Shown: piece after piece, positions 1-61,786 of the stretch
How the letters are laid out: each line of letters opens with the position of its first letter
Numbering within the stretch: position 1 is the stretch's first letter
From: a virus
DNA length: 61,786 nt
IMG/VR virus record: IMGVR_UViG_3300010885_010030
Location: 1-61,786 of that record
Reading direction: 5' to 3' (one strand)
Translations under genes and position numbers: made by a program
Notes under the pieces: model-generated
What the model was told of the DNA's origin: nothing
Database searches by the model: none
Seen by the model: only the letters and a program-made list of their open reading frames with translations

Positions 1-2
1 AG

Positions 3-74
3 TTTAGGCCGATGTCATTTGATGACGCTAAGGTGAGCTACGCTCGTCGCCTTATGAATACAAACAAGACTTAA
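3..74 (+). CDS. Scaffolding protein, C-terminal end only (partial)
   Basis: The window opens inside a gene and shows its last 23 codons and stop. The peptide ends in the same residues (AKVSYARRLMNTNKT) as the complete scaffold protein at 59807-60919, so this is the tail of a second, slightly different copy of that gene. Upstream changes (MSFDDA here, MTFADA there) show that the two copies are not identical. It is followed 12 bases later by the same small head gene as the complete copy. Confidence 0.85.
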   Translation, partial: FRPMSFDDAKVSYARRLMNTNKT

Positions 75-86
75 AGGAGACTCATC

Positions 87-584
87 ATGGGTCGCAAACC
101 ACGCAATTCTGACACTCGCGAAAGCAACACCCGCACGGCGGCAAGCCGCTCCGCCATGCGGACTACCCATCAGTCGCGCTTTTACATCCCGTCCGAAGTC
201 ATTCCCAAAGACATGACCTACGCTTGGGTTGCCATTACGTTTGATAACGCCGGTACGCAGAACAAAGACAACTGGAACCAGAAGTACCGCGCTGGCTGGA
301 CTCCGGTGCCCCGTGACCGGCACCCTGAGTTGTTCCCGCCCGTGCCGAACATTGGCTTTGGCTCAGACGACAACGCTTACATTGATGAAGGCGGTCTAAT
401 TCTTTGTGAAAAGCCGTCCGCTGATGTAAGACGGGATAAGGCTACCCTTGAGGCTAGGTCGAGGCAGCTTATGAACGGCACGCAATGGACTCAGGCCGCT
501 GGCTCTAATCCGTTTGCACAGACAATGCCGCGATTTGATGAGTCTAAGACTGAATTTGGCCATAAGGCTGAGTTCAAGGAGTAA
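87..584 (+). CDS. Conserved head-module protein, 165 aa (copy 1)
   Basis: This is a 165-residue protein of unknown function between the scaffold and the capsid genes. It begins MGRKPRN with an Arg-rich first 30 residues, then a more hydrophobic core containing TYAWVAITFDN and a proline-rich stretch near residues 75-90. No catalytic motif or membrane segment is visible. A strong AAAGGAGA ribosome site precedes the ATG. A second copy at 60932-61429 differs at 12 of 165 residues, with both copies open and the same length. The position suggests a minor head or assembly protein; that is inference from context only. Confidence 0.8.
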   Translation: MGRKPRNSDTRESNTRTAASRSAMRTTHQSRFYIPSEVIPKDMTYAWVAITFDNAGTQNKDNWNQKYRAGWTPVPRDRHPELFPPVPNIGFGSDDNAYIDEGGLILCEKPSADVRRDKATLEARSRQLMNGTQWTQAAGSNPFAQTMPRFDESKTEFGHKAEFKE

Positions 585-888
585 GTTACGGGGTGGCTGG
601 GGTTAAAAACCCCGGCCCACCTTTCCCTTGCCGGAGTGTGTGATAGGGGCCAGTCCTGGCCACCCCACCCATGAGATGGGCTTACAATTCGCTCAAATCG
701 TGGTAATATAAGTAGTTAAAGTGATCCCGCAACGCGGGTTATCGACGCCAATCACGTATTTGGCCGGGTGCAAAAAGCACCCGTTATCGAAGGCAGCCCT
801 CGTTCCTGCTCCGGCCACTGGTAGTGGCAATCAGTAAAAAACCCAGGTTTTCGCGTCAATAATGGCGCATCTGAACGGAGTATATAAC
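585..888 (+). other. Structured non-coding leader between head genes (copy 1)
   Basis: These 304 bases carry no gene but at least five hairpins. They are 592-621, 646-666 (GGCCAG-TC-CTGGCC core), 726-738 (CCCGC/GCGGG), 766-782 (GGGTGC-AAAAA-GCACCC) and 814-828 (GCCACT-GGT-AGTGGC). Two of the hairpins (726-738 and 766-782) are each followed at once by TTATCGA. The second copy at 61430-61734 keeps the stems, with compensatory changes in two. A late promoter, RNA switch or processing region is possible; the role is unknown. Confidence 0.6.
592..621 (+). terminator. Hairpin after the 165-aa head gene, possible terminator
   Basis: GGTGG-CT-GGGGTT pairs with AACCCC-GG-CCCACC-type sequence across an AAA loop, followed by a short T/C run. 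In the copy at the far end of the window the inner stem has changed to GGGGC/GCCCC with pairing kept, which supports a real structure. The T-run is weak, so full termination is uncertain. Confidence 0.5.
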
Positions 889-1491
889 ATGGCTTACGGA
901 GCATCTGGCGGCGCTGGCCTCCAGCCGCTTAACAGCGGTAACGGTGTTACCTTTAACGGTGTCACCAATCAGTACAACCTCCCGGCGACGGGCGGGCAGA
1001 CGATCTTTCAGAACGATCCCGTGGCGCTTTCCACGGCTGGTGTCATCATTCGTGGCACGGCTGGTTCTGCGTTCACTGGCGTTTTCCAGGGCTGCAAATA
1101 TCAGGACACCTCTGGTGTCTGGCAGTTTACAAATTACTTCAACGGCGCAACGGCTTTCCTGACCGGCAACGTGCCGGTGGCGATGGTCATTGACGATCCG
1201 ATGGCGCAGTACACGATCACCGAAGGCGACGGCACGGGCGCTTCTGGCACCCCGCTTACCGCAGCGGCTCCTGGCCTGAACGCCAACTTCCTCTACACGG
1301 CTGGCAGCACCCGCACGGGCATCTCTGCCGTCACTCTTAACAATTCAACTGCTAGCTCCGCTTCGGGCCTTAACATGCGGGTCATCTCTCTTGATCCCCG
1401 CGTTGGTAATGCTGTTGGCGCTTTCGCTAACTGGATTGTTCAAATCAACAATGGCCAGCGTTCTGCTGGAACACCGGGGCACGTTATTTAG
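889..1491 (+). CDS. Putative head decoration/structural protein, 200 aa
   Basis: A Gly/Ala/Thr/Asn-rich 200-residue protein lies immediately upstream of the major capsid gene, the usual place for a decoration or stabilising protein. No enzyme motif, signal peptide or membrane segment is visible. The start at 889 is chosen because ACGGAG lies 8 bases upstream and because an in-frame ATG at 862 is replaced by TTG in the second copy of this region. The assignment as a virion protein rests on position and composition. Confidence 0.7.
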   Translation: MAYGASGGAGLQPLNSGNGVTFNGVTNQYNLPATGGQTIFQNDPVALSTAGVIIRGTAGSAFTGVFQGCKYQDTSGVWQFTNYFNGATAFLTGNVPVAMVIDDPMAQYTITEGDGTGASGTPLTAAAPGLNANFLYTAGSTRTGISAVTLNNSTASSASGLNMRVISLDPRVGNAVGAFANWIVQINNGQRSAGTPGHVI

Positions 1492-1523
1492 CCCTGTAAC
1501 GCTTTTGGCCTAGGAGCAAACAT

Positions 1524-2429
1524 ATGACCATTAATACCAGTTCAATCCAGCAGCTTCTCCGTCCCGGTTTGGCGGAAGTTTTTGGCGATTACCCGATGTA
1601 TCCTGCGGAATACACGGACATCTTCACGACCCACACTTCGGATAAAGCAGTCGAAATCGAAGTCGAAATGAAGCTGCTTGGCCTCGCATCGACCAAGGGT
1701 GAAGGCGCACCTACGCAGTTCCAAGATATGGGACAGCGCGTTATCTCGACCTACTACCACCGCTACACCAGCGTTGGCTTCATCATCACCCGTCAGGCGA
1801 TGAAGGATAACCTGTATGAGTCGCAGTTCCCGCTTCAGGCTCAGTCGCTCCGCAATTCGATGCTGCAAAGCAAAGAAGTCAACGGCGCTTCGGTTCTGAA
1901 CAACGGCTTCTCTGCCTCGTTCCCCGGCGGTGACGGTCAACCTCTCTTCTCGACCGCGCATCCGATTGATTCGGGCACGTTCGCCAACACGCCGAGTGTG
2001 CAGGTGGACTTGAACGAAGCGTCTCTGCAAGACGCTATCGTAACCATCTCGCAGTTCCGCGATCAGGCTGGCCTCATCACGATGACAAAGCCGACCAAGC
2101 TGGTCGTTCCGCCGCAGCTTCAGTTCACGGCTGACCGTATCCTGCACTCGCAGTTCCGTACCGGCACCGCGAACAACGACATCAATGCGATCTACAACAT
2201 TGGTGCCGTGCCGCAGGGTTATCGCGTCAATCACTTCCTGACCGACACCAACGGCTGGTTCCTTATGACCGACGCGCCGAATGGTCTGAAGCACTACGTC
2301 CGTGAAGCTCTTGAAACGGATGTGTTCACTGACTTTACCAGCGACAACCTGCTGGCCAAGGCTATCGAGCGTTATTCGTTCGGTTGGTCTAACCCGCGCG
2401 GTGCGTTTGGTAGCTCGGGCGCTACCTAA
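1524..2429 (+). CDS. Major capsid protein
   Basis: This 301-residue protein is the best candidate for the major head subunit (HK97-type fold). It lies downstream of terminase, portal and scaffold genes in circular order. It has the features of gpT/HK97-like coats: a helical N-terminus, a long middle helix with a QAMKDNLYE segment near 91-100, and a PLFSTAHP signature near residues 140-147. The length is normal for this class. A clear ribosome site (TAGGAGC) precedes the ATG. No prohead protease gene was recognised, consistent with the separate scaffold gene at 59807. Confidence 0.88.
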   Translation: MTINTSSIQQLLRPGLAEVFGDYPMYPAEYTDIFTTHTSDKAVEIEVEMKLLGLASTKGEGAPTQFQDMGQRVISTYYHRYTSVGFIITRQAMKDNLYESQFPLQAQSLRNSMLQSKEVNGASVLNNGFSASFPGGDGQPLFSTAHPIDSGTFANTPSVQVDLNEASLQDAIVTISQFRDQAGLITMTKPTKLVVPPQLQFTADRILHSQFRTGTANNDINAIYNIGAVPQGYRVNHFLTDTNGWFLMTDAPNGLKHYVREALETDVFTDFTSDNLLAKAIERYSFGWSNPRGAFGSSGAT

Positions 2430-2516
2430 TAGCCCCGAAGGCTAAATAGAGAATAGGGCCATCGTGCCGCCAAGGCTGCGGTGGCCCTTTTCACAACAAA
2501 ACAGTGAGGCGTCGTT

Positions 2517-3272
2517 ATGACAACTTTCTTTGACAGCATTAAAATGGGGCGCGCGGTTTATAACCGCAATTCCGTCCCGTCTACTGGATACGCAGAAGAC
2601 GAAATCTATGGCGTCCCGCTGACCCAGACTCTCGTTTATCAGGTCGGTACGGCTTCTACCTCTTTGGCCAGCGGCGTGTTTTATGCGTCGTCTGCCATTG
2701 CAGGCACGTTGACCGGCACAGGCGCGTTGGTTAGCGGCGGCGTTGCTACCTTTGACGTTCCGCGTTGTGTGGCCGTTACGGCCTCCAGCAATATGTCCAC
2801 GACGACATTTACCTTCCAGGGTACGGATGCGTATGGCGCACCGCTTACTGCGTCTGTACTTGGACCGACCGGCAATACGTTCGGTAACAACGGTTCTTTT
2901 GTTACTACTCTCTCGGCGTTTAAGACCGTCACCACCGCTTCAGCGAATGGTGCGGCCACTGGCCCGCTGGCGATTGGTAACTCGGATACCTATGGTCTGC
3001 CGTTCCGTCTTGTAAACGTGGGCGAGGCTCTTGGTGCCTACATTAACGGTGGTTCGGCAACGATTCCTCCGACCTACACCGCTGGTCTGGCCGCTACGGG
3101 CGTTGCGACCGCAACTACGGCTGATGTCCGTGGCACGGTTGCTCTCGCCACGGCTGTTCTGGCCAACGGCTCTAGGTACGTCACCTTCCAGTTTGTGACT
3201 CCGAATGACGGGACTGCGGCTGGCAGCGATACCAAAGAAAACAGCTATGGCGTCACGCCATATTCTGGCTAA
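2517..3272 (+). CDS. Thr/Ser/Ala-rich structural protein A, 251 aa
   Basis: This predicted all-beta protein follows the capsid gene. The segment NMSTTTFTFQGTDAYG (about residues 92-107) closely parallels NISTATFTITGIDTSG in the protein at 4215-4865, so the two probably share a domain by duplication. It is rich in Thr, Ser, Ala and Gly with no catalytic motif. It may be a head decoration or head-fibre protein. It lies directly upstream of a putative glycosyltransferase, which makes it a candidate substrate. The function is inferred from position. Confidence 0.7.
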   Translation: MTTFFDSIKMGRAVYNRNSVPSTGYAEDEIYGVPLTQTLVYQVGTASTSLASGVFYASSAIAGTLTGTGALVSGGVATFDVPRCVAVTASSNMSTTTFTFQGTDAYGAPLTASVLGPTGNTFGNNGSFVTTLSAFKTVTTASANGAATGPLAIGNSDTYGLPFRLVNVGEALGAYINGGSATIPPTYTAGLAATGVATATTADVRGTVALATAVLANGSRYVTFQFVTPNDGTAAGSDTKENSYGVTPYSG

Positions 3273-3343
3273 TGTTAAGCGCCGGGGTGTGGCCGTCATG
3301 CCCCGGCGTTCTTATTGACGGTAACTAGGCAAGGAAGTAACCC

Positions 3344-4255
3344 GTGACAGAATCACATCTAGCTCAAGCAGCACCTACAGCGATCATGCACGCCCCGGCT
3401 CGTAAGGCGGTCAACATTATTGCTATGGGTTCGAGCCGCTCCGACTTCTTCCAGGCGCAGCTTATGGAAAGCCGCCCTGAAATCCTGCAAAACGCTGAAA
3501 CGTGGTGCATTAACTATATGGGCGCACAGATTCGTTGCGACCGTATTATCCACGTTGACCCTGTGCATCCGTACCTGGGGCACCCCGTTGTACGCGATAT
3601 GTGCGAATACGCGCTAAAGGACAACACCCCGTTCTATACATCGTGGCCGCACCCTCGCTATTCCAACCATGTCGTTTACCCGTTTGCTCGGGTCATGGCT
3701 TCGTTTGGCGGCATCACCTATTTCAACACCAGCGTTTCTTATGCGATTGCGTTGGCCTTGGCTGACGGCTTCAACGAAATCGGCTTGTTTGGCTGTGACT
3801 TCTCGTACCCTGATGTGCATTTGGCTGAGTCTGGCCGTGCGTGTTGCGAGTTTTACATGGGCATCGGCACTCAGCGCGGCGTTCGTTTCGCTGTCGCCCA
3901 AAACTCGACCCTGATGGATATGTATAACAAGCAGCAGCCCTACGGCTGGTTTGTTGACCCGAATCACCCGCCGGGTATGGGCGGAAAGATTATGACTGCA
4001 CAGCAGATTTTGGCTCACGAAGAACGTATTCGTAACCCGCCTAAACTGGCCGCTCAGTTCCAAGTGATCCAGGTCGCCAGCCCGTCTGTTATCCAACCGA
4101 TTGCTGCCCCGCAGCCGGTTATGGGTATGGGTGGGGAACATGCTATTTATAATGCTGTGTTGGGAGGGCCACTCCCATTAACAAACGGCCATGATCCCTC
4201 TCTTGGAGTAGAAAATGCGCCCAGTAATATTCAGCTTCCCCACGCAAACGGCTAA
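3344..4255 (+). CDS. Putative nonulosonic acid/sialyltransferase-like glycosyltransferase (GT42/MptE-Maf-like)
   Basis: This is a 303-residue protein in the late structural block. Residues 23-31 (VNIIAMGSS) fit the N-terminal nucleotide-binding strand and glycine turn of the GT42/DUF115 fold. Residues 127-155 contain FNTSVSYAIALAL followed by GFNEIGLFGCDFSY. The latter matches the pattern of bacterial CMP-sialic acid transferases such as Cst-II (GYKEIYLSGIDF) and of the MptE-like/Maf family, whose Maf members glycosylate flagellin with pseudaminic or legionaminic acid. The last ~100 residues are Pro/Ala-rich and probably flexible. The start is GTG with AAGGAAG six bases upstream. The 3' end overlaps the next structural gene by 41 bases. 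Family membership is read by eye; the sugar and the acceptor are inferred from the CMP-sugar operon at 43-53 kb. Confidence 0.6.
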   Translation: MTESHLAQAAPTAIMHAPARKAVNIIAMGSSRSDFFQAQLMESRPEILQNAETWCINYMGAQIRCDRIIHVDPVHPYLGHPVVRDMCEYALKDNTPFYTSWPHPRYSNHVVYPFARVMASFGGITYFNTSVSYAIALALADGFNEIGLFGCDFSYPDVHLAESGRACCEFYMGIGTQRGVRFAVAQNSTLMDMYNKQQPYGWFVDPNHPPGMGGKIMTAQQILAHEERIRNPPKLAAQFQVIQVASPSVIQPIAAPQPVMGMGGEHAIYNAVLGGPLPLTNGHDPSLGVENAPSNIQLPHANG

Positions 4256-4865
4256 CGGCGTTTGCGCTACGCAAACGACCACGGCTACAGATCAGTCTCT
4301 TGTTCTTAATGGTTCGCTGTCTAATTTTAACGCTGGTGTAACGCCATTTGCGGTGACTGTAGCTCCCGGTATTCAACGGACGCTTACAATCACATCAACG
4401 GGCAACATCAGCACGGCGACTTTTACGATCACGGGCATTGATACGTCTGGGTATGCTGTATCTACAACTCTTACTGGGCCAAACAATGCTACGGCCACAA
4501 CTGTGGCTGAGTTCTTCAAAGTCACATCCATCTCGGCTGGGACTATTGCGACTAGTGCGTTCACGGTTGGTGTCGGTATTACCGGCACCAGCCGCTGGGC
4601 TGTGGTTGATACTTTCCAGAATCCAGTGGTTGTGACGGTAGCAATCAATACAGCCACAAGCGCGCCGGTTACTATCCAACACACTTTTGACCCTATTTCT
4701 ACGTCCACAAGCCCAATGATAATCTCTGCTACTGGGTTGACGACCATTACGACGGCTACAAACCTTAGCTACAACGAAAACGCCACGGCTTATCGCGCCA
4801 TCTTTGTTGCAACCGGCACGGCAACGGGCGCGGCTCAAGTCAACATTATCCAATCGGGATATTAA
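4215..4865 (+). CDS. Thr-rich structural protein B, 216 aa, related to protein A
   Basis: A beta-rich protein dominated by Thr, Ala, Ser and Val with no catalytic signature. Its residues 60-100 resemble the middle of the protein at 2517-3272 (NISTATFTITG against NMSTTTFTFQG), indicating a duplicated structural domain. It begins inside the putative glycosyltransferase gene (41-base overlap), so the two are probably translationally coupled. The high Thr/Ser content makes it a plausible O-glycosylation acceptor, but that is inference. Confidence 0.7.
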   Translation: MRPVIFSFPTQTANGVCATQTTTATDQSLVLNGSLSNFNAGVTPFAVTVAPGIQRTLTITSTGNISTATFTITGIDTSGYAVSTTLTGPNNATATTVAEFFKVTSISAGTIATSAFTVGVGITGTSRWAVVDTFQNPVVVTVAINTATSAPVTIQHTFDPISTSTSPMIISATGLTTITTATNLSYNENATAYRAIFVATGTATGAAQVNIIQSGY

Positions 4866-4870
4866 AACCG

Positions 4871-5125
4871 ATGGCCCGTGGCAAGAAAGACCAGATGCGC
4901 GGGATGACGGTTTCAGGCGGTTATAAGCTGTCTGTAGCCAAGGGCGCTGGTTTGACTGCCAAGGGTAGGGCTTCTATCAATCGGCGCACGGGGAGCAATT
5001 TAAAGCCCCCTGCGCCGAATCCTAAGAGCAAGGCCGACGCTGGCCGTAAGAAGAGCTTCTGCGCCAGATCGCAGGGTTGGACCGGCGAACGCGGCAAGGC
5101 TGCTAGAAAAAGGTGGGCTTGTTAG
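4871..5125 (+). CDS. Small basic DUF6321-like protein
   Basis: An 84-residue Lys/Arg-rich protein. The order GLTAKGRASINRRTGSNLK, then a proline-rich link, then KSFCARSQG and a C-terminal KRWAC matches my memory of the DUF6321 family of small basic phage proteins. Two cysteines lie in the second half. The function is unknown; nucleic-acid binding is plausible from charge. It sits between structural protein B and the head-completion gene, each with only a few bases of spacing. Confidence 0.7.
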   Translation: MARGKKDQMRGMTVSGGYKLSVAKGAGLTAKGRASINRRTGSNLKPPAPNPKSKADAGRKKSFCARSQGWTGERGKAARKRWAC

Positions 5126-5818
5126 ATGGCGCTTACCGGCACGTATAACTTTGGCGTAAACACCGAACTCGATAGCGTAATCGTCGAGGCTTACGAGCGT
5201 ATTGGTCGTGAGGCGTCAGACCTATCGGCCAACGATGTCCAAAGCGCCATTCGTAGCCTTAGCTATCTGTGTGCCGAATGGGCCAATAAGGGCGTTAATC
5301 TTTGGGAAGTCACGCTTAACAGTTCAGCCCTGACCGTGGGACAGACAAGCCTGACGCTGAACGCGAAGAACGTAGAAATGTTCCAAGTCTACCGGCGCAC
5401 CACCAGCGGCGGGATTAACACCGATATTATGCTTTCGCCCATCAGTCGGGCGGATTATGCGTCGATCCCCAATAAGCAGCAGCAAGCGCCGCCGACTCAA
5501 TATTACTTTGAGCGCACCATTACGCCGACTGTGTACTTCTGGCCCACGCCTGACCTCTCGACGTACACGCTGTTCTATTACACCATGAATTTCACGCAAG
5601 ACCCCGGCAACCCCACCAATACACTGGATGTTCCACAGCGTTGGTTTGATGCCATGGCTGCGGGTATGGCTGCGCGTTTGGCGGTCAAATGGGTGCCCGA
5701 AAAGGCCGGTTTGCTGCAAGGGCTGGCCGACGTAGCCTATCAAGCAGCGGCGGCTGAAGACCGTGAAAAGGTGCCTACGGTCATTAAGCCGAGTATGCTG
5801 TCTGGCAGATACGCATGA
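5126..5818 (+). CDS. P22 gp4-like head-completion / tail accessory protein
   Basis: This 230-residue protein resembles the P22 gp4 family, which plugs the portal and forms the head-tail adaptor. Visible family features are an N-terminal helical region (EAYERIGREASDL), a central ISRADYASIPNKQQ segment followed by PTQYYFERTITPTVYFWPTP, and a helical C-terminal region rich in Ala/Lys. In some relatives gp4 carries peptidoglycan-degrading activity, but no such residues can be assigned here. The position after capsid genes fits. Confidence 0.75.
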   Translation: MALTGTYNFGVNTELDSVIVEAYERIGREASDLSANDVQSAIRSLSYLCAEWANKGVNLWEVTLNSSALTVGQTSLTLNAKNVEMFQVYRRTTSGGINTDIMLSPISRADYASIPNKQQQAPPTQYYFERTITPTVYFWPTPDLSTYTLFYYTMNFTQDPGNPTNTLDVPQRWFDAMAAGMAARLAVKWVPEKAGLLQGLADVAYQAAAAEDREKVPTVIKPSMLSGRYA

Positions 5819-6210
5819 GTCGGCTATCGCCGCTACATCGTCGCGCGAGGGCACCGATTGATATTGATGTCAGAAGCCCTCGCTCTGTCGCCGTTTGCGA
5901 CGGCTGCGGGTTTTGGACGATGCACGGCCATTTGGTTGAGAAAAGGGAGTATCGTGGCGGCTCGACGCCGGTAGGTACAAACTTATACGTTTGCGGCGTT
6001 TGCGACGACGTTCCAAATCCATATTATTCTATGATGGTGCTTCCGCCTGATCCGGTTCCGATTAAGAACCCCAGGCCGGAAAACTACGCTCTCAACCCTG
6101 AACCTATGTTGTTTATCGTTGCGGATTACAATATGCCCATTATTACAGGTGTTAATCCGCAAAATGACACCAATGAAGGATTTAACTTCCTGTCTGGGAA
6201 CAATCCATAA
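5815..6210 (+). CDS. Putative zinc-ribbon protein of the tail module, 131 aa
   Basis: The protein has two CxxC pairs (CDGCG and CGVCDD, about 28 residues apart), which suggest a zinc ribbon in the first half. The second half is rich in Pro/Asn. Its ATG overlaps the stop of the gp4-like gene (ATGA) and its stop touches the next start, so it is translated with the tail genes. No membrane segment is visible. The function is unknown. Confidence 0.65.
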   Translation: MSRLSPLHRRARAPIDIDVRSPRSVAVCDGCGFWTMHGHLVEKREYRGGSTPVGTNLYVCGVCDDVPNPYYSMMVLPPDPVPIKNPRPENYALNPEPMLFIVADYNMPIITGVNPQNDTNEGFNFLSGNNP

Positions 6211-8096
6211 TGCCTAACGTCCTCATAACGGAATTAGATCAGCGCACCACTATTCTTGATACCGATGCGTTCATTGTGCAGCCAGCGGCTGGTCCCCCAG
6301 CGCAATACGTAACTGCGTCTACCGTAGCTACTTACATCGGCGCGATTTCTGGAACGACCTATAGCGCAAGTACTGGTCTTTCGCTTTCCACCAGCAACTT
6401 TTTTAGAATTACAAATACAGCCGTTACGGCTGGGACGTATGGCGGCGTATCTAGCGTGCCGGTGTTGGCGATCAATGCTCAAGGCCAAGTCACAAGCGCG
6501 TCTGGAGCGCCTATTTCAATTACCGCTACTCAAGTAAGTGGCGCGGGCACTGTCAACTACGTAGACGTCTCCGGCGGACTTACAGGGCTATCTTATAACG
6601 GTGGCCCCATTACTTCATCTGGGACCATTACTGCTTCTGGCACACTTGGTGTAAGTTTCGGCGGCACATCAGCTACTACGGCGATTGCGGCATTTAACGC
6701 GCTGGCTCCGACCACAACTTCTGGTGACTTGATCTACCGCAATTCCACAGGGAATGTGCGTCTGGCGATTGGGTCTAGTGGGCAGTTTCTGACAGCCAGT
6801 AACGGCGTCCCCGTTTGGGTCACAAGCACAACGGCTGGTGCTGGTACAGTTACTTCGGTTGATGTGTCCGGTGGCGGCACTGGGCTGACTTACAGCGGTG
6901 GTCCCGTTACGTCCACCGGCACAATCACCGCTTCTGGCACGCTCGGCACAGGTTTCGGCGGCACATCGGCCACTACGGCTATCGCGGCCTTTAACGCGCT
7001 TGCCCCAACCACGACATCTGGCGACCTGATTTACCGCACTTCTACCGGCAACGTGCGGCTAGCCATTGGCTCTAGTGGGCAGCTTTTAACCGCCAGCGGG
7101 GGCTTGCCGGTTTGGATTAGCCCGTCATCTGGGGGCACGGTTAACTACGTAGATGTCTCCGGTGGTGGCACTGGCCTGTCGTTTAACGGTGGTCCTATCA
7201 CGGCATCTGGCACCATTACGGCGACCGGCACGCTCGGTATAGGTTTTGGCGGTACGTCGGCCACAACGGCCATTGCGGCCTTTAACGCTCTTGCCCCAAC
7301 CACAACGTCTGGCGATCTTATCTATCGCACTTCTACCGGAAATGTGCGGTTAGCTATTGGCTCTAGCGGCCAAGTCCTAACGGCCAGCGGTGGTGTCCCT
7401 GCTTGGGTCACACCCACCGTCTATGGCACGGTCAACTACGTTGATGTGTCTGGCGGCAATACAGGGCTGACGTTTAACGGTGGTCCCGTTACCGCTTCCG
7501 GCACGATTACGGCCTCTGGCACGCTTGTTGTGAGCGCAGGTGGCACTGGCGCGTCTACGCTAACCGGCGTCCTCAAGGGCACTGGCACTACGGCTATTGC
7601 CGCCGCGACAGCCGGTACGGACTACGTATCACCCATCGTCGCCACTAACTTTACGGCCAAACAGACGTTTGCGGGTGCCACAAGCATCCTAGCCGCTGCG
7701 TTTGTAAACGCTGGTGAAACCGTAACGGTTTCTACATCGGCGGCTACAGGCACGCTCAATTACGACATTACGAGCCAGTCGGTTCTGTATTACACGGGCA
7801 ATTCCACGGCCAATTTTATTCCTAATTTCCGTGGGTCTTCTGGCAATACGCTGACTTCTATTCTCGCAACCGGCCAAGCCGTTACGGCGGTGTGGGCTGT
7901 AACGATGGGAACGACGGCGTTTTACAGCACAGCAGTTCAAATTGACGGCAGCACATCTGGCGTAACACTTAAATGGCAAGGCGGTGCAGCCCCCACAGCG
8001 GGTAACGCCAGCAGCGTTGATGCGTACACTTATACAATCATAAAGACCGCATCTGCGTCGTTTACAGTGTTAGCCGCGCAAACCCAGTTCGCTTAA
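6210..8096 (+). CDS. Repetitive tail fibre/needle-like protein, 628 aa
   Basis: A long Gly/Thr/Ser/Ala-rich protein with about 3.4 tandem ~99-residue repeats. Each repeat opens with TVNYVDVSGG or a variant, continues GGPITxSGTITA and GTSATTAIAAFNALAP, and closes with NVRLAIGSSGQ. Repeats of this type are typical of phage fibre shafts. The N-terminus (NVLITELDQRTTILDTDAFIVQ) resembles the particle-attachment end of many phage fibres. The last ~170 residues are non-repetitive and may form the tip. A receptor-binding or fibre role is inferred. Confidence 0.75.
   Translation: MPNVLITELDQRTTILDTDAFIVQPAAGPPAQYVTASTVATYIGAISGTTYSASTGLSLSTSNFFRITNTAVTAGTYGGVSSVPVLAINAQGQVTSASGAPISITATQVSGAGTVNYVDVSGGLTGLSYNGGPITSSGTITASGTLGVSFGGTSATTAIAAFNALAPTTTSGDLIYRNSTGNVRLAIGSSGQFLTASNGVPVWVTSTTAGAGTVTSVDVSGGGTGLTYSGGPVTSTGTITASGTLGTGFGGTSATTAIAAFNALAPTTTSGDLIYRTSTGNVRLAIGSSGQLLTASGGLPVWISPSSGGTVNYVDVSGGGTGLSFNGGPITASGTITATGTLGIGFGGTSATTAIAAFNALAPTTTSGDLIYRTSTGNVRLAIGSSGQVLTASGGVPAWVTPTVYGTVNYVDVSGGNTGLTFNGGPVTASGTITASGTLVVSAGGTGASTLTGVLKGTGTTAIAAATAGTDYVSPIVATNFTAKQTFAGATSILAAAFVNAGETVTVSTSAATGTLNYDITSQSVLYYTGNSTANFIPNFRGSSGNTLTSILATGQAVTAVWAVTMGTTAFYSTAVQIDGSTSGVTLKWQGGAAPTAGNASSVDAYTYTIIKTASASFTVLAAQTQFA
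6544..7550 (+). repeat. Tandem ~297-bp coding repeats in fibre gene
   Basis: Three full copies and a partial fourth begin near 6544, 6844, 7136 and 7427. They are similar but not identical at DNA level, with many third-position differences. This indicates protein-level selection and an older duplication. Copy number could change by recombination. Confidence 0.75.
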
Positions 8097-8109
8097 AGAG
8101 GCGCGTGAT

Positions 8110-9015
8110 ATGCCCGCAATCGCAAGACGCGCAGTAACATCGGCACGCGGATATGGGATGTTTGCGAAAAAAGGTGCCCTTTCTGCTCCAACATCAGTTG
8201 AGTATCTAGTTGTTGCTGGCGGCGGTAGCGGCGGCGGGACAAGCTCGGCGCAACAATATTCTGGCGGTGGTGGTGGCGCGGGTGGTTTTAGAACGGCTAC
8301 TGGGTTGGCGGTTTCTGCCGGTAGCCCATATACCGTTACTGTCGGCGCTGGCGGCGCGGCTGTTTCTGATGGAAGAAATCAGGGCAGCGACTCTGTATTT
8401 TCAACCATCACATCGACGGGGGGCGGTGGTGGTGGTGCGCGTCCCGTAGCAAAAAACGGCACTTACGGAGCGATGGACGGCGGATCGGGCGGCGGTGCAA
8501 GTTACAACATTGCTTTTGCGGCGGGCAACACTCCCTCGACATCGCCATCGCAAGGCAATGATGGCGGGCAGTCAAGCGCCGCCGTGAACGGACAGGAAGC
8601 TGGTGGCGGAGGCGGTGCCAGTGCTGTTGGAGCTAACGGGGTGGCGGCGACTGCTGCGGGAAATGGTGGCGCGGGAACCGCATCAAGCATCTCTGGCGCA
8701 TCGGTGACATACGCTGGCGGCGGCGGGGGAGGGAGCGTCTTTTTCACGGCTGGAACAGGCGGCTCTGGCGGTGGTGGCGGCGGGGGCACTGGGTCAGGCG
8801 CAGGCACCGCTGGTACAGCAAATACTGGCGGCGGTGGCGGCGGCTGCGGTTATCTGAATTATAGTGCGGTGCAAAGCGGCGGCTCGGGCATCGTAATTAT
8901 TCGCTACGCTGATTCTTTTGCCGCTGCGGCTTCGACGACGGGTTCTCCAACAATTACGGTCGCTGGTGGTTATCGCGTTTACCAATGGACCGGAAGCGGT
9001 TCTATTACATTCTAA
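8110..9015 (+). CDS. Glycine-rich adhesin-like protein, 301 aa
   Basis: The protein carries many polyglycine runs (GGGGGAGG and similar) between short variable segments and ends in GSGIVIIRYAD and YRVYQWTGSGSITF. This matches glycine-rich domain proteins found with phage fibres, comparable to the polyglycine-sandwich adhesins of T-even phages (gp38). It probably sits at a fibre tip and binds the receptor. It follows the repetitive fibre gene by 13 bases. The assignment comes from composition and position. Confidence 0.65.
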   Translation: MPAIARRAVTSARGYGMFAKKGALSAPTSVEYLVVAGGGSGGGTSSAQQYSGGGGGAGGFRTATGLAVSAGSPYTVTVGAGGAAVSDGRNQGSDSVFSTITSTGGGGGGARPVAKNGTYGAMDGGSGGGASYNIAFAAGNTPSTSPSQGNDGGQSSAAVNGQEAGGGGGASAVGANGVAATAAGNGGAGTASSISGASVTYAGGGGGGSVFFTAGTGGSGGGGGGGTGSGAGTAGTANTGGGGGGCGYLNYSAVQSGGSGIVIIRYADSFAAAASTTGSPTITVAGGYRVYQWTGSGSITF

Positions 9016-9024
9016 AGGTTAAGA

Positions 9025-9390
9025 ATGGCTCATTTTGCAGAGATAAATGTTGATAACTTGGTGCTGCGCGTCATCGTCGTGGCAAACGCAGATACCGCCG
9101 ACGCCAACGGCGTCGAGGTAGAAAGCATTGGCACGGCTTTCTGCAACCGCCTCCTTGGCGGCACCTGGAAGCAGACCAGTTATAATGGTAATATTCGCAA
9201 GCGATACGCTGGTATCGGCTATACTTACGACGCTGGCCGGGATGCGTTTATTACCCCTCAGCCGTACCCGTCTTGGGCGCTAGACGCGAACACCGACTGG
9301 CAAGCTCCGGTGCCAATGCCGACTGACGGAAAGCGGTACAGTTGGGACGAGCCGACCCTTAGCTGGGTAGAAGTTGAAGGAATGGTCTAA
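9025..9390 (+). CDS. Conserved fibre-associated protein, 121 aa
   Basis: A small aromatic-rich protein with the order MAHFAEINVDN, SYNGNIRKRYAGIGYTYD, FITPQPYPSWALD and KRYSWDE. I recognise this pattern from many aquatic phage fibre clusters, where its role is not established. Its stop overlaps the start of the next gene by one base. It may be a fibre accessory or chaperone; this is uncertain. Confidence 0.7.
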   Translation: MAHFAEINVDNLVLRVIVVANADTADANGVEVESIGTAFCNRLLGGTWKQTSYNGNIRKRYAGIGYTYDAGRDAFITPQPYPSWALDANTDWQAPVPMPTDGKRYSWDEPTLSWVEVEGMV

Positions 9391-9734
9391 TGGCTTTTAC
9401 AGCAACGCAGTATCTATTTAAGGCGTCGTTTATTTCAGCTACGACTGCCAATACGGTTGGGAGTTATACCGTCCCGGCCAGCACCAGAGGCATGATTTTG
9501 GGCCTTACAGTGGCCAATAGTGCCACATCTAACGCCATGAATTATGCCGATATTGGTATATATAACGGGGTAGACACTTACATCATTGCTAAGAAAACGC
9601 CGATTCCCCCCGGTGGGTCCGTTGTGGCGGTCGGTGTTGAAAAACACGTACTGCCTACAGGCGGCTCTATCCAAGTGACCGCGTATGGGACTACCGGCAT
9701 TGATGCGGTTGCCACCATTGTGGAGATTACTTAG
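9390..9734 (+). CDS. Small virion-like protein, 114 aa
   Basis: A predicted beta-rich protein (TVGSYTVPAST, PGGSVVAVGVEKHVLP) of unknown function within a run of small tail/fibre genes. Proteins of this form are often small fibre or decoration subunits. It has no catalytic motif, membrane segment or signal peptide. It is coupled to its neighbours by one-base overlap or direct abutment. Confidence 0.6.
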   Translation: MAFTATQYLFKASFISATTANTVGSYTVPASTRGMILGLTVANSATSNAMNYADIGIYNGVDTYIIAKKTPIPPGGSVVAVGVEKHVLPTGGSIQVTAYGTTGIDAVATIVEIT

Positions 9735-10127
9735 ATGACAACCTTCATTGGCCGTGGGCCGGGTACATCTCCAACCACAGACTTCTTTCCGTTTAGTGCC
9801 GCGCTTGCCAGCAGCCCCGTAATTAATATTGCGGCCACAAGCGCAACGGCTGGAGGGACCACAATCCATGTGGCTGACGCCAGGGCATACGATATTCCGA
9901 TCATCTATGTTGCAAACGTAGGCTCTACATCAAACGTGGTTGCCTTTTTGCAAATGGGGTCTACAGCAACCACTCAATCTATACCGATTACTATTGCGAC
10001 ATCTTCATACGCCTTAATCCAACCCGGCACGCCTATCAGTGGAAGCGGCACGATTGGTATTTGGTGTTCGGCTAGTGGCGTTGTCGCCTACGGCGGTGTG
10101 ACGCGAACTTATACAGCTTCAGCGTAG
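9735..10127 (+). CDS. Small virion-like protein, 130 aa
   Basis: A Thr/Ser/Ala/Ile-rich, beta-rich protein directly abutting the previous gene. Nothing identifies a function. Codon use and spacing match the surrounding structural genes, so it is probably another small particle-surface subunit. Confidence 0.55.
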   Translation: MTTFIGRGPGTSPTTDFFPFSAALASSPVINIAATSATAGGTTIHVADARAYDIPIIYVANVGSTSNVVAFLQMGSTATTQSIPITIATSSYALIQPGTPISGSGTIGIWCSASGVVAYGGVTRTYTASA

Positions 10128-10134
10128 GTGCATC

Positions 10135-10503
10135 ATGGGCACTCCTATGACGCCGTTCTTCCCACCGGCACCCGCATTTTCTGCAAGTTTGGTTTCTTTT
10201 TCCGCAACTCTGTCTGCTGCTGGAACCCTTAACTTAACATCAGAGCAAGCTAGAAATAATATTTTTAGAATAACAGGCACGGCAACTTTAGGCGCTCCAT
10301 GGAACGTGCTCCTTCCAACCACAGGACAAGCTAAAGATTATGTTATCCAAAACGCTTGGACGGGGACGGGTCGCATTGTGTGGGGCACGGCAGGGGCGGC
10401 TAATTTTGAAGTTTTTTCCGGCCTAACTATGACCGCCGCCCTGACTTTGGGGACGACGCCTGCTCTTAACGCGTCTTCAGCAACGAGCGTGGTTTACCCG
10501 TAA
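10135..10503 (+). CDS. Small virion-like protein, 122 aa
   Basis: A beta-rich protein (SLVSFSATLSAAGTLNLT, NNIFRITGTATLG). The middle resembles short domains that recur in fibre genes (proteins that model a missing or background value along a repeat). No function is recognised. The stop overlaps the next ATG by one base. Alternative in-frame ATG at 10147 cannot be excluded. Confidence 0.55.
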   Translation: MGTPMTPFFPPAPAFSASLVSFSATLSAAGTLNLTSEQARNNIFRITGTATLGAPWNVLLPTTGQAKDYVIQNAWTGTGRIVWGTAGAANFEVFSGLTMTAALTLGTTPALNASSATSVVYP

Positions 10504-11165
10504 TGCCGACCGCAATGACCTTCACCAGTCTGCAAGCCGATGTTCGTTCGTACTGCGAACGCGGCGGATCGGCTGTTGATACGCAGTTCAATGCTCAGCT
10601 TCCTGGGTTTATTAATCTGCGTGAGCGTCAGATCGCGCGCGAACTTAAAATCCAAGGTTTTATTAATAACGTAAGCACCGCGTACACAACGTCGGTTGGT
10701 GTTTACCAAAAGCCAACCCGTTGGCGTGAAACCATCAGCATCAATGTTGGAACCAACATCGGCACAGCGACGACGTTCAACACGCGCGTTACGCTTCTGC
10801 CGCGTTCGTATGAATACGTCCGTACATATTGGCCGGATGACACTCAAACCGGCACGCCCAAGTATTATGCGGACTACGACTACAACCACTTTATCTTTGT
10901 GCCTACGCCGTCAACGACGTTTCCGTATGAAATTAACTACTGGCAACTTCTTCCGTTGTTGGATGACACGTTGCAAACAAACTGGCTGACGGAATACGCG
11001 CCCAACGCCTTGCTCCACGGCACGTTGGTTGAGGCGTTCACGTATCTGAAGAACCCAGAACAGGCCGCTGCTTGGTCCCAGTTTTATGACCGCGATATGG
11101 CCGCATTGAATAGCGAGGACTTGCAGAAGATTCTCGACCGCGCACAGAAAAGGAATACGTCGTGA
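10503..11165 (+). CDS. SU10-type phage adaptor protein
   Basis: This 220-residue protein resembles the adaptor family of SU10-like and related short-tailed phages, which joins the portal/head to the nozzle. Supporting features are an N-terminal helix (SLQADVRSYCERGG), NLRERQIARELKIQG near residue 40, a central beta region with RSYEYVRTYWPD, and YEINYWQLLPLL, then a helical end with EYAPNALLHGTLVEAFTYLK. It lies upstream of the nozzle-like gene, as expected. Confidence 0.72.
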   Translation: MPTAMTFTSLQADVRSYCERGGSAVDTQFNAQLPGFINLRERQIARELKIQGFINNVSTAYTTSVGVYQKPTRWRETISINVGTNIGTATTFNTRVTLLPRSYEYVRTYWPDDTQTGTPKYYADYDYNHFIFVPTPSTTFPYEINYWQLLPLLDDTLQTNWLTEYAPNALLHGTLVEAFTYLKNPEQAAAWSQFYDRDMAALNSEDLQKILDRAQKRNTS

Positions 11166-12328
11166 CCAGTTTTACACAAGTATTCGGCGGCGGAACGCTT
11201 GACCCAGCACAGCCTAGTTATAAATCTTACAGCGCCACCTCCAGCATTACGTCCGTATGGCCGACTGAAGCCTCGACCAGCCAGAACGTAGTCGCGGCGA
11301 TCAACGACATCAGCTTTGGCACCACGACTAGCCTTACCTTCACATTGCCGCCAGCCAACGAAGTCTCGGTTGGCTACAACATGCTGTTCAACAACGTGGG
11401 CACCAGCGCCTTCACGGTGTTGGCTAACGGCGGCGGCACGATTCTAACCGCTACCGCTGGCGCGGCATGGTCGGCATATGTAACAGACAACAGCACGGCG
11501 TCCGGCGCGTATCGTGTTTATCAGGCTGGCGCTGGTACATCGGCGGCTGCCGCAGGATCGCTTGCTGGCCTTGGCATCAAGGCGATTGGTAGCCTTCTAA
11601 ATCAACAATATCCTGCGTTCACGGTCGCGGCGAGTACGCTTCTTACAACGGACTACCGTGCGGCCACGGTCGTTTACACGGGCGGCGCGGGTACGTTTAC
11701 GTTTGATCCATTGGCCACACTTACCACCGGCTGGTTTGTAAACCTTGTGAACCAGGGCACCGGCGCTCTCATTCTTACGCCGCCTAGCGGGACCATTGAT
11801 GGTGTCGCTACAAAGACCATGAATCCTGGCGATAGCTGCATTGTTACGACCAACGGTTCTAATATGTTTACCGTTGGTTTTGGACAGGATGCGGTTTATG
11901 CGTTTTCGTTTATTACGATCAGTCTTGCTGGCTTTAGCGGTAATTACACATTAAGCGGTTCAGAACTTAACAAAACAGCCGTTCAATTTACCGGCGCTAT
12001 TGTTGGCGCGGTAAACATTATTGTTCCGTTTACAGCGCAACAATACTGGGTTGATAACTCAACGACTGGCGGCACTGGTTTTACGTTCCTTGTAAAAACA
12101 TCAACGCAAACCGGCGGCGCAGATGTCACCAATGACGGCACTAGCCCAAGACGCGAAATTTTGTATTCTAACGCGACGATTGTTGTAAACGCCGATACAA
12201 CAGGACTCAGCACGCCATTGGGTATTGTTGACGGCGGTACTGGCGCTTCGACTGCCAGCCAAGCGTTGATTAACCTCGGCGCTCCGTCAATTCTTGACGC
12301 TGTATCTTACTCATTGATCTTCAGCTAA
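11162..12328 (+). CDS. Fibre-like structural protein, 388 aa
   Basis: A beta-rich Thr/Gly/Ala protein. The C-terminal region contains GIVDGGTGASTASQALINLGA, a motif very common near ends of phage tail fibre domains. It probably forms a head or tail fibre. The start overlaps the adaptor stop (GTGA) and the stop overlaps the nozzle start, so it is part of the tail operon. No enzymatic domain is visible. Confidence 0.65.
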   Translation: MTSFTQVFGGGTLDPAQPSYKSYSATSSITSVWPTEASTSQNVVAAINDISFGTTTSLTFTLPPANEVSVGYNMLFNNVGTSAFTVLANGGGTILTATAGAAWSAYVTDNSTASGAYRVYQAGAGTSAAAAGSLAGLGIKAIGSLLNQQYPAFTVAASTLLTTDYRAATVVYTGGAGTFTFDPLATLTTGWFVNLVNQGTGALILTPPSGTIDGVATKTMNPGDSCIVTTNGSNMFTVGFGQDAVYAFSFITISLAGFSGNYTLSGSELNKTAVQFTGAIVGAVNIIVPFTAQQYWVDNSTTGGTGFTFLVKTSTQTGGADVTNDGTSPRREILYSNATIVVNADTTGLSTPLGIVDGGTGASTASQALINLGAPSILDAVSYSLIFS

Positions 12329-13884
12329 TGGCCGATCTGGTTCCTCTAAAGATAGCCTCTCAGCCAGGGTGCAAACGCGACGGCACGCTTCTGGAGGGAG
12401 AGAATTATGTCGATACGCAATGGTGCCGCTTTCAGTTGCGTAAGGGTTTGCCGCGCAAGATGGGTGGCTATCGTCGTTTGACGGCTGAGCTGTCCGGCAT
12501 CTCTCGCGGCCTTAACGTCTTTAACAGCGACTTAAACACCTACACCCACTCCGGTTGGTCCGCTGGGTTGGAGCGTTTCATACTAGATCAGAACGGCAAT
12601 GTGTCGTCCATTTCTGACAGAACGCCGGTAGGTTTTGCGGCTGATGCAAAGAACCTTTGGCAGTTTGATGTTTTGTATAGTGGGGCAGACGTAACCTCCG
12701 TCTTACTTGCTCATGCCGCACCTAATTTAACTGACATTGCAGCAACGACAGACGCGCCGGTTTATTACGGAGATGTTCTAGGCACTGGCGCATTAATACC
12801 AACGGGATCGCCTGATGTATCTGGCGGCGTTATGGCTCTTGGAGCCTTTGCTGTTAGCTACGGAAATGATGGTGTAATTAATTACACTTCAGATAGCAGC
12901 CCTAACGATGTTACCGGAATTTGGGAAAGCGTTAGGCCAACAGCTTCAAAGTTAGTGTATGGACTCCCTGTTCGTGCCGGTGCTGGTAATGGTCCGTCTG
13001 GCTTGATCTGGGGCATTGATTCCCTTATCCGCATGACATATGTGGGCGGGACTGCAACATTCAATTTTGACAACATCACCTCTGCCTACAGCCTACTGTC
13101 CTCTCAGTGCGTCATTGAGTATGACGGTATTTATTACTGGGCTGGCATAGATCACTTCTTGAGTTTTAACGGTGTTATTCAAGAAGTTGAAAACGGCATG
13201 AACCTTAACTGGTTCTACGACAACCTGAACTACGCTCAGTCGCAGAAAGTGTTCGCGTTTAAGGTTCCTCGGTGGGGCGAAATCTGGTGGTGCTATCCGC
13301 GTGGCACTGCTACCGAATGTACCCATGCCGTAATTTATAACGTCAGGCTATCTCGTATGCTTGGGTATGCGGTTTGGTATGACACCGAGCTTCCCAACGA
13401 TGGCCGTTCGGCTGGCCAGTTCGCGCGCGTGTTCCGTTCACCGTTGATGACGGGGACAAAGATGGACCCAACCACCCTCAAGTACAAACTCTGGCAGCAT
13501 GAGTTTGGCACCGACAACATTGACGGCAACTACACACTAGCCGTCCAATCTTACTTTGAAACCAACGCCATCTGGCCAGCCGAGATGCAGGGCAACAGTA
13601 ACCGTGGTCTGTACGTGGATTACTTTGAACCGGACTTCATACAGTCTGGGGATATGACCGTCCAAGTAACCGGCTCGTATTCTAACGCCCGCGCGCCCCA
13701 AGTTAGTAGCGACCCCATATCGTTCCCGGCGACGGCCACCTCGGCTGAAGATCAGGTTGTCTATATTCGTGAGCAGCGCCGTCAGATGCGCTTTAAGTTT
13801 GAAAGCAACGTCGTGGGCGGTAACTACGAGATGGGCGATACGATTGCCCAAGTCAGGCCAGCCGATGGCAGGATAACCTCGTAA
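12328..13884 (+). CDS. P22 gp10-like nozzle / packaged-DNA stabilisation protein
   Basis: This 518-residue protein has the N-terminal pattern of the P22 gp10 family: LVPLKIASQPG, then a short link, then VDTQWCRFQLRKGLPRKMGG with an aromatic position next. The rest alternates beta strands with aromatic/Gly turns, as in beta-propeller nozzle proteins. In P22 this hexamer follows gp4 and closes the tail. The length is close to the family norm (~470-500). A short tail is therefore expected. Confidence 0.75.
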   Translation: MADLVPLKIASQPGCKRDGTLLEGENYVDTQWCRFQLRKGLPRKMGGYRRLTAELSGISRGLNVFNSDLNTYTHSGWSAGLERFILDQNGNVSSISDRTPVGFAADAKNLWQFDVLYSGADVTSVLLAHAAPNLTDIAATTDAPVYYGDVLGTGALIPTGSPDVSGGVMALGAFAVSYGNDGVINYTSDSSPNDVTGIWESVRPTASKLVYGLPVRAGAGNGPSGLIWGIDSLIRMTYVGGTATFNFDNITSAYSLLSSQCVIEYDGIYYWAGIDHFLSFNGVIQEVENGMNLNWFYDNLNYAQSQKVFAFKVPRWGEIWWCYPRGTATECTHAVIYNVRLSRMLGYAVWYDTELPNDGRSAGQFARVFRSPLMTGTKMDPTTLKYKLWQHEFGTDNIDGNYTLAVQSYFETNAIWPAEMQGNSNRGLYVDYFEPDFIQSGDMTVQVTGSYSNARAPQVSSDPISFPATATSAEDQVVYIREQRRQMRFKFESNVVGGNYEMGDTIAQVRPADGRITS

Positions 13885-14129
13885 TGGGCACCCATGTCAT
13901 ATCCCCGCAGGGTATGAACGCCGTGGAGTGGACGGGGGCTATGGCCATGTATATGGACAAATTTGGCTCTTTGCCCAATCTCCAGCGGTCTGAAGACTGG
14001 AAATCCTGGGGCGCTGCGGCGTTACTTTTGCCGTCCCTTAATGCTATAGTTCTGCCCAATCCATACGATTTTTCAGACTTCGATACCTGGGCGCAACGCT
14101 TTGTAGAAATATTGGCGAGTCGAACATGA
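13884..14129 (+). CDS. Hypothetical tail-module protein, 81 aa
   Basis: A small soluble protein with aromatic residues (YMDKFGSLP, SDFDTWAQRFVEIL) and no recognised domain. It overlaps both neighbours by a few bases, so it is co-translated with the nozzle and ejection genes. The function is unknown; in similar phages this position holds a small tail needle or ejection partner. Confidence 0.6.
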   Translation: MGTHVISPQGMNAVEWTGAMAMYMDKFGSLPNLQRSEDWKSWGAAALLLPSLNAIVLPNPYDFSDFDTWAQRFVEILASRT

Positions 14130-15436
14130 CTATGGGTTTAGTACAGGCGGCTAGGCAGATTGAGGCGCAAGGCCGTGGGCCGGATAAGAGCCTCGCGCAC
14201 ATCTCGCCCGATGAATCCGCCATGCTGGATTACATGCAGGGCGGTCGGCGTGTGAACCCGGTCACGGGTCTGGCCGAGTACGGCGCGTTTGGTAACATTT
14301 TGAAGGCCGTTGCCAAGATCGGCGCGTCTACGGTTGGCTTTATGTACGGCGGTCCTTTGGGTGCCGCTGCTGCCAGCGCGGCTGTGTCTAAGCTGACGGG
14401 TGACTCTTGGAAGTCTGCGCTGACGACCGGCGCTATTTCAGGGCTAACGTCTGGGCTTGGTAGCTACGCAAGTGGCACTAGAGGGTTGTCAGACCTTGCT
14501 ACAACTACTGGCAATGAGATAGCGGCTAAAGCGGCTGCGGCTGCGGCTGGTGCAGCCGGAAGCGCGGCTGGCGCTAGTGCGCCGACTTTAGGCGCTACCC
14601 CAGGCTTTTATAGTGGATTGCAAAATGCTGCGCCTATGGCCTCTGTGGCACCTTCTACAATTTCCTCATTAGCGCCCGCCTCAACAACTTCTGTTTTTAG
14701 TCCTTTGACGGGGTATAGTGGTTCCCTGGCCGCTGCCTCAGCCCCCGCGTCTTCTGCCTTTATCCCCGCCGCCCCTTTGGCTGGGTTTGGCGGGTCCTTT
14801 GCTGCCGCCGCCCCTGCCGCCCCCGCCGCTGCAACCGGCTTCGGGGTGCTGGCTCCGTCTAACATTATGAACGCCGGATACGGCGTTTTAGGTGCTGGCC
14901 TTGGCGCTGCCATTCCAAACCAACCAAGACCCGCCGCACCCCTGCCTATGCGTGATCCACCTCCGCCGTATGACCCCAACAATATATTTCCTTGGATGCG
15001 GCCTAATCGCGGTGGCTTGCTGACTGGACAAAGCCCTGTTTACAAACCCGCGCCTATGCCTATGTATGATCCAAACATGGGCTACGCTGATGGTGGCGAT
15101 GTTGCCCCTGTTGGCATGGGCCTTCCGCCGTCTGCTGCCATGCCGCAGCTTATGTCTGCCGCATTGACGGGCTATATGAACGCTCGTGGCGGTGGCCGCA
15201 TCAATGGTCCTGGCGATGGTAAGAGCGACGACATTCCGGCGATGCTTTCGGTTGGCGAACACGTAATTGACGCAGCCACGGTTTCAGACCTTGGCAACGG
15301 CGACAACAACACCGGCCATAAGCGGATTGAGCAAATGAAGCAAAAAATCCGCAACAATGCTGGTCGCAAAAATCCCCGCAAAGCCTCGCCTAAACAAAAG
15401 GGTCTTGGACTTTTGTTACAAAGCGCACGGGCGTAG
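14126..15436 (+). CDS. Putative ejection protein 1 (Ala/Gly/Pro-rich), 436 aa
   Basis: The protein starts with a helical region and a Gly/Ala segment near residues 65-130 (SKLTGDSWKSALTTGAISG) that could insert in a membrane. A long Ala/Pro/Ser linker follows, then YADGGDV. Near residues 355-395 is the motif GDGKSDDIPAMLSVGEHVID, which recurs in phage internal or ejected virion proteins. The C-terminus is basic. The first of four consecutive large genes upstream of lysis, it probably forms part of the DNA-ejection conduit. Confidence 0.6.
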   Translation: MTMGLVQAARQIEAQGRGPDKSLAHISPDESAMLDYMQGGRRVNPVTGLAEYGAFGNILKAVAKIGASTVGFMYGGPLGAAAASAAVSKLTGDSWKSALTTGAISGLTSGLGSYASGTRGLSDLATTTGNEIAAKAAAAAAGAAGSAAGASAPTLGATPGFYSGLQNAAPMASVAPSTISSLAPASTTSVFSPLTGYSGSLAAASAPASSAFIPAAPLAGFGGSFAAAAPAAPAAATGFGVLAPSNIMNAGYGVLGAGLGAAIPNQPRPAAPLPMRDPPPPYDPNNIFPWMRPNRGGLLTGQSPVYKPAPMPMYDPNMGYADGGDVAPVGMGLPPSAAMPQLMSAALTGYMNARGGGRINGPGDGKSDDIPAMLSVGEHVIDAATVSDLGNGDNNTGHKRIEQMKQKIRNNAGRKNPRKASPKQKGLGLLLQSARA

Positions 15437-15446
15437 GAGATAACAC

Positions 15447-17504
15447 ATGGCCTCACCGACAGTTTCTAGTTCCACCAACGTAACCACTTCAACTATACAA
15501 AATAGACCTGACGCGGCTACGGAAGCGTTTCGCAACGCCATATACCCAGGCCTCGTAGATCTGGCTAGGCGTACGCCTCGCGTTTATGGGTCAACCATTG
15601 ATGAAGAAAACATCCAATACCCTTTATACAATCCTGATGGCAGCCCAAGGCTTGATCCAGTTACTCAACAGCCAATGTTTGAGACTGTATTTAAGCGTGA
15701 CCCTAACGCCCCTCTTACGGCTGGTACAGACCCTACAACTCAGGGCGCGATTGACATTGCAACGGCCAATGCTGCTATCCGCTCGGGCCAAGGCGCTGGC
15801 CTCGGTGACGTAGGGCGCGGCAGGGCCAACATCGGCGCTGCCTCTGGCATGGACATCTCCGGCGCGGGTGCGCCCGCCTTTGACCAAGCTGGTGGGGCTT
15901 ACGGCAGAGCAGCCGGGATGGACGTTTACGGCGCTGGTGCGCCTGCTTATGGGCAGGCTGGCACGGCCTACGATAGGGCCGCTGGCATGGACATCTATGG
16001 GGCTGGTGCGGGTGCCTATGGACAGGCCAGCGACTCTTTGTACGATGCCAACCAGATGGACATCTATGGGGCTGGTGTAGGAGATTACAACCGGGCTGGA
16101 GGTTTTTATGACCAAGCCGCTGCGGGGCGATCCGGTCTAGCGGGACAGGGCCAGTTCGATGCCGCTACAGGGATGTATAACCGTGCCGCCGATACTGACA
16201 CCGCCGGTCAATATCAGCCGTATGGCGCTGCCGCTACCAATCTGTATGGGCAATCTACGGATGCCCTGGGGCTGTCTTCGGCGTCACCGTACCTACAGGC
16301 GGCTGGACAGTCTTCTGCCCAAAACCTTGGGCAGTACATGAATCCATATAACGAACAGGTAACAAACCGCATCGCGCAACTTGGGGCGCGGAACCTGTCC
16401 GAAAATATCCTGCCTTCTATTGGCAGTGACTTTATCAAGGCCGGTGGCTACGGCTCCACCCGTCAGCGCGATCTAATTGGCCGTGCGGCGCGGGATACCC
16501 AAGAGTCTATTTTGGGCCAACAGGCGCAGGCGCTTCAGCAGGGCTACGGGCAAGCACTTACGGCCTCTGCGGGCGATCTGTCGCGGTACGGCACCTTGGC
16601 CGGTACAGCAGGCCAACTTGGCACTCAGCAGCAGCAGCTTCTACAGGGTGCCGCTAGCGGTATTAGTGGAGTTGGCCAAGCAGGGGCAGGGTTCTCTGCT
16701 GCCGACGCGGCGCGTCAGCTTCAGGCGGGCCAGGGCATCTCCGAAATTGGCCGGTCCAACATTCAAGCCAGCCAGGATGACTATCAGCGTATGCTTGCTG
16801 CCGGTCAGGGAATAGCCAATCTCGGCACCGCCCGCAGCAATGCGATGCAAGCCAATGCAGCTAACAAGATCGCCGTTGGTGCGGGTCGGGCAAATGTTGC
16901 CGCTGGCCTCGGTAACTTGATGCAAGCTAATGCGGCTAACCAAGTCGCTGTTGGAGCAGGGCGGGCGAACGTCGGCGCTGGCCTTGGTAATCTGATGCAA
17001 GCCAATCAAGCAGGGCAGGTCGCCGTTGGTGCGGGCCAAGCTAATCTTGGTACTGCTCGTGGTAACTTGATGCAGGCCGACCAAGCAGGTCAGCTTGCGG
17101 CGGGACAGGCTAACATTGGTCTGGGTCAGACCACTCAGAAGATGGGCCTTACGGACGCCGCTGCGTTGCAGTCGGTTGGTGAGTCTCAACTAGCCCAGGA
17201 GCAGCGCGTTATCGACGCCAACAGGGCGCAGGTTGGCGCAGAAAACGCCGCACCGTTCTACAATGTCGGGCAGGCGTCCACCATCGCGGCGGGCGCACCG
17301 GCAGGCGGAACGTCTGGGGTGAGCGCCACATCTGCACCCGGCGCAAGCACGTTAGGCCAGATTGCAGGGGCGGCGGCTACTGGCATTGGCGCTTATGGCG
17401 CTCTTAAGGCCAAAGGCGGCGCGATCAAGAAGGGTTCGCTAAAGAAGGCCAGCTACGGCAAGCTGCCGAAACGTGGGCTTAGTATGTTTGCGAGGGCTGC
17501 ATAA
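15447..17504 (+). CDS. Putative ejection protein 2 with two repeat arrays, 685 aa
   Basis: A Gly/Ala/Gln-rich, mostly helical protein. Residues ~130-210 hold tandem repeats built on MDIYGAGAPAYGQAG, and residues ~450-545 hold repeats built on GNLMQANAANQVAVGAGRAN. The C-terminus is strongly basic (KKGSLKKASYGKLPKRG). Long repetitive helical proteins just before the lysozyme-domain ejection protein are typical of inner-core proteins of short-tailed phages. There is no signal peptide. The function is inferred. Confidence 0.6.
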   Translation: MASPTVSSSTNVTTSTIQNRPDAATEAFRNAIYPGLVDLARRTPRVYGSTIDEENIQYPLYNPDGSPRLDPVTQQPMFETVFKRDPNAPLTAGTDPTTQGAIDIATANAAIRSGQGAGLGDVGRGRANIGAASGMDISGAGAPAFDQAGGAYGRAAGMDVYGAGAPAYGQAGTAYDRAAGMDIYGAGAGAYGQASDSLYDANQMDIYGAGVGDYNRAGGFYDQAAAGRSGLAGQGQFDAATGMYNRAADTDTAGQYQPYGAAATNLYGQSTDALGLSSASPYLQAAGQSSAQNLGQYMNPYNEQVTNRIAQLGARNLSENILPSIGSDFIKAGGYGSTRQRDLIGRAARDTQESILGQQAQALQQGYGQALTASAGDLSRYGTLAGTAGQLGTQQQQLLQGAASGISGVGQAGAGFSAADAARQLQAGQGISEIGRSNIQASQDDYQRMLAAGQGIANLGTARSNAMQANAANKIAVGAGRANVAAGLGNLMQANAANQVAVGAGRANVGAGLGNLMQANQAGQVAVGAGQANLGTARGNLMQADQAGQLAAGQANIGLGQTTQKMGLTDAAALQSVGESQLAQEQRVIDANRAQVGAENAAPFYNVGQASTIAAGAPAGGTSGVSATSAPGASTLGQIAGAAATGIGAYGALKAKGGAIKKGSLKKASYGKLPKRGLSMFARAA

Positions 17505-19465
17505 TGGCGATGAATCCGATGCAACAGCAGATGTCGCCTGACATGCTGATGGCGATGATGACCGACCCCCGCGCTTCGCCGCAACAGCGCATGGCTGCGA
17601 TGTCGGCGTTGAACACGATGAAGGGTGGGGCGAACGCTTCCGTTCCGCCACCGCAGATGACCGGCGACAGCACGGGCGTAAGCACAATCGACCCCGCGTT
17701 TATGGCCGCTGTCCGTCAGGAAGTTATGGGCCAAGGGCCGGAAGCGCAGCCTGAAATCCCGCAGCGTCAGGCCGCGCCGGAAGCACCGCAAGACTCTACA
17801 ACTCAAGCTCTGATGTCAGGTGCTGCCGACGCCAGCCGCGTTGCGGCGATGGCGCGTGGTGGCGCGGTGAAGGGGTATGCGGAGGGTGGGGGTGCTAACT
17901 CAATCATGCCGCCGCAGATGACCGGATACAATACGGGTGTAAGTGCAATCAACCCCGCTTTCATGGCCGCTGTGCCTCAAGAAATGGTGGGCCAGACTTC
18001 GGAAGAACCAAACGAAATCTTGCAACGTCGGGCCGCTCGATTTGGCTCCAGGGCGATGGCACACGGCGGCACGGTGAGGGGATACGCGAACGGTGGACGT
18101 CCTTTATCTGACATTTTTAAAGAAGATGAAATTGAATCTGATGGAATTACAGATTTTACTAATGAACAACAAAAAAGGGCAAAAGAATACGTTGAACAAC
18201 AACTCAAAATTATTAGAGATCCAAATAGATCATATGCAAGAAAAGCACTTGCAGGGATTGAGGCGGGTGGCACACAGTTATTTGATGTATATGGGGTTGG
18301 GGCTTTTGGTAAATTATTTGGCAATCCTTCACAAGTAAGTATTTCTGGTGATGAAGTTGGCGCTGTTGCCGCACCTGAATCTGATGCTCCCCCACCCGCC
18401 GCGCCTCAAGTCGCCGCACCTCTACCTGCCGCACCTCTACCTGCCGCACCAGGACCTGCCGCATCTCAAGTTGCCGCACCTGCTGTTGCTGCGCCCGTGT
18501 TGGGCGATGCGCCCGCTGCTGACCCTAACGCTGGTATGGATACTGCCGCTTATGAAAGTGCGATGGCAGAAATACAAAACAATCGGCCAGAAACTTCTTT
18601 AGACACTTTAAAGAAAATGATTAAAGAGAAAGGCAGCGATAAACTTTCTTCAGACGATATAAACATGGCGCTGATCCAGGCTGGGTTGGGAACAATGGCG
18701 GCTGCTTCACAGCCGGGGGCGAAGTTCCTTGGCTCAATCGGCCAAGGCGGGCTGGTCGGGTTAGAAGGTTTAGAAAAAACAAAAGAACTAAAAGCTAAAG
18801 AAAGAGCTTCTGGATTAGAAACTTACGCAACCTTAGCTGCGCTTGAAGAAAAAAATAAACCTGAATTAACTAAATTCCAAGAAGCTATGGACGCACAAGC
18901 CGGAAAGGATGCAGCGGAATACATCGGTATAGGTGGCCCCGCCACAACGGCAAGAAACTTAAAACAATTAACAGAAGTAGAAGGTATTCTTAAAAATGCT
19001 ATTGAAAGTGGTGAAGGTATAACCGGGAGTACGACTGCTGCTCTTTCTGAAATTCCGATTTTTGGGCCTAAGTTTTATGGAGAAACTATAAAAATTGACG
19101 AAATGGTTCAACAAGTTGTTCAATCTGATCTTCGTACAATCTTGGGTGGGCAGTTTGCTTCAAAAGAAGGTGAAGGCGTTCTCTCAAGAGCATTTAATAA
19201 AAAGCTGCTTCCGGAAGAAAATTTAAGAAGAGTACAGATGTTGATTTCAACAATGAGAGCAGCATCTAAAGAAAAAGAAGCACGGACTAGGCATGTTATG
19301 AAGTATGGAACTATAAGCAACTATGAAGGGCGAAAGGTTGATGATTACCTTAGTGATTTAGAAGCACAATTTGATGCTCAGGATAAAGCAGCAGGCGAAA
19401 GTAAAAATCCAACCCTAACTTCTAAAATACGATCAGCGGCTGACAATATTCTTTCAGGTAAATAA
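17504..19465 (+). CDS. Putative ejection protein 3, mosaic, 653 aa
   Basis: The first ~200 residues contain an internal duplication (PPQMTGDSTGVSTIDPAFMAAV and PPQMTGYNTGVSAINPAFMAAV form), each followed by an Ala/Gly segment with KGYAEGG or RGYANGG. The middle has a Pro/Ala linker (repeated APLPAAPLPAAP). The last ~270 residues are helical and charged. Codon use changes abruptly: the DNA from about 18090 and again from about 18540 is much richer in A/T than the start, suggesting recombination. It overlaps the previous stop and is followed by the lytic-transglycosylase protein. Confidence 0.6.
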   Translation: MAMNPMQQQMSPDMLMAMMTDPRASPQQRMAAMSALNTMKGGANASVPPPQMTGDSTGVSTIDPAFMAAVRQEVMGQGPEAQPEIPQRQAAPEAPQDSTTQALMSGAADASRVAAMARGGAVKGYAEGGGANSIMPPQMTGYNTGVSAINPAFMAAVPQEMVGQTSEEPNEILQRRAARFGSRAMAHGGTVRGYANGGRPLSDIFKEDEIESDGITDFTNEQQKRAKEYVEQQLKIIRDPNRSYARKALAGIEAGGTQLFDVYGVGAFGKLFGNPSQVSISGDEVGAVAAPESDAPPPAAPQVAAPLPAAPLPAAPGPAASQVAAPAVAAPVLGDAPAADPNAGMDTAAYESAMAEIQNNRPETSLDTLKKMIKEKGSDKLSSDDINMALIQAGLGTMAAASQPGAKFLGSIGQGGLVGLEGLEKTKELKAKERASGLETYATLAALEEKNKPELTKFQEAMDAQAGKDAAEYIGIGGPATTARNLKQLTEVEGILKNAIESGEGITGSTTAALSEIPIFGPKFYGETIKIDEMVQQVVQSDLRTILGGQFASKEGEGVLSRAFNKKLLPEENLRRVQMLISTMRAASKEKEARTRHVMKYGTISNYEGRKVDDYLSDLEAQFDAQDKAAGESKNPTLTSKIRSAADNILSGK

Positions 19466-19467
19466 AA

Positions 19468-21534
19468 ATGGCGACCGCAGACGATTACGCCAAGTGGATC
19501 GTTGAAAATGCAGACCAGAAGGGTTCTGATAATTTCAATACGGTTGCCCGTGCTTATCAAGAAGCAAAAGATGAAGAGGTAAGTGAAAAAAACAACACGC
19601 CTAAAGAACGCTCGGCTTTAGAAGACTTAAAACGCAAGGCGGGTGTTGCGTTTCGCGGTGCCGCGCCTGGGCTTGTTTCGGGCGCTGGCTTTGCTGGGGG
19701 CGCTGCTTTAGGCGCTCAGGTCGGCCTTTTGGGCGGGCCTCTTGCTCCCGTAACGGTGCCCATTGCTGGCTTGATAGGTGGTTTAGGCGGCTCTTATCTT
19801 GCAAACAAACTTTCTAAAGATGCGGTGCAAAATAAATTAACAGAATTAGGGGTTCCTGAAGCGGAAACTAAAGGCGAGCGTCTATTACAAACTGGCGCTG
19901 AAACAGCCGCCAATGTTCTTACGCCCGTAGGCGTTGGAAAGGCATTGTTAAAAGCAGGCGCTAAGGGTGCTGGTAATTTTCTTGCCGCCGCGCCGAAGAC
20001 CCAGTTGTTAGCTGCTGAAGCCGGTGCGCTTACAAGTGAAGCGACTGGCGACGATATGGCTGGATTAAAAGCTGGTATTGGGGTTCCTCTCGCGTTGGGT
20101 GCGCTTAGAAAATTTAAAGGTGCTGCGCCCACAAGAACTGAAATTAAAGATTCTTCTAAAACGCTTTACGATAAAGCATTTAGATCAAATTTTTCAATTT
20201 CTGCGAATGATTTTGATACTTTAGCTGATGACTTGACCACCGCCGTAAAAGCCGAATACAGCCCTATTTTACATCCTCAAATAACTCCAATTCTTAATTA
20301 CATAGAAAATCAAAAAAACTCTGGAAAAACTTTAAAAGAATTGGAACTTATTAGAAGAAGCATAAGTAAAAAAACGGATTCAGCCTTTAAAGCAAACGAT
20401 CTTGATGCGGGTCGAGTTGGAAAAATTGCATTAAATAAAATTGATGAATTTTTTGAATCTCAACAAAATCCAGCAGTGACTGATTTATTAGAAGCTAGGA
20501 ATCTTGCTTCTAAAAATATTCGCATGTCTGGAATAGAAGAAATTCTTAGAGCAGCTAAGGATGTTGACGATCCTAATTACATAACTATAAAATTTAGATC
20601 AATTATCAAAAATCCATCTAAATTTAATAAATACTCTCCAGATCAGCAAAAGATTATAAAAAGTATAGTAAGCAACCCCTTACAATCCTTTGGTGACTTG
20701 GCCCCTTCTCTTTCTGGATTCGGTATAGCTAAGGGACCGGCCTATGCTGCTGGTGCTATTTTAAGCCCGGTTGTCGCCGGAGGAATTGCGGCAACGTCTT
20801 TAACCGCTAAGGTTCTGGCCAACAGACTTAGAAAACAAAAGATACAGGCCCTAATAGATTCTATAGCTGGCGGCGGTAAATTTGATGAAAACGTGCTTGC
20901 CGCGCCTGCAATAGCTGGCGCAAGAAGTGCGATTATGCCTGACGAACAAGAGCAGCCGCAGTCTGCGCTTGACGAACAGGGACAGCCGCAGCCCGTGCCA
21001 GCAGGTACGGTTGGCGTTGACGCGCAGCCACCAGACACCGCGAACTTAAATCCCACATTTCAAAAAATGTTAGGGATTGAAAGTGCTACTGGGCAATTTG
21101 ATAAAAATGGCAAGACCGTCATCTCCCCGGTCGGGGCTGTTGGTGCTGCTCAAATTATGGAAGACACCGCGCCAGAAGCGGCTGCACTTGCTGGCTTGGA
21201 ATATGATCGTGACCGTCTCTATGGAGATGAAGAATACAACAAGGCATTAGGTAGTGCTTATTACGAAATGCTCCTTAAAGAATTTGGCGACCCAATTCTT
21301 GCCGCTGCTGCGTACAATGGAGGCATTGGTAGACTTAAAACTGCGATTAAAAAATCAGAGTCTTCGGGAAGGCCCTGGATTAGTTTTATGAAACCAGAAA
21401 CTAAAAACTACGTTGCCAAATTAATGCCAAGACAAGTTGTTTCTAATACCTACGCCGCCGGTGGCCCCGTTTACACGCACCCAGCCATTTCATCCATTCG
21501 CGCTAAACGCGCCATGCGGAGCATCGCCCAATGA
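19468..21534 (+). CDS. Ejection protein 4 with C-terminal lytic transglycosylase domain
   Basis: This 688-residue virion protein carries an SLT-type peptidoglycan lytic transglycosylase at its end, as in internal core proteins that open the cell wall during infection. Around residues 525-650 are IESATGQF with the candidate catalytic Glu, SPVGAVGAAQIM, and AAAYNGG, the three standard SLT signatures. A Gly/Ala segment near residues 60-115 could span a membrane. Much of the middle is A/T-rich DNA unlike the flanks. It ends in TYAAGGPV and a basic tail. Confidence 0.78.
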   Translation: MATADDYAKWIVENADQKGSDNFNTVARAYQEAKDEEVSEKNNTPKERSALEDLKRKAGVAFRGAAPGLVSGAGFAGGAALGAQVGLLGGPLAPVTVPIAGLIGGLGGSYLANKLSKDAVQNKLTELGVPEAETKGERLLQTGAETAANVLTPVGVGKALLKAGAKGAGNFLAAAPKTQLLAAEAGALTSEATGDDMAGLKAGIGVPLALGALRKFKGAAPTRTEIKDSSKTLYDKAFRSNFSISANDFDTLADDLTTAVKAEYSPILHPQITPILNYIENQKNSGKTLKELELIRRSISKKTDSAFKANDLDAGRVGKIALNKIDEFFESQQNPAVTDLLEARNLASKNIRMSGIEEILRAAKDVDDPNYITIKFRSIIKNPSKFNKYSPDQQKIIKSIVSNPLQSFGDLAPSLSGFGIAKGPAYAAGAILSPVVAGGIAATSLTAKVLANRLRKQKIQALIDSIAGGGKFDENVLAAPAIAGARSAIMPDEQEQPQSALDEQGQPQPVPAGTVGVDAQPPDTANLNPTFQKMLGIESATGQFDKNGKTVISPVGAVGAAQIMEDTAPEAAALAGLEYDRDRLYGDEEYNKALGSAYYEMLLKEFGDPILAAAAYNGGIGRLKTAIKKSESSGRPWISFMKPETKNYVAKLMPRQVVSNTYAAGGPVYTHPAISSIRAKRAMRSIAQ

Positions 21535-21722
21535 GTGACCCAGCCGTTACGGAAGCTCGCCTTAGCTCCCACGAACAGGTATGCGCTGAACGCTATACCG
21601 ACATTAAAGAGTCCTTCAGGACTATCCACACCCGGCTGGATAAGATCATGTACGGCATGGTCGGGATTCTGTTGGCGATGGTGGGTTGGCTATTGATTAA
21701 CGGTGTTCCGTGGAAGGGCTAA
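21531..21722 (+). CDS. Small membrane protein of the lysis cassette, 63 aa
   Basis: The first ~38 residues are charged and helical, followed by one membrane segment (MVGILLAMVGWLLI) and a short end. This is the layout of XhlA-type haemolysin-like or antiholin proteins. Its start overlaps the ejection gene stop and its end overlaps the GTG start of the endolysin gene. A holin-related role is inferred from this position. Confidence 0.6.
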   Translation: MSDPAVTEARLSSHEQVCAERYTDIKESFRTIHTRLDKIMYGMVGILLAMVGWLLINGVPWKG

Positions 21723-22114
21723 GGGAAGACCTGATCGCTGACGAGGGCATACGGCTAAAGCCGTATCTGTGCCCAGCCGGGAAGACCACCATTGGGGTTG
21801 GCCGAAACTTGGATGATGTCGGCATCACCGAGGACGAAGCTATGGAGATGCTTGAAAACGACATCGAGCGGGTTAAGGCCCAGCTTGCCAAGGCACTCCC
21901 CTGGCTGGAAACTAAGCCTCAAGGGGTCCAGCGTGCCATAGGGAACATGACGTTCCAAATGGGCCTGGGCGCGGTGCTGAAGTTCAAGAAGATGTTGGCC
22001 GCTATACAGGCCAGAGATTACAATGCGGCCCGTAGAGAGGCCCTGGACAGCGCGTGGGCCAAGCAGACGCCGCAACGTGCGAAGCGTGTAACTGATCTAT
22101 TCAAGGAGGCTTAA
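21710..22114 (+). CDS. Endolysin, GH24 lysozyme (T4-lysozyme-like)
   Basis: This protein cleaves the MurNAc-GlcNAc bond of host peptidoglycan at lysis. The catalytic pattern Glu12-(8)-Cys21-(5)-Thr27 lies in ADEGIRLKPYLCPAGKTTIGVG; a Cys in place of the T4 Asp20 is a known variant of this family. The C-terminal region (NMTFQMGLG, AWAKQTPQRAKRV) also fits. At 134 residues it is slightly short but complete, with no signal peptide, so it should need a holin. The start is GTG, 13 bases inside the previous gene. Confidence 0.9.
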   Translation: MEGLREDLIADEGIRLKPYLCPAGKTTIGVGRNLDDVGITEDEAMEMLENDIERVKAQLAKALPWLETKPQGVQRAIGNMTFQMGLGAVLKFKKMLAAIQARDYNAARREALDSAWAKQTPQRAKRVTDLFKEA

Positions 22115-22306
22115 ATGGACACGACGAAATGGTACGCCAGCAAGACCCTGTGGGTAAACGTAGTCGCCGCCGTAGCCACTCTGGCCGGTGTGTTTAAGCT
22201 GGACCTGGGCTTGACGCCTGAAGTCCAGGCAACCGTAGTCACCACCATTCTCGCGCTGGTCAATGTGGGCTTGCGCCTTGTGACCAAGACGCCCGTTGGC
22301 ACCTAG
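22115..22306 (+). CDS. Candidate holin, 63 aa
   Basis: A short protein with two hydrophobic stretches (TLWVNVVAAVATLAGVF and VQATVVTTILALVNVGL) separated by a polar turn, preceded by a Lys-containing N-terminus. The gene abuts the endolysin stop directly. The size, two-segment topology and position fit a class II holin or a phage holin-like family. No sequence family was firmly recognised. Confidence 0.6.
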   Translation: MDTTKWYASKTLWVNVVAAVATLAGVFKLDLGLTPEVQATVVTTILALVNVGLRLVTKTPVGT

Positions 22307-22542
22307 TGGGCTTTCTCAAAGCGGTCTTTGGAGCACTCGGAGCAATCTTCGGGTTCTTCAAAGACCGGCAACTTATCAACGCGGGTAAGGCGGAACAGGC
22401 CAATGAAAATGCTCAGGCTACGCTTGATGCCGTGGCTGCGGTTGCTGTTCCTATTACCGACGCTGACCGTAAGCGGGTGTGGGACCGTCTCCAAGCCAAG
22501 TATGGACCCCAACAGGGTGTGCCTACTGATCCCGTCGCCTGA
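22306..22542 (+). CDS. Candidate inner-membrane spanin (Rz-like), 78 aa
   Basis: It starts GTG within TAGTG, one base into the previous stop. Residues 2-19 (GFLKAVFGALGAIFGFF) form one membrane anchor and the rest is charged and helical (RKRVWDRLQAKYG), as in short i-spanins. A lipoprotein frame starts inside it (22403-22612), the classic nested Rz/Rz1 arrangement. The length is short for Rz. The role is inferred from topology and nesting. Confidence 0.5.
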   Translation: MGFLKAVFGALGAIFGFFKDRQLINAGKAEQANENAQATLDAVAAVAVPITDADRKRVWDRLQAKYGPQQGVPTDPVA

Positions 22543-22612
22543 CTTAGCCAGCCCCACCAAGTGGATGATGGACTACGCCGTCGTGTGGTCTGACCGGCTG
22601 GGGTGCGGTTAA
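22403..22612 (+). CDS. Candidate outer-membrane spanin (Rz1-like lipoprotein), nested frame
   Basis: A 69-residue frame starts at an internal ATG in a different register from the 22306 gene and runs 70 bases beyond its end. It has Arg/Lys residues, a hydrophobic stretch (LRLLFLLPTLTVSGC) ending in a lipobox VSGC, then a short proline-containing mature part. This is the standard Rz1 design. The frame also fills what would otherwise be a gap before 22614. The ribosome site is modest (AAGG about 12 bases upstream). An earlier in-frame ATG at 22328 is possible. Confidence 0.55.
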   Translation: MKMLRLRLMPWLRLLFLLPTLTVSGCGTVSKPSMDPNRVCLLIPSPDLASPTKWMMDYAVVWSDRLGCG

Positions 22613-22613
22613 A

Positions 22614-22880
22614 ATGAACTGGGGCGACATCTTAAAGGCCATCATCCCCGTTGTCGTTGCGGCCATCGCTTGGCTGTTGGGTGAGGTAAACGGTATGGGC
22701 ATCCGTATGACCAAGATTGAGGGTCAAATGCCGATGCTCATTACGCCGCAAGGCATCCCCACAGACAGCCCTCTTTCGGCCGAAGCGCGGCACAAGATGC
22801 GCGAAGAAATGTTCACACAGATTAACGATCTGAGCATCCGTCTGAGGTTGATGGAAGAGCGCCAGAAACAAAGTAAATAG
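22614..22880 (+). CDS. Small membrane-anchored protein of the lysis region, 88 aa
   Basis: One N-terminal membrane segment (IIPVVVAAIAWLLGEV) is followed by a polar region that ends in a predicted coiled helix (MREEMFTQINDLSIRLRLMEERQKQ). This shape is shared by several lysis-associated phage proteins, including holin partners and i-spanins. It could be an alternative i-spanin for the lipoprotein just upstream. The exact role is not assigned. Confidence 0.55.
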   Translation: MNWGDILKAIIPVVVAAIAWLLGEVNGMGIRMTKIEGQMPMLITPQGIPTDSPLSAEARHKMREEMFTQINDLSIRLRLMEERQKQSK

Positions 22881-22894
22881 AAAAGGTGGGTTTT

Positions 22895-22933
22895 ATGAAA
22901 TACCTCGTGCGGCTAGGATGTGAAAATGAATAA
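22895..22933 (+). CDS. Possible 12-codon leader peptide
   Basis: MKYLVRLGCENE with a strong AAAAGGTGGG site 5 bases upstream. Its stop overlaps the ATG of the 22926 gene by a few bases (shifted frame), so it could couple translation. No other support. Confidence 0.25.
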   Translation: MKYLVRLGCENE

Positions 22934-23867
22934 GTTTCTTAATCCGCTGAACAACATGAAGGCCGGTCGCGCCAAGGCTAAGGCTTACGCTGACGGCGGC
23001 GAAGTGAATATGTACGGCGTGACCCCAGAAGAAACATTTGTGGGCAAGTTGATGGCCCAACGCGGCAAGCCGCTCAAAGAGCAGCTCGCCCGCCCCACGA
23101 CGATGGATGACCCGGCGATGGGATTCGCGGGGACTACGGTTGGGAAGGTTTTCGCCCCCGTAAAAGTTGGTATTCAATCCCCAGAACTTATCCAAGCAAC
23201 CAAGGACGTCGCGGCGGGTGCGGCGGGTGCGCGGGAAGCCAGAGACGCATTGGTGTCTAAAATATACACCCCTAATCCAATTAGGGAAATTTACGATCTT
23301 ACGCCCGAGCCGCAGTTGGCTTCTAAGATCAAAGACAAGCTGTTCAAAAACAGGGAAGTCCCCGCCGGTACTCTTGTTGACGTAAGACCAGACATTAACT
23401 CTGCTAAAGGGGCTGGCAATACAACACGGGCTGTAACATTCCACACCCCTGCTGGCGGAGAGAAACCAGGGAAGGCTATCGGTTATGACAGCCATGCTCT
23501 TTTAGACAATTTCAGAGTTATAGATGCTCCAAATACTTCTCTGAAAATTGCTACAGGACAAAGCAAGGAGCCGTCTACGCGGCTGTCGGGGCGCTATACG
23601 CCCACTACTCAAGCGGAAGCTAAAACAATGGCAGAGTCTTTCTTAAAAGACCCCACCGTGACGCAAGCTACGTTTAATCCCCACATACATGGGTATGCTT
23701 TTGAGTTGGGAAGCGGGAAGCCCATCACCGGAGGCGGTCAGGTTCTAATGTACGGCCACAAGATGTTTGTTAAGGACCCTATTTACGGCGATCCTAAAAA
23801 ATACAAATACGCCGATGGCGGCGCGGTTCACCAACGGGCGCTGGGCGCGAAACTGTTTGGCCGTTAA
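22926..23867 (+). CDS. Unknown late protein with two YADGG motifs, 313 aa
   Basis: No family was recognised. It opens with a basic helix and AYADGGEV and ends with YKYADGGAV followed by a basic tail, the same motif seen in several virion proteins of this phage. The middle is mixed alpha/beta with a pair of His residues in FNPHIHGYAFELGSG. The ATG at 22926 is chosen over GTG at 22920 because AGGA lies seven bases upstream. Its 3' end overlaps the convergent gene by four bases. It may be a late virion or host-takeover protein. Confidence 0.6.
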   Translation: MNKFLNPLNNMKAGRAKAKAYADGGEVNMYGVTPEETFVGKLMAQRGKPLKEQLARPTTMDDPAMGFAGTTVGKVFAPVKVGIQSPELIQATKDVAAGAAGAREARDALVSKIYTPNPIREIYDLTPEPQLASKIKDKLFKNREVPAGTLVDVRPDINSAKGAGNTTRAVTFHTPAGGEKPGKAIGYDSHALLDNFRVIDAPNTSLKIATGQSKEPSTRLSGRYTPTTQAEAKTMAESFLKDPTVTQATFNPHIHGYAFELGSGKPITGGGQVLMYGHKMFVKDPIYGDPKKYKYADGGAVHQRALGAKLFGR

Positions 23868-24664
23868 ACGCCACACATGCCTTCACACTCGTTGTTAAAC
23901 ATATTCATTTGTCCATGATCTTCCAGTGTACGAAGATCAACCTCATCAAGCGGGATACGTTTTGGGTGAGCGTATTGGGTCGCCCTAAACTTTGGTTGGT
24001 GTCTTATCATTTTGTCCACTGCAATCGCATCCTGCCATTCTGCGGGATAGTTATCACGCAAGTGCCGCCACTCTTTGTTTGATTTGAAAGGACAGAACGT
24101 GCAGGCGCTACGGGGTGGCGTCGGATACCCTTTATCCGCCATCCACTTTAAGCAGTCGTTGCGGGACATGCGCGCATCGTAAAGAGGGAATATATTTTTC
24201 ACCCACTTATCACGACTTTCTTTCATCCTCTGGGCTTCGTCTGTTGAGATGCCGATCCACTGGGTCACGCCGACATCCTTACAGCGTTGGCCTTTAGCCA
24301 ACCCCATCAGTTCCCGTGTCTTCCTCCGAATAGGCGTTAGCTTATATTCTGCGGTACATTGCCTACGCCCAATGGCATTTTTCCCGCGTGGGCTAACCAT
24401 ATGCCAGGGGACAGCGGCAAACCTTTGCCCCGTGCTATTGGTTCCCGCTTCAATGTCAGTACGAAGGTTTCCGCTGCTGACGCGGTAAACTGGGAACGGT
24501 AATTGCTTTTCCAGCCAATCGAGCCATTCGTAAACAGCTTTAGGCTCCGCGCCGGTATCGGCAAAGATTGCGCCATCCGGCATGGGTGTTAGTTCACCAC
24601 GCGCCGCCATCAACGCCATCGTTGAAGATTGGACTCCAGCGCCGAGAGAAAGAATATTCAACAT
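23864..24664 (-). CDS. PAPS-reductase-like PP-loop enzyme
   Basis: This 266-residue protein has an adenylation PP-loop variant (SLGAGVQSS, residues 6-14) of the PAPS reductase/ATP-sulfurylase superfamily, then FADTGAEPKAVYEWLDWL. Cysteines occur in RRQCTAEYK, in CTFCPFKSN and in ECEGMCGV at the end, which could hold an iron-sulfur cluster. Members include sulfur-handling enzymes (CysH, DndC), but phage versions of this size are functionally uncharacterised. It is the last gene of a minus-strand replication block. DNA modification, nucleotide sulfur chemistry or tRNA thiolation are all possible. Confidence 0.7.
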   Translation of the reverse strand: MLNILSLGAGVQSSTMALMAARGELTPMPDGAIFADTGAEPKAVYEWLDWLEKQLPFPVYRVSSGNLRTDIEAGTNSTGQRFAAVPWHMVSPRGKNAIGRRQCTAEYKLTPIRRKTRELMGLAKGQRCKDVGVTQWIGISTDEAQRMKESRDKWVKNIFPLYDARMSRNDCLKWMADKGYPTPPRSACTFCPFKSNKEWRHLRDNYPAEWQDAIAVDKMIRHQPKFRATQYAHPKRIPLDEVDLRTLEDHGQMNMFNNECEGMCGV

Positions 24665-24994
24665 TTAAAACGGCACCTCATCATCAGCCAGATTGGCCAT
24701 GCCCTCAATGTAGCCAGATACGATCACCTCGATAAAATCTGACCACTCCTTGCGTGTAAACGTCTCCATATCCGTCTTCTTCAGCCACTCAATGTATTCC
24801 CCAGCGCGTTCGCTGGACATTTCCATAGCCTTCTTCTCGTTCGCGGTCGAGTCAATCATCCTATTCTCCATACATTTCATTGAACAAAAGTACTGCACCG
24901 GATCGGGCAGACCCTTAGCCTTCGGATCAAACCGAAAGCCGCGCCTCTCCCTTTGGCAAACGTGGCACACCCCAGATGTAGCTCGTAATTTCAT
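24665..24994 (-). CDS. DUF6511-like zinc-binding protein
   Basis: CHVCQRERRGF near the start, then FCSMKC, then a helical C-terminal half ending ADDEVPF, matching the layout of DUF6511 small phage proteins. The two Cys pairs probably bind zinc. Its start lies ~70 bases inside the upstream helicase gene, an unusually long same-strand overlap, but the first Cys pair leaves no room for a later start. An ATG 12 bases further upstream (25006) is also possible. Confidence 0.65.
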   Translation of the reverse strand: MKLRATSGVCHVCQRERRGFRFDPKAKGLPDPVQYFCSMKCMENRMIDSTANEKKAMEMSSERAGEYIEWLKKTDMETFTRKEWSDFIEVIVSGYIEGMANLADDEVPF

Positions 24995-26555
24995 CAAACT
25001 TACCATTGCGTTTAATCTTTATTGAACTCGGTTTGTCTAATTCATTCTGGCGCGCTATAGCCTCCGCCACAGTCAGCGGGACATGCGAAGTGCCACGGCC
25101 CTTCCACCATGTCGCGGCCTTCTCAGCCGCGTATCCCTGATGCTCAAAGCAAACCCACTCACTGTACCTCAAGAAACCACAGTTATAAGTCACCTTAAGG
25201 CTGTCAGGCTTACCGGGCTTGCGGTGGGTCGTGTACTTAACGCTATCGACATCAACCCAGTGCGTAGGGCTACCGCTCGATAGGACCGGCAGGTCACTGG
25301 CCTTGGACACAATCTTAATCTCGCGGGGGAACTCGTAGCCGCAGTCGGGGCATTGCATACAAGCCAGATGCACAACGCTACGGCATTGGGGGCAGTCCTT
25401 CACCAACGGCCCGTCACTCGGCTCAGTCTTCTCGCGGTGGTCCTTGTTCTTAACCCTGGCTTGGTCCACCGGCCCGTGGCGCTGAATGTTGCGGGCGAAG
25501 TCTAAGATCAAGCAATCGGCCTTGCCCTCGGCTATACGCATCCCGCGTCCCACGATCTGCACGTACAGCCCTGGTGATTTGGTGGGGCGCAGTACGGAAA
25601 TCATGTCCACCTGGGGTGCGTTGAAGCCAGTGGTCAGCACGCCCATGGAACACAGCGCCCGCACTTCACCGCGTTTAAACGCTGCAATAGTTTCAGCGCG
25701 TTCGTCTTTCGGCGTGTCGCCAAAAATGGTGCGGCAATCAATGCCCTTTTCGTTCAGCATTTCTGACAGATGGAGACAATGGCTGACGCCAGACCCAAAG
25801 ATCAGCCAATGGTTACGGTCCTGGCCCCACTCAATCATTTCTTCCACGGCGCGGCGGTTAATGCCCTCTTCGTCCACCGCGTCTTGCAACTCGGCCTGGA
25901 TAAACTCGCCGCCCCTGGTATGGACGCCGCTTGTGTCCAATTCCAGCCGGGTGTTCTTGGTAATCAAGTTGGATAGAAAGCCTTCTTTAATGGCATCCAG
26001 CACGCTGTATTCGTAGCAGATGTCATCGAACAGCGCCCCGTCGCCTGTATGCAGCATCCCGCTATCCATGCGGTACGGCGTAGCCGTCAGCCCGATGATC
26101 TTCATGTACGGGTTGGCTACGAGAAGGCTGTTAAGGAACTTCTGGTACATCGTGTTGACCTTGCGCGGGATCAGGTGCGCTTCGTCCACGATTACGAAGT
26201 CCACCTTCTGGAACAGATGGGCCTTGGCGTGTACGGACTGGATGCCGCAGAACACAATGGCTGGCGTGTGCTGACGTTTGCCGATGCTCGCCGAATAGAT
26301 ACCGGCGTCGGCTTGCGGCCATTGGCGCATCATCTCGGCGTAGTTCTGGGCTATCAACTCCATAACGTGAGTGACAACCACAATCTTCATCTCGCCGTAT
26401 TCGGCAATGGATTGACGGCATATCTCTGACAGCACAAGGCTCTTGCCGGTTCCCGTAGGGAGAACGATCAGAGGGTTGGCAGAGTGGCCTTCACCCTCAA
26501 ACCACTCGAATACCGAATCAACCGCCTGTCGCTGGTAGGGTCGTAACTGTAGCAT
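24927..26555 (-). CDS. Superfamily 2 DEAD/DEAH helicase
   Basis: An ATP-driven DNA helicase of the type III restriction/RecG-like group. In order: Q-like LRPYQRQAV, Walker A LPTGTGKS, VIVDEAHL (motif II), GLTATP (motif III), and C-terminal VGRGMR (motif VI), followed by a zinc ribbon (CPQCRS and CPDCGYEF). The start at 26555 is preferred over 26597 because AGGAACC lies six bases before it. It overlaps the upstream nuclease gene by 38 bases, suggesting a helicase-nuclease pair in replication or recombination. Confidence 0.88.
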   Translation of the reverse strand: MLQLRPYQRQAVDSVFEWFEGEGHSANPLIVLPTGTGKSLVLSEICRQSIAEYGEMKIVVVTHVMELIAQNYAEMMRQWPQADAGIYSASIGKRQHTPAIVFCGIQSVHAKAHLFQKVDFVIVDEAHLIPRKVNTMYQKFLNSLLVANPYMKIIGLTATPYRMDSGMLHTGDGALFDDICYEYSVLDAIKEGFLSNLITKNTRLELDTSGVHTRGGEFIQAELQDAVDEEGINRRAVEEMIEWGQDRNHWLIFGSGVSHCLHLSEMLNEKGIDCRTIFGDTPKDERAETIAAFKRGEVRALCSMGVLTTGFNAPQVDMISVLRPTKSPGLYVQIVGRGMRIAEGKADCLILDFARNIQRHGPVDQARVKNKDHREKTEPSDGPLVKDCPQCRSVVHLACMQCPDCGYEFPREIKIVSKASDLPVLSSGSPTHWVDVDSVKYTTHRKPGKPDSLKVTYNCGFLRYSEWVCFEHQGYAAEKAATWWKGRGTSHVPLTVAEAIARQNELDKPSSIKIKRNGKFDEITSYIWGVPRLPKGEARLSV

Positions 26556-27483
26556 TTTGGTTCCTGATTGTTGTTCCGTTGTTGAGTTTGTATTCAATCC
26601 ATCCGTCGCCCGCGTCCGTCTGCGTTCCCGGCATTAGGCCAGGGTTGTGCAGATGATCCTTGCAGCCAGACCTCTGCACCTCTTTATCTAATTCCTTGTG
26701 GTGCAGTTCGCAAACCCATGTGCCGTGCTGGGTAGACGTTGAGTGTACGCAAGTGCGGCAGTTCATGGCCGGTGGCTTCTCGCCGTGGCAGTTGTCCGTG
26801 AACGGACACCACTTGCACTGGAACCATGACGCGCTTTCGGAGATGCGCGGCGGGGGCTTGTCGGCGCTGACGATCTTGTTGGCGCGGTCTATGTAGTGCT
26901 TGGCCGCGTCGGGGTTATACGCCGTGAAGCACGCCGTTTCGTTGCGGCTACCGGGTGTGCAGACCGTCAGATAGTGCCATTTGATATTGTAGTAGTGCAT
27001 GTATAACTGGGCCTGGGCGAAGTAGATTTCGTCCCATTCCAACAAGGCGCGGTCTTCGTCTTTGACCTTGAGTTTCAGCAGCTTCTCGAACTTCTCGACG
27101 TTGACGCACTTATGTTCCCAAACGTGTTCTTCCGGCGAGTGTTCTAGCCCGAAGATCACGCCGTCCAGATGCCCGCGAATGTGGCCGTCTTCAAACCCAA
27201 ACTGCTCACCGTTTTCCTGATGCGTAATCAACGAGATGCCATCAACCAGCCGCAAGCGTTCGGCCATCACGCCTTCGCTGTGGTGCCCGTCTGCAATGGC
27301 CTTGAGGGACTTGGCAGACATCTTCTCTGCATTGACCCAGTGGAACTGATTCCATATGCGCCGGTCGCACGGTGAGCCGATAGCGGACGCACCGATGTAG
27401 CCGCGCTGCTCTGAAACGTATTGCCGCTCCAGCGCGTCATTCATACGCATCAGCGTCTGGTCAGGGAGTGTGATGGGGACCAT
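26518..27483 (-). CDS. Cas4/RecB-like PD-(D/E)XK exonuclease
   Basis: This 321-residue protein has a nuclease core: GASAIGSPCDRRIW with its Cys, then GHLDGVI (Asp) and VWEHKCVN (Glu-x-Lys). Later cysteines in FQCKWCPFTDNC complete the iron-sulfur cluster pattern of Cas4/AddB-type exonucleases. A second Cys/His cluster (CRTCVHS, CELHH) extends the C-terminus. It likely resects DNA ends for phage recombination, working with the helicase, SSB-like and Sak4-like genes in the same operon. Confidence 0.8.
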   Translation of the reverse strand: MVPITLPDQTLMRMNDALERQYVSEQRGYIGASAIGSPCDRRIWNQFHWVNAEKMSAKSLKAIADGHHSEGVMAERLRLVDGISLITHQENGEQFGFEDGHIRGHLDGVIFGLEHSPEEHVWEHKCVNVEKFEKLLKLKVKDEDRALLEWDEIYFAQAQLYMHYYNIKWHYLTVCTPGSRNETACFTAYNPDAAKHYIDRANKIVSADKPPPRISESASWFQCKWCPFTDNCHGEKPPAMNCRTCVHSTSTQHGTWVCELHHKELDKEVQRSGCKDHLHNPGLMPGTQTDAGDGWIEYKLNNGTTIRNQNATVTTLPATGG

Positions 27484-27852
27484 TTACTTCTCCTCCTTCA
27501 ACATTTGGCTGGCCTCTAGCGCCAGAAGTTGACTATGAAAAATACCAACGGGGCAGGTTTTAGATTTACCTTTCCGCAGCCCGCGCCGGATGTAGCCATC
27601 AATGCCAGCTATAAACCGACAGGCTCCGCTGGACTTCACTATTTTGGCTAAATATTTTCCAGGCACGTAAGCAATAACGCGGTCCTTAATCTTGATCGGG
27701 ACAAGATCGTATTGCGAATAATAACAAGCCAAACGAGAGCGCGTGACCGCTGCCATGTCTTTCAGCGAGGGAGTCAAGATTCGCGTTTTATTTTTTTCTA
27801 ATTGCCCATCGCGCACGGCTTCAAATTTCCGCCCACCAATAATTTGAGTCAT
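27484..27852 (-). CDS. Hypothetical basic protein, 122 aa
   Basis: A Lys/Arg-rich soluble protein with a central beta-rich part (VPIKIKDRVIAYVPGKYLAKIV). No family was recognised. It starts downstream of a terminator-like hairpin and ends directly before the nuclease gene. Its base composition is more A/T-rich than its neighbours. It could bind nucleic acid; no direct evidence. Confidence 0.6.
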   Translation of the reverse strand: MTQIIGGRKFEAVRDGQLEKNKTRILTPSLKDMAAVTRSRLACYYSQYDLVPIKIKDRVIAYVPGKYLAKIVKSSGACRFIAGIDGYIRRGLRKGKSKTCPVGIFHSQLLALEASQMLKEEK

Positions 27853-27871
27853 GGCTTATCCATCCTCCAAA

Positions 27872-27898
27872 GAAAAACCGGGGGCATTACACCCCCGG
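27872..27898 (-). terminator. Rho-independent terminator, minus strand
   Basis: On the minus strand CCGGGGG-TGTAATG-CCCCCGG is followed by TTTTTCTTT. It sits just downstream of the DUF669-like gene and before the 27484-27852 gene, so it probably tunes read-through inside the replication operon. Confidence 0.85.
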
Positions 27899-27907
27899 CT
27901 CTCGTTG

Positions 27908-28417
27908 CTACTTCTCCCAAGGCTTCTTCTTGGGAGCGTTGCCGCCACCAGCCGCCGACGCGGCTGGGGCCGCTGCGGTCGGCGTGGTTGGCGTGTCTGA
28001 CGGCGCGGCTTCGGTGATGGCGGAATAACGAAATCTGTTTTCGTCCTCGTTGTTATCGCTGCGTTTGCCCATGGTGACACCCACCCTGAAGGGGATGTTG
28101 TGCAGCATGGCTGAGTTCGTGAACGGCTTGCCAAGCTGGTTGGTTGCGCGGAGCAAGTCTTTCACGGCGCGGTTTGCGATTTCTACAGTCTTTTCGCTTT
28201 TGTTTAAGACGTTCAGGTTCACAAAGAATTTACGACCAACGCGCTCCCCGTCGATAATCGTAAATTCCAAACTAATGTATTTTCCAAGACCGTTTTTAGT
28301 GGCTTTGAAATCGCTTTCCGTTATTTCAACGACGTAATCACCAACAGGCAACAGCACTGCGCCGGGGCGGTCGGTAACGGAATCGGCGTCAAAGTCGTAT
28401 CCATGTAGTTCAGCCAT
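27908..28417 (-). CDS. DUF669-like single-stranded DNA-binding protein
   Basis: This 169-residue protein matches the DUF669 pattern: LPVGDYVVEITES, GLGKYISLEFTIIDGERVGRKF, then a helical segment with AVKDLLRATNQLGKPF. Such proteins occur with phage recombinases and probably coat single-stranded DNA. The C-terminal ~35 residues are a low-complexity Thr/Pro/Ala/Gly tail ending KKKPWEK. The gene follows the Sak4-like ATPase by five bases, consistent with joint action. Confidence 0.75.
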   Translation of the reverse strand: MAELHGYDFDADSVTDRPGAVLLPVGDYVVEITESDFKATKNGLGKYISLEFTIIDGERVGRKFFVNLNVLNKSEKTVEIANRAVKDLLRATNQLGKPFTNSAMLHNIPFRVGVTMGKRSDNNEDENRFRYSAITEAAPSDTPTTPTAAAPAASAAGGGNAPKKKPWEK

Positions 28418-28422
28418 AGTTA

Positions 28423-29172
28423 TTATCCTTTTGCCTTTTTAAGTTCAGTTGCGAAAGTTTCGTAATCCAGTTTCATGGACTCTGGTAACGCCCACCGGGA
28501 CTTGGCAACCCAGCCTGGGCGCTCTTGAGTGTGCAGGAAACGCTCACCAGCGCCAACGGCACGGGTCTTCTTCTGGTTAAAGCCCACATCAGACTTCACG
28601 GTGTTTACACGGTAGTTCGCAAACATCAGAAGATCACACCATTCACTGATAAGGCTTGCACCACCCTTGTGAAGATCAAGTATGTAGCGGTCATAGCTAT
28701 CGGTCAGCGGATCGTCGAACCTCTTCACCTGCGAATGGGCCAGCAAAATTACGCCCATGTTCTTCGCATTACGCAATTCTTCAAGCATCCCTAAGATGTA
28801 ATGCCAGAGGTCTACCGCAAACCCAAAGCCCTTACCAAAGCCGATCTCATCAATGCTGTTCACTTTATTGTTTGCAGCAACTTGTTTGAAGATCAGCTTC
28901 TCCAGCCAATCGGCACTATCAATCACGACAGTCGCGTAGTCGTGCTTGTCTTTACACAGACATTCCAGTGCTTCCATTACTTCGCCATATGACGTTGCCA
29001 GTGGAAACCGCGTGACGGTCAGAGCATCCAAACCTTCTTCGGTCTGGATGAACACCGGCTTGTCAGCCTGTGCCGCGAAGCTGCTCTTGCCGACCCCATG
29101 AGAGCCATAGAGAACCATACGCGCTGGCTTGCCAGCACTTGTTGTACGCAGAGATTGTAGGTTGATTGCCAT
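28423..29172 (-). CDS. Sak4-like RecA-fold ATPase (phage recombinase)
   Basis: This 249-residue ATPase has Walker A GSHGVGKSS (residues 23-31), Walker B YATVVIDSADWLE, and later VILLAHSQVKRFDD as sensor region. The layout fits the AAA_24/Sak4 group, short RecA relatives that promote annealing or strand exchange in phages. With the DUF669-like protein and the Cas4-like nuclease it makes a recombination module. Confidence 0.8.
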   Translation of the reverse strand: MAINLQSLRTTSAGKPARMVLYGSHGVGKSSFAAQADKPVFIQTEEGLDALTVTRFPLATSYGEVMEALECLCKDKHDYATVVIDSADWLEKLIFKQVAANNKVNSIDEIGFGKGFGFAVDLWHYILGMLEELRNAKNMGVILLAHSQVKRFDDPLTDSYDRYILDLHKGGASLISEWCDLLMFANYRVNTVKSDVGFNQKKTRAVGAGERFLHTQERPGWVAKSRWALPESMKLDYETFATELKKAKG

Positions 29173-29173
29173 T

Positions 29174-29578
29174 TTAATTCTCGTTCCTAATTACAGTTAC
29201 GGATGTCTTTGCAGGCTCGACGGTCATGGCCTTGCAAAAGAGTTTGTAGGTTTCCGGTTCGTTGCTTTCCAGATAGCGGAGTCCTTTCAGTTCAAGTTCG
29301 GGTTTGTATTTGAGCGGCAGCAGGTTTTCGGGGATACCGAGCTTCGCCAGCAAGTCGAAGTCAACCTTGCGATTGAGACTGCCCTTGAGTGTGACCTTGT
29401 AAGGTCCAATCTGATGGGACTCGCTGCCCTCGGTCTTCGTTGTAAGGAATGAGAGAAGCTCTTCCTCAAGCGCAAGGCGGCGTTTGTTGGCGGCGGTTTC
29501 TTCGTTCTTCGCATCCATCCAATCGGACGCGGCGTCTTCAGCGGTACGGTTAGCAAGCGATTTGAGTTTGAAGTTCAT
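29174..29578 (-). CDS. Recombination-module accessory protein, 134 aa
   Basis: The N-terminal half is a charged helix (DAASDWMDAKNEETAANKRRL) and the C-terminal half beta-rich (YKVTLKGSLNRKVDFDLL), ending VEPAKTSVTVI. This layout recurs in small phage proteins next to recombinases and may belong to the DUF7173 type; I am not sure. The start is set at 29578 because GAGGAA precedes it; a longer frame reaches 29629 but would begin inside the promoter. First gene of the leftward operon. Confidence 0.7.
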   Translation of the reverse strand: MNFKLKSLANRTAEDAASDWMDAKNEETAANKRRLALEEELLSFLTTKTEGSESHQIGPYKVTLKGSLNRKVDFDLLAKLGIPENLLPLKYKPELELKGLRYLESNEPETYKLFCKAMTVEPAKTSVTVIRNEN

Positions 29579-29606
29579 GATTTCCTCGGTTGTTGTGGTT
29601 TTACGC

Positions 29607-29649
29607 TTTGACAAAAAAGTTATAGTCAATGGTTTGCATCTGTGTCAAA
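29607..29649 (-). promoter_or_regulatory. Leftward promoter with operator-like half-sites
   Basis: On the minus strand TTGACA and TATAAC are 18 bases apart, close to a sigma-70 consensus, facing the leftward replication operon. Half-sites TTTGACA (29607-29613), AGTCAA (29624-29629) and TGTCAAA (29643-29649) are arranged as inverted repeats across the promoter. The Cro-like gene starts 29 bases to the right, so it is the likely regulator. Confidence 0.65.
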
Positions 29650-29677
29650 CACTATTTTCTCTACAACGGAGGTTTTT

Positions 29678-29872
29678 ATGAAGTTGAGAAAATGGCTAGA
29701 CCAGCAGGGACTGACCAATCGTGAATTTGCAAAGATGATTAAGGCTTCTGAGGCTGCGGTGTCCCGGTGGATGGCGACCGGCGATGAGAGGCGCATCCCG
29801 CGCCCTGAATATATGGCGTCCATACAAAAGGCCACGGACGGAAAAGTGAAGGCTCAGGACTTCTATTCGTGA
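29678..29872 (+). CDS. Cro/C1-like HTH regulator, 64 aa
   Basis: A compact helix-turn-helix protein: KWLDQQGLTNREFAKMIKASEAAVSRWM carries helices 2 and 3 (recognition helix near EAAVSRWM). GGAGG lies five bases before the ATG at 29678, which is preferred over an in-frame ATG at 29642. The gene diverges from the leftward replication operon across a palindromic control region, so it probably represses or switches that promoter. Its stop overlaps the GTG start of the RusA gene. Confidence 0.78.
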   Translation: MKLRKWLDQQGLTNREFAKMIKASEAAVSRWMATGDERRIPRPEYMASIQKATDGKVKAQDFYS

Positions 29873-30288
29873 GGGTCGTGTCCTTCACCGTGCCGGGTCA
29901 ACCTGTAGCGAAGGGCAGGGGGCGCGTGTCTATACGTGGTAGTCACGCTGTCGTTTACACGCCCGAGAAAACGCGCCGGTATGAGAATCAGGTGTCGGCT
30001 TACGCGGCTGAAGTAATGAGAAACACGCTCCCCATTGGCGGCCCGGTTGAAGTTGTTGTCGAGGCGTTTATGATGGTGCCAGCCTCATGGTCGCTAAGGA
30101 AGCGGTTATCGGCCATCGCGGGGCAAATCAAACCAATCACGAAGCCGGACCTCGACAACATCGTTAAAGCATTGGACGGCATGAACGGCATCGTTGTCGT
30201 TGATGACTCGCAGATCGTTAAGCTGACAGCCACCAAGCGGTACTCCGACATTCCGCAACTTATTGTCACCGTCATAGGGCAAGAATGA
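29869..30288 (+). CDS. rusA: RusA-family Holliday junction resolvase
   Basis: A 139-residue dimeric endonuclease that cuts four-way junctions. Visible RusA features: SFTVPGQPVAKGRGR at the start, the catalytic region KPDLDNIVKALDGMNGIVVVDDSQI with conserved Asp residues, and an even strand order. The start is GTG in a GTGA overlap with the regulator stop. It belongs with the primase-polymerase downstream and with the recombination genes across the divergent promoter. Confidence 0.88.
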   Translation: MRVVSFTVPGQPVAKGRGRVSIRGSHAVVYTPEKTRRYENQVSAYAAEVMRNTLPIGGPVEVVVEAFMMVPASWSLRKRLSAIAGQIKPITKPDLDNIVKALDGMNGIVVVDDSQIVKLTATKRYSDIPQLIVTVIGQE

Positions 30289-32534
30289 CTGACTTCAACA
30301 CGACCGCTACCCGGCTCGTAGAGCGGGGGTACTCGGTCATTCCGATCATCCCCGGCGAGAAGCGTCCCGGCGAGTATAGGGGCGAACAATGGGTTGGTAT
30401 GTCCAAGTGGCAGCGGTTTTGCGATAAGACCGCCAGCAAATTTCATTTGGATACGTGGGCTGGTTGGCCCAACCCGTCGATCTGTCTGGCGCTGGGGCGC
30501 GCCAGCAACGTCACCGCTATCGACTTCGACTACGGCGCGCCGGAAGTGCGGGCCGCGTTGGAGGCGTGTCTGCCCCCGTCCCCGGTTAAAAAGGTCGGCG
30601 CGAAGGGGTACACCGCCTTCTACCGGGGCGTTGCGTTGGTGTCCAAGAAGTACCTGCTGGACGGCGTTTCGGTCATCGAGGTGCTGGCTCAGGGCAAGCA
30701 GACTGTATTGCCGCCCAGCGTGCATCCCGAGGGCATGGCCTACAGATGGCTGACGCCCGATACCCTGGAAGACCTTACGGCGTCCGAGTTGCCAGAGTTG
30801 CCCCAAGACATACACGATAGAATTGCAAAAGCCCTGGAGCCATTTCAAGTCAAAGTTGAAAAACAGGCCGTTAATGGTAAAGCTATCCATACCCCTCACT
30901 CCGGCGACAATGATAGCTTTTGGCGTGATATCAATGATACCGCGTTGTTAAACCTAGATAGTTGGGTTCTCAGGTTGATCCCAGACGCCAAGCGCGGCGC
31001 GAATCGAGGATACAGGGCCATTGCCCATTGGCGGGACGGTGATGATTTCAATATTGGCATTACCCCTGAAGGCATAAGGGACTTTACCCGTGAACCGGGT
31101 GGCATGACCGCCATAGACTTGGTTATGGCCGTGACCGGCTCCACCATGGACGGGGCCACGACATGGCTACAGGACGCCCTAGGGATGCGCCAGGAGGCCG
31201 TTTTCGACGCCAAGGTGTTTGAGCCGCCTCCCGCCAAGATCAAGCCCACAGCGCCCTGGAAGAAGGTTGAGCCGGTAGCGGCGTTTAAACGTAAGTCCGG
31301 CACTCCAGCGGCCAAGGGTGCTGTCGGAAAGCTGACGGAATACATCAACGAAACGTCGATTCGCCCCCAGCCGGTGTTAGCCCTGGCGGCGGCGCTGTGC
31401 GCCATCGGCACCCTGGCGGGCCGCAAGTACCGCAGCCCGTCCAATTTGCGGACCAACCTGTTCGCCATCAGCCTCGCGGACTCCGGGGCTGGGAAGAACC
31501 ATAGCCGCCAGATCATAGACCGCATCTTCAGTGACTTCCTGGGGGCCGACAAGAAGATCGGCGGGTCCAAGATTGCCTCCGGCTCGGGCTTGTTGAGCGC
31601 CCTGCACCGCAGCCCGTCCATCCTGTTCCAAATCGACGAATTCGGGATGTTCTTGGGCGCGATGCTCGATAAGCGCGGCCCAAAGCATTTGATAGAAATT
31701 ATGTCGCACATGACTGAGTTGTTCACTTCTTCAAACCTGACGTATCACGGCATCGAGTACGCTGACCAAAAGGTTCGTCCCCGGCAGGAGATTATTCAGC
31801 CGTGTCTGTGTGTTTACGGCACCACGGTCCCCAGCCACTTCTGGAAGGCGCTGGAATCGAGCAACGCGGTGGATGGCTCTCTGGCCCGGTTCTTGATCTT
31901 TGAGTCGGAGGAAAATTACCCTGACGACCAAAACGCGCCGGAGAAAGAGCCGCCCGCTGATTTGATTAGTCTGCTCAAAAGAATAAACGAAGGGATCGGT
32001 GGTCTATCGTCTCTGCTAGATGGCGGTCATACGCCGGAGTTGATGCACGTTTCGTATGACGATGCGGCCACCAAGATGATTAAAGACATGAAGCTGGACA
32101 CGACAAAGAAGCTGAGGGCTTTGGAGGGCACGCCGTTTACATCGTTCTGGGCGCGGCGCGACGAATTAACAATCAAAGTCGCTATGATACATGCCATTGG
32201 GTGTGATCCCGAGAATCCGATTATCAACACTTACGATGTAGAGTTCGCTCGCGCCATTGTAGATCGGTCTATCAACCAGCTAGTTGACGGTGTTGAACGC
32301 TACGTTAGCGACAACACCGCCGAAAACTATAGCAAGCGCGTGATTGAGATTGTGCGTAAGGCTGGTGGGTCGATTGATAAGTCGGCGTTGTATAAGCGGA
32401 CGTTGTTCCTGGGCCGTGACAGAGACACAACGCTCAAGGCGCTGTTGGGTTCTGAAGACTTGATTGAAGTGATTAAAGAAACAGGCGGCAGACCTAAGAC
32501 AACCTACCGCCTGAAAGACGCCGCGCCTTTTTAA
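30285..32534 (+). CDS. Primase-polymerase / helicase-like replication protein
   Basis: This 749-residue protein has an N-terminal archaeo-eukaryotic primase (prim-pol) domain: DFDYG with metal-binding Asp80/Asp82 and LPPSVHPEG with His147. A linker follows (~185-340). The C-terminal half is a P-loop ATPase: SLADSGAGKNHS near 397-408 and ILFQIDEFGMFL as Walker B, as in DUF3987-type helicases. It should prime and unwind phage DNA. It overlaps the RusA stop by four bases and converges with the next gene. Confidence 0.82.
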   Translation: MTDFNTTATRLVERGYSVIPIIPGEKRPGEYRGEQWVGMSKWQRFCDKTASKFHLDTWAGWPNPSICLALGRASNVTAIDFDYGAPEVRAALEACLPPSPVKKVGAKGYTAFYRGVALVSKKYLLDGVSVIEVLAQGKQTVLPPSVHPEGMAYRWLTPDTLEDLTASELPELPQDIHDRIAKALEPFQVKVEKQAVNGKAIHTPHSGDNDSFWRDINDTALLNLDSWVLRLIPDAKRGANRGYRAIAHWRDGDDFNIGITPEGIRDFTREPGGMTAIDLVMAVTGSTMDGATTWLQDALGMRQEAVFDAKVFEPPPAKIKPTAPWKKVEPVAAFKRKSGTPAAKGAVGKLTEYINETSIRPQPVLALAAALCAIGTLAGRKYRSPSNLRTNLFAISLADSGAGKNHSRQIIDRIFSDFLGADKKIGGSKIASGSGLLSALHRSPSILFQIDEFGMFLGAMLDKRGPKHLIEIMSHMTELFTSSNLTYHGIEYADQKVRPRQEIIQPCLCVYGTTVPSHFWKALESSNAVDGSLARFLIFESEENYPDDQNAPEKEPPADLISLLKRINEGIGGLSSLLDGGHTPELMHVSYDDAATKMIKDMKLDTTKKLRALEGTPFTSFWARRDELTIKVAMIHAIGCDPENPIINTYDVEFARAIVDRSINQLVDGVERYVSDNTAENYSKRVIEIVRKAGGSIDKSALYKRTLFLGRDRDTTLKALLGSEDLIEVIKETGGRPKTTYRLKDAAPF

Positions 32535-33204
32535 CCTTGGGCGGCAGCATAGATTTGTAAATCCCCAGAAGGCCGATAAGGGCGTCTGTCTTTTCAAAAC
32601 GAAACGAGTAGCGGTTTTCTGGCTTGCGTTTTGTTTTATGGACGCCAACGGCCCAGTTGGCCTTCTTCAAACATTCTTTACAGAATGGTGCGAGGGCCGG
32701 GGTGCAGTAACTGTCAAACAAATAAGAAAAATTGCTTTGTTCGCTCATTACTTCACTGAATCGTGTCCTGTTGATACGAGTTTTTGAATATTCGTCTACG
32801 ATGTGACCATCGCCGCCTATCTCAGGCTCCTCCCAGACCATACCATCGCAACACATGCAGCTAAGGCCGCCGTGGTGAGCGACATTAAAAATCGTCTCTC
32901 CTGGGTTTACTTCAAGGTCGTGTAGATGCGGGCCTTTAAACGCTGGGCCGAGTATTGAATAGTTCCAGCCCTGGCCAACGCCGCACTGTCTACCAACGCC
33001 ATGTTTTTTGACTAAAGAACATAGCTTTCCAAGTGGCAGGTGCTTGAACTGAGGATCATCATGCAGCAGGTACATTACTTCTAGCGGGTGATGGCTGTAC
33101 TTCATCCCCTCGCGCACGAACGAAGAGAAGTCGCCTTCGTAAGTCGTGAAAGTGTGCTGCCTCCCAAATCTGTCGGTGACTTTAAAATCAAGCTGCTGCG
33201 TCAT
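32494..33204 (-). CDS. Hypothetical Cys-containing protein, 236 aa
   Basis: No family was recognised. The middle has LSCMCCDGMVW and later CTPALAPFCKECLKKANW, arrangements that could bind zinc. The C-terminus is basic (KVKKARRLSGG). The 3' end overlaps the convergent primase-polymerase gene by 41 bases. It is the last gene of the long leftward accessory cluster. Confidence 0.6.
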   Translation of the reverse strand: MTQQLDFKVTDRFGRQHTFTTYEGDFSSFVREGMKYSHHPLEVMYLLHDDPQFKHLPLGKLCSLVKKHGVGRQCGVGQGWNYSILGPAFKGPHLHDLEVNPGETIFNVAHHGGLSCMCCDGMVWEEPEIGGDGHIVDEYSKTRINRTRFSEVMSEQSNFSYLFDSYCTPALAPFCKECLKKANWAVGVHKTKRKPENRYSFRFEKTDALIGLLGIYKSMLPPKVKKARRLSGGRLS

Positions 33205-33502
33205 TTTCGTTGCTCTGAATATAAGTTATTTGGTTCAGTTCTCGTTCAAGCCGTAAGCGTTTAACTTCGCGCTTGCGTACTTTTTCACTACGTTCGTATT
33301 GTTCGCGCTTACGGTCGTCGTTCAGTTTTTCCACAATGATTTCGGCCTCGAAAGACCGTATGACTTTCTCAGCCAGTTCAGCGAAGGCGTGGGCCTCGTC
33401 TGGGGTTGCAACACCAGCCCTGATGTCCTCCATTTCTGACATCAACGCATCGCGCAAGCCGTCGTTGGTCCGGTCAAATTTCTTTAAGATTTCGTTTTTC
33501 AT
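33188..33502 (-). CDS. Hypothetical coiled-coil protein, 104 aa
   Basis: A highly charged, helical protein with a long run of Glu/Arg/Lys (EKLNDDRKREQYERSEK) predicted to form a coiled coil. It overlaps both neighbours by a few bases, so it is co-translated with them. The function is unknown. Confidence 0.6.
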   Translation of the reverse strand: MKNEILKKFDRTNDGLRDALMSEMEDIRAGVATPDEAHAFAELAEKVIRSFEAEIIVEKLNDDRKREQYERSEKVRKREVKRLRLERELNQITYIQSNENDAAA

Positions 33503-34002
33503 TGTTTTACCGCCCTAAATTTTGATGCCATTTTTTCTAGTTGCGCTATTGAGATGTTGTCTCTGACCTTGGCCTTGGCGTTGGGGAGCCGAGCCGCCAC
33601 GGCGCGCTCGAACTTAGCAAGTCTGATTTCCCCCGCCGCTTGCGCTTCGCGGTTTCTCGCACTTTCTTCCAGCATCTCCCGTGTGGCTTCACGAATAGGC
33701 GTCATGCCATAGAGCGTGTAAACGTCCCAGAACTGCTGTCTGGCAATGCGGCCAGCAACACGGTTCGCAACGTCAGGGTTATCGAGGTTGGCTTTAACGC
33801 GGCCTGTTGCCATCGACATGGCCGATATGCGCTGTGCGCCAAAGTAATCGCGGATTACCTGTTTAGCGCCTTGGAGCATCAACAGGTCGCGCAAGTCGCG
33901 GTCTTTATTACCCGCGTTGACAAGAATGGTTGTCGCTGCCGCTGGTCTGTCTTTGGATTGCTTGAGGGCTTTCTGTGCCCATGATTTCAAATCTGATCGC
34001 AT
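33499..34002 (-). CDS. Hypothetical helical protein, 167 aa
   Basis: A mostly helical, basic protein (MRSDLKSWAQKALKQSKDRP at the start, AKVRDNISIAQLEKMASKF at the end) with no recognised domain. The start at 34002 is preferred because AAGGAA lies eight bases upstream; a longer frame reaches 34035. Its 5' part lies inside the end of the integrase fragment gene. Possibly DNA-associated. Confidence 0.6.
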   Translation of the reverse strand: MRSDLKSWAQKALKQSKDRPAAATTILVNAGNKDRDLRDLLMLQGAKQVIRDYFGAQRISAMSMATGRVKANLDNPDVANRVAGRIARQQFWDVYTLYGMTPIREATREMLEESARNREAQAAGEIRLAKFERAVAARLPNAKAKVRDNISIAQLEKMASKFRAVKQ

Positions 34003-34453
34003 TTGTTTTTTCCTTGCCTGGAAGTTGTTTAACAAATTCTAATGGGTTTTCTATCTTTAGGCCCCAGTCTATTCGCGCAGCCTTATAAACATTCCGTAAG
34101 TAATTAAATTCACGATTTACAGTAGACGGACCTACGGTTTTCAGTCGTTCTTTTCTGTATGAAATAAAATTTTGCAACGAGATTTGACATATAAGTTTTT
34201 GCGCGATGGGCTGCTTAAATGTAAATTTTAATACGTCTGTTTTATTTCTAATTGGCGGAGTTGTTTGTAGAAAGCGTAAAATAAGATCAGCCAAAGTAAA
34301 ATCTACAGCTTCTGATTTTTCTAGGTTTTTTTCTATCTCAGACGCCCACAACGCGGCCTCATCTTCTGTGTTGAAGGTTTTATAAATCGGGGCGTGCCCA
34401 GACTTTCTGATTTGAGCCAGCCACTTGGTTCTTCGGCGCGAGATTGTCGCCAT
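33908..34453 (-). pseudogene. Integrase fragment: N-terminal domains without catalytic domain
   Basis: The first ~140 of 181 residues look like a tyrosine recombinase: an arm-binding start (ISRRRTKWLAQIRKSGHAP, KTFNTEDEAALWASEIEKNL) and a core-binding segment (VGPSTVNREFNYLRNVYKAARIDWGL, ENPLEFVKQLPG). The R-H-R-Y catalytic domain is absent; the frame degenerates into unrelated residues and overlaps the next gene by ~95 bases. The DNA is more A/T-rich than its surroundings. It is probably a decayed integrase acquired from a temperate relative, though a retained DNA-binding role is possible. Confidence 0.65.
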
Positions 34454-34457
34454 AAGT

Positions 34458-34691
34458 TCACACCGTATACTTCTGGATCATCTCGGCTTGCGCGGCGGGG
34501 AAGCGTGTAAACACTTCCAGCAGACGCATAACACCACCGTGCGGCTCGGTCGTGCCGGACAGATAGCGGTAGATTGTCCGCAAGTCGCAGCCAAACACGG
34601 CGGCGGTTTGTTCGCGGGTTAAATTGGTGGCCTTGCACCATGCCGAGAATTTCTTTTGTTCCGGCGTAAGTTTCATCTTCTGATTATTCAC
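34458..34691 (-). CDS. HTH DNA-binding protein, 77 aa
   Basis: The segment TREQTAAVFGCDLRTIYRYLSG is a helix-turn-helix with a recognition helix at LRTIYRYL, followed by a helical tail. The GTG start at 34691 has AAGGA about nine bases upstream; an ATG five codons in is a weaker option. It is likely a local transcription regulator in the accessory cluster, next to the integrase fragment. Confidence 0.7.
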   Translation of the reverse strand: MNNQKMKLTPEQKKFSAWCKATNLTREQTAAVFGCDLRTIYRYLSGTTEPHGGVMRLLEVFTRFPAAQAEMIQKYTV

Positions 34692-34866
34692 GGCTTATTT
34701 CCTTATAGAGTTTCGCTTCGGGTCCGCACGCGCCAGCCTCGTCACGGCACTCTGCGGTGATTGACTTCAATGCGTTTGGGTGAGCGCAGTACCCCAGTTC
34801 GTCCACCGGCCAAACGGCGTAGGCGCATTTGATACAGTACAGAAACCTCTGGGTTACAATGCTCAT
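34684..34866 (-). CDS. Small Cys-rich protein, 60 aa
   Basis: Cysteines in CIKCAYAV, YCAHP, ECRDEAGACG resemble a small zinc-binding fold found in many phage accessory proteins. The start at 34866 forms an ATGA overlap with the upstream gene. Function unknown. Confidence 0.6.
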   Translation of the reverse strand: MSIVTQRFLYCIKCAYAVWPVDELGYCAHPNALKSITAECRDEAGACGPEAKLYKEISRE

Positions 34867-35096
34867 GTGAACCACCACTCACCGTCCACGATGCGGCCCG
34901 CGACAGTGACCACAGTGCCAATGCACATGAGCAACCCCATTGCGTAGATCGTCCACTGCGCGGCGTCACTGGTGAGGCCCATGCGGTAGGCCACACCGGC
35001 CAGCCATTGAGACACGCCGACGAAAACCAACGTCGTGACCATGATTAGAAAAATGGCAAAGCACAGTGCGGCGATTGATTGCAGGTCTTGTTTCAT
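34863..35096 (-). CDS. Small membrane protein, 77 aa
   Basis: Two clear membrane segments (ALCFAIFLIMVTTLVFVGV and TIYAMGLLMCIGTVVTVAG). The ATG at 35096 has AGGACC just upstream; an in-frame ATG 19 codons earlier lies inside the next gene. A role at the host membrane, for instance exclusion of other phages, is possible but not shown. Confidence 0.6.
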   Translation of the reverse strand: MKQDLQSIAALCFAIFLIMVTTLVFVGVSQWLAGVAYRMGLTSDAAQWTIYAMGLLMCIGTVVTVAGRIVDGEWWFT

Positions 35097-35100
35097 GGTC

Positions 35101-35367
35101 CTACGTCCCCGTGGCTGTGGGGGAAGCTGAGAGACGTTCGAGATATTGTTCAACCGCTTCGGAAATTTCAGACGAGTTGTAAACGGGCTGTTTCATAATC
35201 CGAGCGATGACGTTGTGCAGATCGTCCCGGCGCGTCAGGGGAGTGACTGTGGGAGCGGGCTTCTCTGCTAGGAGGGCAAGGGCTTCTAATGCTTGTGAAG
35301 CGTCACGCGGGGGCATGTATTCATTGATGAGCCATACGAGCAGTTCTTCGTTCGTCGTTATGGTCAT
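35101..35367 (-). CDS. Hypothetical acidic protein, 88 aa
   Basis: A helical, soluble protein (LLVWLINEYMPPRD, SQALEALALLAEK) without recognised domain. GGGAG upstream fits the ATG at 35367 best (35373 also possible). It is part of the chain of small leftward accessory genes. Confidence 0.55.
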   Translation of the reverse strand: MTITTNEELLVWLINEYMPPRDASQALEALALLAEKPAPTVTPLTRRDDLHNVIARIMKQPVYNSSEISEAVEQYLERLSASPTATGT

Positions 35368-35372
35368 TGTCA

Positions 35373-35684
35373 TTACTCCCTTCTCATCTCAGCGCGGTAT
35401 TCGGCAGCAGCAGCGCGTTCGTCCGCAGTGCAATCCGCGCCGTGGGTTTCCATCTCCTCGTACAGCCGCGTACATTCATCAAGTTGGCAGAGTTCATCGT
35501 GAGTTGCGGGAACGCCGTCGACGAGCAAAGAGATCGCCTCGACCGCGGTGTACTCGGGCGGCTCGCCAGCACAGTCGTAGGTCGGGCCGCGTTGGGGTGA
35601 CGGCGGCGTGTATTCGTAGGTGATCTCAAGCTCGACGTCGTTCTCGCCGTCGAATGAGTGATTGGTTTTGTATGTGAGCTTCAT
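35373..35684 (-). CDS. Hypothetical acidic protein, 103 aa
   Basis: Rich in Glu/Asp with an N-terminal beta part (KLTYKTNHSFDGENDVELEI) and a helical C-terminal part. Members of this kind are frequent in phage accessory regions; no function is known. It abuts both neighbours. Confidence 0.55.
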   Translation of the reverse strand: MKLTYKTNHSFDGENDVELEITYEYTPPSPQRGPTYDCAGEPPEYTAVEAISLLVDGVPATHDELCQLDECTRLYEEMETHGADCTADERAAAAEYRAEMRRE

Positions 35685-35968
35685 TACATTCCCCGCAAAA
35701 AAGTCTGCACCATCTCAACGGCGCGTTCATCGTATCCGCCGACATTAAAACCCGGTGCGCGCTTCCAGTCGTAAACCGTGGCGGGGACGCTTTCGCCAGT
35801 GTCCTCGTCCACGAATAACAGTGACCATTCCGTAGTTGTTTTGCCATCGTCCAGCGGGCGGAACGGGTCGCCAAAAATGGCGGTCAGGTCGCTAACGTCG
35901 GCCATAATGTGGCCTTGCAAGCATGAGCCGTTTAAACAGGATGCGGAGAGGTTGATAACTTTTTTCAT
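35684..35968 (-). CDS. Hypothetical protein, 94 aa
   Basis: An alpha/beta soluble protein with an N-terminal CLNGSC pair and a C-terminal helix (ERAVEMVQTFL). GAGGAACCC is six bases before the ATG at 35968. An ATG at 35905 would remove the Cys pair. Function unknown. Confidence 0.55.
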   Translation of the reverse strand: MKKVINLSASCLNGSCLQGHIMADVSDLTAIFGDPFRPLDDGKTTTEWSLLFVDEDTGESVPATVYDWKRAPGFNVGGYDERAVEMVQTFLRGM

Positions 35969-36013
35969 TGGGTTCCTCGTTTTGGGTTAAGGGTTCAAGG
36001 TCTAGCGGCAATG

Positions 36014-36034
36014 CGTCACGGTGTCAATCGGTCA
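36014..36034. promoter_or_regulatory. Three tandem NGTCA boxes at 8-bp period
   Basis: CGTCA-CGG-TGTCA-ATC-GGTCA: three boxes with exact 8-base steps, upstream of the 35968 gene start. The same pattern recurs at 39194-39206 and 41967-42101. A tandem-box operator is inferred. Confidence 0.4.
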
Positions 36035-36109
36035 GGCTATCAGACAAAGCGCGTAGAACAGGAGGGCCAGGGCTACTCCGCCGATGGCGTGGATGGCTAA
36101 ATCTTTCAT
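36032..36109 (-). CDS. Possible 25-aa membrane peptide
   Basis: MKDLAIHAIGGVALALLFYALCLIA: almost entirely one membrane segment after a short charged start. It overlaps the tiny gene upstream by four bases (ATGA). It is too short to test by composition; membrane character and coupling are the only support. Confidence 0.35.
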   Translation of the reverse strand: MKDLAIHAIGGVALALLFYALCLIA

Positions 36110-36198
36110 GGCGCACCGTGCGCGATGGCGGCGGCGATGGTGATGGCAAGCAATAGGGTGAGGCGGAGGTATAGCTGGAGGCGGAGGGCGGGGGTCAT
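36106..36198 (-). CDS. Possible 30-aa membrane or exported peptide
   Basis: It starts MTPALRLQLYLRLTLLLAIT and ends AIAHGAP: two Arg then a hydrophobic stretch, like a signal or anchor. It is stop-start coupled to the next tiny gene. Low certainty. Confidence 0.35.
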   Translation of the reverse strand: MTPALRLQLYLRLTLLLAITIAAAIAHGAP

Positions 36199-36207
36199 GG
36201 TGTCACC

Positions 36208-36606
36208 TCAATTCGTCTTGATTTTGTACGGGCCAAATTTAAGCACGCCGGTCGGGGTGCGGGTGCAGGTCACGTCGCGTTTAAACGTCACGACTTGAAC
36301 CCACTGGGAAGTTCGAGCCAGCTTCGCCGGGTCTGTGAGTTCCACCGGGACCAGCCCGATAACGCCCGCGTCCACGCCATACTTATGGCCGCTCTGGTCT
36401 TCAAAGCACCCATCCCCGTAGGCCGTGCCGAAGGCCATAGCGCGGTGTCCGTGGCCTTCGTGTTCTATTGTCGCGTCGTAGAATTTCCAATCCACGCGCC
36501 CGCCGTCCCAGAATTGGTCGGAGGCGAATTCTGCGAGGCTGTAGCAGGGGTCACCGAGCACGTAAGTTCCGGCGGGAATCTTGGTTTTAAAGGTGGGGTA
36601 AGTCAT
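36208..36606 (-). CDS. Conserved hypothetical protein (GDPCY type), 132 aa
   Basis: The motif IPAGTYVLGDPCYSL at residues ~10-24, then repeated Gly/Asp/His turns (YGDGCFEDQSGHKYGVDAG) and GLVPVELTD. I recognise this as a widespread small phage/bacterial family with no known function. It is beta-rich. It overlaps the next gene by four bases. Confidence 0.65.
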   Translation of the reverse strand: MTYPTFKTKIPAGTYVLGDPCYSLAEFASDQFWDGGRVDWKFYDATIEHEGHGHRAMAFGTAYGDGCFEDQSGHKYGVDAGVIGLVPVELTDPAKLARTSQWVQVVTFKRDVTCTRTPTGVLKFGPYKIKTN

Positions 36607-36905
36607 GGTGCGCCACCAGTGGCGCGGGCGATAGCGGCGCGGGCGGCGGGGATAATGTAATCGACTTCTGGGTTTAGTCTTGGGCTGGTAAGCGCGAGTC
36701 GGTCGGCTAGTTCGGTTATTCGAATCAGAGCCGCAAGTAGATCAGGCGCGGCGGCGATCAGGGCGGCGTTGGCTCCTTTTTTGTGTGCAGAGGTTCCAAT
36801 TTTTGCAATTAGCCCCCACTCCCCCTCGGGCCGAAGAGGGTTGATGTAGGTGTGGCCGTCCAAGGTAATTATTTTCCACGGGCCGGGTGTGTGCTGGGTG
36901 TGCAT
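36603..36905 (-). CDS. Conserved hypothetical phage protein, 100 aa
   Basis: The order HTPGPWKI, then NAALIAAAPDLLAAL, is a very common signature of small phage accessory proteins. Function unknown. AGGAACCC precedes the start, the same leader as several neighbours. Confidence 0.68.
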   Translation of the reverse strand: MHTQHTPGPWKIITLDGHTYINPLRPEGEWGLIAKIGTSAHKKGANAALIAAAPDLLAALIRITELADRLALTSPRLNPEVDYIIPAARAAIARATGGAP

Positions 36906-36927
36906 GATTTTGGGTTCCTAAAAGCGT

Positions 36928-37287
36928 TTAAACGAGCGTTTCGGCGTAGGCGTTAACGGGTTCAAGCTGCGGTTCGAGGTTCACGGTGTAGTCGGTGATT
37001 ACTGTTTCGCCTTGGTCGTTTCCGTAGACCAGATAGAGCCAGCCAATGCGGCCCTTGGCGGGGCTGTATACGATGACGCGGTCATCGTCGCACTCGCCCA
37101 ACAGCTTCATAATGTCGCGCTTGTATCTGCTGGCGGGTTGTTCGTCTTCGTCGCCCTGGCACACGGCCAGCCAGTAGCCAGCGGCCAGCAGGGCCGACAC
37201 GGCGCGGGATACGATGGCGCGTTCGATCTTCTGGCGGGCCGTCACGGAGGGCGCGACGGGGTAGGCGGTTGTCACGATGGACATGGG
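36928..37287 (-). CDS. Hypothetical protein, 119 aa
   Basis: A soluble alpha/beta protein with ERAIVSRAVSALLAAGYWLAV followed by an acidic DEDEQ link and a beta-rich half (RVIVYSPAKGRIGWLYLVYG). The start at 37287 has GGAG nine bases upstream; the frame runs further but would overlap the next gene. Function unknown. Confidence 0.6.
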   Translation of the reverse strand, partial: PMSIVTTAYPVAPSVTARQKIERAIVSRAVSALLAAGYWLAVCQGDEDEQPASRYKRDIMKLLGECDDDRVIVYSPAKGRIGWLYLVYGNDQGETVITDYTVNLEPQLEPVNAYAETLV

Positions 37288-37307
37288 GGTGGCTCCTTGG
37301 GTGCGGG

Positions 37308-37799
37308 TTAGTTGAACCAACGGCCAGCGATAACGCGCCCGAATTCGCGGCGCGCTTTGGCGCGGAGGAAGTCAACGGGTAGCTGCATCCCTTCGGGCAC
37401 ATTGTCGCGCCAATAGGCCCAAAGGGCGCTGGCCAGTACCGCGCAGACGGCGCGGCGAAACTCGGTGGGGTAATAGCTGCCGGTGCAATAGTCGAGCTTA
37501 GAACCGTCCCAGGATAGCCGCCCGCTAAACGCGCGAAAGGCTTCCTTGAGGTTTGCGGAGGTGATGGACGGGGAAAGCTGAACGCGGCGCAACAGCGTGT
37601 AAACGTGGTGGAGGTCGCGGGTAATGGCGCGGGACTCGGCGCGATAGGTTACAGGGTCACCGTAATTGCCATATTCGAGGCCGGGGCGCTGGCGGGCGAA
37701 GGATTCGAGGGCTTGTAGGATGCGGTCGCGCTCAGGGTCAGCGGGATAAGCGGCAAAGCGGGCTGCGGCGGTTTCGGCGGCGAACTGTGGGTGGATCAT
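37308..37799 (-). CDS. Hypothetical protein, 163 aa
   Basis: A helical soluble protein (RILQALESFARQRPG, VCAVLASALWAYWRDN). The true start is taken at 37799 after a CAAGGAACCCCC leader; the longer open frame upstream is the repeated leader sequence translated by chance. Function unknown. Confidence 0.6.
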   Translation of the reverse strand: MIHPQFAAETAAARFAAYPADPERDRILQALESFARQRPGLEYGNYGDPVTYRAESRAITRDLHHVYTLLRRVQLSPSITSANLKEAFRAFSGRLSWDGSKLDYCTGSYYPTEFRRAVCAVLASALWAYWRDNVPEGMQLPVDFLRAKARREFGRVIAGRWFN

Positions 37800-37825
37800 T
37801 TGGGGGTTCCTTGGTTGGGGTGCGT

Positions 37826-38254
37826 TTAAACGGCGAGGACGGCAAAGCCAGCGCAGAGTTTTGCAACGGCAATGTCGCGCTGGACGGGTGTGAGTAGCGT
37901 CTGCTCGTAACCGCCTGACTGATAAATTTCGGTGGCGGTGGCGGCGACGAGAAACCAGTCCGCCGCGCCGCGCTCTAGCCGGAGGTGGGTCGCGGTGCGC
38001 GCCCACTTGTAGGCGTTGGGGACGCTCTCGCCAGACACAAATATGCGCTGCGCGCCAGCGCGGTCTTTTTTGGAGATGCCAAGCTCGGCTAAATGGGCCT
38101 CTGCGGCGAGGGCCTGGGCGCGGATGTCGGTGGTGGTGGCAGTGTGCGCGGTGGCCTTTTTATTAGCGGTATCGAGGGCTTTTTGCAGGATGGCGGCGCT
38201 GGCAATGTTGGCGTCAAATTGACTTGCGATGGGGTGAGTGATTTTTAGGCGCAT
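37826..38254 (-). CDS. Hypothetical protein, 142 aa
   Basis: An Ala-rich helical protein (QKALDTANKKATAHTATTT, AVAKLCAGFAVLAV). AAGGAACCC precedes the ATG. The stop lies next to a CGTTTAAACG palindrome. Function unknown. Confidence 0.6.
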   Translation of the reverse strand: MRLKITHPIASQFDANIASAAILQKALDTANKKATAHTATTTDIRAQALAAEAHLAELGISKKDRAGAQRIFVSGESVPNAYKWARTATHLRLERGAADWFLVAATATEIYQSGGYEQTLLTPVQRDIAVAKLCAGFAVLAV

Positions 38255-38291
38255 GGGTGCGGGTTCCTTGGTTCGGGGTGCGGGGTGCGGG

Positions 38292-38621
38292 TTAACGTGC
38301 GCCTAACAGGCGCTTCAGGCGGTTATAGCTGGCGGGGGTGATGTCGCGGGCCGGGTGGATGGCGCGTTGTTCCACTTCACCCGTGCGATAGTTGCAGCGG
38401 CCTTCTGAGGTTTCAGAAAACCACCGGCCACAGTCCTGATCGGGGCTGGCAAGGTCGAGGGCCTCACGCAGGGACATGGCGTAGTCCTGGTTCGGGTGGT
38501 CCAGGGTGTCATCTCGCAGGCTATAGCGCCACTGCCCCGGCATAACGTAACCGTGGTCTGCGCTGTCGCCATGTTCGGCGGATTCGGGGGTGATGGTTTC
38601 ATAGGTTACGAAAAAGCGCAT
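38292..38621 (-). CDS. Hypothetical protein, 109 aa
   Basis: A beta-rich polar protein beginning MRFFVTYETITPE with Asp/His clusters and a basic C-terminus (ASYNRLKRLLGAR). The start at 38621 follows CAGGAGCCCCC; the extra upstream frame is the shared leader. Function unknown. Confidence 0.6.
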   Translation of the reverse strand: MRFFVTYETITPESAEHGDSADHGYVMPGQWRYSLRDDTLDHPNQDYAMSLREALDLASPDQDCGRWFSETSEGRCNYRTGEVEQRAIHPARDITPASYNRLKRLLGAR

Positions 38622-38658
38622 GTGGGGGGGGCTCCTGGGTTGGGGTGCGTTTAAACGG

Positions 38659-38766
38659 TTAATAGTTGGCGGCTTCGGCGGTGTAGTCGCGCTGATGCGA
38701 GTCGAGGTGCGCCCATTCCGGCATACGGTGGCCCTCAGTCCATTCATCGCAGCGGGCGGTCAGCAT
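38659..38766 (-). CDS. Possible small protein, 35 aa
   Basis: MLTARCDEWTEGHRMPEW then a polar acidic tail. It fills the gap between two annotated genes and has non-random composition, but no convincing ribosome site. Low certainty. Confidence 0.35.
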   Translation of the reverse strand: MLTARCDEWTEGHRMPEWAHLDSHQRDYTAEAANY

Positions 38767-38804
38767 AAAGGCCGGGGCACGTGCGCGCCGTCATCGAGGC
38801 GCTG

Positions 38805-39158
38805 TCAGCGGCCTTCAATCTTGCGCTCAAGTTCAGCAAGACGCGCCGTCAAACGTTCCTGTTCGGCGCGGGCTTCGGCGGCTTCCGGGTCGCCATAGGC
38901 CGACTCGATTTGAGCGTTACAGTGGGCGCAATATTCGGGCGCGCCCTCCCAGTGGATTTGCACACCCTCGCACCGCCACCCATCGCAAGAGCGGGAGATT
39001 GTGGCGCGGGCAATAGCGGGAAATTCTGATTTGGCGCAATCGGTGCACAGCACCTCCCCGTCAGACATAACGAGTAAAAGGGGGTAGCCTCCGGGCCAAG
39101 CGTATTTGTGGCGGGCGGCGTGTTTTACGTCTTTTAGGATGTGGGCGGGGCTGGGCAT
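38805..39158 (-). CDS. Putative zinc-binding protein, 117 aa
   Basis: Cys pairs CTDCAKSEF and CAHCNAQ, separated by SCDGWRC, suggest zinc binding; a charged coiled helix (EAAEARAEQERLTARLAEL) ends the protein. It is found in the leftward accessory cluster. Function unknown. Confidence 0.6.
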   Translation of the reverse strand: MPSPAHILKDVKHAARHKYAWPGGYPLLLVMSDGEVLCTDCAKSEFPAIARATISRSCDGWRCEGVQIHWEGAPEYCAHCNAQIESAYGDPEAAEARAEQERLTARLAELERKIEGR

Positions 39159-39254
39159 GGGTTCGGTTTCCTTCTGTCTGTTTGCGTTCGTGGTGGCAAT
39201 ATGTCATGCGGGCGGGCGTGTGTATAGTGTGGATAGAATTACATGGTTGTAATG

Positions 39255-39746
39255 TTAGACGGGCAGCGGTACGGGGTCGAGCGGAAAAGAGCCGTCAACA
39301 GTGTAAAATTTAGTCGGGCGGCCGCCGTATGCGATCAGCTTGAGCCTCCCGCCGTCTAATCCGCCGTTCGGGCCGGGGGTAGCGTGGGCGTGCATTAGGG
39401 GGACCCAGTCGCTCCCGCTGCACTGAAAGGCGAAACGCTCGCCGTTCTCATGAGCGACAATTAGGGTGTGATAAATTGAGCGCGGGATGGGCGTGAACGA
39501 CTCGACGAGCCATTCATAAGTGCCGTTCAAGATGCGCTGGGGCTTAGGTGGCGCGGGGGTTCTTGGAACGCGGGCTAGTTTGGGCGGGGCGTCGGGCTTA
39601 ACTCGGAGAAGGTGCGCGCCGTTGCGCTTGGTAAGGTACGATTCCAGGGCCAGCAGAGTGACCGTTTCCGGCGACATGCCGAGGTGGCTGGCCAGGATGG
39701 CGGTCAGGCGATCAATCTCCTCTTTCATGATGCTTTGTCTTTTCAT
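39255..39746 (-). CDS. Hypothetical protein, 163 aa
   Basis: The N-terminus (KEEIDRLTAILASHLGMSPETVTLLALESYLTK, in parts) resembles a short helix bundle or HTH, followed by a Pro/Lys link and a beta-rich half with SIYHTLIVAHENG. No family was recognised. An ATG six codons in is an alternative start. It is preceded by a long non-coding stretch. Confidence 0.55.
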   Translation of the reverse strand: MKRQSIMKEEIDRLTAILASHLGMSPETVTLLALESYLTKRNGAHLLRVKPDAPPKLARVPRTPAPPKPQRILNGTYEWLVESFTPIPRSIYHTLIVAHENGERFAFQCSGSDWVPLMHAHATPGPNGGLDGGRLKLIAYGGRPTKFYTVDGSFPLDPVPLPV

Positions 39747-40136
39747 ATACGGGGGTAGGGGAGGGGTAGAATATCAAACGCTAAGGTGTTAGGCAAGCCG
39801 TGAGGGGGGCTTATTCACTAGTTAAATGACCCATGATGTTTTGTCATGGTATCTCCAAAAAAGCTATGAGGGTGTTGGTCCATACCTCCCTACTACCTTC
39901 TTATTATATAATATTATTATTAGTAGTAGTAGAGAGAGTGTTGCTCCTTACGACGCCCCCTAGGGGGGGGTATGCAATCCAGATGGTGTGCGGCGACCTT
40001 GCTATACGCGCATGGGAAAAAGGCTAAAAAGCCAATTTTTGGGCCTTAAGCTATTGAAAATGCACAATAGATATAGATTGTTTATAGAGAGTATTAAGCC
40101 AGGATAAGGGGGGTAAGCCCCAGCGGCCCGATTTGG
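39747..40136. other. Non-coding A/T-rich stretch, 390 bp
   Basis: It holds a run of TTATTA/TAGTAG repeats (39899-39933), the perfect palindrome CCCCCTAGGGGG (39956-39967) and a small GGCT-AAAA-AGCC hairpin flanked by A and T runs (40017-40040), which on the minus strand could end transcripts of the 40137 gene. No gene is visible. Low-melting DNA here could serve replication or simply separate transcripts. Confidence 0.45.
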
Positions 40137-40454
40137 CTAGGGTGCGGGCGTGTAAACGCCACGGTCGCGGCAACCTCTGATAAACCAGGCCGCAGCGGCC
40201 TTGCTATCGCACCGGCTTGCCCTCGTTCCAGGGAATAGGCGGGTCCAGTGGCTCGGGTCAGGGTAGACGTTAAGCAACCAGTTAAGGCTGGCCATCTGCC
40301 CGGCGCGATAGGCTCCTACGGTATCGCCAACCCTGACAACGTAGTGGTGATCGCGGTGCAGGACGTAATAGCCTAGGCACTCATACGCTGGGCGGTATAC
40401 GCGGGGCGTAGGGCGTGGGGGCGTGTCGAGGGGCGTAAGGGGCAGCGCAGTCAT
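40137..40454 (-). CDS. Hypothetical protein, 105 aa
   Basis: A Pro-rich start (LPLTPLDTPPRPTPR) then an alpha/beta part (GYYVLHRDHHYVVRVGDTVG). No family recognised. It is the first gene downstream of a strong minus-strand promoter with an operator (40487-40517), suggesting early, regulated expression. Confidence 0.6.
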   Translation of the reverse strand: MTALPLTPLDTPPRPTPRVYRPAYECLGYYVLHRDHHYVVRVGDTVGAYRAGQMASLNWLLNVYPDPSHWTRLFPGTRASRCDSKAAAAWFIRGCRDRGVYTPAP

Positions 40455-40486
40455 GATCCTGGCCGGGAGAGCGTGCGCGAGGCCGG

Positions 40487-40517
40487 ATTATAGCGCGGTA
40501 TCCTGGTACCGCGTCAA
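40487..40517 (-). promoter_or_regulatory. Strong leftward promoter with operator in spacer
   Basis: On the minus strand TTGACG and a perfect TATAAT are separated by 19 bases. Between them lies a perfect inverted repeat GCGGTA-N6-TACCGC (40495-40512), overlapping both elements' edges. A repressor bound there would block the polymerase. It faces the 40137-40454 gene and follows a terminator, so it starts a new unit. Confidence 0.7.
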
Positions 40518-40526
40518 GGCGCGCAA

Positions 40527-40558
40527 TAAAAAACCCGGCTTGCTGGGCCGGGCTTTTC
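40527..40558 (-). terminator. Rho-independent terminator, minus strand
   Basis: On the minus strand AAAAGCCCGGC-N7-GCCGGG is followed by TTTTTTATT. It closes the unit ending with the 40578-40823 gene and insulates the promoter just downstream. Confidence 0.85.
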
Positions 40559-40577
40559 CGCTGGGATGGTGGTCGGC

Positions 40578-40823
40578 TTATTCGGCGGGCGTATCATCCC
40601 ACGTAGCGAACGCTACCTGACACAGGCCATAAGGGCGCACCTCGATCATATCCCCGTGACTGTAAACGCGCGCCTTATACCCGGTGAACCCGGCGAAAGC
40701 TTTCAAGGCGCGCACTACGCCCCGATCGGTTAGTTCACGCTTAGGGGCGAACCGCTCACGGCGCACCCAGCTATAGTTGGCGTCACCGCCGAATGTATCT
40801 GTGACTTCAAAATTCCAGGCCAT
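40578..40823 (-). CDS. Conserved phage protein, 81 aa
   Basis: Starts WNFEVTDTFGGDANYSWVRR, a pattern I recognise from many phage accessory regions; beta-rich with a central helix. Function unknown. Its leader contains the 17-base repeat shared with the 40849 gene. Confidence 0.68.
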   Translation of the reverse strand: MAWNFEVTDTFGGDANYSWVRRERFAPKRELTDRGVVRALKAFAGFTGYKARVYSHGDMIEVRPYGLCQVAFATWDDTPAE

Positions 40824-40848
40824 GGTTTCAGTCCTTCAAGGTTCAAGG

Positions 40849-41094
40849 TTAAGCCGTAGCGTCTAAAAGGTAGTATTCCACAAGCTCCGAAATGGTGGCC
40901 TCCTCTTGGCTGGTAAGGGGCTCATCCTTCATCCTGCTAGCCGCTCTAATTAAACAGTCCCTGTTTTGCATTGCAAAATTTAACTCGGTGTCGGCTTGCG
41001 CCTTTTCACGCGCGGCGGCATTAACAGCAGCGCTAGCGCGGTCGATATGGTGTTGGGTGTAAATGGCAGCTTTTAAAACATCATCGCGTGTCAT
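40849..41094 (-). CDS. Hypothetical helical protein, 81 aa
   Basis: An almost wholly helical protein (ASAAVNAAAREKAQADTEL) with an acidic C-terminus. Function unknown. The leader CCTTGAACCTTGAAGGA is shared with the 40578 gene. Confidence 0.6.
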   Translation of the reverse strand: MTRDDVLKAAIYTQHHIDRASAAVNAAAREKAQADTELNFAMQNRDCLIRAASRMKDEPLTSQEEATISELVEYYLLDATA

Positions 41095-41147
41095 TGTTTC
41101 ATTCCTTCAAGGTTCAAGGGGAGGGCACTATGCCCTCCCCGCTAGCA

Positions 41148-41723
41148 TTATTCCGCCGGGTTAATCTCACCCCCGCAATGGCACGTTGGGCAACCAGCAT
41201 CCACGTTTTTTTGTGCAGTACGGCAGGACCATCCACAGTCGTCGCAAACTAGCTTTATCATGCGGGTCCCTTGTTTCTTGCGCCCGCTCAAAGCGGTATT
41301 GAGCGCCGCGTGGGGATAGTCGCCCAGGTTTTTGGCCAGGATGGCCAAGTCACTGGCAAGCTGCGGGCCGGGGTAGGTTGCCGTCATCTTGCCTTCGAGA
41401 CCCAAGGCAAGCGCGACACGTTTAAACGCTCCCTTGTGTCCGCACTCCAAACCAACCGCAGCATGGATCAGTTCGTGTAACAAGATGGCCAACACTTGCA
41501 CGGGTTCGCTTTGGCTAGGGCAGATAAAGATTTCGGTAGTCTCATCTGCGCTGGCGCGCTTATCCCAGCACTCACCGATCCTCTTGAGCTTGCCTCCTTT
41601 GCCACCGGCGGGGATGCCGACACTTGCGCGCACGGGGGGAAGTGGGAATCCTTGCGCGGTAAAGAGCGGCGCAAGGTGGACTGTTGCAGCTTGCAGGTAT
41701 GTTTCGCGAGTGGGGTGGTTCAT
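41148..41723 (-). CDS. SprT-like metallopeptidase
   Basis: A 191-residue protein with the zinc-protease motif HELIHAAVG (His83, Glu84, His87) after an N-terminal fold with IGECWDKR and TTEIFICPS. A C-terminal zinc ribbon (CDDCGWSC, CPTCHCGG) matches SprT/Spartan-like proteins. Relatives digest protein-DNA adducts; in phages the target is unknown. It is the second gene from the divergent control region, so early expression is likely. Confidence 0.82.
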   Translation of the reverse strand: MNHPTRETYLQAATVHLAPLFTAQGFPLPPVRASVGIPAGGKGGKLKRIGECWDKRASADETTEIFICPSQSEPVQVLAILLHELIHAAVGLECGHKGAFKRVALALGLEGKMTATYPGPQLASDLAILAKNLGDYPHAALNTALSGRKKQGTRMIKLVCDDCGWSCRTAQKNVDAGCPTCHCGGEINPAE

Positions 41724-41728
41724 TGGTT

Positions 41729-41938
41729 CTATCTTCCGTATTCGGGGTTCAAGGACGGGTTCTCGGCGGTGTCAGCTTGGATACACCAAGCGTCGTAGGC
41801 TTCCGTCAAGAGAGTGTATTGACGCCCGACGAGGGCGTGCTTTTCCCCTGCGCGGAAATGAGCGTCGGGGTATTCCTTGCCGCTTTCAATGAGGGCAATC
41901 ATGGTTTCGAGTGCGGCTTCGATGCGGTTCGGTTTCAT
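41729..41938 (-). CDS. Hypothetical protein, 69 aa
   Basis: A helical small protein (RIEAALETMIALIESGKEYPD) without a recognised domain. It is the first leftward gene after the 41.9-42.4 kb control region and lies six bases before the SprT-like gene. Confidence 0.6.
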   Translation of the reverse strand: MKPNRIEAALETMIALIESGKEYPDAHFRAGEKHALVGRQYTLLTEAYDAWCIQADTAENPSLNPEYGR

Positions 41939-41966
41939 GGTGCGGTGTTCCCTTCGTTGTTTACAG

Positions 41967-42101
41967 TGTCAATGTGTCATCGATGTTTACACGGCGCAAG
42001 GGGAACGTGACAACATGACAGCTTTGCAATGTTAGCAGAACAATACTAGAACGAATCGAATGTCAGCATGTCATGGCACTAGGGTAGCTGACAGATTGAC
42101 G
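41967..42101. promoter_or_regulatory. Four paired TGTCA boxes with fixed 8-bp step
   Basis: TGTCA-ATG-TGTCA (41967-41979), TGACA-ACA-TGACA (42008-42020), TGTCA-GCA-TGTCA (42061-42073) and TGACA-GAT-TGACG (42089-42101). Each pair has a 3-base spacer; consecutive pairs point toward each other. They lie before the leftward operon. An operator for a tandem-box binder (for example ribbon-helix-helix type) or replication iterons are the likely readings. Confidence 0.55.
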
Positions 42102-42376
42102 GCCATCTGTTGGGCCTTAAAAGCGGTTCTAGGTAATGCGTGCAATGATGGGGGTCGCGTGCGCGTGTTGCGTGTGGTTTGAGGCCGAAACTGTAGCGAG
42201 GCGAAACCATACCCCCACGGAGGCGGAATGACGGCAGCGCCGGTGCCGGTGCTGTAATGGTAACCCACTCACCCCCATTCCCAATTTTCCCCTACAAAAT
42301 TTTTTTGCCCCAATTTTTCCCCTTGCCTCTACACACTCCGTATGCAACGAGTGTGTAATCACAACGCGAGGACCAC
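42102..42376. other. Non-coding divergent control region with nested inverted repeats
   Basis: Nested arms TGGGGGT (42149-42155) with ACCCCCA (42211-42217) and TGGTTT (42175-42180) with AAACCA (42204-42209) could fold into a large hairpin. Next come A/T runs (42283-42320). No gene is seen. An origin or structured leader is possible. Confidence 0.4.
42330..42357. promoter_or_regulatory. Palindromic operator before the sugar operon
   Basis: TACACACTC-N10-GAGTGTGTA, a perfect 9-base inverted repeat, ends 19 bases before the first ATG of the rightward operon. A repressor dimer site is likely. No strong -35/-10 pair could be fixed. Confidence 0.55.
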
Positions 42377-42775
42377 ATGGCGCAAGATAAGCTGCACCCA
42401 CACGTAATCCGTTTCATGCGTGGCCGGAGGGACATCTGGCTGGATGAGTCCATCAGCGACCACAAGGGCGCACCCGCGATTCGCGGTATCCAACTCCGGC
42501 GCGTTAAGGAGACGGAGGTGCGCGGTGCCGAGAGCTACCACCCATTTACCTACACCGGCTGGATGTACTACGGGCAGGCGTTTGCCATTGAGACGGAGTT
42601 CACACGCAGCAAGAACCCGCTGTCACACGATCAGCTAGACTGGCTGAACGACTTCGCCAAGGCTGGCGGTCAGTACATCGAAGCCCGCACGATGGACGAT
42701 GTACGGGACGCGCTAGGCCGGGAAGAACCCCAGCCGTGGAAAGAATACGAGATGCGCGTTACGAAGGTGAAGTAG
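42377..42775 (+). CDS. Putative VRR-NUC-like protein, 132 aa
   Basis: The C-terminal half (FAIETEFTRSKNPLSHDQL, then WLNDFAKAGGQYIEARTMDD) resembles the end of VRR-NUC nucleases, where a Glu-x-Lys is followed by a Gln and a Gly-rich strand. The expected catalytic Lys is not clear, so it may be inactive or unrelated. First gene of the rightward operon; GAGGACC precedes the ATG. Confidence 0.45.
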   Translation: MAQDKLHPHVIRFMRGRRDIWLDESISDHKGAPAIRGIQLRRVKETEVRGAESYHPFTYTGWMYYGQAFAIETEFTRSKNPLSHDQLDWLNDFAKAGGQYIEARTMDDVRDALGREEPQPWKEYEMRVTKVK

Positions 42776-42777
42776 AT

Positions 42778-42963
42778 ATGCGTAAACGCAAAAAGATTGT
42801 TGTCACCAAACCACCCCACAGCGCGACTAACAACGGCCCGCCGGGTGGCGTCAAGTTCCTCCACGGCCCGCGCCCCAAGCCCCGCACTTTCCCACCCGAC
42901 CCGGACCGTGACAAGAAGATCGCGGAGTTTCTGGCAAAGCGGAAGAAGGAGCAGAAGAAATGA
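42778..42963 (+). CDS. Small basic Pro-rich protein, 61 aa
   Basis: Starts MRKRKKIVVTKPP and ends RKKEQKK, with a Pro/Gly middle. Likely disordered and nucleic-acid binding by charge. AAGGTGA is eight bases before the ATG. The stop overlaps the next ATG. Confidence 0.6.
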   Translation: MRKRKKIVVTKPPHSATNNGPPGGVKFLHGPRPKPRTFPPDPDRDKKIAEFLAKRKKEQKK

Positions 42964-43220
42964 ATTACAAGTTCGAAATCACCCCCGACATGGTACAGCG
43001 CGCATATGACGCGGTGCCCAATGCGCTGCTGTTTAAATCTACGGTGGAGGCCATGCTCGACGCCGCGCTCAATCCGCCGTCCGAGCCGGAGATTGTGGTG
43101 ACGGATGAGATGGAACAGGCTGGCAGTCTGGTGGTGGAACGTAGGTTTCACTTCTCGACTGCCAATGGTGATGTCGCGTGTGACGTATACCGCGCCATGC
43201 GGAAGCTGGAGCCGAAATGA
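42960..43220 (+). CDS. Hypothetical protein, 86 aa
   Basis: An alpha/beta protein (YKFEITPDMVQRAYDAVP, DVACDVYRAMRKLEP) with no recognised domain. It overlaps both the preceding stop and the amidotransferase start (ATGA), so it is co-translated with the sugar genes. Confidence 0.6.
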   Translation: MNYKFEITPDMVQRAYDAVPNALLFKSTVEAMLDAALNPPSEPEIVVTDEMEQAGSLVVERRFHFSTANGDVACDVYRAMRKLEPK

Positions 43221-44353
43221 AATCCTGCACTCGCTGTCTCAACACCGAAACCGCAGACACCATTTCATTCAACGCGGCTGGCGCGTGTTCCGTCTGCGTG
43301 CAAGTAGACCATAAGCTGACGGCGGTGGACTGGAATGAACGGAAGATGGAGTTGCACTCCATCATTACCCAGGCCCGCGCCCGCAACGGCCAGTACGACT
43401 GCATTGTGCCCTTCAGCGGCGGCAAGGACTCGACGTACCAGCTTTGGTATGTCGTGACGCAGCTACGTCTGCGCCCGCTGGTGGTGCGGTATAACCATTG
43501 GGGCAATCGCCCGCAGTTGGAGAAGAACAATGCGCGCACGTTTAAAGCACTCGGAGTTGAGGTCTTGGACTTCAAACCCAACTGGAATGTCGTTAAGGCG
43601 ACGATGCTAGAGGCGCTCACTCGCAAGGGTGATAGCTGCTGGCATTGTCACACGGGAGTCTACTCGTTTCCGATGCACATGGCGCTCAAGTTTGACACGC
43701 CGCTGATCTTCTGGGGCGAGAGCCTCAAAGAGTACCAGTCCTGGCTCGACCCCACTGAGAAAGAGAATGTCGATGAGGTGCGTTTTAACCGCGCCATGAA
43801 TCTCGGCATGACGGCTGACGATATGTGGGAGTTCATCAAAGACGCCAACCCCAGCCTCGACCGGCGCGATTTGCATTGGCACACGTATCCGCCGAAGGCC
43901 GAGTTGGACAAACTCAACGTCAAGAGCATCTGTCTCGGTGATTACGTGCGTTGGGACACGCAGCGCCAAGTCGCCCTGATTAAGGACCACCTCGGCTGGG
44001 AGGGCGATGAGGTAGAGGGCATCCCTCCGCAGTTTGATTACGAAAAGATTGAGTGCCAGTTCCAAGGCGTGCGCGATTGGTTGAAGTACATCAAGCGCGG
44101 CTTTGGGCGGACCAACCATCTGGCCAACATCGAGATACGGCACGGGCGTATGGACCGCATTACCGGCCAACAACTCGCAAACGCTTACGATGGCAAAGAG
44201 CCTGCGTCCCTTGGCTGGTTCCTACAGACCATTGGCATCACGCGTGAGGACTTCTACGAGATTGCGCTGTCGCATGTGATTGATCCGTGGGAATTTGACG
44301 GGTCAGCCATTGTGACTGGCAAAGAACTGCATGACATGAAGGAATGGATATGA
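43217..44353 (+). CDS. N-acetyl sugar amidotransferase (WbuX/WbpG/PseA/PtmG family)
   Basis: These enzymes turn an acetamido group on a sugar into an acetamidino group, using ammonia and ATP, in O-antigen and in nonulosonic acid pathways. The protein (378 aa, normal length) has an N-terminal Cys pair set (CTRC, CSVC), the PP-loop FSGGKDS near residues 66-72, a second CWHCH cluster and the family-typical QLWYVVTQLRLRPLVVRYNH. It leads the sugar part of the operon and is followed, after one insert gene, by a HisF-like partner, as in wbpG-hisF2 loci. The substrate (legionaminic acid precursor or end product) is inferred. Confidence 0.85.
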   Translation: MKSCTRCLNTETADTISFNAAGACSVCVQVDHKLTAVDWNERKMELHSIITQARARNGQYDCIVPFSGGKDSTYQLWYVVTQLRLRPLVVRYNHWGNRPQLEKNNARTFKALGVEVLDFKPNWNVVKATMLEALTRKGDSCWHCHTGVYSFPMHMALKFDTPLIFWGESLKEYQSWLDPTEKENVDEVRFNRAMNLGMTADDMWEFIKDANPSLDRRDLHWHTYPPKAELDKLNVKSICLGDYVRWDTQRQVALIKDHLGWEGDEVEGIPPQFDYEKIECQFQGVRDWLKYIKRGFGRTNHLANIEIRHGRMDRITGQQLANAYDGKEPASLGWFLQTIGITREDFYEIALSHVIDPWEFDGSAIVTGKELHDMKEWI

Positions 44354-44889
44354 AGAAGCTACTGATTGCTGCGGTGCTAACGCTTACGGCTCCCGCCCAT
44401 GCTTTGACAATTCAAGTCTGCACAGGCGAGTTCGCTCTGTGCGCGGCCTCACCTACAACGCCCGTCCCCGGCCAGACCATCACCGTCAACGGCAAGGTCT
44501 TCCCGCTGGGCGTTGCTGTATGTCCCGTACTGCGCGGCCCTGCGTTTGCAGACATGGACCTGACGGGTGGCTCATGCGCCAAGCCCGGTCCCGGTAAAGT
44601 CTGGAGCCTGTTCCAACCCCGTGACAGCTACCCGCAAGCGCCGACTTGGGCCAATACCCCGGCGGTGTTTCGTAAGTTCACAACGACCACTGCGGCTGGT
44701 GGCGGCATGAGCAATATGTTTTCGTTTCCCTGCACTGTGCAATCCAAGAAGATCAACGGAGCCAAACTGGCTGATTGCTATGGCCCGATGAACGAAAGCC
44801 CAACGGGCGTTGCGGTTGCTGCTGGTACTGAAGTGATGACGCAATCCCCCGTGGGTGCGAGTGATCCTGTTGGCGGGCCTACGCCGTAG
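44350..44889 (+). CDS. Secreted Cys-rich protein, 179 aa
   Basis: A clear Sec signal peptide (MKKLLIAAVLTLTAPAHA) with cleavage likely after AHA, then a mature part with six cysteines (CTGEFALC, VCPVL, GSCAK, FPCTV, DCYG) that could form disulfides in the periplasm. No family was recognised. AAGGA precedes the ATG at 44350, which overlaps the amidotransferase stop. It sits between the two amidination genes, an odd place; a role in host envelope change or superinfection exclusion is possible. Confidence 0.7.
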   Translation: MKKLLIAAVLTLTAPAHALTIQVCTGEFALCAASPTTPVPGQTITVNGKVFPLGVAVCPVLRGPAFADMDLTGGSCAKPGPGKVWSLFQPRDSYPQAPTWANTPAVFRKFTTTTAAGGGMSNMFSFPCTVQSKKINGAKLADCYGPMNESPTGVAVAAGTEVMTQSPVGASDPVGGPTP

Positions 44890-45542
44890 TGCTGGCTAAA
44901 CGTATCATTGCGAAACTACTGATCGAAGACGGCAGGCTGGTGAAGTACAAACAGTTCACGCAGTCCTGCCGTCTGGCTGGGAACCCTGTGTCTACGGCAT
45001 CGACATTAGAGGACCAATGTGTCGATGAGTTCTACATCTGTTCCATCGGCGTGATTGATCCGGCGTTGGTGCGTGAGATGACACGCAAAGTCTTCACCCC
45101 CGTCACGGTCGGCGGCTCGCTCCATACGATGGAACAAGTGGACGAACTGATTAAAGACTGCGGCACGGATCGTGTCGTGATTAAAGACCCCGTGTTGGGC
45201 GAGGCCGTCGCCAACAAATATGGCCAGCAAGCTGTGGCCTACCCTATTGACTATCACACGAAGTGTGTAGAGAGTGTACCTGACTACGCAGGGGAAGTTA
45301 TGCTGACTGACATCGACAGAGACGGCATGGGCACGGGGTTTGATCTGGAAGTCTTGAAGCACCAGTGGTCGGTGCCGGTTGTGATTGCCGGTGGCTGCGG
45401 CAAGCTCGATCACGTTAAGCAGGCTTTCGATGCGGGTGCCGATGGTGTCGCCATCTCCACCATGTTTATCTTCAGCGATAAGTCACCGATTAAACTACGC
45501 TCTTGGCTCGTATCCGAGGGCTGCAACGTGAGGGATGTGTGA
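44889..45542 (+). CDS. HisF-like cyclase subunit (HisF2/WbuZ type)
   Basis: A TIM-barrel relative of imidazole glycerol phosphate synthase HisF. DGRLVKYKQF near the N-terminus and TDIDRDGMGTGFD with IAGGCGK later match the two phosphate-binding halves. At 217 residues it is shorter than housekeeping HisF (~250), as in surface-sugar loci. In those loci HisF2 channels ammonia from a HisH2 glutaminase to the amidotransferase; no HisH-like gene was found here. The start is GTG in TAGTG overlap. Confidence 0.78.
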   Translation: MLAKRIIAKLLIEDGRLVKYKQFTQSCRLAGNPVSTASTLEDQCVDEFYICSIGVIDPALVREMTRKVFTPVTVGGSLHTMEQVDELIKDCGTDRVVIKDPVLGEAVANKYGQQAVAYPIDYHTKCVESVPDYAGEVMLTDIDRDGMGTGFDLEVLKHQWSVPVVIAGGCGKLDHVKQAFDAGADGVAISTMFIFSDKSPIKLRSWLVSEGCNVRDV

Positions 45543-45709
45543 TGGTTTGGTATATGGTTTTATTTATAAGCGGGTTCTCAACGGTTATGCCAGTGCCATA
45601 CGAATCGCTTGCGGCGTGTCAAAGCGCGGTTATAGACGGCACAAACATTTATGGCCTTCCAAGAGTTTTTCGGTTTTGTGTAGAGTCTCCGCGTTTGAGG
45701 GATGTGTGA
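45542..45709 (+). CDS. Small exported or membrane protein, 55 aa
   Basis: Starts MVWYMVLFISGFSTVMPVP, a short hydrophobic segment, then two Cys (LAACQS, FRFCVE) in a polar tail. Similar small proteins occur in aquatic phages with unknown role. The ATG overlaps the HisF stop (TGATG). Confidence 0.5.
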   Translation: MVWYMVLFISGFSTVMPVPYESLAACQSAVIDGTNIYGLPRVFRFCVESPRLRDV

Positions 45710-45777
45710 TGCTGGCCTACGCCGACACGCCAGGATTTAAGCGTCGGCTTTTGTTGGAGCTAGAACCCAATGGATAA
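45709..45777 (+). CDS. Possible 22-aa peptide
   Basis: A frame starting MLAYADTPGF, stop-start overlapped with both neighbours (TGATG and ATGGATAA). It may be real or only a coupling element. Low certainty. Confidence 0.3.
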   Translation: MLAYADTPGFKRRLLLELEPNG

Positions 45778-45916
45778 ACTGATCGAGAGTCTAATTAAGA
45801 AAGCCTCAGAAGCTAAAACTGCTGGAGAAGCGATGCACTACTCTCAAGCCGCTTTAAACGCGGCGAACGCATTACTCGCTTTATCCGATACAGCAGTCAG
45901 TAATTTCAAAAAGTAA
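45770..45916 (+). CDS. Small helical protein, 48 aa
   Basis: MDKLIESLIKKASEAKTAGE then AMHYSQAALNAANALLAL: a short amphipathic helical pair seen in many phage genomes. Function unknown. It ends eight bases before a strong hairpin. Confidence 0.6.
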   Translation: MDKLIESLIKKASEAKTAGEAMHYSQAALNAANALLALSDTAVSNFKK

Positions 45917-45924
45917 TATGTCGG

Positions 45925-45944
45925 GGGTGGGCTTCGGCCCACCC
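45925..45944 (+). terminator. UUCG-capped hairpin, likely terminator
   Basis: GGGTGGGC-TTCG-GCCCACCC, an 8-base perfect stem with a stable tetraloop, followed by TCAATTT. It divides the operon after the amidination part. The T-run is weak, so partial read-through is likely. Confidence 0.65.
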
Positions 45945-45960
45945 TCAATTTGAGGAACGT

Positions 45961-46482
45961 ATGATCGCCTCCCTCCCCTTCCACAAATACGTCTGGGTTG
46001 ACTCCAGCTTCATTCGTACCGGCGGGTCGGGCTTTGAGCCAGCCGTATGGTTCGGCCTCGTCAGCCAATACGGCAGGGCCTGGGGTCTGAACGTGATGCT
46101 GGAGTGCGGCGCGGTTTACCGTAGCCTCCCGCCCCATGCGATTGCGTTCTGCAAAGAGCCAGCACTCTGGACAATCCAAGACGCGCAGTTATGGGACTGC
46201 TACGCCGATAAATTCCAACTGCATGAGTACGCATACTTGCGTGAGATGCGGGTTAAGACGAAACACCACAACGGCATCTATCTGTTCACCGCTGCGTTCA
46301 TTGACGACGGGTTTACGCGGACTCCCGAGCAAGGCAAAGAGTTCAACTTCATCGAGTTGGACAATGGACGCCTGACAATTCAGCCGACGAACCGCACGCT
46401 GTTTGAGGACAAGTCATTCACCGTAGACAGCGGCGCTCCGACGAACTTGTTAACACAGACAGAAGTTTGGTCCTGCGAATAA
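45961..46482 (+). CDS. Hypothetical protein, 173 aa
   Basis: A soluble alpha/beta protein (YVWVDSSFIRTGG, WGLNVMLECGAVYRSLP) with many aromatic residues and no recognised domain. TTGAGGAACGT precedes the ATG. It is the first gene after the hairpin in the rightward operon. Function unknown. Confidence 0.6.
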   Translation: MIASLPFHKYVWVDSSFIRTGGSGFEPAVWFGLVSQYGRAWGLNVMLECGAVYRSLPPHAIAFCKEPALWTIQDAQLWDCYADKFQLHEYAYLREMRVKTKHHNGIYLFTAAFIDDGFTRTPEQGKEFNFIELDNGRLTIQPTNRTLFEDKSFTVDSGAPTNLLTQTEVWSCE

Positions 46483-46492
46483 GGAATGTGTG

Positions 46493-47218
46493 ATGGCGTT
46501 TGAAAATCTCAATTCAATATTGATTGAAGACGATGAATGTGGTCGCGTTCAACAGGATTACTCTTCAGTAAATTATCAAGTAGAGGTTTATTTTAAAAAC
46601 CTGGAAGAGCATCTCATCAAACGCATTAGAGAAGCGGACTCTGTGTTTGGTTGCGTGGCGTGGCTTACGAGCGAAAGAATTCTTCAGGCCCTTTTAAAGA
46701 AAAGCACTTCTATAGTTGTGCAGAAGGAAGATTTGTGGAGGCCGGATTTAGATGCGGAAAGAAATTTAAATTGGAAAGAAAAATTGAGAACCCAATACAA
46801 TTCGATCCAAACAAAATACTGTAGACACGACCTTCCTGGCCCCGGTTTGTCTATAAGTGGCGACCCAACGATTGAGGGCGTCAGATGTGTTGGCTACTAC
46901 AACAGAGAAAGAAAACCCGCCAGCCCACGGATGCACCATAAGTTTTTGGTCTTTACAAAAGAAGGCCCGCCCCGCGAAGAGGATTACTATGATGGTGAAG
47001 ACTGCGGCAGGCCGGGTCGGCCCATGCCATATGCGGTTTGGACCGGCTCTTTTAACTTCACTTACAACGGCACGCAGTCTTTTGAAAACGCCGTATACAT
47101 TAATGATGATTGCATCGCCTCGTCGTATTTTGACGAGTACCAGCAAATTCTGGCTCTTTCAGAACCACTAGATTGGGAGTCTGATTGGTGCGCGCCGGAG
47201 TGGAGAATTGGTACATGA
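46493..47218 (+). CDS. Phospholipase-D-like (single HKD) protein
   Basis: Residues near 147-155 carry MHHKFLVF, the HxK of the PLD superfamily, followed some 35 residues later by WTGSFNFTYNG and SFENAVYI, the typical strand and Asn/Glu region. Only one HKD copy is present, so it would act as a dimer, as bacterial Nuc-type nucleases do. There is no signal peptide, so it is cytosolic and more likely a nuclease than a lipase. The DNA is more A/T-rich than the flanks. ATG 46493 has AAGGA upstream. Confidence 0.7.
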   Translation: MAFENLNSILIEDDECGRVQQDYSSVNYQVEVYFKNLEEHLIKRIREADSVFGCVAWLTSERILQALLKKSTSIVVQKEDLWRPDLDAERNLNWKEKLRTQYNSIQTKYCRHDLPGPGLSISGDPTIEGVRCVGYYNRERKPASPRMHHKFLVFTKEGPPREEDYYDGEDCGRPGRPMPYAVWTGSFNFTYNGTQSFENAVYINDDCIASSYFDEYQQILALSEPLDWESDWCAPEWRIGT

Positions 47219-47355
47219 CCCCCGCCAAGTTCCTATGTCTGCGCGAACACCCTGAGAATGTCCGGTGGGGCATTGGCTGCGGGCGCGAGTGGGTTGGTAG
47301 CGCGGCCCGTGGTTGCCCGTTCTGCGGCGAGCTGTATGTGAAGGAAGTGAAATGA
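47215..47355 (+). CDS. Small zinc-ribbon-like protein, 46 aa
   Basis: Contains LREHPENVRWGIGCG and CPFCGELY. It overlaps the PLD stop (ATGA) and the aminotransferase start (ATGA). Too short for a family call. Confidence 0.5.
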   Translation: MTPAKFLCLREHPENVRWGIGCGREWVGSAARGCPFCGELYVKEVK

Positions 47356-48437
47356 CCCTATGGCCGTATCATTCGGAAGACGAAATCAGCGCCGTGGCTG
47401 ATGTGCTTCGCTCCGGTAAGACGAACTATTGGTCGGGTCCAAACGGGCAAGCGTTTGAATCCGAGTTCGCCCAATACACCGGAGCGAAGCACGCCCTTGC
47501 CGTGACCAACGGCACGACGGCCCTTGAGCTTGCTCTGCACGGGCTTGAGCTACCCCCCGGCGCGGAAGTGATTGTGCCCTGCCGCACGTTCATGGCGACG
47601 GCCAGTGCGGTCAGAACGCTGGGCTGCAAGCCTATTCTTGCCGACATCGACGCCACGCTCAACGTGACCGTTGAGACGCTGGAAGCGCGGCGCACGTATA
47701 GAACAGGTGCGGTGATCGTTGTCCATTACGCCGGTCTGCCGTGCGATATGGACTCGATTATGAAATGGGCCAAGAAGCACGGCATCGTTGTGGTTGAAGA
47801 CTGCGCCCATGCCCACGGCGCGCGGATTAACGGGCAGCACGTTGGCACGTTTGGTGATGCAGGGTGCTTCTCGTTCTGCGTCGGCAAAACCATGTCGCTC
47901 GGCGGTGAGGGCGGCATGGTGATTACCAACGACGATGACGCGCACCGCCGTATGGGCGCGCGGCGCGACCATGGCCGTTATCAGATGGTTGGCTCTAAGG
48001 ACATGACCCAGTTCCAATGGACGGTCGAAACCTTCGGCACCAATCTTCGTATGACCGAGATGCAGTCTGCCATTGGCCGTATTCAACTGAAGAAGCTCGA
48101 TGGCTGGGTCAACCGGCGCAATCAGATTGCCGCCGCGTATGACGCCATTCTCGGCGGCGATCCGATGCCCACCTACATCAACCATGGCCGGTATATGTAT
48201 GTAGCCTACGTCGAAGAACGCGACCGCAAGATGCTTACGTTGCAGAACATGGGCGTTGCGGCACGGCTGGGTGGTTGCCCGAATATTGGCCGTGAAGCCG
48301 TCTTCCAAAGCCGCGCACATGCGTGTCCCGTAGCTGATGATCTTGGCACGCGCACGCTGTCTCTGCCGGTGTACCCGACGATGACTGACGTCGAAGTGGA
48401 AACCGTCCTGATGGCCGTGGAGTCCGTATGCGGTTAG
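47352..48437 (+). CDS. DegT/DnrJ/EryC1 sugar aminotransferase (LegC/PseC-like)
   Basis: A PLP enzyme that aminates a 4-keto sugar nucleotide. Motifs in the 361-residue protein: NGTTALELAL (cofactor phosphate), EDCAHAHGA with Asp150, and SFCVGKTMSLGGEGGM with the Schiff-base Lys179. In legionaminic and pseudaminic pathways this step follows the 4,6-dehydratase. The ATG at 47352 overlaps the preceding stop; a longer frame to 47313 is less likely. It starts the core nonulosonic acid gene run. Confidence 0.88.
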   Translation: MTLWPYHSEDEISAVADVLRSGKTNYWSGPNGQAFESEFAQYTGAKHALAVTNGTTALELALHGLELPPGAEVIVPCRTFMATASAVRTLGCKPILADIDATLNVTVETLEARRTYRTGAVIVVHYAGLPCDMDSIMKWAKKHGIVVVEDCAHAHGARINGQHVGTFGDAGCFSFCVGKTMSLGGEGGMVITNDDDAHRRMGARRDHGRYQMVGSKDMTQFQWTVETFGTNLRMTEMQSAIGRIQLKKLDGWVNRRNQIAAAYDAILGGDPMPTYINHGRYMYVAYVEERDRKMLTLQNMGVAARLGGCPNIGREAVFQSRAHACPVADDLGTRTLSLPVYPTMTDVEVETVLMAVESVCG

Positions 48438-48931
48438 ATGACCAATGCCTTCAGCTTTATCGTGTCGCCCACAATATGTGGAAGGACAACGATCTGAAGA
48501 TGGCCGAGAAGTATTACCAGCGCGTTCGCACCGAACATGCCTGTGAGCTTTATTACGAAGTCGTGCTGCCCAAGCATGTGATGTTGGTGCATCCCGTTGG
48601 CACGGTGTTGGGCCGCGCCACGTATGGGGACTATCTATGCGTCTATCAGAACGTGGGTGTTGGCTCTGACATCGACGGCAACCAGCCTGTACTCGGCAGG
48701 GGCGTTGTGCTGTTCCCCGGCGCGAAGGTGCTAGGCAATACGCGGATTGGCAACAACGTATTCATCACCGCAAACACGGTCGTGCAGAACATGGAGATAC
48801 CGGACAACTCGGTGGTGTTCCCGTTCTTGGAAAAGCAGAAGAAGTCGGATCACAAGACGCGCTCTGTTTGCTCATGGAAGCCAACCAAGCGGTCTGTGAT
48901 CCACGACATATTTAAGGTGAAACATGCTTAA
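48428..48931 (+). CDS. Hexapeptide acyltransferase (LegH/serine-acetyltransferase-like)
   Basis: A left-handed beta-helix acyltransferase, 167 aa: isoleucine-patch turns in VGSDIDGNQPVLGRGVVLF and AKVLGNTRIGNNVFITANTVV. The N-terminal helices recall serine acetyltransferases. In this operon it most likely acetylates the new 4-amino group (LegH step). It overlaps the aminotransferase by 10 bases, supporting sequential action. Confidence 0.78.
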   Translation: MRLDDQCLQLYRVAHNMWKDNDLKMAEKYYQRVRTEHACELYYEVVLPKHVMLVHPVGTVLGRATYGDYLCVYQNVGVGSDIDGNQPVLGRGVVLFPGAKVLGNTRIGNNVFITANTVVQNMEIPDNSVVFPFLEKQKKSDHKTRSVCSWKPTKRSVIHDIFKVKHA

Positions 48932-49076
48932 GCACGTAAAGAAGCTGCGAATTAACATCACGATTACGTCTGAGTTGCTCAAGCGTATTGATAATGTTGC
49001 CACGAAGTACGAACGCAGCCGGTTTATCAACGAAGCGTGCGTTGAGAAGCTAGATCGCGATAAGGTCAAGAAATGA
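48924..49076 (+). CDS. Ribbon-helix-helix regulator 1, 50 aa
   Basis: LRINITITSELLKRIDNVATK, then RSRFINEACVEKL: one beta strand and two helices with the Arc/CopG pattern. It overlaps both neighbours by a few bases. It may regulate this operon by binding repeats upstream of it; that is inference. Confidence 0.7.
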   Translation: MLKHVKKLRINITITSELLKRIDNVATKYERSRFINEACVEKLDRDKVKK

Positions 49077-49777
49077 GCGTCCTGTATCTCATCACGGCCC
49101 GTGGTGGTTCTAAGGGCGTGCCGGGTAAAAACCTGCGGAAGATCGGCGGGCACTCGCTGATTGCCTGGAAGGCTCACGCCGCCAAGCAAGTCATCTCCGA
49201 TGAAGACCGGCTGGTGATTTCTACCGATTGCCCAATCATTAAGATGGAAGCCAGAATCAACCAAGTCGAGGTGCCTTTTACGCGGCCTGCGGAATTGGCG
49301 ACCGATACGGCGTCGAGCGCAGATGTGATTAAACACGCGCTGGCATCGCTCGATACGCAACATGATACGGTTGTGCTGCTGGAGCCGAGCGCGCCGTTTA
49401 CAACGCCGGATCATCTGGTGACGGCGCTGACAATGAAGCAAGCCAAGAACGCGCATTTGATTGTCGGCATGAAGCATGTCGAGCCGCACACGACTTTTGT
49501 TGCGGAACAACCCGACGATGATTTCGTCACGCCCATCATTGTGAAGATGGACCGCGTTGGCCGTAACCTGCGCCGCCAAGACCTACGGCAAGAATGGACA
49601 ATGAACGGCGCTCTGTATGTGTTCGACACCGCAATGTTCAAGAAGACCGGCAGCATCTACGGCGGCGCGCGCAACTACGGCTTGTTGATGGACCGCTGGC
49701 ACAGCATCGAGATTGACTCGATGTTTGACCTTGAGATGGCCGAATACGCTTACGATAAGGAGTACGTGCATTGGTAG
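49073..49777 (+). CDS. CMP-nonulosonic acid cytidylyltransferase (NeuA/LegF-like)
   Basis: Activates a sialic-acid-like sugar with CTP to give CMP-sugar. The signature ARGGSKGVPGKN lies at residues 9-20, followed by VLLEPSAPFTTP and SIEIDSMFDLEMAEY, all family-typical. 234 residues is normal. It overlaps the RHH stop (ATGA) and carries the ribosome site of the NeuB-like gene at its end. Confidence 0.9.
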   Translation: MSVLYLITARGGSKGVPGKNLRKIGGHSLIAWKAHAAKQVISDEDRLVISTDCPIIKMEARINQVEVPFTRPAELATDTASSADVIKHALASLDTQHDTVVLLEPSAPFTTPDHLVTALTMKQAKNAHLIVGMKHVEPHTTFVAEQPDDDFVTPIIVKMDRVGRNLRRQDLRQEWTMNGALYVFDTAMFKKTGSIYGGARNYGLLMDRWHSIEIDSMFDLEMAEYAYDKEYVHW

Positions 49778-50463
49778 TCGTTATTGCGGAAGCCGGTATC
49801 AACCACCTCGGCTCGTTAGACCGCGCCCTGAAGATGATTGAAGCGGCTGCGGACGCGGGCGCGGACATTGTTAAGTTTCAGTCCTTCACGGCTGACAACT
49901 TGGGCTACGACGAGAAGCTGACCACGTTTCTGAGAAACGTGCAGCTTTCCAAGGACGATCACTGGAAGCTGAAGGCGAAGGCCGACAAGCTCGGCATTGA
50001 ATTTATGTCCACGCCCTTCAGCAACGAATGGGTCGATTTCCTCGTTGAGCTTGGAGTGAAGCGGCTGAAGATTTCTTCCGGCAGAGCTAAGGACAGGGCG
50101 TTCGTCAAGCACGCGAGGGCCACCGGGCTTCCGCTTATTCTCAGCAATGGCATGACAAGCGAACATGAGTTTATCTCTTCTGCCGCTTACATCGACACGG
50201 CGCTGTATTGTGTCTCTCAATACCCCACGCCGCTTCACAAAATTGATTTTCGCAAACTTGTGAAACTTGCTGACTTCTTCAAAACCGTTGGCTTCTCCGA
50301 CCACACGCAGGGCATTGCTGCGTCTGTTCTTGCGGCTGCTACGGGCGCGAAAGTGATTGAGAAGCACTTCACGCTGGATCGCACGTTGGCTGGACCTGAC
50401 CAGATTTGCAGCATCGAGCCGGATGAGTTGAAGCAGATGGTGGCGGAGATACGCGCGATATGA
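49771..50463 (+). CDS. Nonulosonic acid synthase (NeuB/LegI-like), without SAF domain
   Basis: Condenses a 6-carbon amino sugar with phosphoenolpyruvate to a 9-carbon acid. Motifs: AEAGINHLG (6-14), KFQSF, MSTPFS, KISSGRAK, VSQYPTP, FSDHTQG and EKHFTLDRTLAGPDQ with CSIEP. The barrel is complete, but the C-terminal antifreeze-like SAF domain of ordinary ~340-residue synthases is missing (230 aa). The start is TTG with AAGGAG nine bases upstream, inside the NeuA-like gene end. Confidence 0.87.
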   Translation: MVVVIAEAGINHLGSLDRALKMIEAAADAGADIVKFQSFTADNLGYDEKLTTFLRNVQLSKDDHWKLKAKADKLGIEFMSTPFSNEWVDFLVELGVKRLKISSGRAKDRAFVKHARATGLPLILSNGMTSEHEFISSAAYIDTALYCVSQYPTPLHKIDFRKLVKLADFFKTVGFSDHTQGIAASVLAAATGAKVIEKHFTLDRTLAGPDQICSIEPDELKQMVAEIRAI

Positions 50464-51374
50464 ACCGCCCGATTGATTCAAATGATTTGCTTCAGCGCCG
50501 CTCCATCGTCAGGGACCGTACCGCTGTAAGCGAGATGCTGGACGGCAAGCGCGTGGTCATCACCGGCGCGGGTGGCTCAATCGGCTCTGAATTGGCGCGG
50601 CAGATCAACCAATACAAGCCGTGGGAGTTGGTGTTGGTAGATAACTGCGAATACAATTTGTATTCAATCTCTGAACAGATTCCAGACGCCACGGCGATCT
50701 ACGCCGATGTCAGGGATATTGAGGCCGTGAATTTTTTCATGGGCAGCAAAGAGAAGCAGGTCGTGTTCCACGCCGCTGCCATGAAGCACGTTCCGCTTGT
50801 CGAAGCCAACCAGGGCGAGGCGATCAAGACCAACATCCACGGCACGAAGAACTTGATTGAGGCGTGCGGAGGATGCCGCGTCAGTAAGTTCGTTCTCATA
50901 TCGACGGACAAGGCGGTTAATCCCACCAGCTTCATGGGCAAGACCAAGCGCAGGGCGGAAGTGATTTGCCGTGAATCGGGGCGCACGGTTGTGCGCTTCG
51001 GGAACGTCCTGGGTTCTTCCGGCTCGGTCGTACCTTTATTTAAGCGTCAGCTTATTAAAGGCGGGCCGCTTACGGTAACGCACAAAGACATGGAGCGGTA
51101 CTTCATGTCGATTGATGAGGCCGTTGAGTTGGTGCTTCAAGCCGCGACGGGCGAACCGGCGACGTACATTCTCGATATGGGCCAGCCGGTCAAGATCATG
51201 GACCTCGCGCGGGACATGATCCGTCTGTCGGGCAAGATGCCGGGTGATGAGATTAAGATTGAAGTCACGGGTCTGCGTCCCGGTGAGCGGCTGACTGAAG
51301 AGTTGTTCTACGAAACGGAAGTCGTAACGCCGTCTGGTATGGACGGCATCTGGAGGGTTTCCAATGGCGCGTAG
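50460..51374 (+). CDS. Sugar-nucleotide 4,6-dehydratase (LegB/PseB/CapD-like)
   Basis: Makes the 4-keto-6-deoxy intermediate from a UDP- or GDP-linked GlcNAc. Residues 36-43 hold GAGGSIGS (NAD-binding) and 148-163 STDKAVNPTSFMGKTK. Met replaces the usual catalytic Tyr in the Y/M-x3-K position, as in the CapD/WbpM/PseB group. 304 residues is the short, soluble form. It overlaps the synthase stop by four bases. Confidence 0.85.
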   Translation: MNRPIDSNDLLQRRSIVRDRTAVSEMLDGKRVVITGAGGSIGSELARQINQYKPWELVLVDNCEYNLYSISEQIPDATAIYADVRDIEAVNFFMGSKEKQVVFHAAAMKHVPLVEANQGEAIKTNIHGTKNLIEACGGCRVSKFVLISTDKAVNPTSFMGKTKRRAEVICRESGRTVVRFGNVLGSSGSVVPLFKRQLIKGGPLTVTHKDMERYFMSIDEAVELVLQAATGEPATYILDMGQPVKIMDLARDMIRLSGKMPGDEIKIEVTGLRPGERLTEELFYETEVVTPSGMDGIWRVSNGA

Positions 51375-51963
51375 GGTACTCATCACCGGCTCGGAAGGAC
51401 ATCTCGGGCGCGCACTCCGCGCTGCGTTTGAAGCGCAGGGGGATGTGGTGGTTGGTGTGGATTTGCCGGATACGGGAGCGGAGTTCGAAATTGATTTGGA
51501 CGATCCCGAAGGCTACGAATTTCCAGTAGGGACTGACATTTTTATAGCCAATGCAAAGTGCCGCGATTGGCGACCACACCACTGGCTGGCTGAAAAGGCC
51601 ACCTCCTGCATCGTCAACATTGGTAGCATCTACGGAGTATTAGGCAATGACCCGAAGCTCTACGAAGGCACCGAAGTTGAAAAAACGCCCGCGTGGTATG
51701 CCGCCTCTAAAGGCGCGCTCATCGCGCTCACACGCTGGCAGGCGACCAATCTCGCGCCTGTCCGCAGTAACGCGGTTTGCCCTGGAGGAATTTTTAGGGA
51801 CCATTCGGATAAATTTAGGGAGCGATACGAAGCCAGAGTACCGTTACGTAGGATGGCAACCGAGGACGACATCGTAGGCCCGGTGCTGTTCCTGTGCAGC
51901 GACGCGGCTCGGTACATTACCGGCCAAGTACTGATGGTCGATGGAGGCTACAGTGCCCTTTAA
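51364..51963 (+). CDS. Short-chain dehydrogenase (PtmA-like)
   Basis: A 199-residue classical SDR with ITGSEGHLGRAL (cofactor site), VNIGSIYG (Ser), YAASKGAL (Tyr-x3-Lys) and NAVCPGGI. The length is short by about 40 residues. PtmA-type SDRs accompany legionaminic acid genes in Campylobacter, where the exact step is debated. Overlaps of 11 bases upstream and 23 bases downstream tie it to the neighbours. Confidence 0.8.
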   Translation: MARRVLITGSEGHLGRALRAAFEAQGDVVVGVDLPDTGAEFEIDLDDPEGYEFPVGTDIFIANAKCRDWRPHHWLAEKATSCIVNIGSIYGVLGNDPKLYEGTEVEKTPAWYAASKGALIALTRWQATNLAPVRSNAVCPGGIFRDHSDKFRERYEARVPLRRMATEDDIVGPVLFLCSDAARYITGQVLMVDGGYSAL

Positions 51964-52909
51964 CGGTGTAACGGTTGTCAGCAATTCACGCGCCGAAGAC
52001 GGCCCTCTGGAGTCCGTAATCAAGGCCCTGCCTGGATGCTCGGTGACGCGCTTTAACTCCGATGGCATGTCACCAGCCGTCGCGGTGGCGCAGGCGGTTA
52101 CTTTCTTCACCGTTATGTTCAAAGCTCAAGACACAAAACTGGTCGTTCTACTGGGGGATAGATATGAAACGCTTGCTGCTGCGATGGCGGCTATGTTCTC
52201 GGGTATACCCATTGCCCACCTCCACGGCGGGGAAACGACAGCGGGCGCGTTTGATGACGCCCTGCGTCACAGCATCAGTCATATGGCAACGCTTCATTTT
52301 GTGGCTACAGATAACTTTGCCGTAAAACTGGCAAGCATGGGTATCGATCCATCCACCATTACAATCAGCGGTGCCCCCGGCCTGGACGGTATTAAGGGCA
52401 ACAGCGCAAGGCGCGACAGGAACGAGATACTGGTTACGTATCACCCCGAGACTCGCCTGCCCGACTACGGCGTGGCCCAATGCAGACAGATGCTACAGGC
52501 GTTAGCTCAACACTACAGAAGCGGGTGCGATATTACTTTCTGTGGTGTGAACAACGACCCAGGCTCGGACCAGATTAAAGAGTTAATCGAGAATTTTTGT
52601 GGTTCTCGCTCGTTTGCTCAAATCGTTACCACCATGAACCACCGTGAATACATCGAGCGTATGCAGCATGTTGCTTTGGTTGTCGGTAACTCTTCGGCTG
52701 GTGTCATAGAAGCGCCGTGGGTGGGCGTGCCGTCGATTAACCTTGGCAACCGTCAGAAGGGCAGGCCAATGGCTTCGTCTGTCTATTCGTCAATGGACTG
52801 CATTGGTCAGGCCATCACGCATGATGACCCGTGGACACCGATCTATTGTGGTGGGGCGGCGAAGGTTATTGCCGCCGTGATTAAAGATTGGCGCGATGGC
52901 ACAAGATAG
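51941..52909 (+). CDS. Hydrolysing sugar 2-epimerase (NeuC/LegG-like)
   Basis: Releases and inverts the 2-position of an NDP-sugar to give a free mannose-type sugar for the synthase. In 322 residues: VVSNSRAEDGPL (start of the first Rossmann half), LLGDRYETLAAA, HLHGGETTAGAFDDALRH and GNSSAGVIEAP with NLGNRQKGR, all NeuC motifs. NeuC-type rather than PseG-type hydrolase favours legionaminic over pseudaminic acid. Slightly shorter than usual (~370-390). Confidence 0.87.
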   Translation: MEATVPFNGVTVVSNSRAEDGPLESVIKALPGCSVTRFNSDGMSPAVAVAQAVTFFTVMFKAQDTKLVVLLGDRYETLAAAMAAMFSGIPIAHLHGGETTAGAFDDALRHSISHMATLHFVATDNFAVKLASMGIDPSTITISGAPGLDGIKGNSARRDRNEILVTYHPETRLPDYGVAQCRQMLQALAQHYRSGCDITFCGVNNDPGSDQIKELIENFCGSRSFAQIVTTMNHREYIERMQHVALVVGNSSAGVIEAPWVGVPSINLGNRQKGRPMASSVYSSMDCIGQAITHDDPWTPIYCGGAAKVIAAVIKDWRDGTR

Positions 52910-53081
52910 GCTCAACCAGTTAAACGCCAGGGTGCCCGTGGACTTAATTGACGAATTGGACAAATTTTGTGATAATGCTTGTGTCAACAAAAAATCAATC
53001 GTTGAGCTTGCGATCAGACGTTTTTTAGCTGCTGAAAAAGAAAAAGTTAAAAATGCTCTCGCTCCCAAAAATTTATATTAA
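52896..53081 (+). CDS. Ribbon-helix-helix regulator 2, 61 aa
   Basis: LNARVPVDLIDELDKFCDN, then KKSIVELAIRRFLAAEKEK: strand-helix-helix of the CopG/Arc type. It overlaps the NeuC-like stop. More A/T-rich than the sugar genes. Second small DNA-binder in the operon; may repress it or the convergent leftward operon. Confidence 0.7.
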   Translation: MAQDRLNQLNARVPVDLIDELDKFCDNACVNKKSIVELAIRRFLAAEKEKVKNALAPKNLY

Positions 53082-53295
53082 CGATGCAATTCCAGACGGC
53101 GTTCTTGTCGGCTACAACAAGTATGGCGGCGTTGTCTGCTGTCTTGAGTTTTATCCTAATTACGATCTTTTGTTTGGCGAAGACGAAGACAATGACCCGG
53201 TTGCAGAATGGAACGTCTGCAAAGCTCATGCACGCCGGATTGCAATGATCGTATCTTGGAAAAACAATAATTACGTTTGCTCTGGAACGACATAA
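53053..53295 (+). CDS. Hypothetical protein, 80 aa
   Basis: A beta-rich acidic protein (PDGVLVGYNKYGGVVCCLEFYP, FGEDEDNDPVAEW). No family recognised. It overlaps the RHH gene by 29 bases and is the last gene of the sugar operon. Confidence 0.5.
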   Translation: MLSLPKIYINDAIPDGVLVGYNKYGGVVCCLEFYPNYDLLFGEDEDNDPVAEWNVCKAHARRIAMIVSWKNNNYVCSGTT

Positions 53296-53317
53296 TTTGG
53301 TGTGCCCCCGCACCGAA

Positions 53318-53364
53318 GCGACCGAGAAGTTGTCATGGTCCCGTCCGCGCTGCCTCTCGGTCGC
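53318..53364 (+). other. Long-arm inverted repeat before the packaging genes
   Basis: GCGACCGAGA (53318-53327) pairs perfectly with TCTCGGTCGC (53355-53364) across a 27-base loop, followed by ACCTCTTT. It separates the sugar operon from the terminase genes. It may end transcription or form an mRNA leader; being next to terminase, a packaging role is also conceivable. Confidence 0.5.
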
Positions 53365-53383
53365 ACCTCTTTAGGACAACAAG

Positions 53384-53884
53384 ATGCTAACGATTCCGCC
53401 TGACGTTGAACGAGACGCCATGTTTGTGAAAGTCTACTTGCAGACCGGCGACGGCCTGGATGCGTGTAAACGCGCTGGCTTTATCATTAATGGATACGAT
53501 GACCGCACGGTAGCAGAGTACCTGTTGGATCGCTGCGATATTCAGGAAGCCATTAAACTTGCCAAGGAATCCAAGGCCAGCAAACCCGCGTCTGTAGACA
53601 TCACGCGAGAGAGCATCATTTCTGATCTGAATGAAATCCATAGATCAGCAATGTTTGATAAGGACTACACGCCAGCGATTGCGGCTAAGAAGCTACAGGC
53701 GCAGCTTATGGGCGTATTGCAGGAAAATGTGCAGGTCACGCATAAGATGGATGTGACCCGTATGACTGATGAACAGTTGATGCGGCTGATTGCTTTGAAG
53801 TCAAAGCAAGAAGACCTGAAGATGATTGACGTAACCCCGATTGGGTTAGGCCAGATTGGCGGCCCCTCAAGAGCCAACGGTTAG
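53384..53884 (+). CDS. terS: Terminase small subunit
   Basis: A 166-residue protein in the usual place before the large subunit. The N-terminal part has a helix-turn-helix-like stretch (FVKVYLQTGDGLDACKRAGF, then DRTVAEYLLDR), followed by TRESIISDLNEIHRSAMF typical of terminase_2-type subunits that bind the packaging site. The C-terminal part may contact the large subunit. AGGACAAC precedes the ATG. Confidence 0.75.
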   Translation: MLTIPPDVERDAMFVKVYLQTGDGLDACKRAGFIINGYDDRTVAEYLLDRCDIQEAIKLAKESKASKPASVDITRESIISDLNEIHRSAMFDKDYTPAIAAKKLQAQLMGVLQENVQVTHKMDVTRMTDEQLMRLIALKSKQEDLKMIDVTPIGLGQIGGPSRANG

Positions 53885-53895
53885 GAAAATTCATT

Positions 53896-54078
53896 ATGGC
53901 AGCAAAATCAAAAGTAAACGCTGCGGGTAACTACACCAAGCCCGGTGTGCGTAAGCAGTTATTCAACAGCATCAAAGCGCGTGCCGTTCAGGGCACAGGG
54001 GCAGGGCAGTGGAGCGCGAGAAAAGCACAGCTTCTTGCTAAGTCGTATAAAGCTAAGGGCGGGGGATATAAAGACTAG
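53896..54078 (+). CDS. Small basic phage protein, 60 aa
   Basis: KSKVNAAGNYTKPGVRKQLF, then GQWSARKAQLLAKSYKAKGGGY: a pattern I recognise as a very common small protein of aquatic phages, possibly nucleic-acid binding. It may belong to a DUF family whose number I cannot confirm. It sits between the two terminase genes. Confidence 0.68.
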   Translation: MAAKSKVNAAGNYTKPGVRKQLFNSIKARAVQGTGAGQWSARKAQLLAKSYKAKGGGYKD

Positions 54079-54080
54079 CT

Positions 54081-54314
54081 ATGAAAAAACCACAACTGTC
54101 TCTCAAGAATTGGACTAAGCAAGATTGGTCTACCAAGTCCGGCAAGCGGTCGTCGGACACGGGTGAGCGTTATTTGCCGAAGGCAGCGATTAAAGCGTTG
54201 TCTCCGCAAGAGTACGCCGCAACGACACGGGCCAAACGAAAGGGTAAGGCTGAAGGTAAGCAGTTTGTAGCGCAGCCTCCGAAGATTGCTAGAAAAACGT
54301 CCGGCTATAGATAG
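54081..54314 (+). CDS. Small basic phage protein, 77 aa
   Basis: NWTKQDWSTKSGKRSSDTGE, then ERYLPKAAIKALSPQEYAAT and a Lys-rich end. Another widespread small family of unknown role, often next to the protein just upstream. Located directly before the large terminase gene. Confidence 0.68.
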   Translation: MKKPQLSLKNWTKQDWSTKSGKRSSDTGERYLPKAAIKALSPQEYAATTRAKRKGKAEGKQFVAQPPKIARKTSGYR

Positions 54315-54322
54315 TAAATTAA

Positions 54323-55867
54323 TTGTCTGCTTTAGAACCAACGCTTGACCAAGCGGCTGCGGAAGTAATACGCCGCCGCCACGCTCGGGAAAACTTCTCA
54401 GACTTCATGACGTACATGCACGGCAAGCCACCGCCGCGTCATATGGAGTTTCTATGCAATAAGCTGCAAGACAAGATGACCCGCAAGGGCGACCGGCTGT
54501 TGGTGTGCTTTCCACCCGGCCACGGTAAAAGCACGGTATCCTCGCTTTATTTCCCGGCGTTCTATTTATCGAAGAACCCGACGCACAACATCATCACGGT
54601 CAGCCATACTGAATCGTTCGCGGAACAGTGGGGCCGTAAGGTCCGCAACGTCATGTTGTCGGATGAATACAAGATGCTGTTCCCAGAGATCGAGGTGTCA
54701 GACGACAGCCGTTCTGCTGGCCGGTGGGACTTGAAGCAAGGCGGCTCGTACTACGCTACGGGCGTGGGCGGCACGGTTACAGGACGCCGCGCGGATATGG
54801 TGATCTGCGACGATTTGCTCAAAGGCATTGATGATGCCGAATCGCAACTTGTCCGAGACAATATGTGGGACTGGTGGGGGTCTGACTTATCGACCCGTTT
54901 GAAGCCCAGCGGCGTGATGGTGATTATCGGAACGCGCTGGCACCTCGATGACATCATTGGCCGGGTTATGGCTGCTGAGAAGCAGAAGGGCGGCGACAAA
55001 TGGGACAAGGTTGTTCTCCCTGCGCTGGCCAAGGAGAATGACCCGCTAGGCCGTAAGCCTGGGGAAGCCCTGTGGCCGGAGTGGGAAAGCGAGATCGCCC
55101 TGGCCCGTAGGCGGGCACAGCCTTCGATGACCGCGCGGCAATGGGAAAGCCTGTATCAGCAAAGCCCGGTTCTTGAGTCTGGCAACGTCATCAAGCGTGA
55201 ATGGATCAAGATTTGGAACCAGCGCGAACCGCCTAAGTGCGAGTTTATTCTTCAAAGCTGGGACACGGCCATTACGTCCAAGAACAAAAGCGCCTACTCG
55301 GTTTGCCTGACGTTTGGCATCTTCACTGAAGACAAGACAGATTTACCGTCGATCATTCTGCTGTCCCGCTGGCGCGGGCGGGTGGACTACCCCGACCTGC
55401 GTAAGATGGCCCAACGGCTGGCCACCCATTATTTGGACGACAACCGGGAGGTGCCGATGATGGGCAATAATAGCAAGCCGCCGGATATGATCCTGATTGA
55501 AGCCAAGGCCACGGGTGAGCCTTTGATTGCCGACTTAAACCGCGCCGGTATCTCCGCGACACGGTTTAACCCAAACAAGTATGGCGATAAGAACGCCCGC
55601 CTTTTGCTGACAACCGACATCTTTGAGAATGGGCGATTCTACGTCCCTGGCCAGCCACCGAATTACACACTCCCGAGGCGGTGGGCTGAAGAATACGTAA
55701 ACTCCCTAATGTCGTTCCCGGCTTCAGATTCCCGAGACGATGCCGACGCTACCAGCCAAGCTATTATTCGGATGAAGACCAGCGGCTGGATTAAAAACAG
55801 CCTTGATGCTATGGAAGAAGTACCGTTCAGAGTAACGGAACGTGCAAATGGGGCACTTTATGGGTAG
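54323..55867 (+). CDS. terL: Terminase large subunit
   Basis: The packaging motor ATPase and nuclease, 514 aa. Walker A FPPGHGKST (residues 63-71), Walker B DMVICDDLL (158-166), coupling motif near IIGTRWHLDD, and the nuclease start SWDTAITSKNKSA, with later MILIEAKATGEPL and DDADATSQA carrying further acidic residues. The start is TTG with a weak upstream site; no ATG fits. Downstream are the portal and head genes. This is the best gene for placing the phage in a phylogeny. Confidence 0.92.
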   Translation: MSALEPTLDQAAAEVIRRRHARENFSDFMTYMHGKPPPRHMEFLCNKLQDKMTRKGDRLLVCFPPGHGKSTVSSLYFPAFYLSKNPTHNIITVSHTESFAEQWGRKVRNVMLSDEYKMLFPEIEVSDDSRSAGRWDLKQGGSYYATGVGGTVTGRRADMVICDDLLKGIDDAESQLVRDNMWDWWGSDLSTRLKPSGVMVIIGTRWHLDDIIGRVMAAEKQKGGDKWDKVVLPALAKENDPLGRKPGEALWPEWESEIALARRRAQPSMTARQWESLYQQSPVLESGNVIKREWIKIWNQREPPKCEFILQSWDTAITSKNKSAYSVCLTFGIFTEDKTDLPSIILLSRWRGRVDYPDLRKMAQRLATHYLDDNREVPMMGNNSKPPDMILIEAKATGEPLIADLNRAGISATRFNPNKYGDKNARLLLTTDIFENGRFYVPGQPPNYTLPRRWAEEYVNSLMSFPASDSRDDADATSQAIIRMKTSGWIKNSLDAMEEVPFRVTERANGALYG

Positions 55868-55903
55868 AATGTCCCTTATCTTTATATTTTTAGGCAAGTC
55901 TGC

Positions 55904-58315
55904 ATGGCCATAGATCGAGCGACTGCTTCTGTGCTTGGTTTGAATGATGTTACCGGCGGAGATTCCGGTGGCGAAGATGTGGCCGTTCCTCAAGACGATC
56001 TTACGTTTGCCGATGGCGCGTCGATTACTCCCGATGAAGACGGCGGCGAGACTATCGACTTCGCGCCTGAAGACGAAGAAGAAGAGCCGATTGAGCATGA
56101 CGATAATCTGGCTGAGTATATGGAGGAAAGTGACCTTCAATCTCTAGCCAATGATATTCTTGATTACGTCGATGAAGACCGCAAATCTCGCTCTGATTGG
56201 GAGAGTATGCTGTCGCAGGGCCTGACGTATCTCGGCCTGAAGATTGAAGATCGGTCTATACCATTCAGCGGCGCGGCTGGTGTATTTGACCCCATCCTAT
56301 TGGAAGCGGTAATCCGTTGGCACGCGACTGCTAGCGCCGAATTGATGCCCGCTAGTGGCCCCGTTAAGACCCAGATCATTGGCCAGCCGACGCCGGAAAC
56401 GGAGGCCCAGGCTTCCCGCGTTAAAGAGTTCATGAACTACTACCTGATGGAGGGTGCGCCTGAGTGGGTAGAGCAGAACGATCAAATGCTGTTCTGGCTC
56501 CCCCTGGTTGGCTGCACTTTCAAAAAGACCTACCAAGACCCGATTCTAAACCGGGTCGTTAGCCCGTTTATTCTGCCCCAGGACTTCGTTGTTTCGTTCA
56601 GCACCGACGACTTGGACACATGCCCTCGCGCCACGCACATCATCAATATGTCCCCCAAGGACATGAAGATGCGCCAAATCAGCGGCTTCTACCGCGATGT
56701 GGAGCTAAAAGAACCTGATTATCTGGACGATAAAAACTCGCCCCTGGATGACAAGTCTACCTATACCCAGGGGCTGACCAAGCCGACCGATTCCGATGAA
56801 GCGCCTTACGAAGTCTATGAGTGTCACATCGACCTAGACTTGGTTGGCTTTGAGCATAAAGAAGCCGAGGGCGAGGACGAAGAAGAGCCGACCGAAACCG
56901 GCCTGCCTTTGCCCTATATCGTTACAGTTGAGACTGGTTCTAAAAAGGTTCTGTCGATCCGCCGGAACTGGAAAGAAGAAGACCAGACCTACTCCAAGAT
57001 TCAGTACTTTACGCATTTCAAGTTTGTCCCTGGCCTTGGGTTCTATGGCATTGGCTATGCCCATATCTTGGGTAATACGGCCAAGGGCGCGACTTCTCTG
57101 CAAAGGCAGATGATTGACGCCGCCACCCTGGAGATGTTCCCAGGGGGCTTAAAAGTGAAGGGGATGAGGGGTGACGATAACAACGTCATGATCGGTCCCT
57201 GCGAGTTCCGCGAACTTGATACCGGCGGGATGCCTATTCAGCAGGCCATTATGACCATGCCCTACAAAGGGCCGTCGCCTGTGTCCATGGAGCTTTGGAA
57301 GGCCACCCGCGAAAACGGGATGCGCCTCGGCGGCATGACTGAAGTTGCGGTCGGTGAAGGCCGTCAGGACGCCCCGGTTGGCACTACCGTAGCTCTTATG
57401 GAAGCTGCCAACCGGGTGCAGTCTGCTACCATCAAAGCCGCCCACCGCGCGTACCGGCGCGAATTTAAACTAATCGCGGCCCTGTTTGGCCAGTTCTTGC
57501 CGGAAGAGCCTTACCCCTGGCCGGTGGCCGGTGGCCCCAACATGGTGATGAGGGCTGACTTCTCGGATCAAATTGACGTTATCCCCGTCAGCGATCCCAA
57601 CATTACGTCTTCTGCCCAACGCATGATGCGCGCCGAAGCCCTGCTTCGGTTCGCCACTCAAGCCCCTGCGCTCCACGACCAATATCAGGCTTACCGCCAG
57701 ATGTACGTGGAAATGGGCATTGATGAGAAGCGGATTGCGGCTCTGCTGCCTCCCAAGACGGAAGCCAAGCCGCTTGACCCGCTGACTGAAAACCAGAACC
57801 TGCTGAACGGCAAGCCGGTCAAAGTCGGCGCGTATCAAGACCAAGATGCCCATATCGCGGCTCACACGGTTTTGATGCAGCAGAAGCCGGAGTTGGTAAC
57901 GGTCGCGGCGCATATTGCTGAACACGAAGCGGCGAAGATGCGGGTTCAAGTTGAGCAGCTTCTTGGTCAGGCGCTTCCGCCAGAAGGCCAGCAGTTGCCA
58001 CCCGAAATCGAAAACCAGATTGCCGTGCTGGTTGCCAAGGCGATGCAGCAGATTGCTAAACCGCAGGGCGGCGAAGACCCTACCCCCGGTCAGATTGCTA
58101 TGGAGCAGCTTAAAGTCGAGGCCGCGAAGGTCCAGGCCAAGCTGCAAGAAATCCAAGCCAACACCAGCAGCAAGGCGTTTACGGAAACGCTCAAACTTAA
58201 ATCTAGCCGCGAGGACCGCCTGACTCGTGAGCGCATTGCCATGTTGAATTATGAAAAAGACAGGCAGAAACAAATCGCCCAGCCAAAGAGCTTTGGGACA
58301 AGGAGCAAATTCTAA
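55904..58315 (+). CDS. Portal protein (P22-type, large)
   Basis: The dodecameric head vertex through which DNA passes, 803 aa, long like P22 gp1. The N-terminus is acidic (residues 25-70); the wing/stem region has VKEFMNYYLMEGAPEWVEQND, LFWLPLVGCTFKKTY and SGFYRDVELKEPDY, patterns typical of these portals. The C-terminal ~150 residues are helical and Gln/Ala-rich (barrel-like). It lies 36 bases after TerL and overlaps the next start by one base. Confidence 0.85.
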   Translation: MAIDRATASVLGLNDVTGGDSGGEDVAVPQDDLTFADGASITPDEDGGETIDFAPEDEEEEPIEHDDNLAEYMEESDLQSLANDILDYVDEDRKSRSDWESMLSQGLTYLGLKIEDRSIPFSGAAGVFDPILLEAVIRWHATASAELMPASGPVKTQIIGQPTPETEAQASRVKEFMNYYLMEGAPEWVEQNDQMLFWLPLVGCTFKKTYQDPILNRVVSPFILPQDFVVSFSTDDLDTCPRATHIINMSPKDMKMRQISGFYRDVELKEPDYLDDKNSPLDDKSTYTQGLTKPTDSDEAPYEVYECHIDLDLVGFEHKEAEGEDEEEPTETGLPLPYIVTVETGSKKVLSIRRNWKEEDQTYSKIQYFTHFKFVPGLGFYGIGYAHILGNTAKGATSLQRQMIDAATLEMFPGGLKVKGMRGDDNNVMIGPCEFRELDTGGMPIQQAIMTMPYKGPSPVSMELWKATRENGMRLGGMTEVAVGEGRQDAPVGTTVALMEAANRVQSATIKAAHRAYRREFKLIAALFGQFLPEEPYPWPVAGGPNMVMRADFSDQIDVIPVSDPNITSSAQRMMRAEALLRFATQAPALHDQYQAYRQMYVEMGIDEKRIAALLPPKTEAKPLDPLTENQNLLNGKPVKVGAYQDQDAHIAAHTVLMQQKPELVTVAAHIAEHEAAKMRVQVEQLLGQALPPEGQQLPPEIENQIAVLVAKAMQQIAKPQGGEDPTPGQIAMEQLKVEAAKVQAKLQEIQANTSSKAFTETLKLKSSREDRLTRERIAMLNYEKDRQKQIAQPKSFGTRSKF

Positions 58316-58968
58316 TGGATTCGATGCGCCGCAATGCTCAGAAGATGATGCCAAATATTATGGCAATGAATAAGAACCCGAATGTTGGCATGAAGAATAA
58401 TCGTCAGCCAATGCCGGGTGTCAGTAATCTGACGGCCTACGCCAAGGGCGGTAAGGTTATGGCTAAGGGCGGTGCTGCCGACAAGAAGCAGGACAAGTCT
58501 ATGCTGTCGCGCCACAACAAACTCATGCACCCCGGCCAGAAGTCCAAGCTGATGGGTGGCGGGATGGTGAAGGGGTATGCGGAAGGTAAGAAAGTAAAAA
58601 AACCTGCTCCGCTTGAGCCTTTCAAACCGTTGACGCCAGCAGATAAGAAAAAAATTAAGGATGGCATTAATCCCTATCCTGGCCGGTCAGACGATATGGG
58701 TATGAAAAAAGGCGGCAAGGTTAAGGGCGACAAAAAGAAGGTCATGGGCACCGTTGGCGAAGCCAAGGCCCTGATGAACGCCATGAAGAAAGTGCGCCGT
58801 CCTGCGACCCCGATGCCGGGAGCACGCATGGCTGGCTTGGGCATGGCTCCCCCGATGGCTCCCCCGATGGCTCCTCCGATGGCCCCGCCGATGAAGAGGG
58901 GCGGCAAAGTCATGAAGCGTGCCGCTGGCCGCTCTACAAAACGTCACACTAACTCAAAGGGAGTTTGA
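58315..58968 (+). CDS. Lys/Met-rich basic protein with APPM repeats, 217 aa
   Basis: A disordered, strongly basic protein with AYAKGGKVMAKGG, KGYAEGKKVKK and KRGGKV motifs and a run of four MAPP-type repeats near the end. It probably binds DNA or packs inside the head. YAxGG motifs also occur in the ejection proteins. No domain recognised. It starts on the portal stop. Confidence 0.6.
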   Translation: MDSMRRNAQKMMPNIMAMNKNPNVGMKNNRQPMPGVSNLTAYAKGGKVMAKGGAADKKQDKSMLSRHNKLMHPGQKSKLMGGGMVKGYAEGKKVKKPAPLEPFKPLTPADKKKIKDGINPYPGRSDDMGMKKGGKVKGDKKKVMGTVGEAKALMNAMKKVRRPATPMPGARMAGLGMAPPMAPPMAPPMAPPMKRGGKVMKRAAGRSTKRHTNSKGV

Positions 58969-58969
58969 T

Positions 58970-59035
58970 ATGTCTCGTCCTGTAAAAAACATTCGCCTAA
59001 AGCCGACCGCCGTAAAGAAAGGCAAGGGTAAGTAA
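58970..59035 (+). CDS. Possible 21-aa basic peptide
   Basis: MSRPVKNIRLKPTAVKKGKG with AAAGGGAG eight bases before the ATG. Stop overlaps the next ATG (TAATG). The strong ribosome site and charge favour a real peptide, but it is very short. Confidence 0.45.
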   Translation: MSRPVKNIRLKPTAVKKGKGK

Positions 59036-59325
59036 TGAGTGCAGACCTGCTGGCAAGGAAGGTCACGGCACGATTAAGGGACATTCGGGAAGACAAGATA
59101 AACGCACTCCGAAGGTGTAAACCCCGCGCCCCGATGATTGTCGAGGGCGCGGCGGTCCCGGCGGCTACGGCTGAAGAAATCGCCTTCTTCGCAATCGACA
59201 CCAACGCAACGATAGATGCGATCAACATGCTCATGTCGGTCGTAGAGGAAGAGTACAAGAAGCTAATTAACCCCGAAGAGCCGGGGACCGACACAACCCA
59301 ACAGGCAAGGATTAATTATGGCTAA
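59035..59325 (+). CDS. Hypothetical helical protein, 96 aa
   Basis: Two helical parts (RKVTARLRDIREDKINAL and IDAINMLMSVVEEEYKKL) with no recognised domain. Located between the basic proteins and the GroES-like gene, overlapping both. Probably a small head assembly factor; inference from place. Confidence 0.6.
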   Translation: MSADLLARKVTARLRDIREDKINALRRCKPRAPMIVEGAAVPAATAEEIAFFAIDTNATIDAINMLMSVVEEEYKKLINPEEPGTDTTQQARINYG

Positions 59326-59797
59326 GGTAACTGCACTTCCATATGTGGAAGAACACGAAGCTAAAGAAGCTCAGAAGATCGTTGATGCTCAATTCGTTGA
59401 GCTTACCGGCAAGACGTTTGGCTTCCGTCCGGCGGGGTATTACGTCGCCGTAAAGATTTACGTCAGGCCGGATGAACTGTCGGTCATCAACATGCCCGAT
59501 GGGTCAACGCGCACCCTCTGGACCGCGCCGATCATGCAGAAGCAGGACGCTCTTGAATCTTGTAGTGCGCTTGTCGTTGCTGTCGGCCCAGGCTGCTTCA
59601 AAAACCGCGACACTGGCACTCCATGGGCTGAAGGGCCTACGTGCCGCGTAGGCGATTGGGTCGCAATCCCGCGTGCCTCTACGTGGCTTACCAACTGGCG
59701 CGGTGTGGCGATTGGTGTTCTGCCAGATGACAAGATCATCGGAACAGTAGAAGACCCCGCTGATCTTTCGTCCGTCTACGTCCCACCCAAAGTATAG
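59318..59797 (+). CDS. Putative GroES-like co-chaperonin
   Basis: The 159-residue protein has a GroES-like order: RPAGYYVAVKIYVRPDEL near the N-terminus, a mobile-loop-like region with Ile/Val, SALVVAVGPGCFK (matching the AVGPG turn of GroES), CRVGDWVAIPR, and a final DDKIIGTVEDP. T4 gp31 and related phage co-chaperonins help fold the capsid protein. Inserts make it longer than GroES (~95). It lies between portal and scaffold, a fitting place. Confidence 0.55.
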   Translation: MAKVTALPYVEEHEAKEAQKIVDAQFVELTGKTFGFRPAGYYVAVKIYVRPDELSVINMPDGSTRTLWTAPIMQKQDALESCSALVVAVGPGCFKNRDTGTPWAEGPTCRVGDWVAIPRASTWLTNWRGVAIGVLPDDKIIGTVEDPADLSSVYVPPKV

Positions 59798-59806
59798 GCA
59801 AGCGAC

Positions 59807-60919
59807 ATGAACATTTTACCAATTCGAGTGTATGCGGCGGAGGGCGCTGGTCAAACCAGCACACCCGAACCGCAAACTTCTCAGAACCTGACCGGTGAAG
59901 AGGAGTTTAACGATGAAGAGATTGAGCTTACGGAAGAAGATGGGGCTGAAGCGCCGGAGACTTCTGAAGAGGCTGAAGAAACTAAGAAAACCTTCAAGCG
60001 CCGTGGCCCGAAGCGTTACGCAACGCTGACCCATGAGCGCGATGAGGCCCGTGGATACGCAAACCAGCTTCAGGCCGAGCTTGAGCGTGAACGTAACCGT
60101 GCATCTGAGTTTGAAGCCAAGGCTAATGAGGCTTCTAACGTAGCGATGCACAGCTACGCGGCCAAAGCTGAGTCCGACCTACGCGAAGCGCGGGGCTTCC
60201 ACTCTGCGGCCATCGAAAGCGGCGATCCGAGCAAGATTACTGAGGCAGCAGAGCGGCTGGCTTCTGCGAAATCAACAATGGACGACGTTGAGGCTTGGAA
60301 GAAATCTCAAAAGACTGCCCCGGCAGCACAGCCTCGTCAGCAACAGCCGCAACAGCGGCCTCAAAATATGCAAACTCCAGAACTCCCAGCCGAAGTTAAG
60401 GGTTGGATGATGGAAAATCGCTATTTTGATGCGGTTCAACGCGACAATAACGGCGATGTGGTGTTCGACCGCACCGGCAAGCCGGTGGGAAACCCTGATT
60501 ACGACGATGATATGCACATCGAAGCCACCATGTTTGCTACAAAACTGGAGCGGCAGATTGCAAATGGTAGTTTGGAATATAAAGTTTCTTCACCGGAGTA
60601 TTTCCAAGCCGTTGAAGAGCATATGCGTCAACAGTTTCCTGATTACTTTGGCGAAGAAGAGCAGGAGCAACCTAAGCAGCAGCCCAAACGGTCTTCTCCG
60701 GTAGCAGCGCCGAGCCGGTCAATGTCATCTGGTGGTCAAGTCAAAAGTTCTACCAAATTTAAGCTGACGGGCGACCAAATTCGGTTTGTGAAGAAGATGG
60801 TCGATAATGGCGGTGGTCCGAAATACCCACAGGGCCATCCCAAGCAGTTTAATCCGATGACATTTGCTGACGCTAAGGTGAGCTACGCTCGTCGTCTTAT
60901 GAATACAAACAAGACTTAA
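59807..60919 (+). CDS. Scaffolding protein
   Basis: A 370-residue highly charged helical protein. The N-terminus is acidic (DEEIELTEEDGAEAPETSEE), the centre a coiled coil (AELERERNRASEFEAKANEAS), then a Gln/Pro link. The C-terminus is basic and conserved between the two copies of this gene end (AKVSYARRLMNTNKT), as expected for the coat-binding end. It lies between portal and capsid genes. Its last 24 codons match the partial copy at 3-74. Confidence 0.78.
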   Translation: MNILPIRVYAAEGAGQTSTPEPQTSQNLTGEEEFNDEEIELTEEDGAEAPETSEEAEETKKTFKRRGPKRYATLTHERDEARGYANQLQAELERERNRASEFEAKANEASNVAMHSYAAKAESDLREARGFHSAAIESGDPSKITEAAERLASAKSTMDDVEAWKKSQKTAPAAQPRQQQPQQRPQNMQTPELPAEVKGWMMENRYFDAVQRDNNGDVVFDRTGKPVGNPDYDDDMHIEATMFATKLERQIANGSLEYKVSSPEYFQAVEEHMRQQFPDYFGEEEQEQPKQQPKRSSPVAAPSRSMSSGGQVKSSTKFKLTGDQIRFVKKMVDNGGGPKYPQGHPKQFNPMTFADAKVSYARRLMNTNKT

Positions 60920-60931
60920 GGGAGACTCACC

Positions 60932-61429
60932 ATGGGTCGCAAACCACGTAATTCTGAAACGCGCGAAAGCACAACCCGTACTGCGGAAAGCCGTTCCGCC
61001 ATGCGGACAACGCATCAATCACGTTTTTACATCCCGCCTGACGTTATTCCCAAGAACTCGACATATGCTTGGGTTGCAATCACGTTTGATAACGCTGGTA
61101 CGCAGAACAAAGACAACTGGAACCAGAAGTACCGTGCTGGCTGGACCCCTGTGCCCCGTGATCGGCACCCTGAGTTGTTCCCGCCCGTGCCTAACATTGG
61201 TTTTGGCGCAGACAACAACACCTACATTGATGAAGGCGGTCTTATTCTTTGCGAAAAGCCCTCTGCTGACGTAAGAAGGGATAAGGCCACTCTTGAAGCT
61301 AGATCAAAGCAGTTGATGAACGGCACGCAATGGACACAGGCCGCTGGCTCTAATCCGTTTGCACAGACAATGCCGCGTTTTGATGAATCTAAGACTGAAT
61401 TTGGCCATAAGGCTGAATTTAAGGATTAA
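60932..61429 (+). CDS. Conserved head-module protein, 165 aa (copy 2)
   Basis: The second, diverged copy of the gene at 87-584: same length, 12 residue differences, most in the first 45 residues and near 93-97. Both copies have intact frames and the same neighbours. Substitutions are mainly conservative (D/E, N/T, R/K), so both look functional. See the finding on non-identical ends. Confidence 0.8.
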   Translation: MGRKPRNSETRESTTRTAESRSAMRTTHQSRFYIPPDVIPKNSTYAWVAITFDNAGTQNKDNWNQKYRAGWTPVPRDRHPELFPPVPNIGFGADNNTYIDEGGLILCEKPSADVRRDKATLEARSKQLMNGTQWTQAAGSNPFAQTMPRFDESKTEFGHKAEFKD

Positions 61430-61734
61430 GTTACGGGGTGGCTGGGGCTTAACGGCCCCGGCCCACCTTTCCCTTGCCGGAGTGTGTGATAGGGGCCAGT
61501 CCTGGCCACCCCACCATGAGACGGGCTTACAAAACGCTCAAATCATGGTAATCTAGGTCGTTATATCGCTTCCGCAATAGCGGATTATCGACGCCAATCA
61601 CGTATTTGGCCGGGTGCAAAAGGCACCCGTTATCGACGGCAGTTACGTTACCTGCTCCGGCCACTGGTAGTGGCAATCAGTAAAAAACCCAGGTTTTCGC
61701 GTCAATTTTGGCGCATCTGAACGGAGTATATAAC
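61430..61734 (+). other. Structured non-coding leader (copy 2)
   Basis: Counterpart of 585-888. The first hairpin inner stem is GGGGC/GCCCC instead of GGGGTT/AACCCC, and the 61571-61584 stem is TCCGC/GCGGA instead of CCCGC/GCGGG, both keeping pairing. Hairpins GGGTGC/GCACCC and GCCACT/AGTGGC are kept. Confidence 0.6.
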
Positions 61735-61786
61735 ATGGCTTACGGAGCATCTGGCGGCGCTGGCCTCCAGCCGCTTAACAGCGGTA
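61735..61786 (+). CDS. Head decoration-like protein, N-terminal part (partial)
   Basis: The first 17 codons of a second copy of the gene at 889-1491, cut by the window end; the visible residues are the same. The upstream codon that is ATG at 862 is TTG here, supporting the downstream start. Confidence 0.8.
   Translation, partial: MAYGASGGAGLQPLNSG

Follow-up and report, generated by a model that had tools for sequence, protein, structure and literature searches.

Paired TGTCA boxes at an 8-bp step as a putative conserved operator array and early regulon of a phage

The stretch shown above raises the question of what four pairs of TGTCA boxes, lying between two divergent gene sets of a phage, are for: operators of a repressor, iterons of a replication origin, or sites of another kind. 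The window, i.e. the whole 61,786-nucleotide stretch that was analysed (IMG/VR record IMGVR_UViG_3300010885_010030), comprises a leftward gene set at 22.9-41.9 kb, the array region and a rightward set at 42.4-61 kb, which continues into structural genes at the window start. The leftward set encodes a helicase, a Cas4-type exonuclease, an SSB, a Sak4-like annealing protein and many small ORFs without known function, and a primase-like ORF (30285-32534) lies on the plus strand inside this stretch. The rightward set includes sugar-modification genes, terminase and portal, the last of which shows its best likeness (35-37% identity) to a freshwater phage, HTVC023P-type pelagiphages and Roseobacter phages. 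Presumably the phage is podovirus-like, and it is taken to be lytic because neither the window nor six relatives yielded an integrase catalytic domain (PF00589). Judged from sequence, the boxes are a genuine conserved phage operator array and regulon. With slightly better than even confidence, the locus is read as a divergent control region operated by a small phage-encoded ribbon-helix-helix (RHH) repressor on the paired boxes.

Among the sugar-modification genes, the proteins encoded at 43217-45542 resemble a sugar amidotransferase set, with aminotransferase and epimerase genes next in line. The set comprises a 378-aa protein whose start reads CxRC...CSVC and which we take to be WbpG/PseA-like, the product of ORF 44344-44889, for which HisH-like is a guess as no family match was found, and a HisF-type protein matching Pfam His_biosynth. 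Conservation of the 378-aa protein in relatives is 87-98%; a genome scan with it returned only bacterial homologues of 30-36% identity, spread over many phyla, and pointed to no host.

The four pairs lie in the divergent intergenic region 41939-42376 (Table 1). Each operator spans 13 bp, in which a TGWCA box is repeated directly after 8 bp. The pairs and all coordinates given in the initial annotation are correct, the pair at 42089 carrying one mismatch. Its description of each pair as facing the next holds for pairs 1/2 and 3/4, whereas pairs 2/3 stand back to back. The end of pair 1 is 28 nt from the ATG of the first leftward ORF, and pair 2 overlaps a degenerate ATTACA-N4-TGTAAT dyad as well as the -35-like hexamer of the rightward promoter-like match. 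Immediately 5' of the first rightward gene is an inverted repeat, ACACACTC-N10-GAGTGTGT (42331-42356), which is present in some form in the relatives examined, including three (G005-G007) that lack the four-pair array; it may be a hairpin leader or a palindromic operator. The equivalent intergenic region of relatives is occupied by origin-like or structural arrays of palindromic ATAGC/GCTAT repeats (ATAGCAAGCTATGGATAGC...), seen in L012 (9400-9800), L017 (950-1250) and L018 (4535-4720), which are absent or reduced in the window.

Table 1 Features of the array region, of the related early sites and of the candidate binders in the window. G001-G007 are related genomes.
Feature	Coordinates	Strand	Description
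Operator pair 1	41967..41979	+	TGTCA-ATG-TGTCA; kept in G001, G002 and G003, altered in G004
Operator pair 2	42008..42020	-	TGTCA-TGT-TGTCA, read on the minus strand
Operator pair 3	42061..42073	+	TGTCA-GCA-TGTCA; present in 5/5 genomes
Operator pair 4	42089..42101	-	CGTCA-ATC-TGTCA on the minus strand (TGACA-N3-TGACG on plus); one mismatch; absent in G004
Core between pairs 2 and 3	42021..42060		32/40 bases invariant in four genomes (window, G001-G003)
LexA-like motif	42038..42052	+	GAAC-N7-GAAC; middle of array; form of Caulobacter-type LexA box
Rightward sigma-70-like match	42015..42044	+	ATGACA-18-AACAAT; consensus match alone; only such match in the region
69-aa ORF	41729..41938	-	First leftward gene, behind pair 1; other genes in its place in relatives
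132-aa ORF	42377..42775	+	First rightward gene; conserved in G001-G007
Three-box array	36014..36034	+	CGTCA-CGG-TGTCA-ATC-GGTCA; three boxes at 8-bp step, upstream of leftward ORF 35684-35968
94-aa early ORF	35684..35968	-	Behind the three-box array
Operator pair at 39.2 kb	39194..39206	+	TGGCA-ATA-TGTCA; 35 nt to ATG of leftward ORF 38805-39158
-10-like element	39219..39231	-	CACACTATACACA; upstream of the 39194 operator; in five genomes
Perfect dyad	39238..39253		ATTACA-N4-TGTAAT; -35 region of the conserved 39.2-kb early promoter (predicted)
117-aa early ORF	38805..39158	-	PHROG 18452; behind the 39194 operator
77-aa HTH protein	34458..34691	-	MqsA C-terminal domain-like; early region; rival binder
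RHH1, 50 aa	48924..49076	+	HicB-C-terminal/CopG-like; candidate binder
RHH2, 61 aa	52896..53081	+	Weakly RHH-like; invariant Q8-L-N10-x-R12; candidate binder

Motif enrichment and conservation in related phages had been put forward as checks on the boxes, and both came out in their favour. Exact TGTCA-N3-TGTCA pairs occur three times in 61,786 bases (41967 +, 42008 - and 42061 +) compared with 0.09 expected by shuffling, and none of 100 shuffles reached three. Seven exact TGWCA boxes fall within 145 bp, where 0.23 are expected; 300 first-order-Markov randomisations never gave more than five, and gave five only once. When gaps of 0-15 bases between TGTCA/TGACA boxes were counted in the window, N3 was found three times, with otherwise a single N8 and a single N15. 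Sites with at most one mismatch number 10 in the window versus about 2.8 expected, and near-matches at 36193 and 41089, which overlap start codons, are probably due to chance. The corresponding count in G004, 8 versus 5.8 expected, is by number alone not above chance.

Four IMG/VR contigs carry the array, namely G001 (L004), G002, G003 and G004. In the first three, all four pairs are spaced by exactly 41, 53 and 28 bp, as in the window; in G004 pairs 1-3 are partly altered, the spacings are 39 and 53, and pair 4 is lost. Alignment of the window with G001-G003 shows that 38/40 box bases are invariant, compared with 4/12 spacer and 27/68 other flanking positions (boxes versus spacers plus other flank, 31/80 invariant; Fisher P = 4.6e-10). 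Retention of the boxes and their distances while the spacers drift is the pattern of a protein footprint. The similarly well-preserved stretch between pairs 2 and 3 is a probable divergent promoter core. In G006, a 31-kb fragment, and in G007, box pairs do not exceed the chance level, and in both the early module at this locus has been replaced. Further afield, most of the matches listed in a scan of viral contigs for AGAACAATACNNGAAC were due to chance, a contig scan for the geometry of pairs 3/4 returned this phage's relatives and unrelated sequences and nothing else, and a promoter motif scan added two contigs, both unrelated. The array region had no match among phage DNA records. Phage DSL-LC04 looks too different from the window in gene order and annotated genes for its sites to be compared.

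The same boxes recur before other early genes. At 36014-36034, the three boxes pointed out initially do form an array with 8-bp spacing, but the individual boxes (CGTCA/TGTCA/GGTCA) share only GTCA. Counterparts are found in G002, G004 and L202, where the third box is weaker, and in G005, where a three-box array precedes another gene. The pair at 39194, whose sequence is as originally written, has counterparts in G001, G002, G004 and G005. All sites that precede leftward early genes point the same way with respect to the gene, and for pair 1 and the 39.2-kb sites 23-35 nt separate the end of the site from the start codon. A -10-like CACACTWTACAC / TATACA ends 14 nt ahead of the 39194 operator, and the ATTACA-N4-TGTAAT dyad in the predicted -35 region is possibly the site of a second regulator. 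At this predicted promoter, the 60 upstream bp, -10-like element and dyad included, are 67-100% identical in five genomes, while the genes behind it are four unrelated ORFs. Operators of this kind thus form a predicted promoter/operator regulon, in which control cassettes evidently persist while the genes behind them are exchanged. Retention of the cassettes across gene swaps rules out that the boxes are purely an origin feature, and transcription control becomes the simplest explanation.

How the boxes are read bears on the identity of the binder. TGWCA is nearly self-complementary, so that a pair can be read as a direct repeat or, save for the box centres, as a palindrome. Of 24 distinct sites, the box centres agree with a direct repeat in 18 and with a palindrome in 2, a result biased by the direct-repeat template of the search. 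Unfiltered exact N3 pairs, direct to inverted, number 3:0 in the window, 2:0 in G002, 3:0 in G003, 2:1 in G004 and 1:1 in G001. Together with the three-box arrays, the direct-repeat agreement speaks for dimers stacked one to a box, as is known for RHH repressors. The pairs and triplets at 8 bp, above chance and conserved, have the form of an RHH operator array, in which at least two short boxes repeat every ~7-8 bp. The RHH stacking suggested at the outset, with MetJ as its model, is therefore partly supported, in that the strict step, the three-box arrays and the predicted promoter-side position fit tandem RHH repressors, RHH1 and RHH2 being candidate binders.

The phage does encode two RHH-like proteins, as was claimed, although their matches are weak and both also occur in the box-less G006 and G007. 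RHH1 matches PF15919 (E 1.5e-4) and PF01402 (E 0.026), in each case below the curated cut-off, and HicB in the PDB (E 0.0037); its predicted strand, KKLRINITIT, is nearly invariant. Matches of RHH2 are very weak (VapB/RHH, E 0.01-0.07 only). The predicted folds of both are of low confidence and gave no significant structural match. RHH1 and RHH2 are conserved in G002-G007, so their presence does not track the boxes; since the early module differs in G006 and G007, presence there is not decisive. A third RHH-like protein is encoded in the early region of G002 (L173; 17727-17960) and G005 (L180; 17978-18214). It was rejected as the binder, since neither the window nor G004 yielded a copy and it is thus not required.

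The strongest rival keeps the operator regulon and assigns it to the 77-aa HTH protein, a dimer of which would treat the 13 bp as an imperfect palindrome. Only the box centres break the symmetry of TGNCA-N3-TGNCA, and the MqsA operator, AACCT-N3-AGGTT, has the same 13-bp geometry. The HTH protein is present in all site-bearing genomes that cover the early region (86% identical in G002, 77% in G004 and 49% in G005) with a conserved recognition helix, and in the site-less G007 it is about 31% identical with an altered helix; it follows the presence of sites slightly better than RHH1 or RHH2. Neither it nor RHH1 had a match among phage DNA records. Against its binding the boxes, the centres are A...A in those 18 template-biased sites, where a palindrome would want A...T, and three-box arrays, hard to interpret as dimer sites, appear to fit tandem binding better than a single HTH dimer. 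Moreover, the same promoters carry a separate true dyad, ATTACA-N4-TGTAAT, which would be a more natural target for an HTH, and the protein may bind there instead. On balance this assignment seems rather unlikely, albeit worth keeping in view. Less probable again is a regulator encoded by the host, or a further phage protein in which no DNA-binding domain is recognisable. Many early ORFs lack a family match, which leaves room for such a protein, but no host protein that binds TGTCA-N3-TGTCA was identified and the phage owns candidate regulators.

Origin iterons bound by an initiator were the alternative considered from the start, and their subordinate place is borne out. The long intergenic region with AT-rich runs, the conserved inverted repeat at 42331-42356 and the ATAGC/GCTAT arrays of relatives would suit an origin. 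However, the boxes lie before single early genes kilobases away, in constant position and orientation to the start codon, for which iterons are rejected as the main reading. Iterons are also usually longer identical units in one orientation, whereas the boxes alternate, and the GC skew does not clearly change course at 42 kb; we regard iterons as very unlikely. Still more improbable are attP arm-type sites of a tyrosine integrase. Paired arm sites flanking a conserved core are similar in outline, and an AT-rich integrase N-terminal fragment (33908-34453) contains arm-binding and core-binding parts. The sites nevertheless recur beyond the array, and the reading was rejected on the missing catalytic domain, which the fragment also lacks. 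The fragment, not found among 15 related records, is apparently a recent insertion. Finally, the opposed pairs are reverse-complementary in their box bases and might form RNA hairpins, a reading refuted by the 3-nt spacers, which do not pair (0-1 of 3 complementary, in four genomes, with no co-variation).

The array core also contains a GAAC-N7-GAAC motif. The Caulobacter SOS box is GTTC-N7-GTTC (PMC9578287). The motif is retained in five genomes, with two variable bases inside it, and occurs four times in the window versus 1.6 expected. Since conservation extends over the entire core and such motifs are not rare, LexA-type host input is a lead only. An extension that we consider improbable would join a built-in host LexA box to the four-operator RHH array, giving dual control by a phage repressor and host DNA damage without an integrase, with the same operator cassettes serving as conserved docking promoters for exchanged accessory early genes.

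In the preferred reading, a divergent control region worked by a phage RHH repressor, the four operators would stand at fixed distances around the 40-bp promoter core as the main divergent control region, and like operators would lie close to where other early units are transcribed leftward. An RHH dimer would occupy each box and cooperate with its neighbours 8 bp away. The repressor would most likely be RHH1 or RHH2, both encoded among the rightward genes. Expression of the rightward genes would supply the repressor, and the early promoters together with the divergent pair of the array would then be turned down. Starting from the boxes, their step, their conservation, their recurrence before early genes and their survival of gene swaps, all directly observed, we infer repression as the effect and an RHH protein as the binder. 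The feedback timing and the exact promoters, at the array and at the early genes alike, are likewise predictions from the arrangement of sequence elements.

The array and the named candidate repressors would give this related phage group a testable early switch, and the persistent promoter-operator cassettes would offer a sequence handle for accessory early genes. Phage accessory early genes often act on the host. In HTVC027P, a phage of the HTVC023P type, every early expressed gene is of unknown function and host RNA polymerase is needed throughout, according to the transcriptome (PMC12753301).

Among known systems, the RHH omega protein binds 7-bp repeats, direct or inverted, over promoters (PMC9499535). 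As with omega (ParB-pSM19035) and its 5'-WATCACW-3' heptads, short non-palindromic boxes at a fixed step, both direct and opposed, overlap the predicted promoters of several operons here, and a small RHH regulator is the presumed binder. Omega differs in its contiguous 7-bp steps, runs of 7-10 boxes and role in partition, compared with an 8-bp step and pairs or triplets in a phage; unlike in the omega system, no partition ATPase was identified here. The met boxes of MetJ, a host regulator that uses SAM, are 8 bp. The 8-bp step, the use of at least two tandem boxes and the nearly self-complementary box (TGWCA) are shared with MetJ, while the box sequence is different and no MetJ homologue was identified. 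ParG, an RHH-type autorepressor of plasmid partition, recognises ACTC boxes, tetramer repeats with AT-rich spacers whose 4+4 arrangement gives an 8-bp step. The short box plus spacer is similar here, although the spacers are not notably AT-rich. Arc of P22 is a small phage RHH repressor with a Q-x-N-x-R strand and operator half-sites about 11 bp apart. The predicted strand of RHH2 has the same Q-x-N-x-R, a likeness that is a short motif rather than demonstrated homology, and the step here is 8 bp. Most likely, therefore, the array is a known kind of switch, here in an unstudied phage group.
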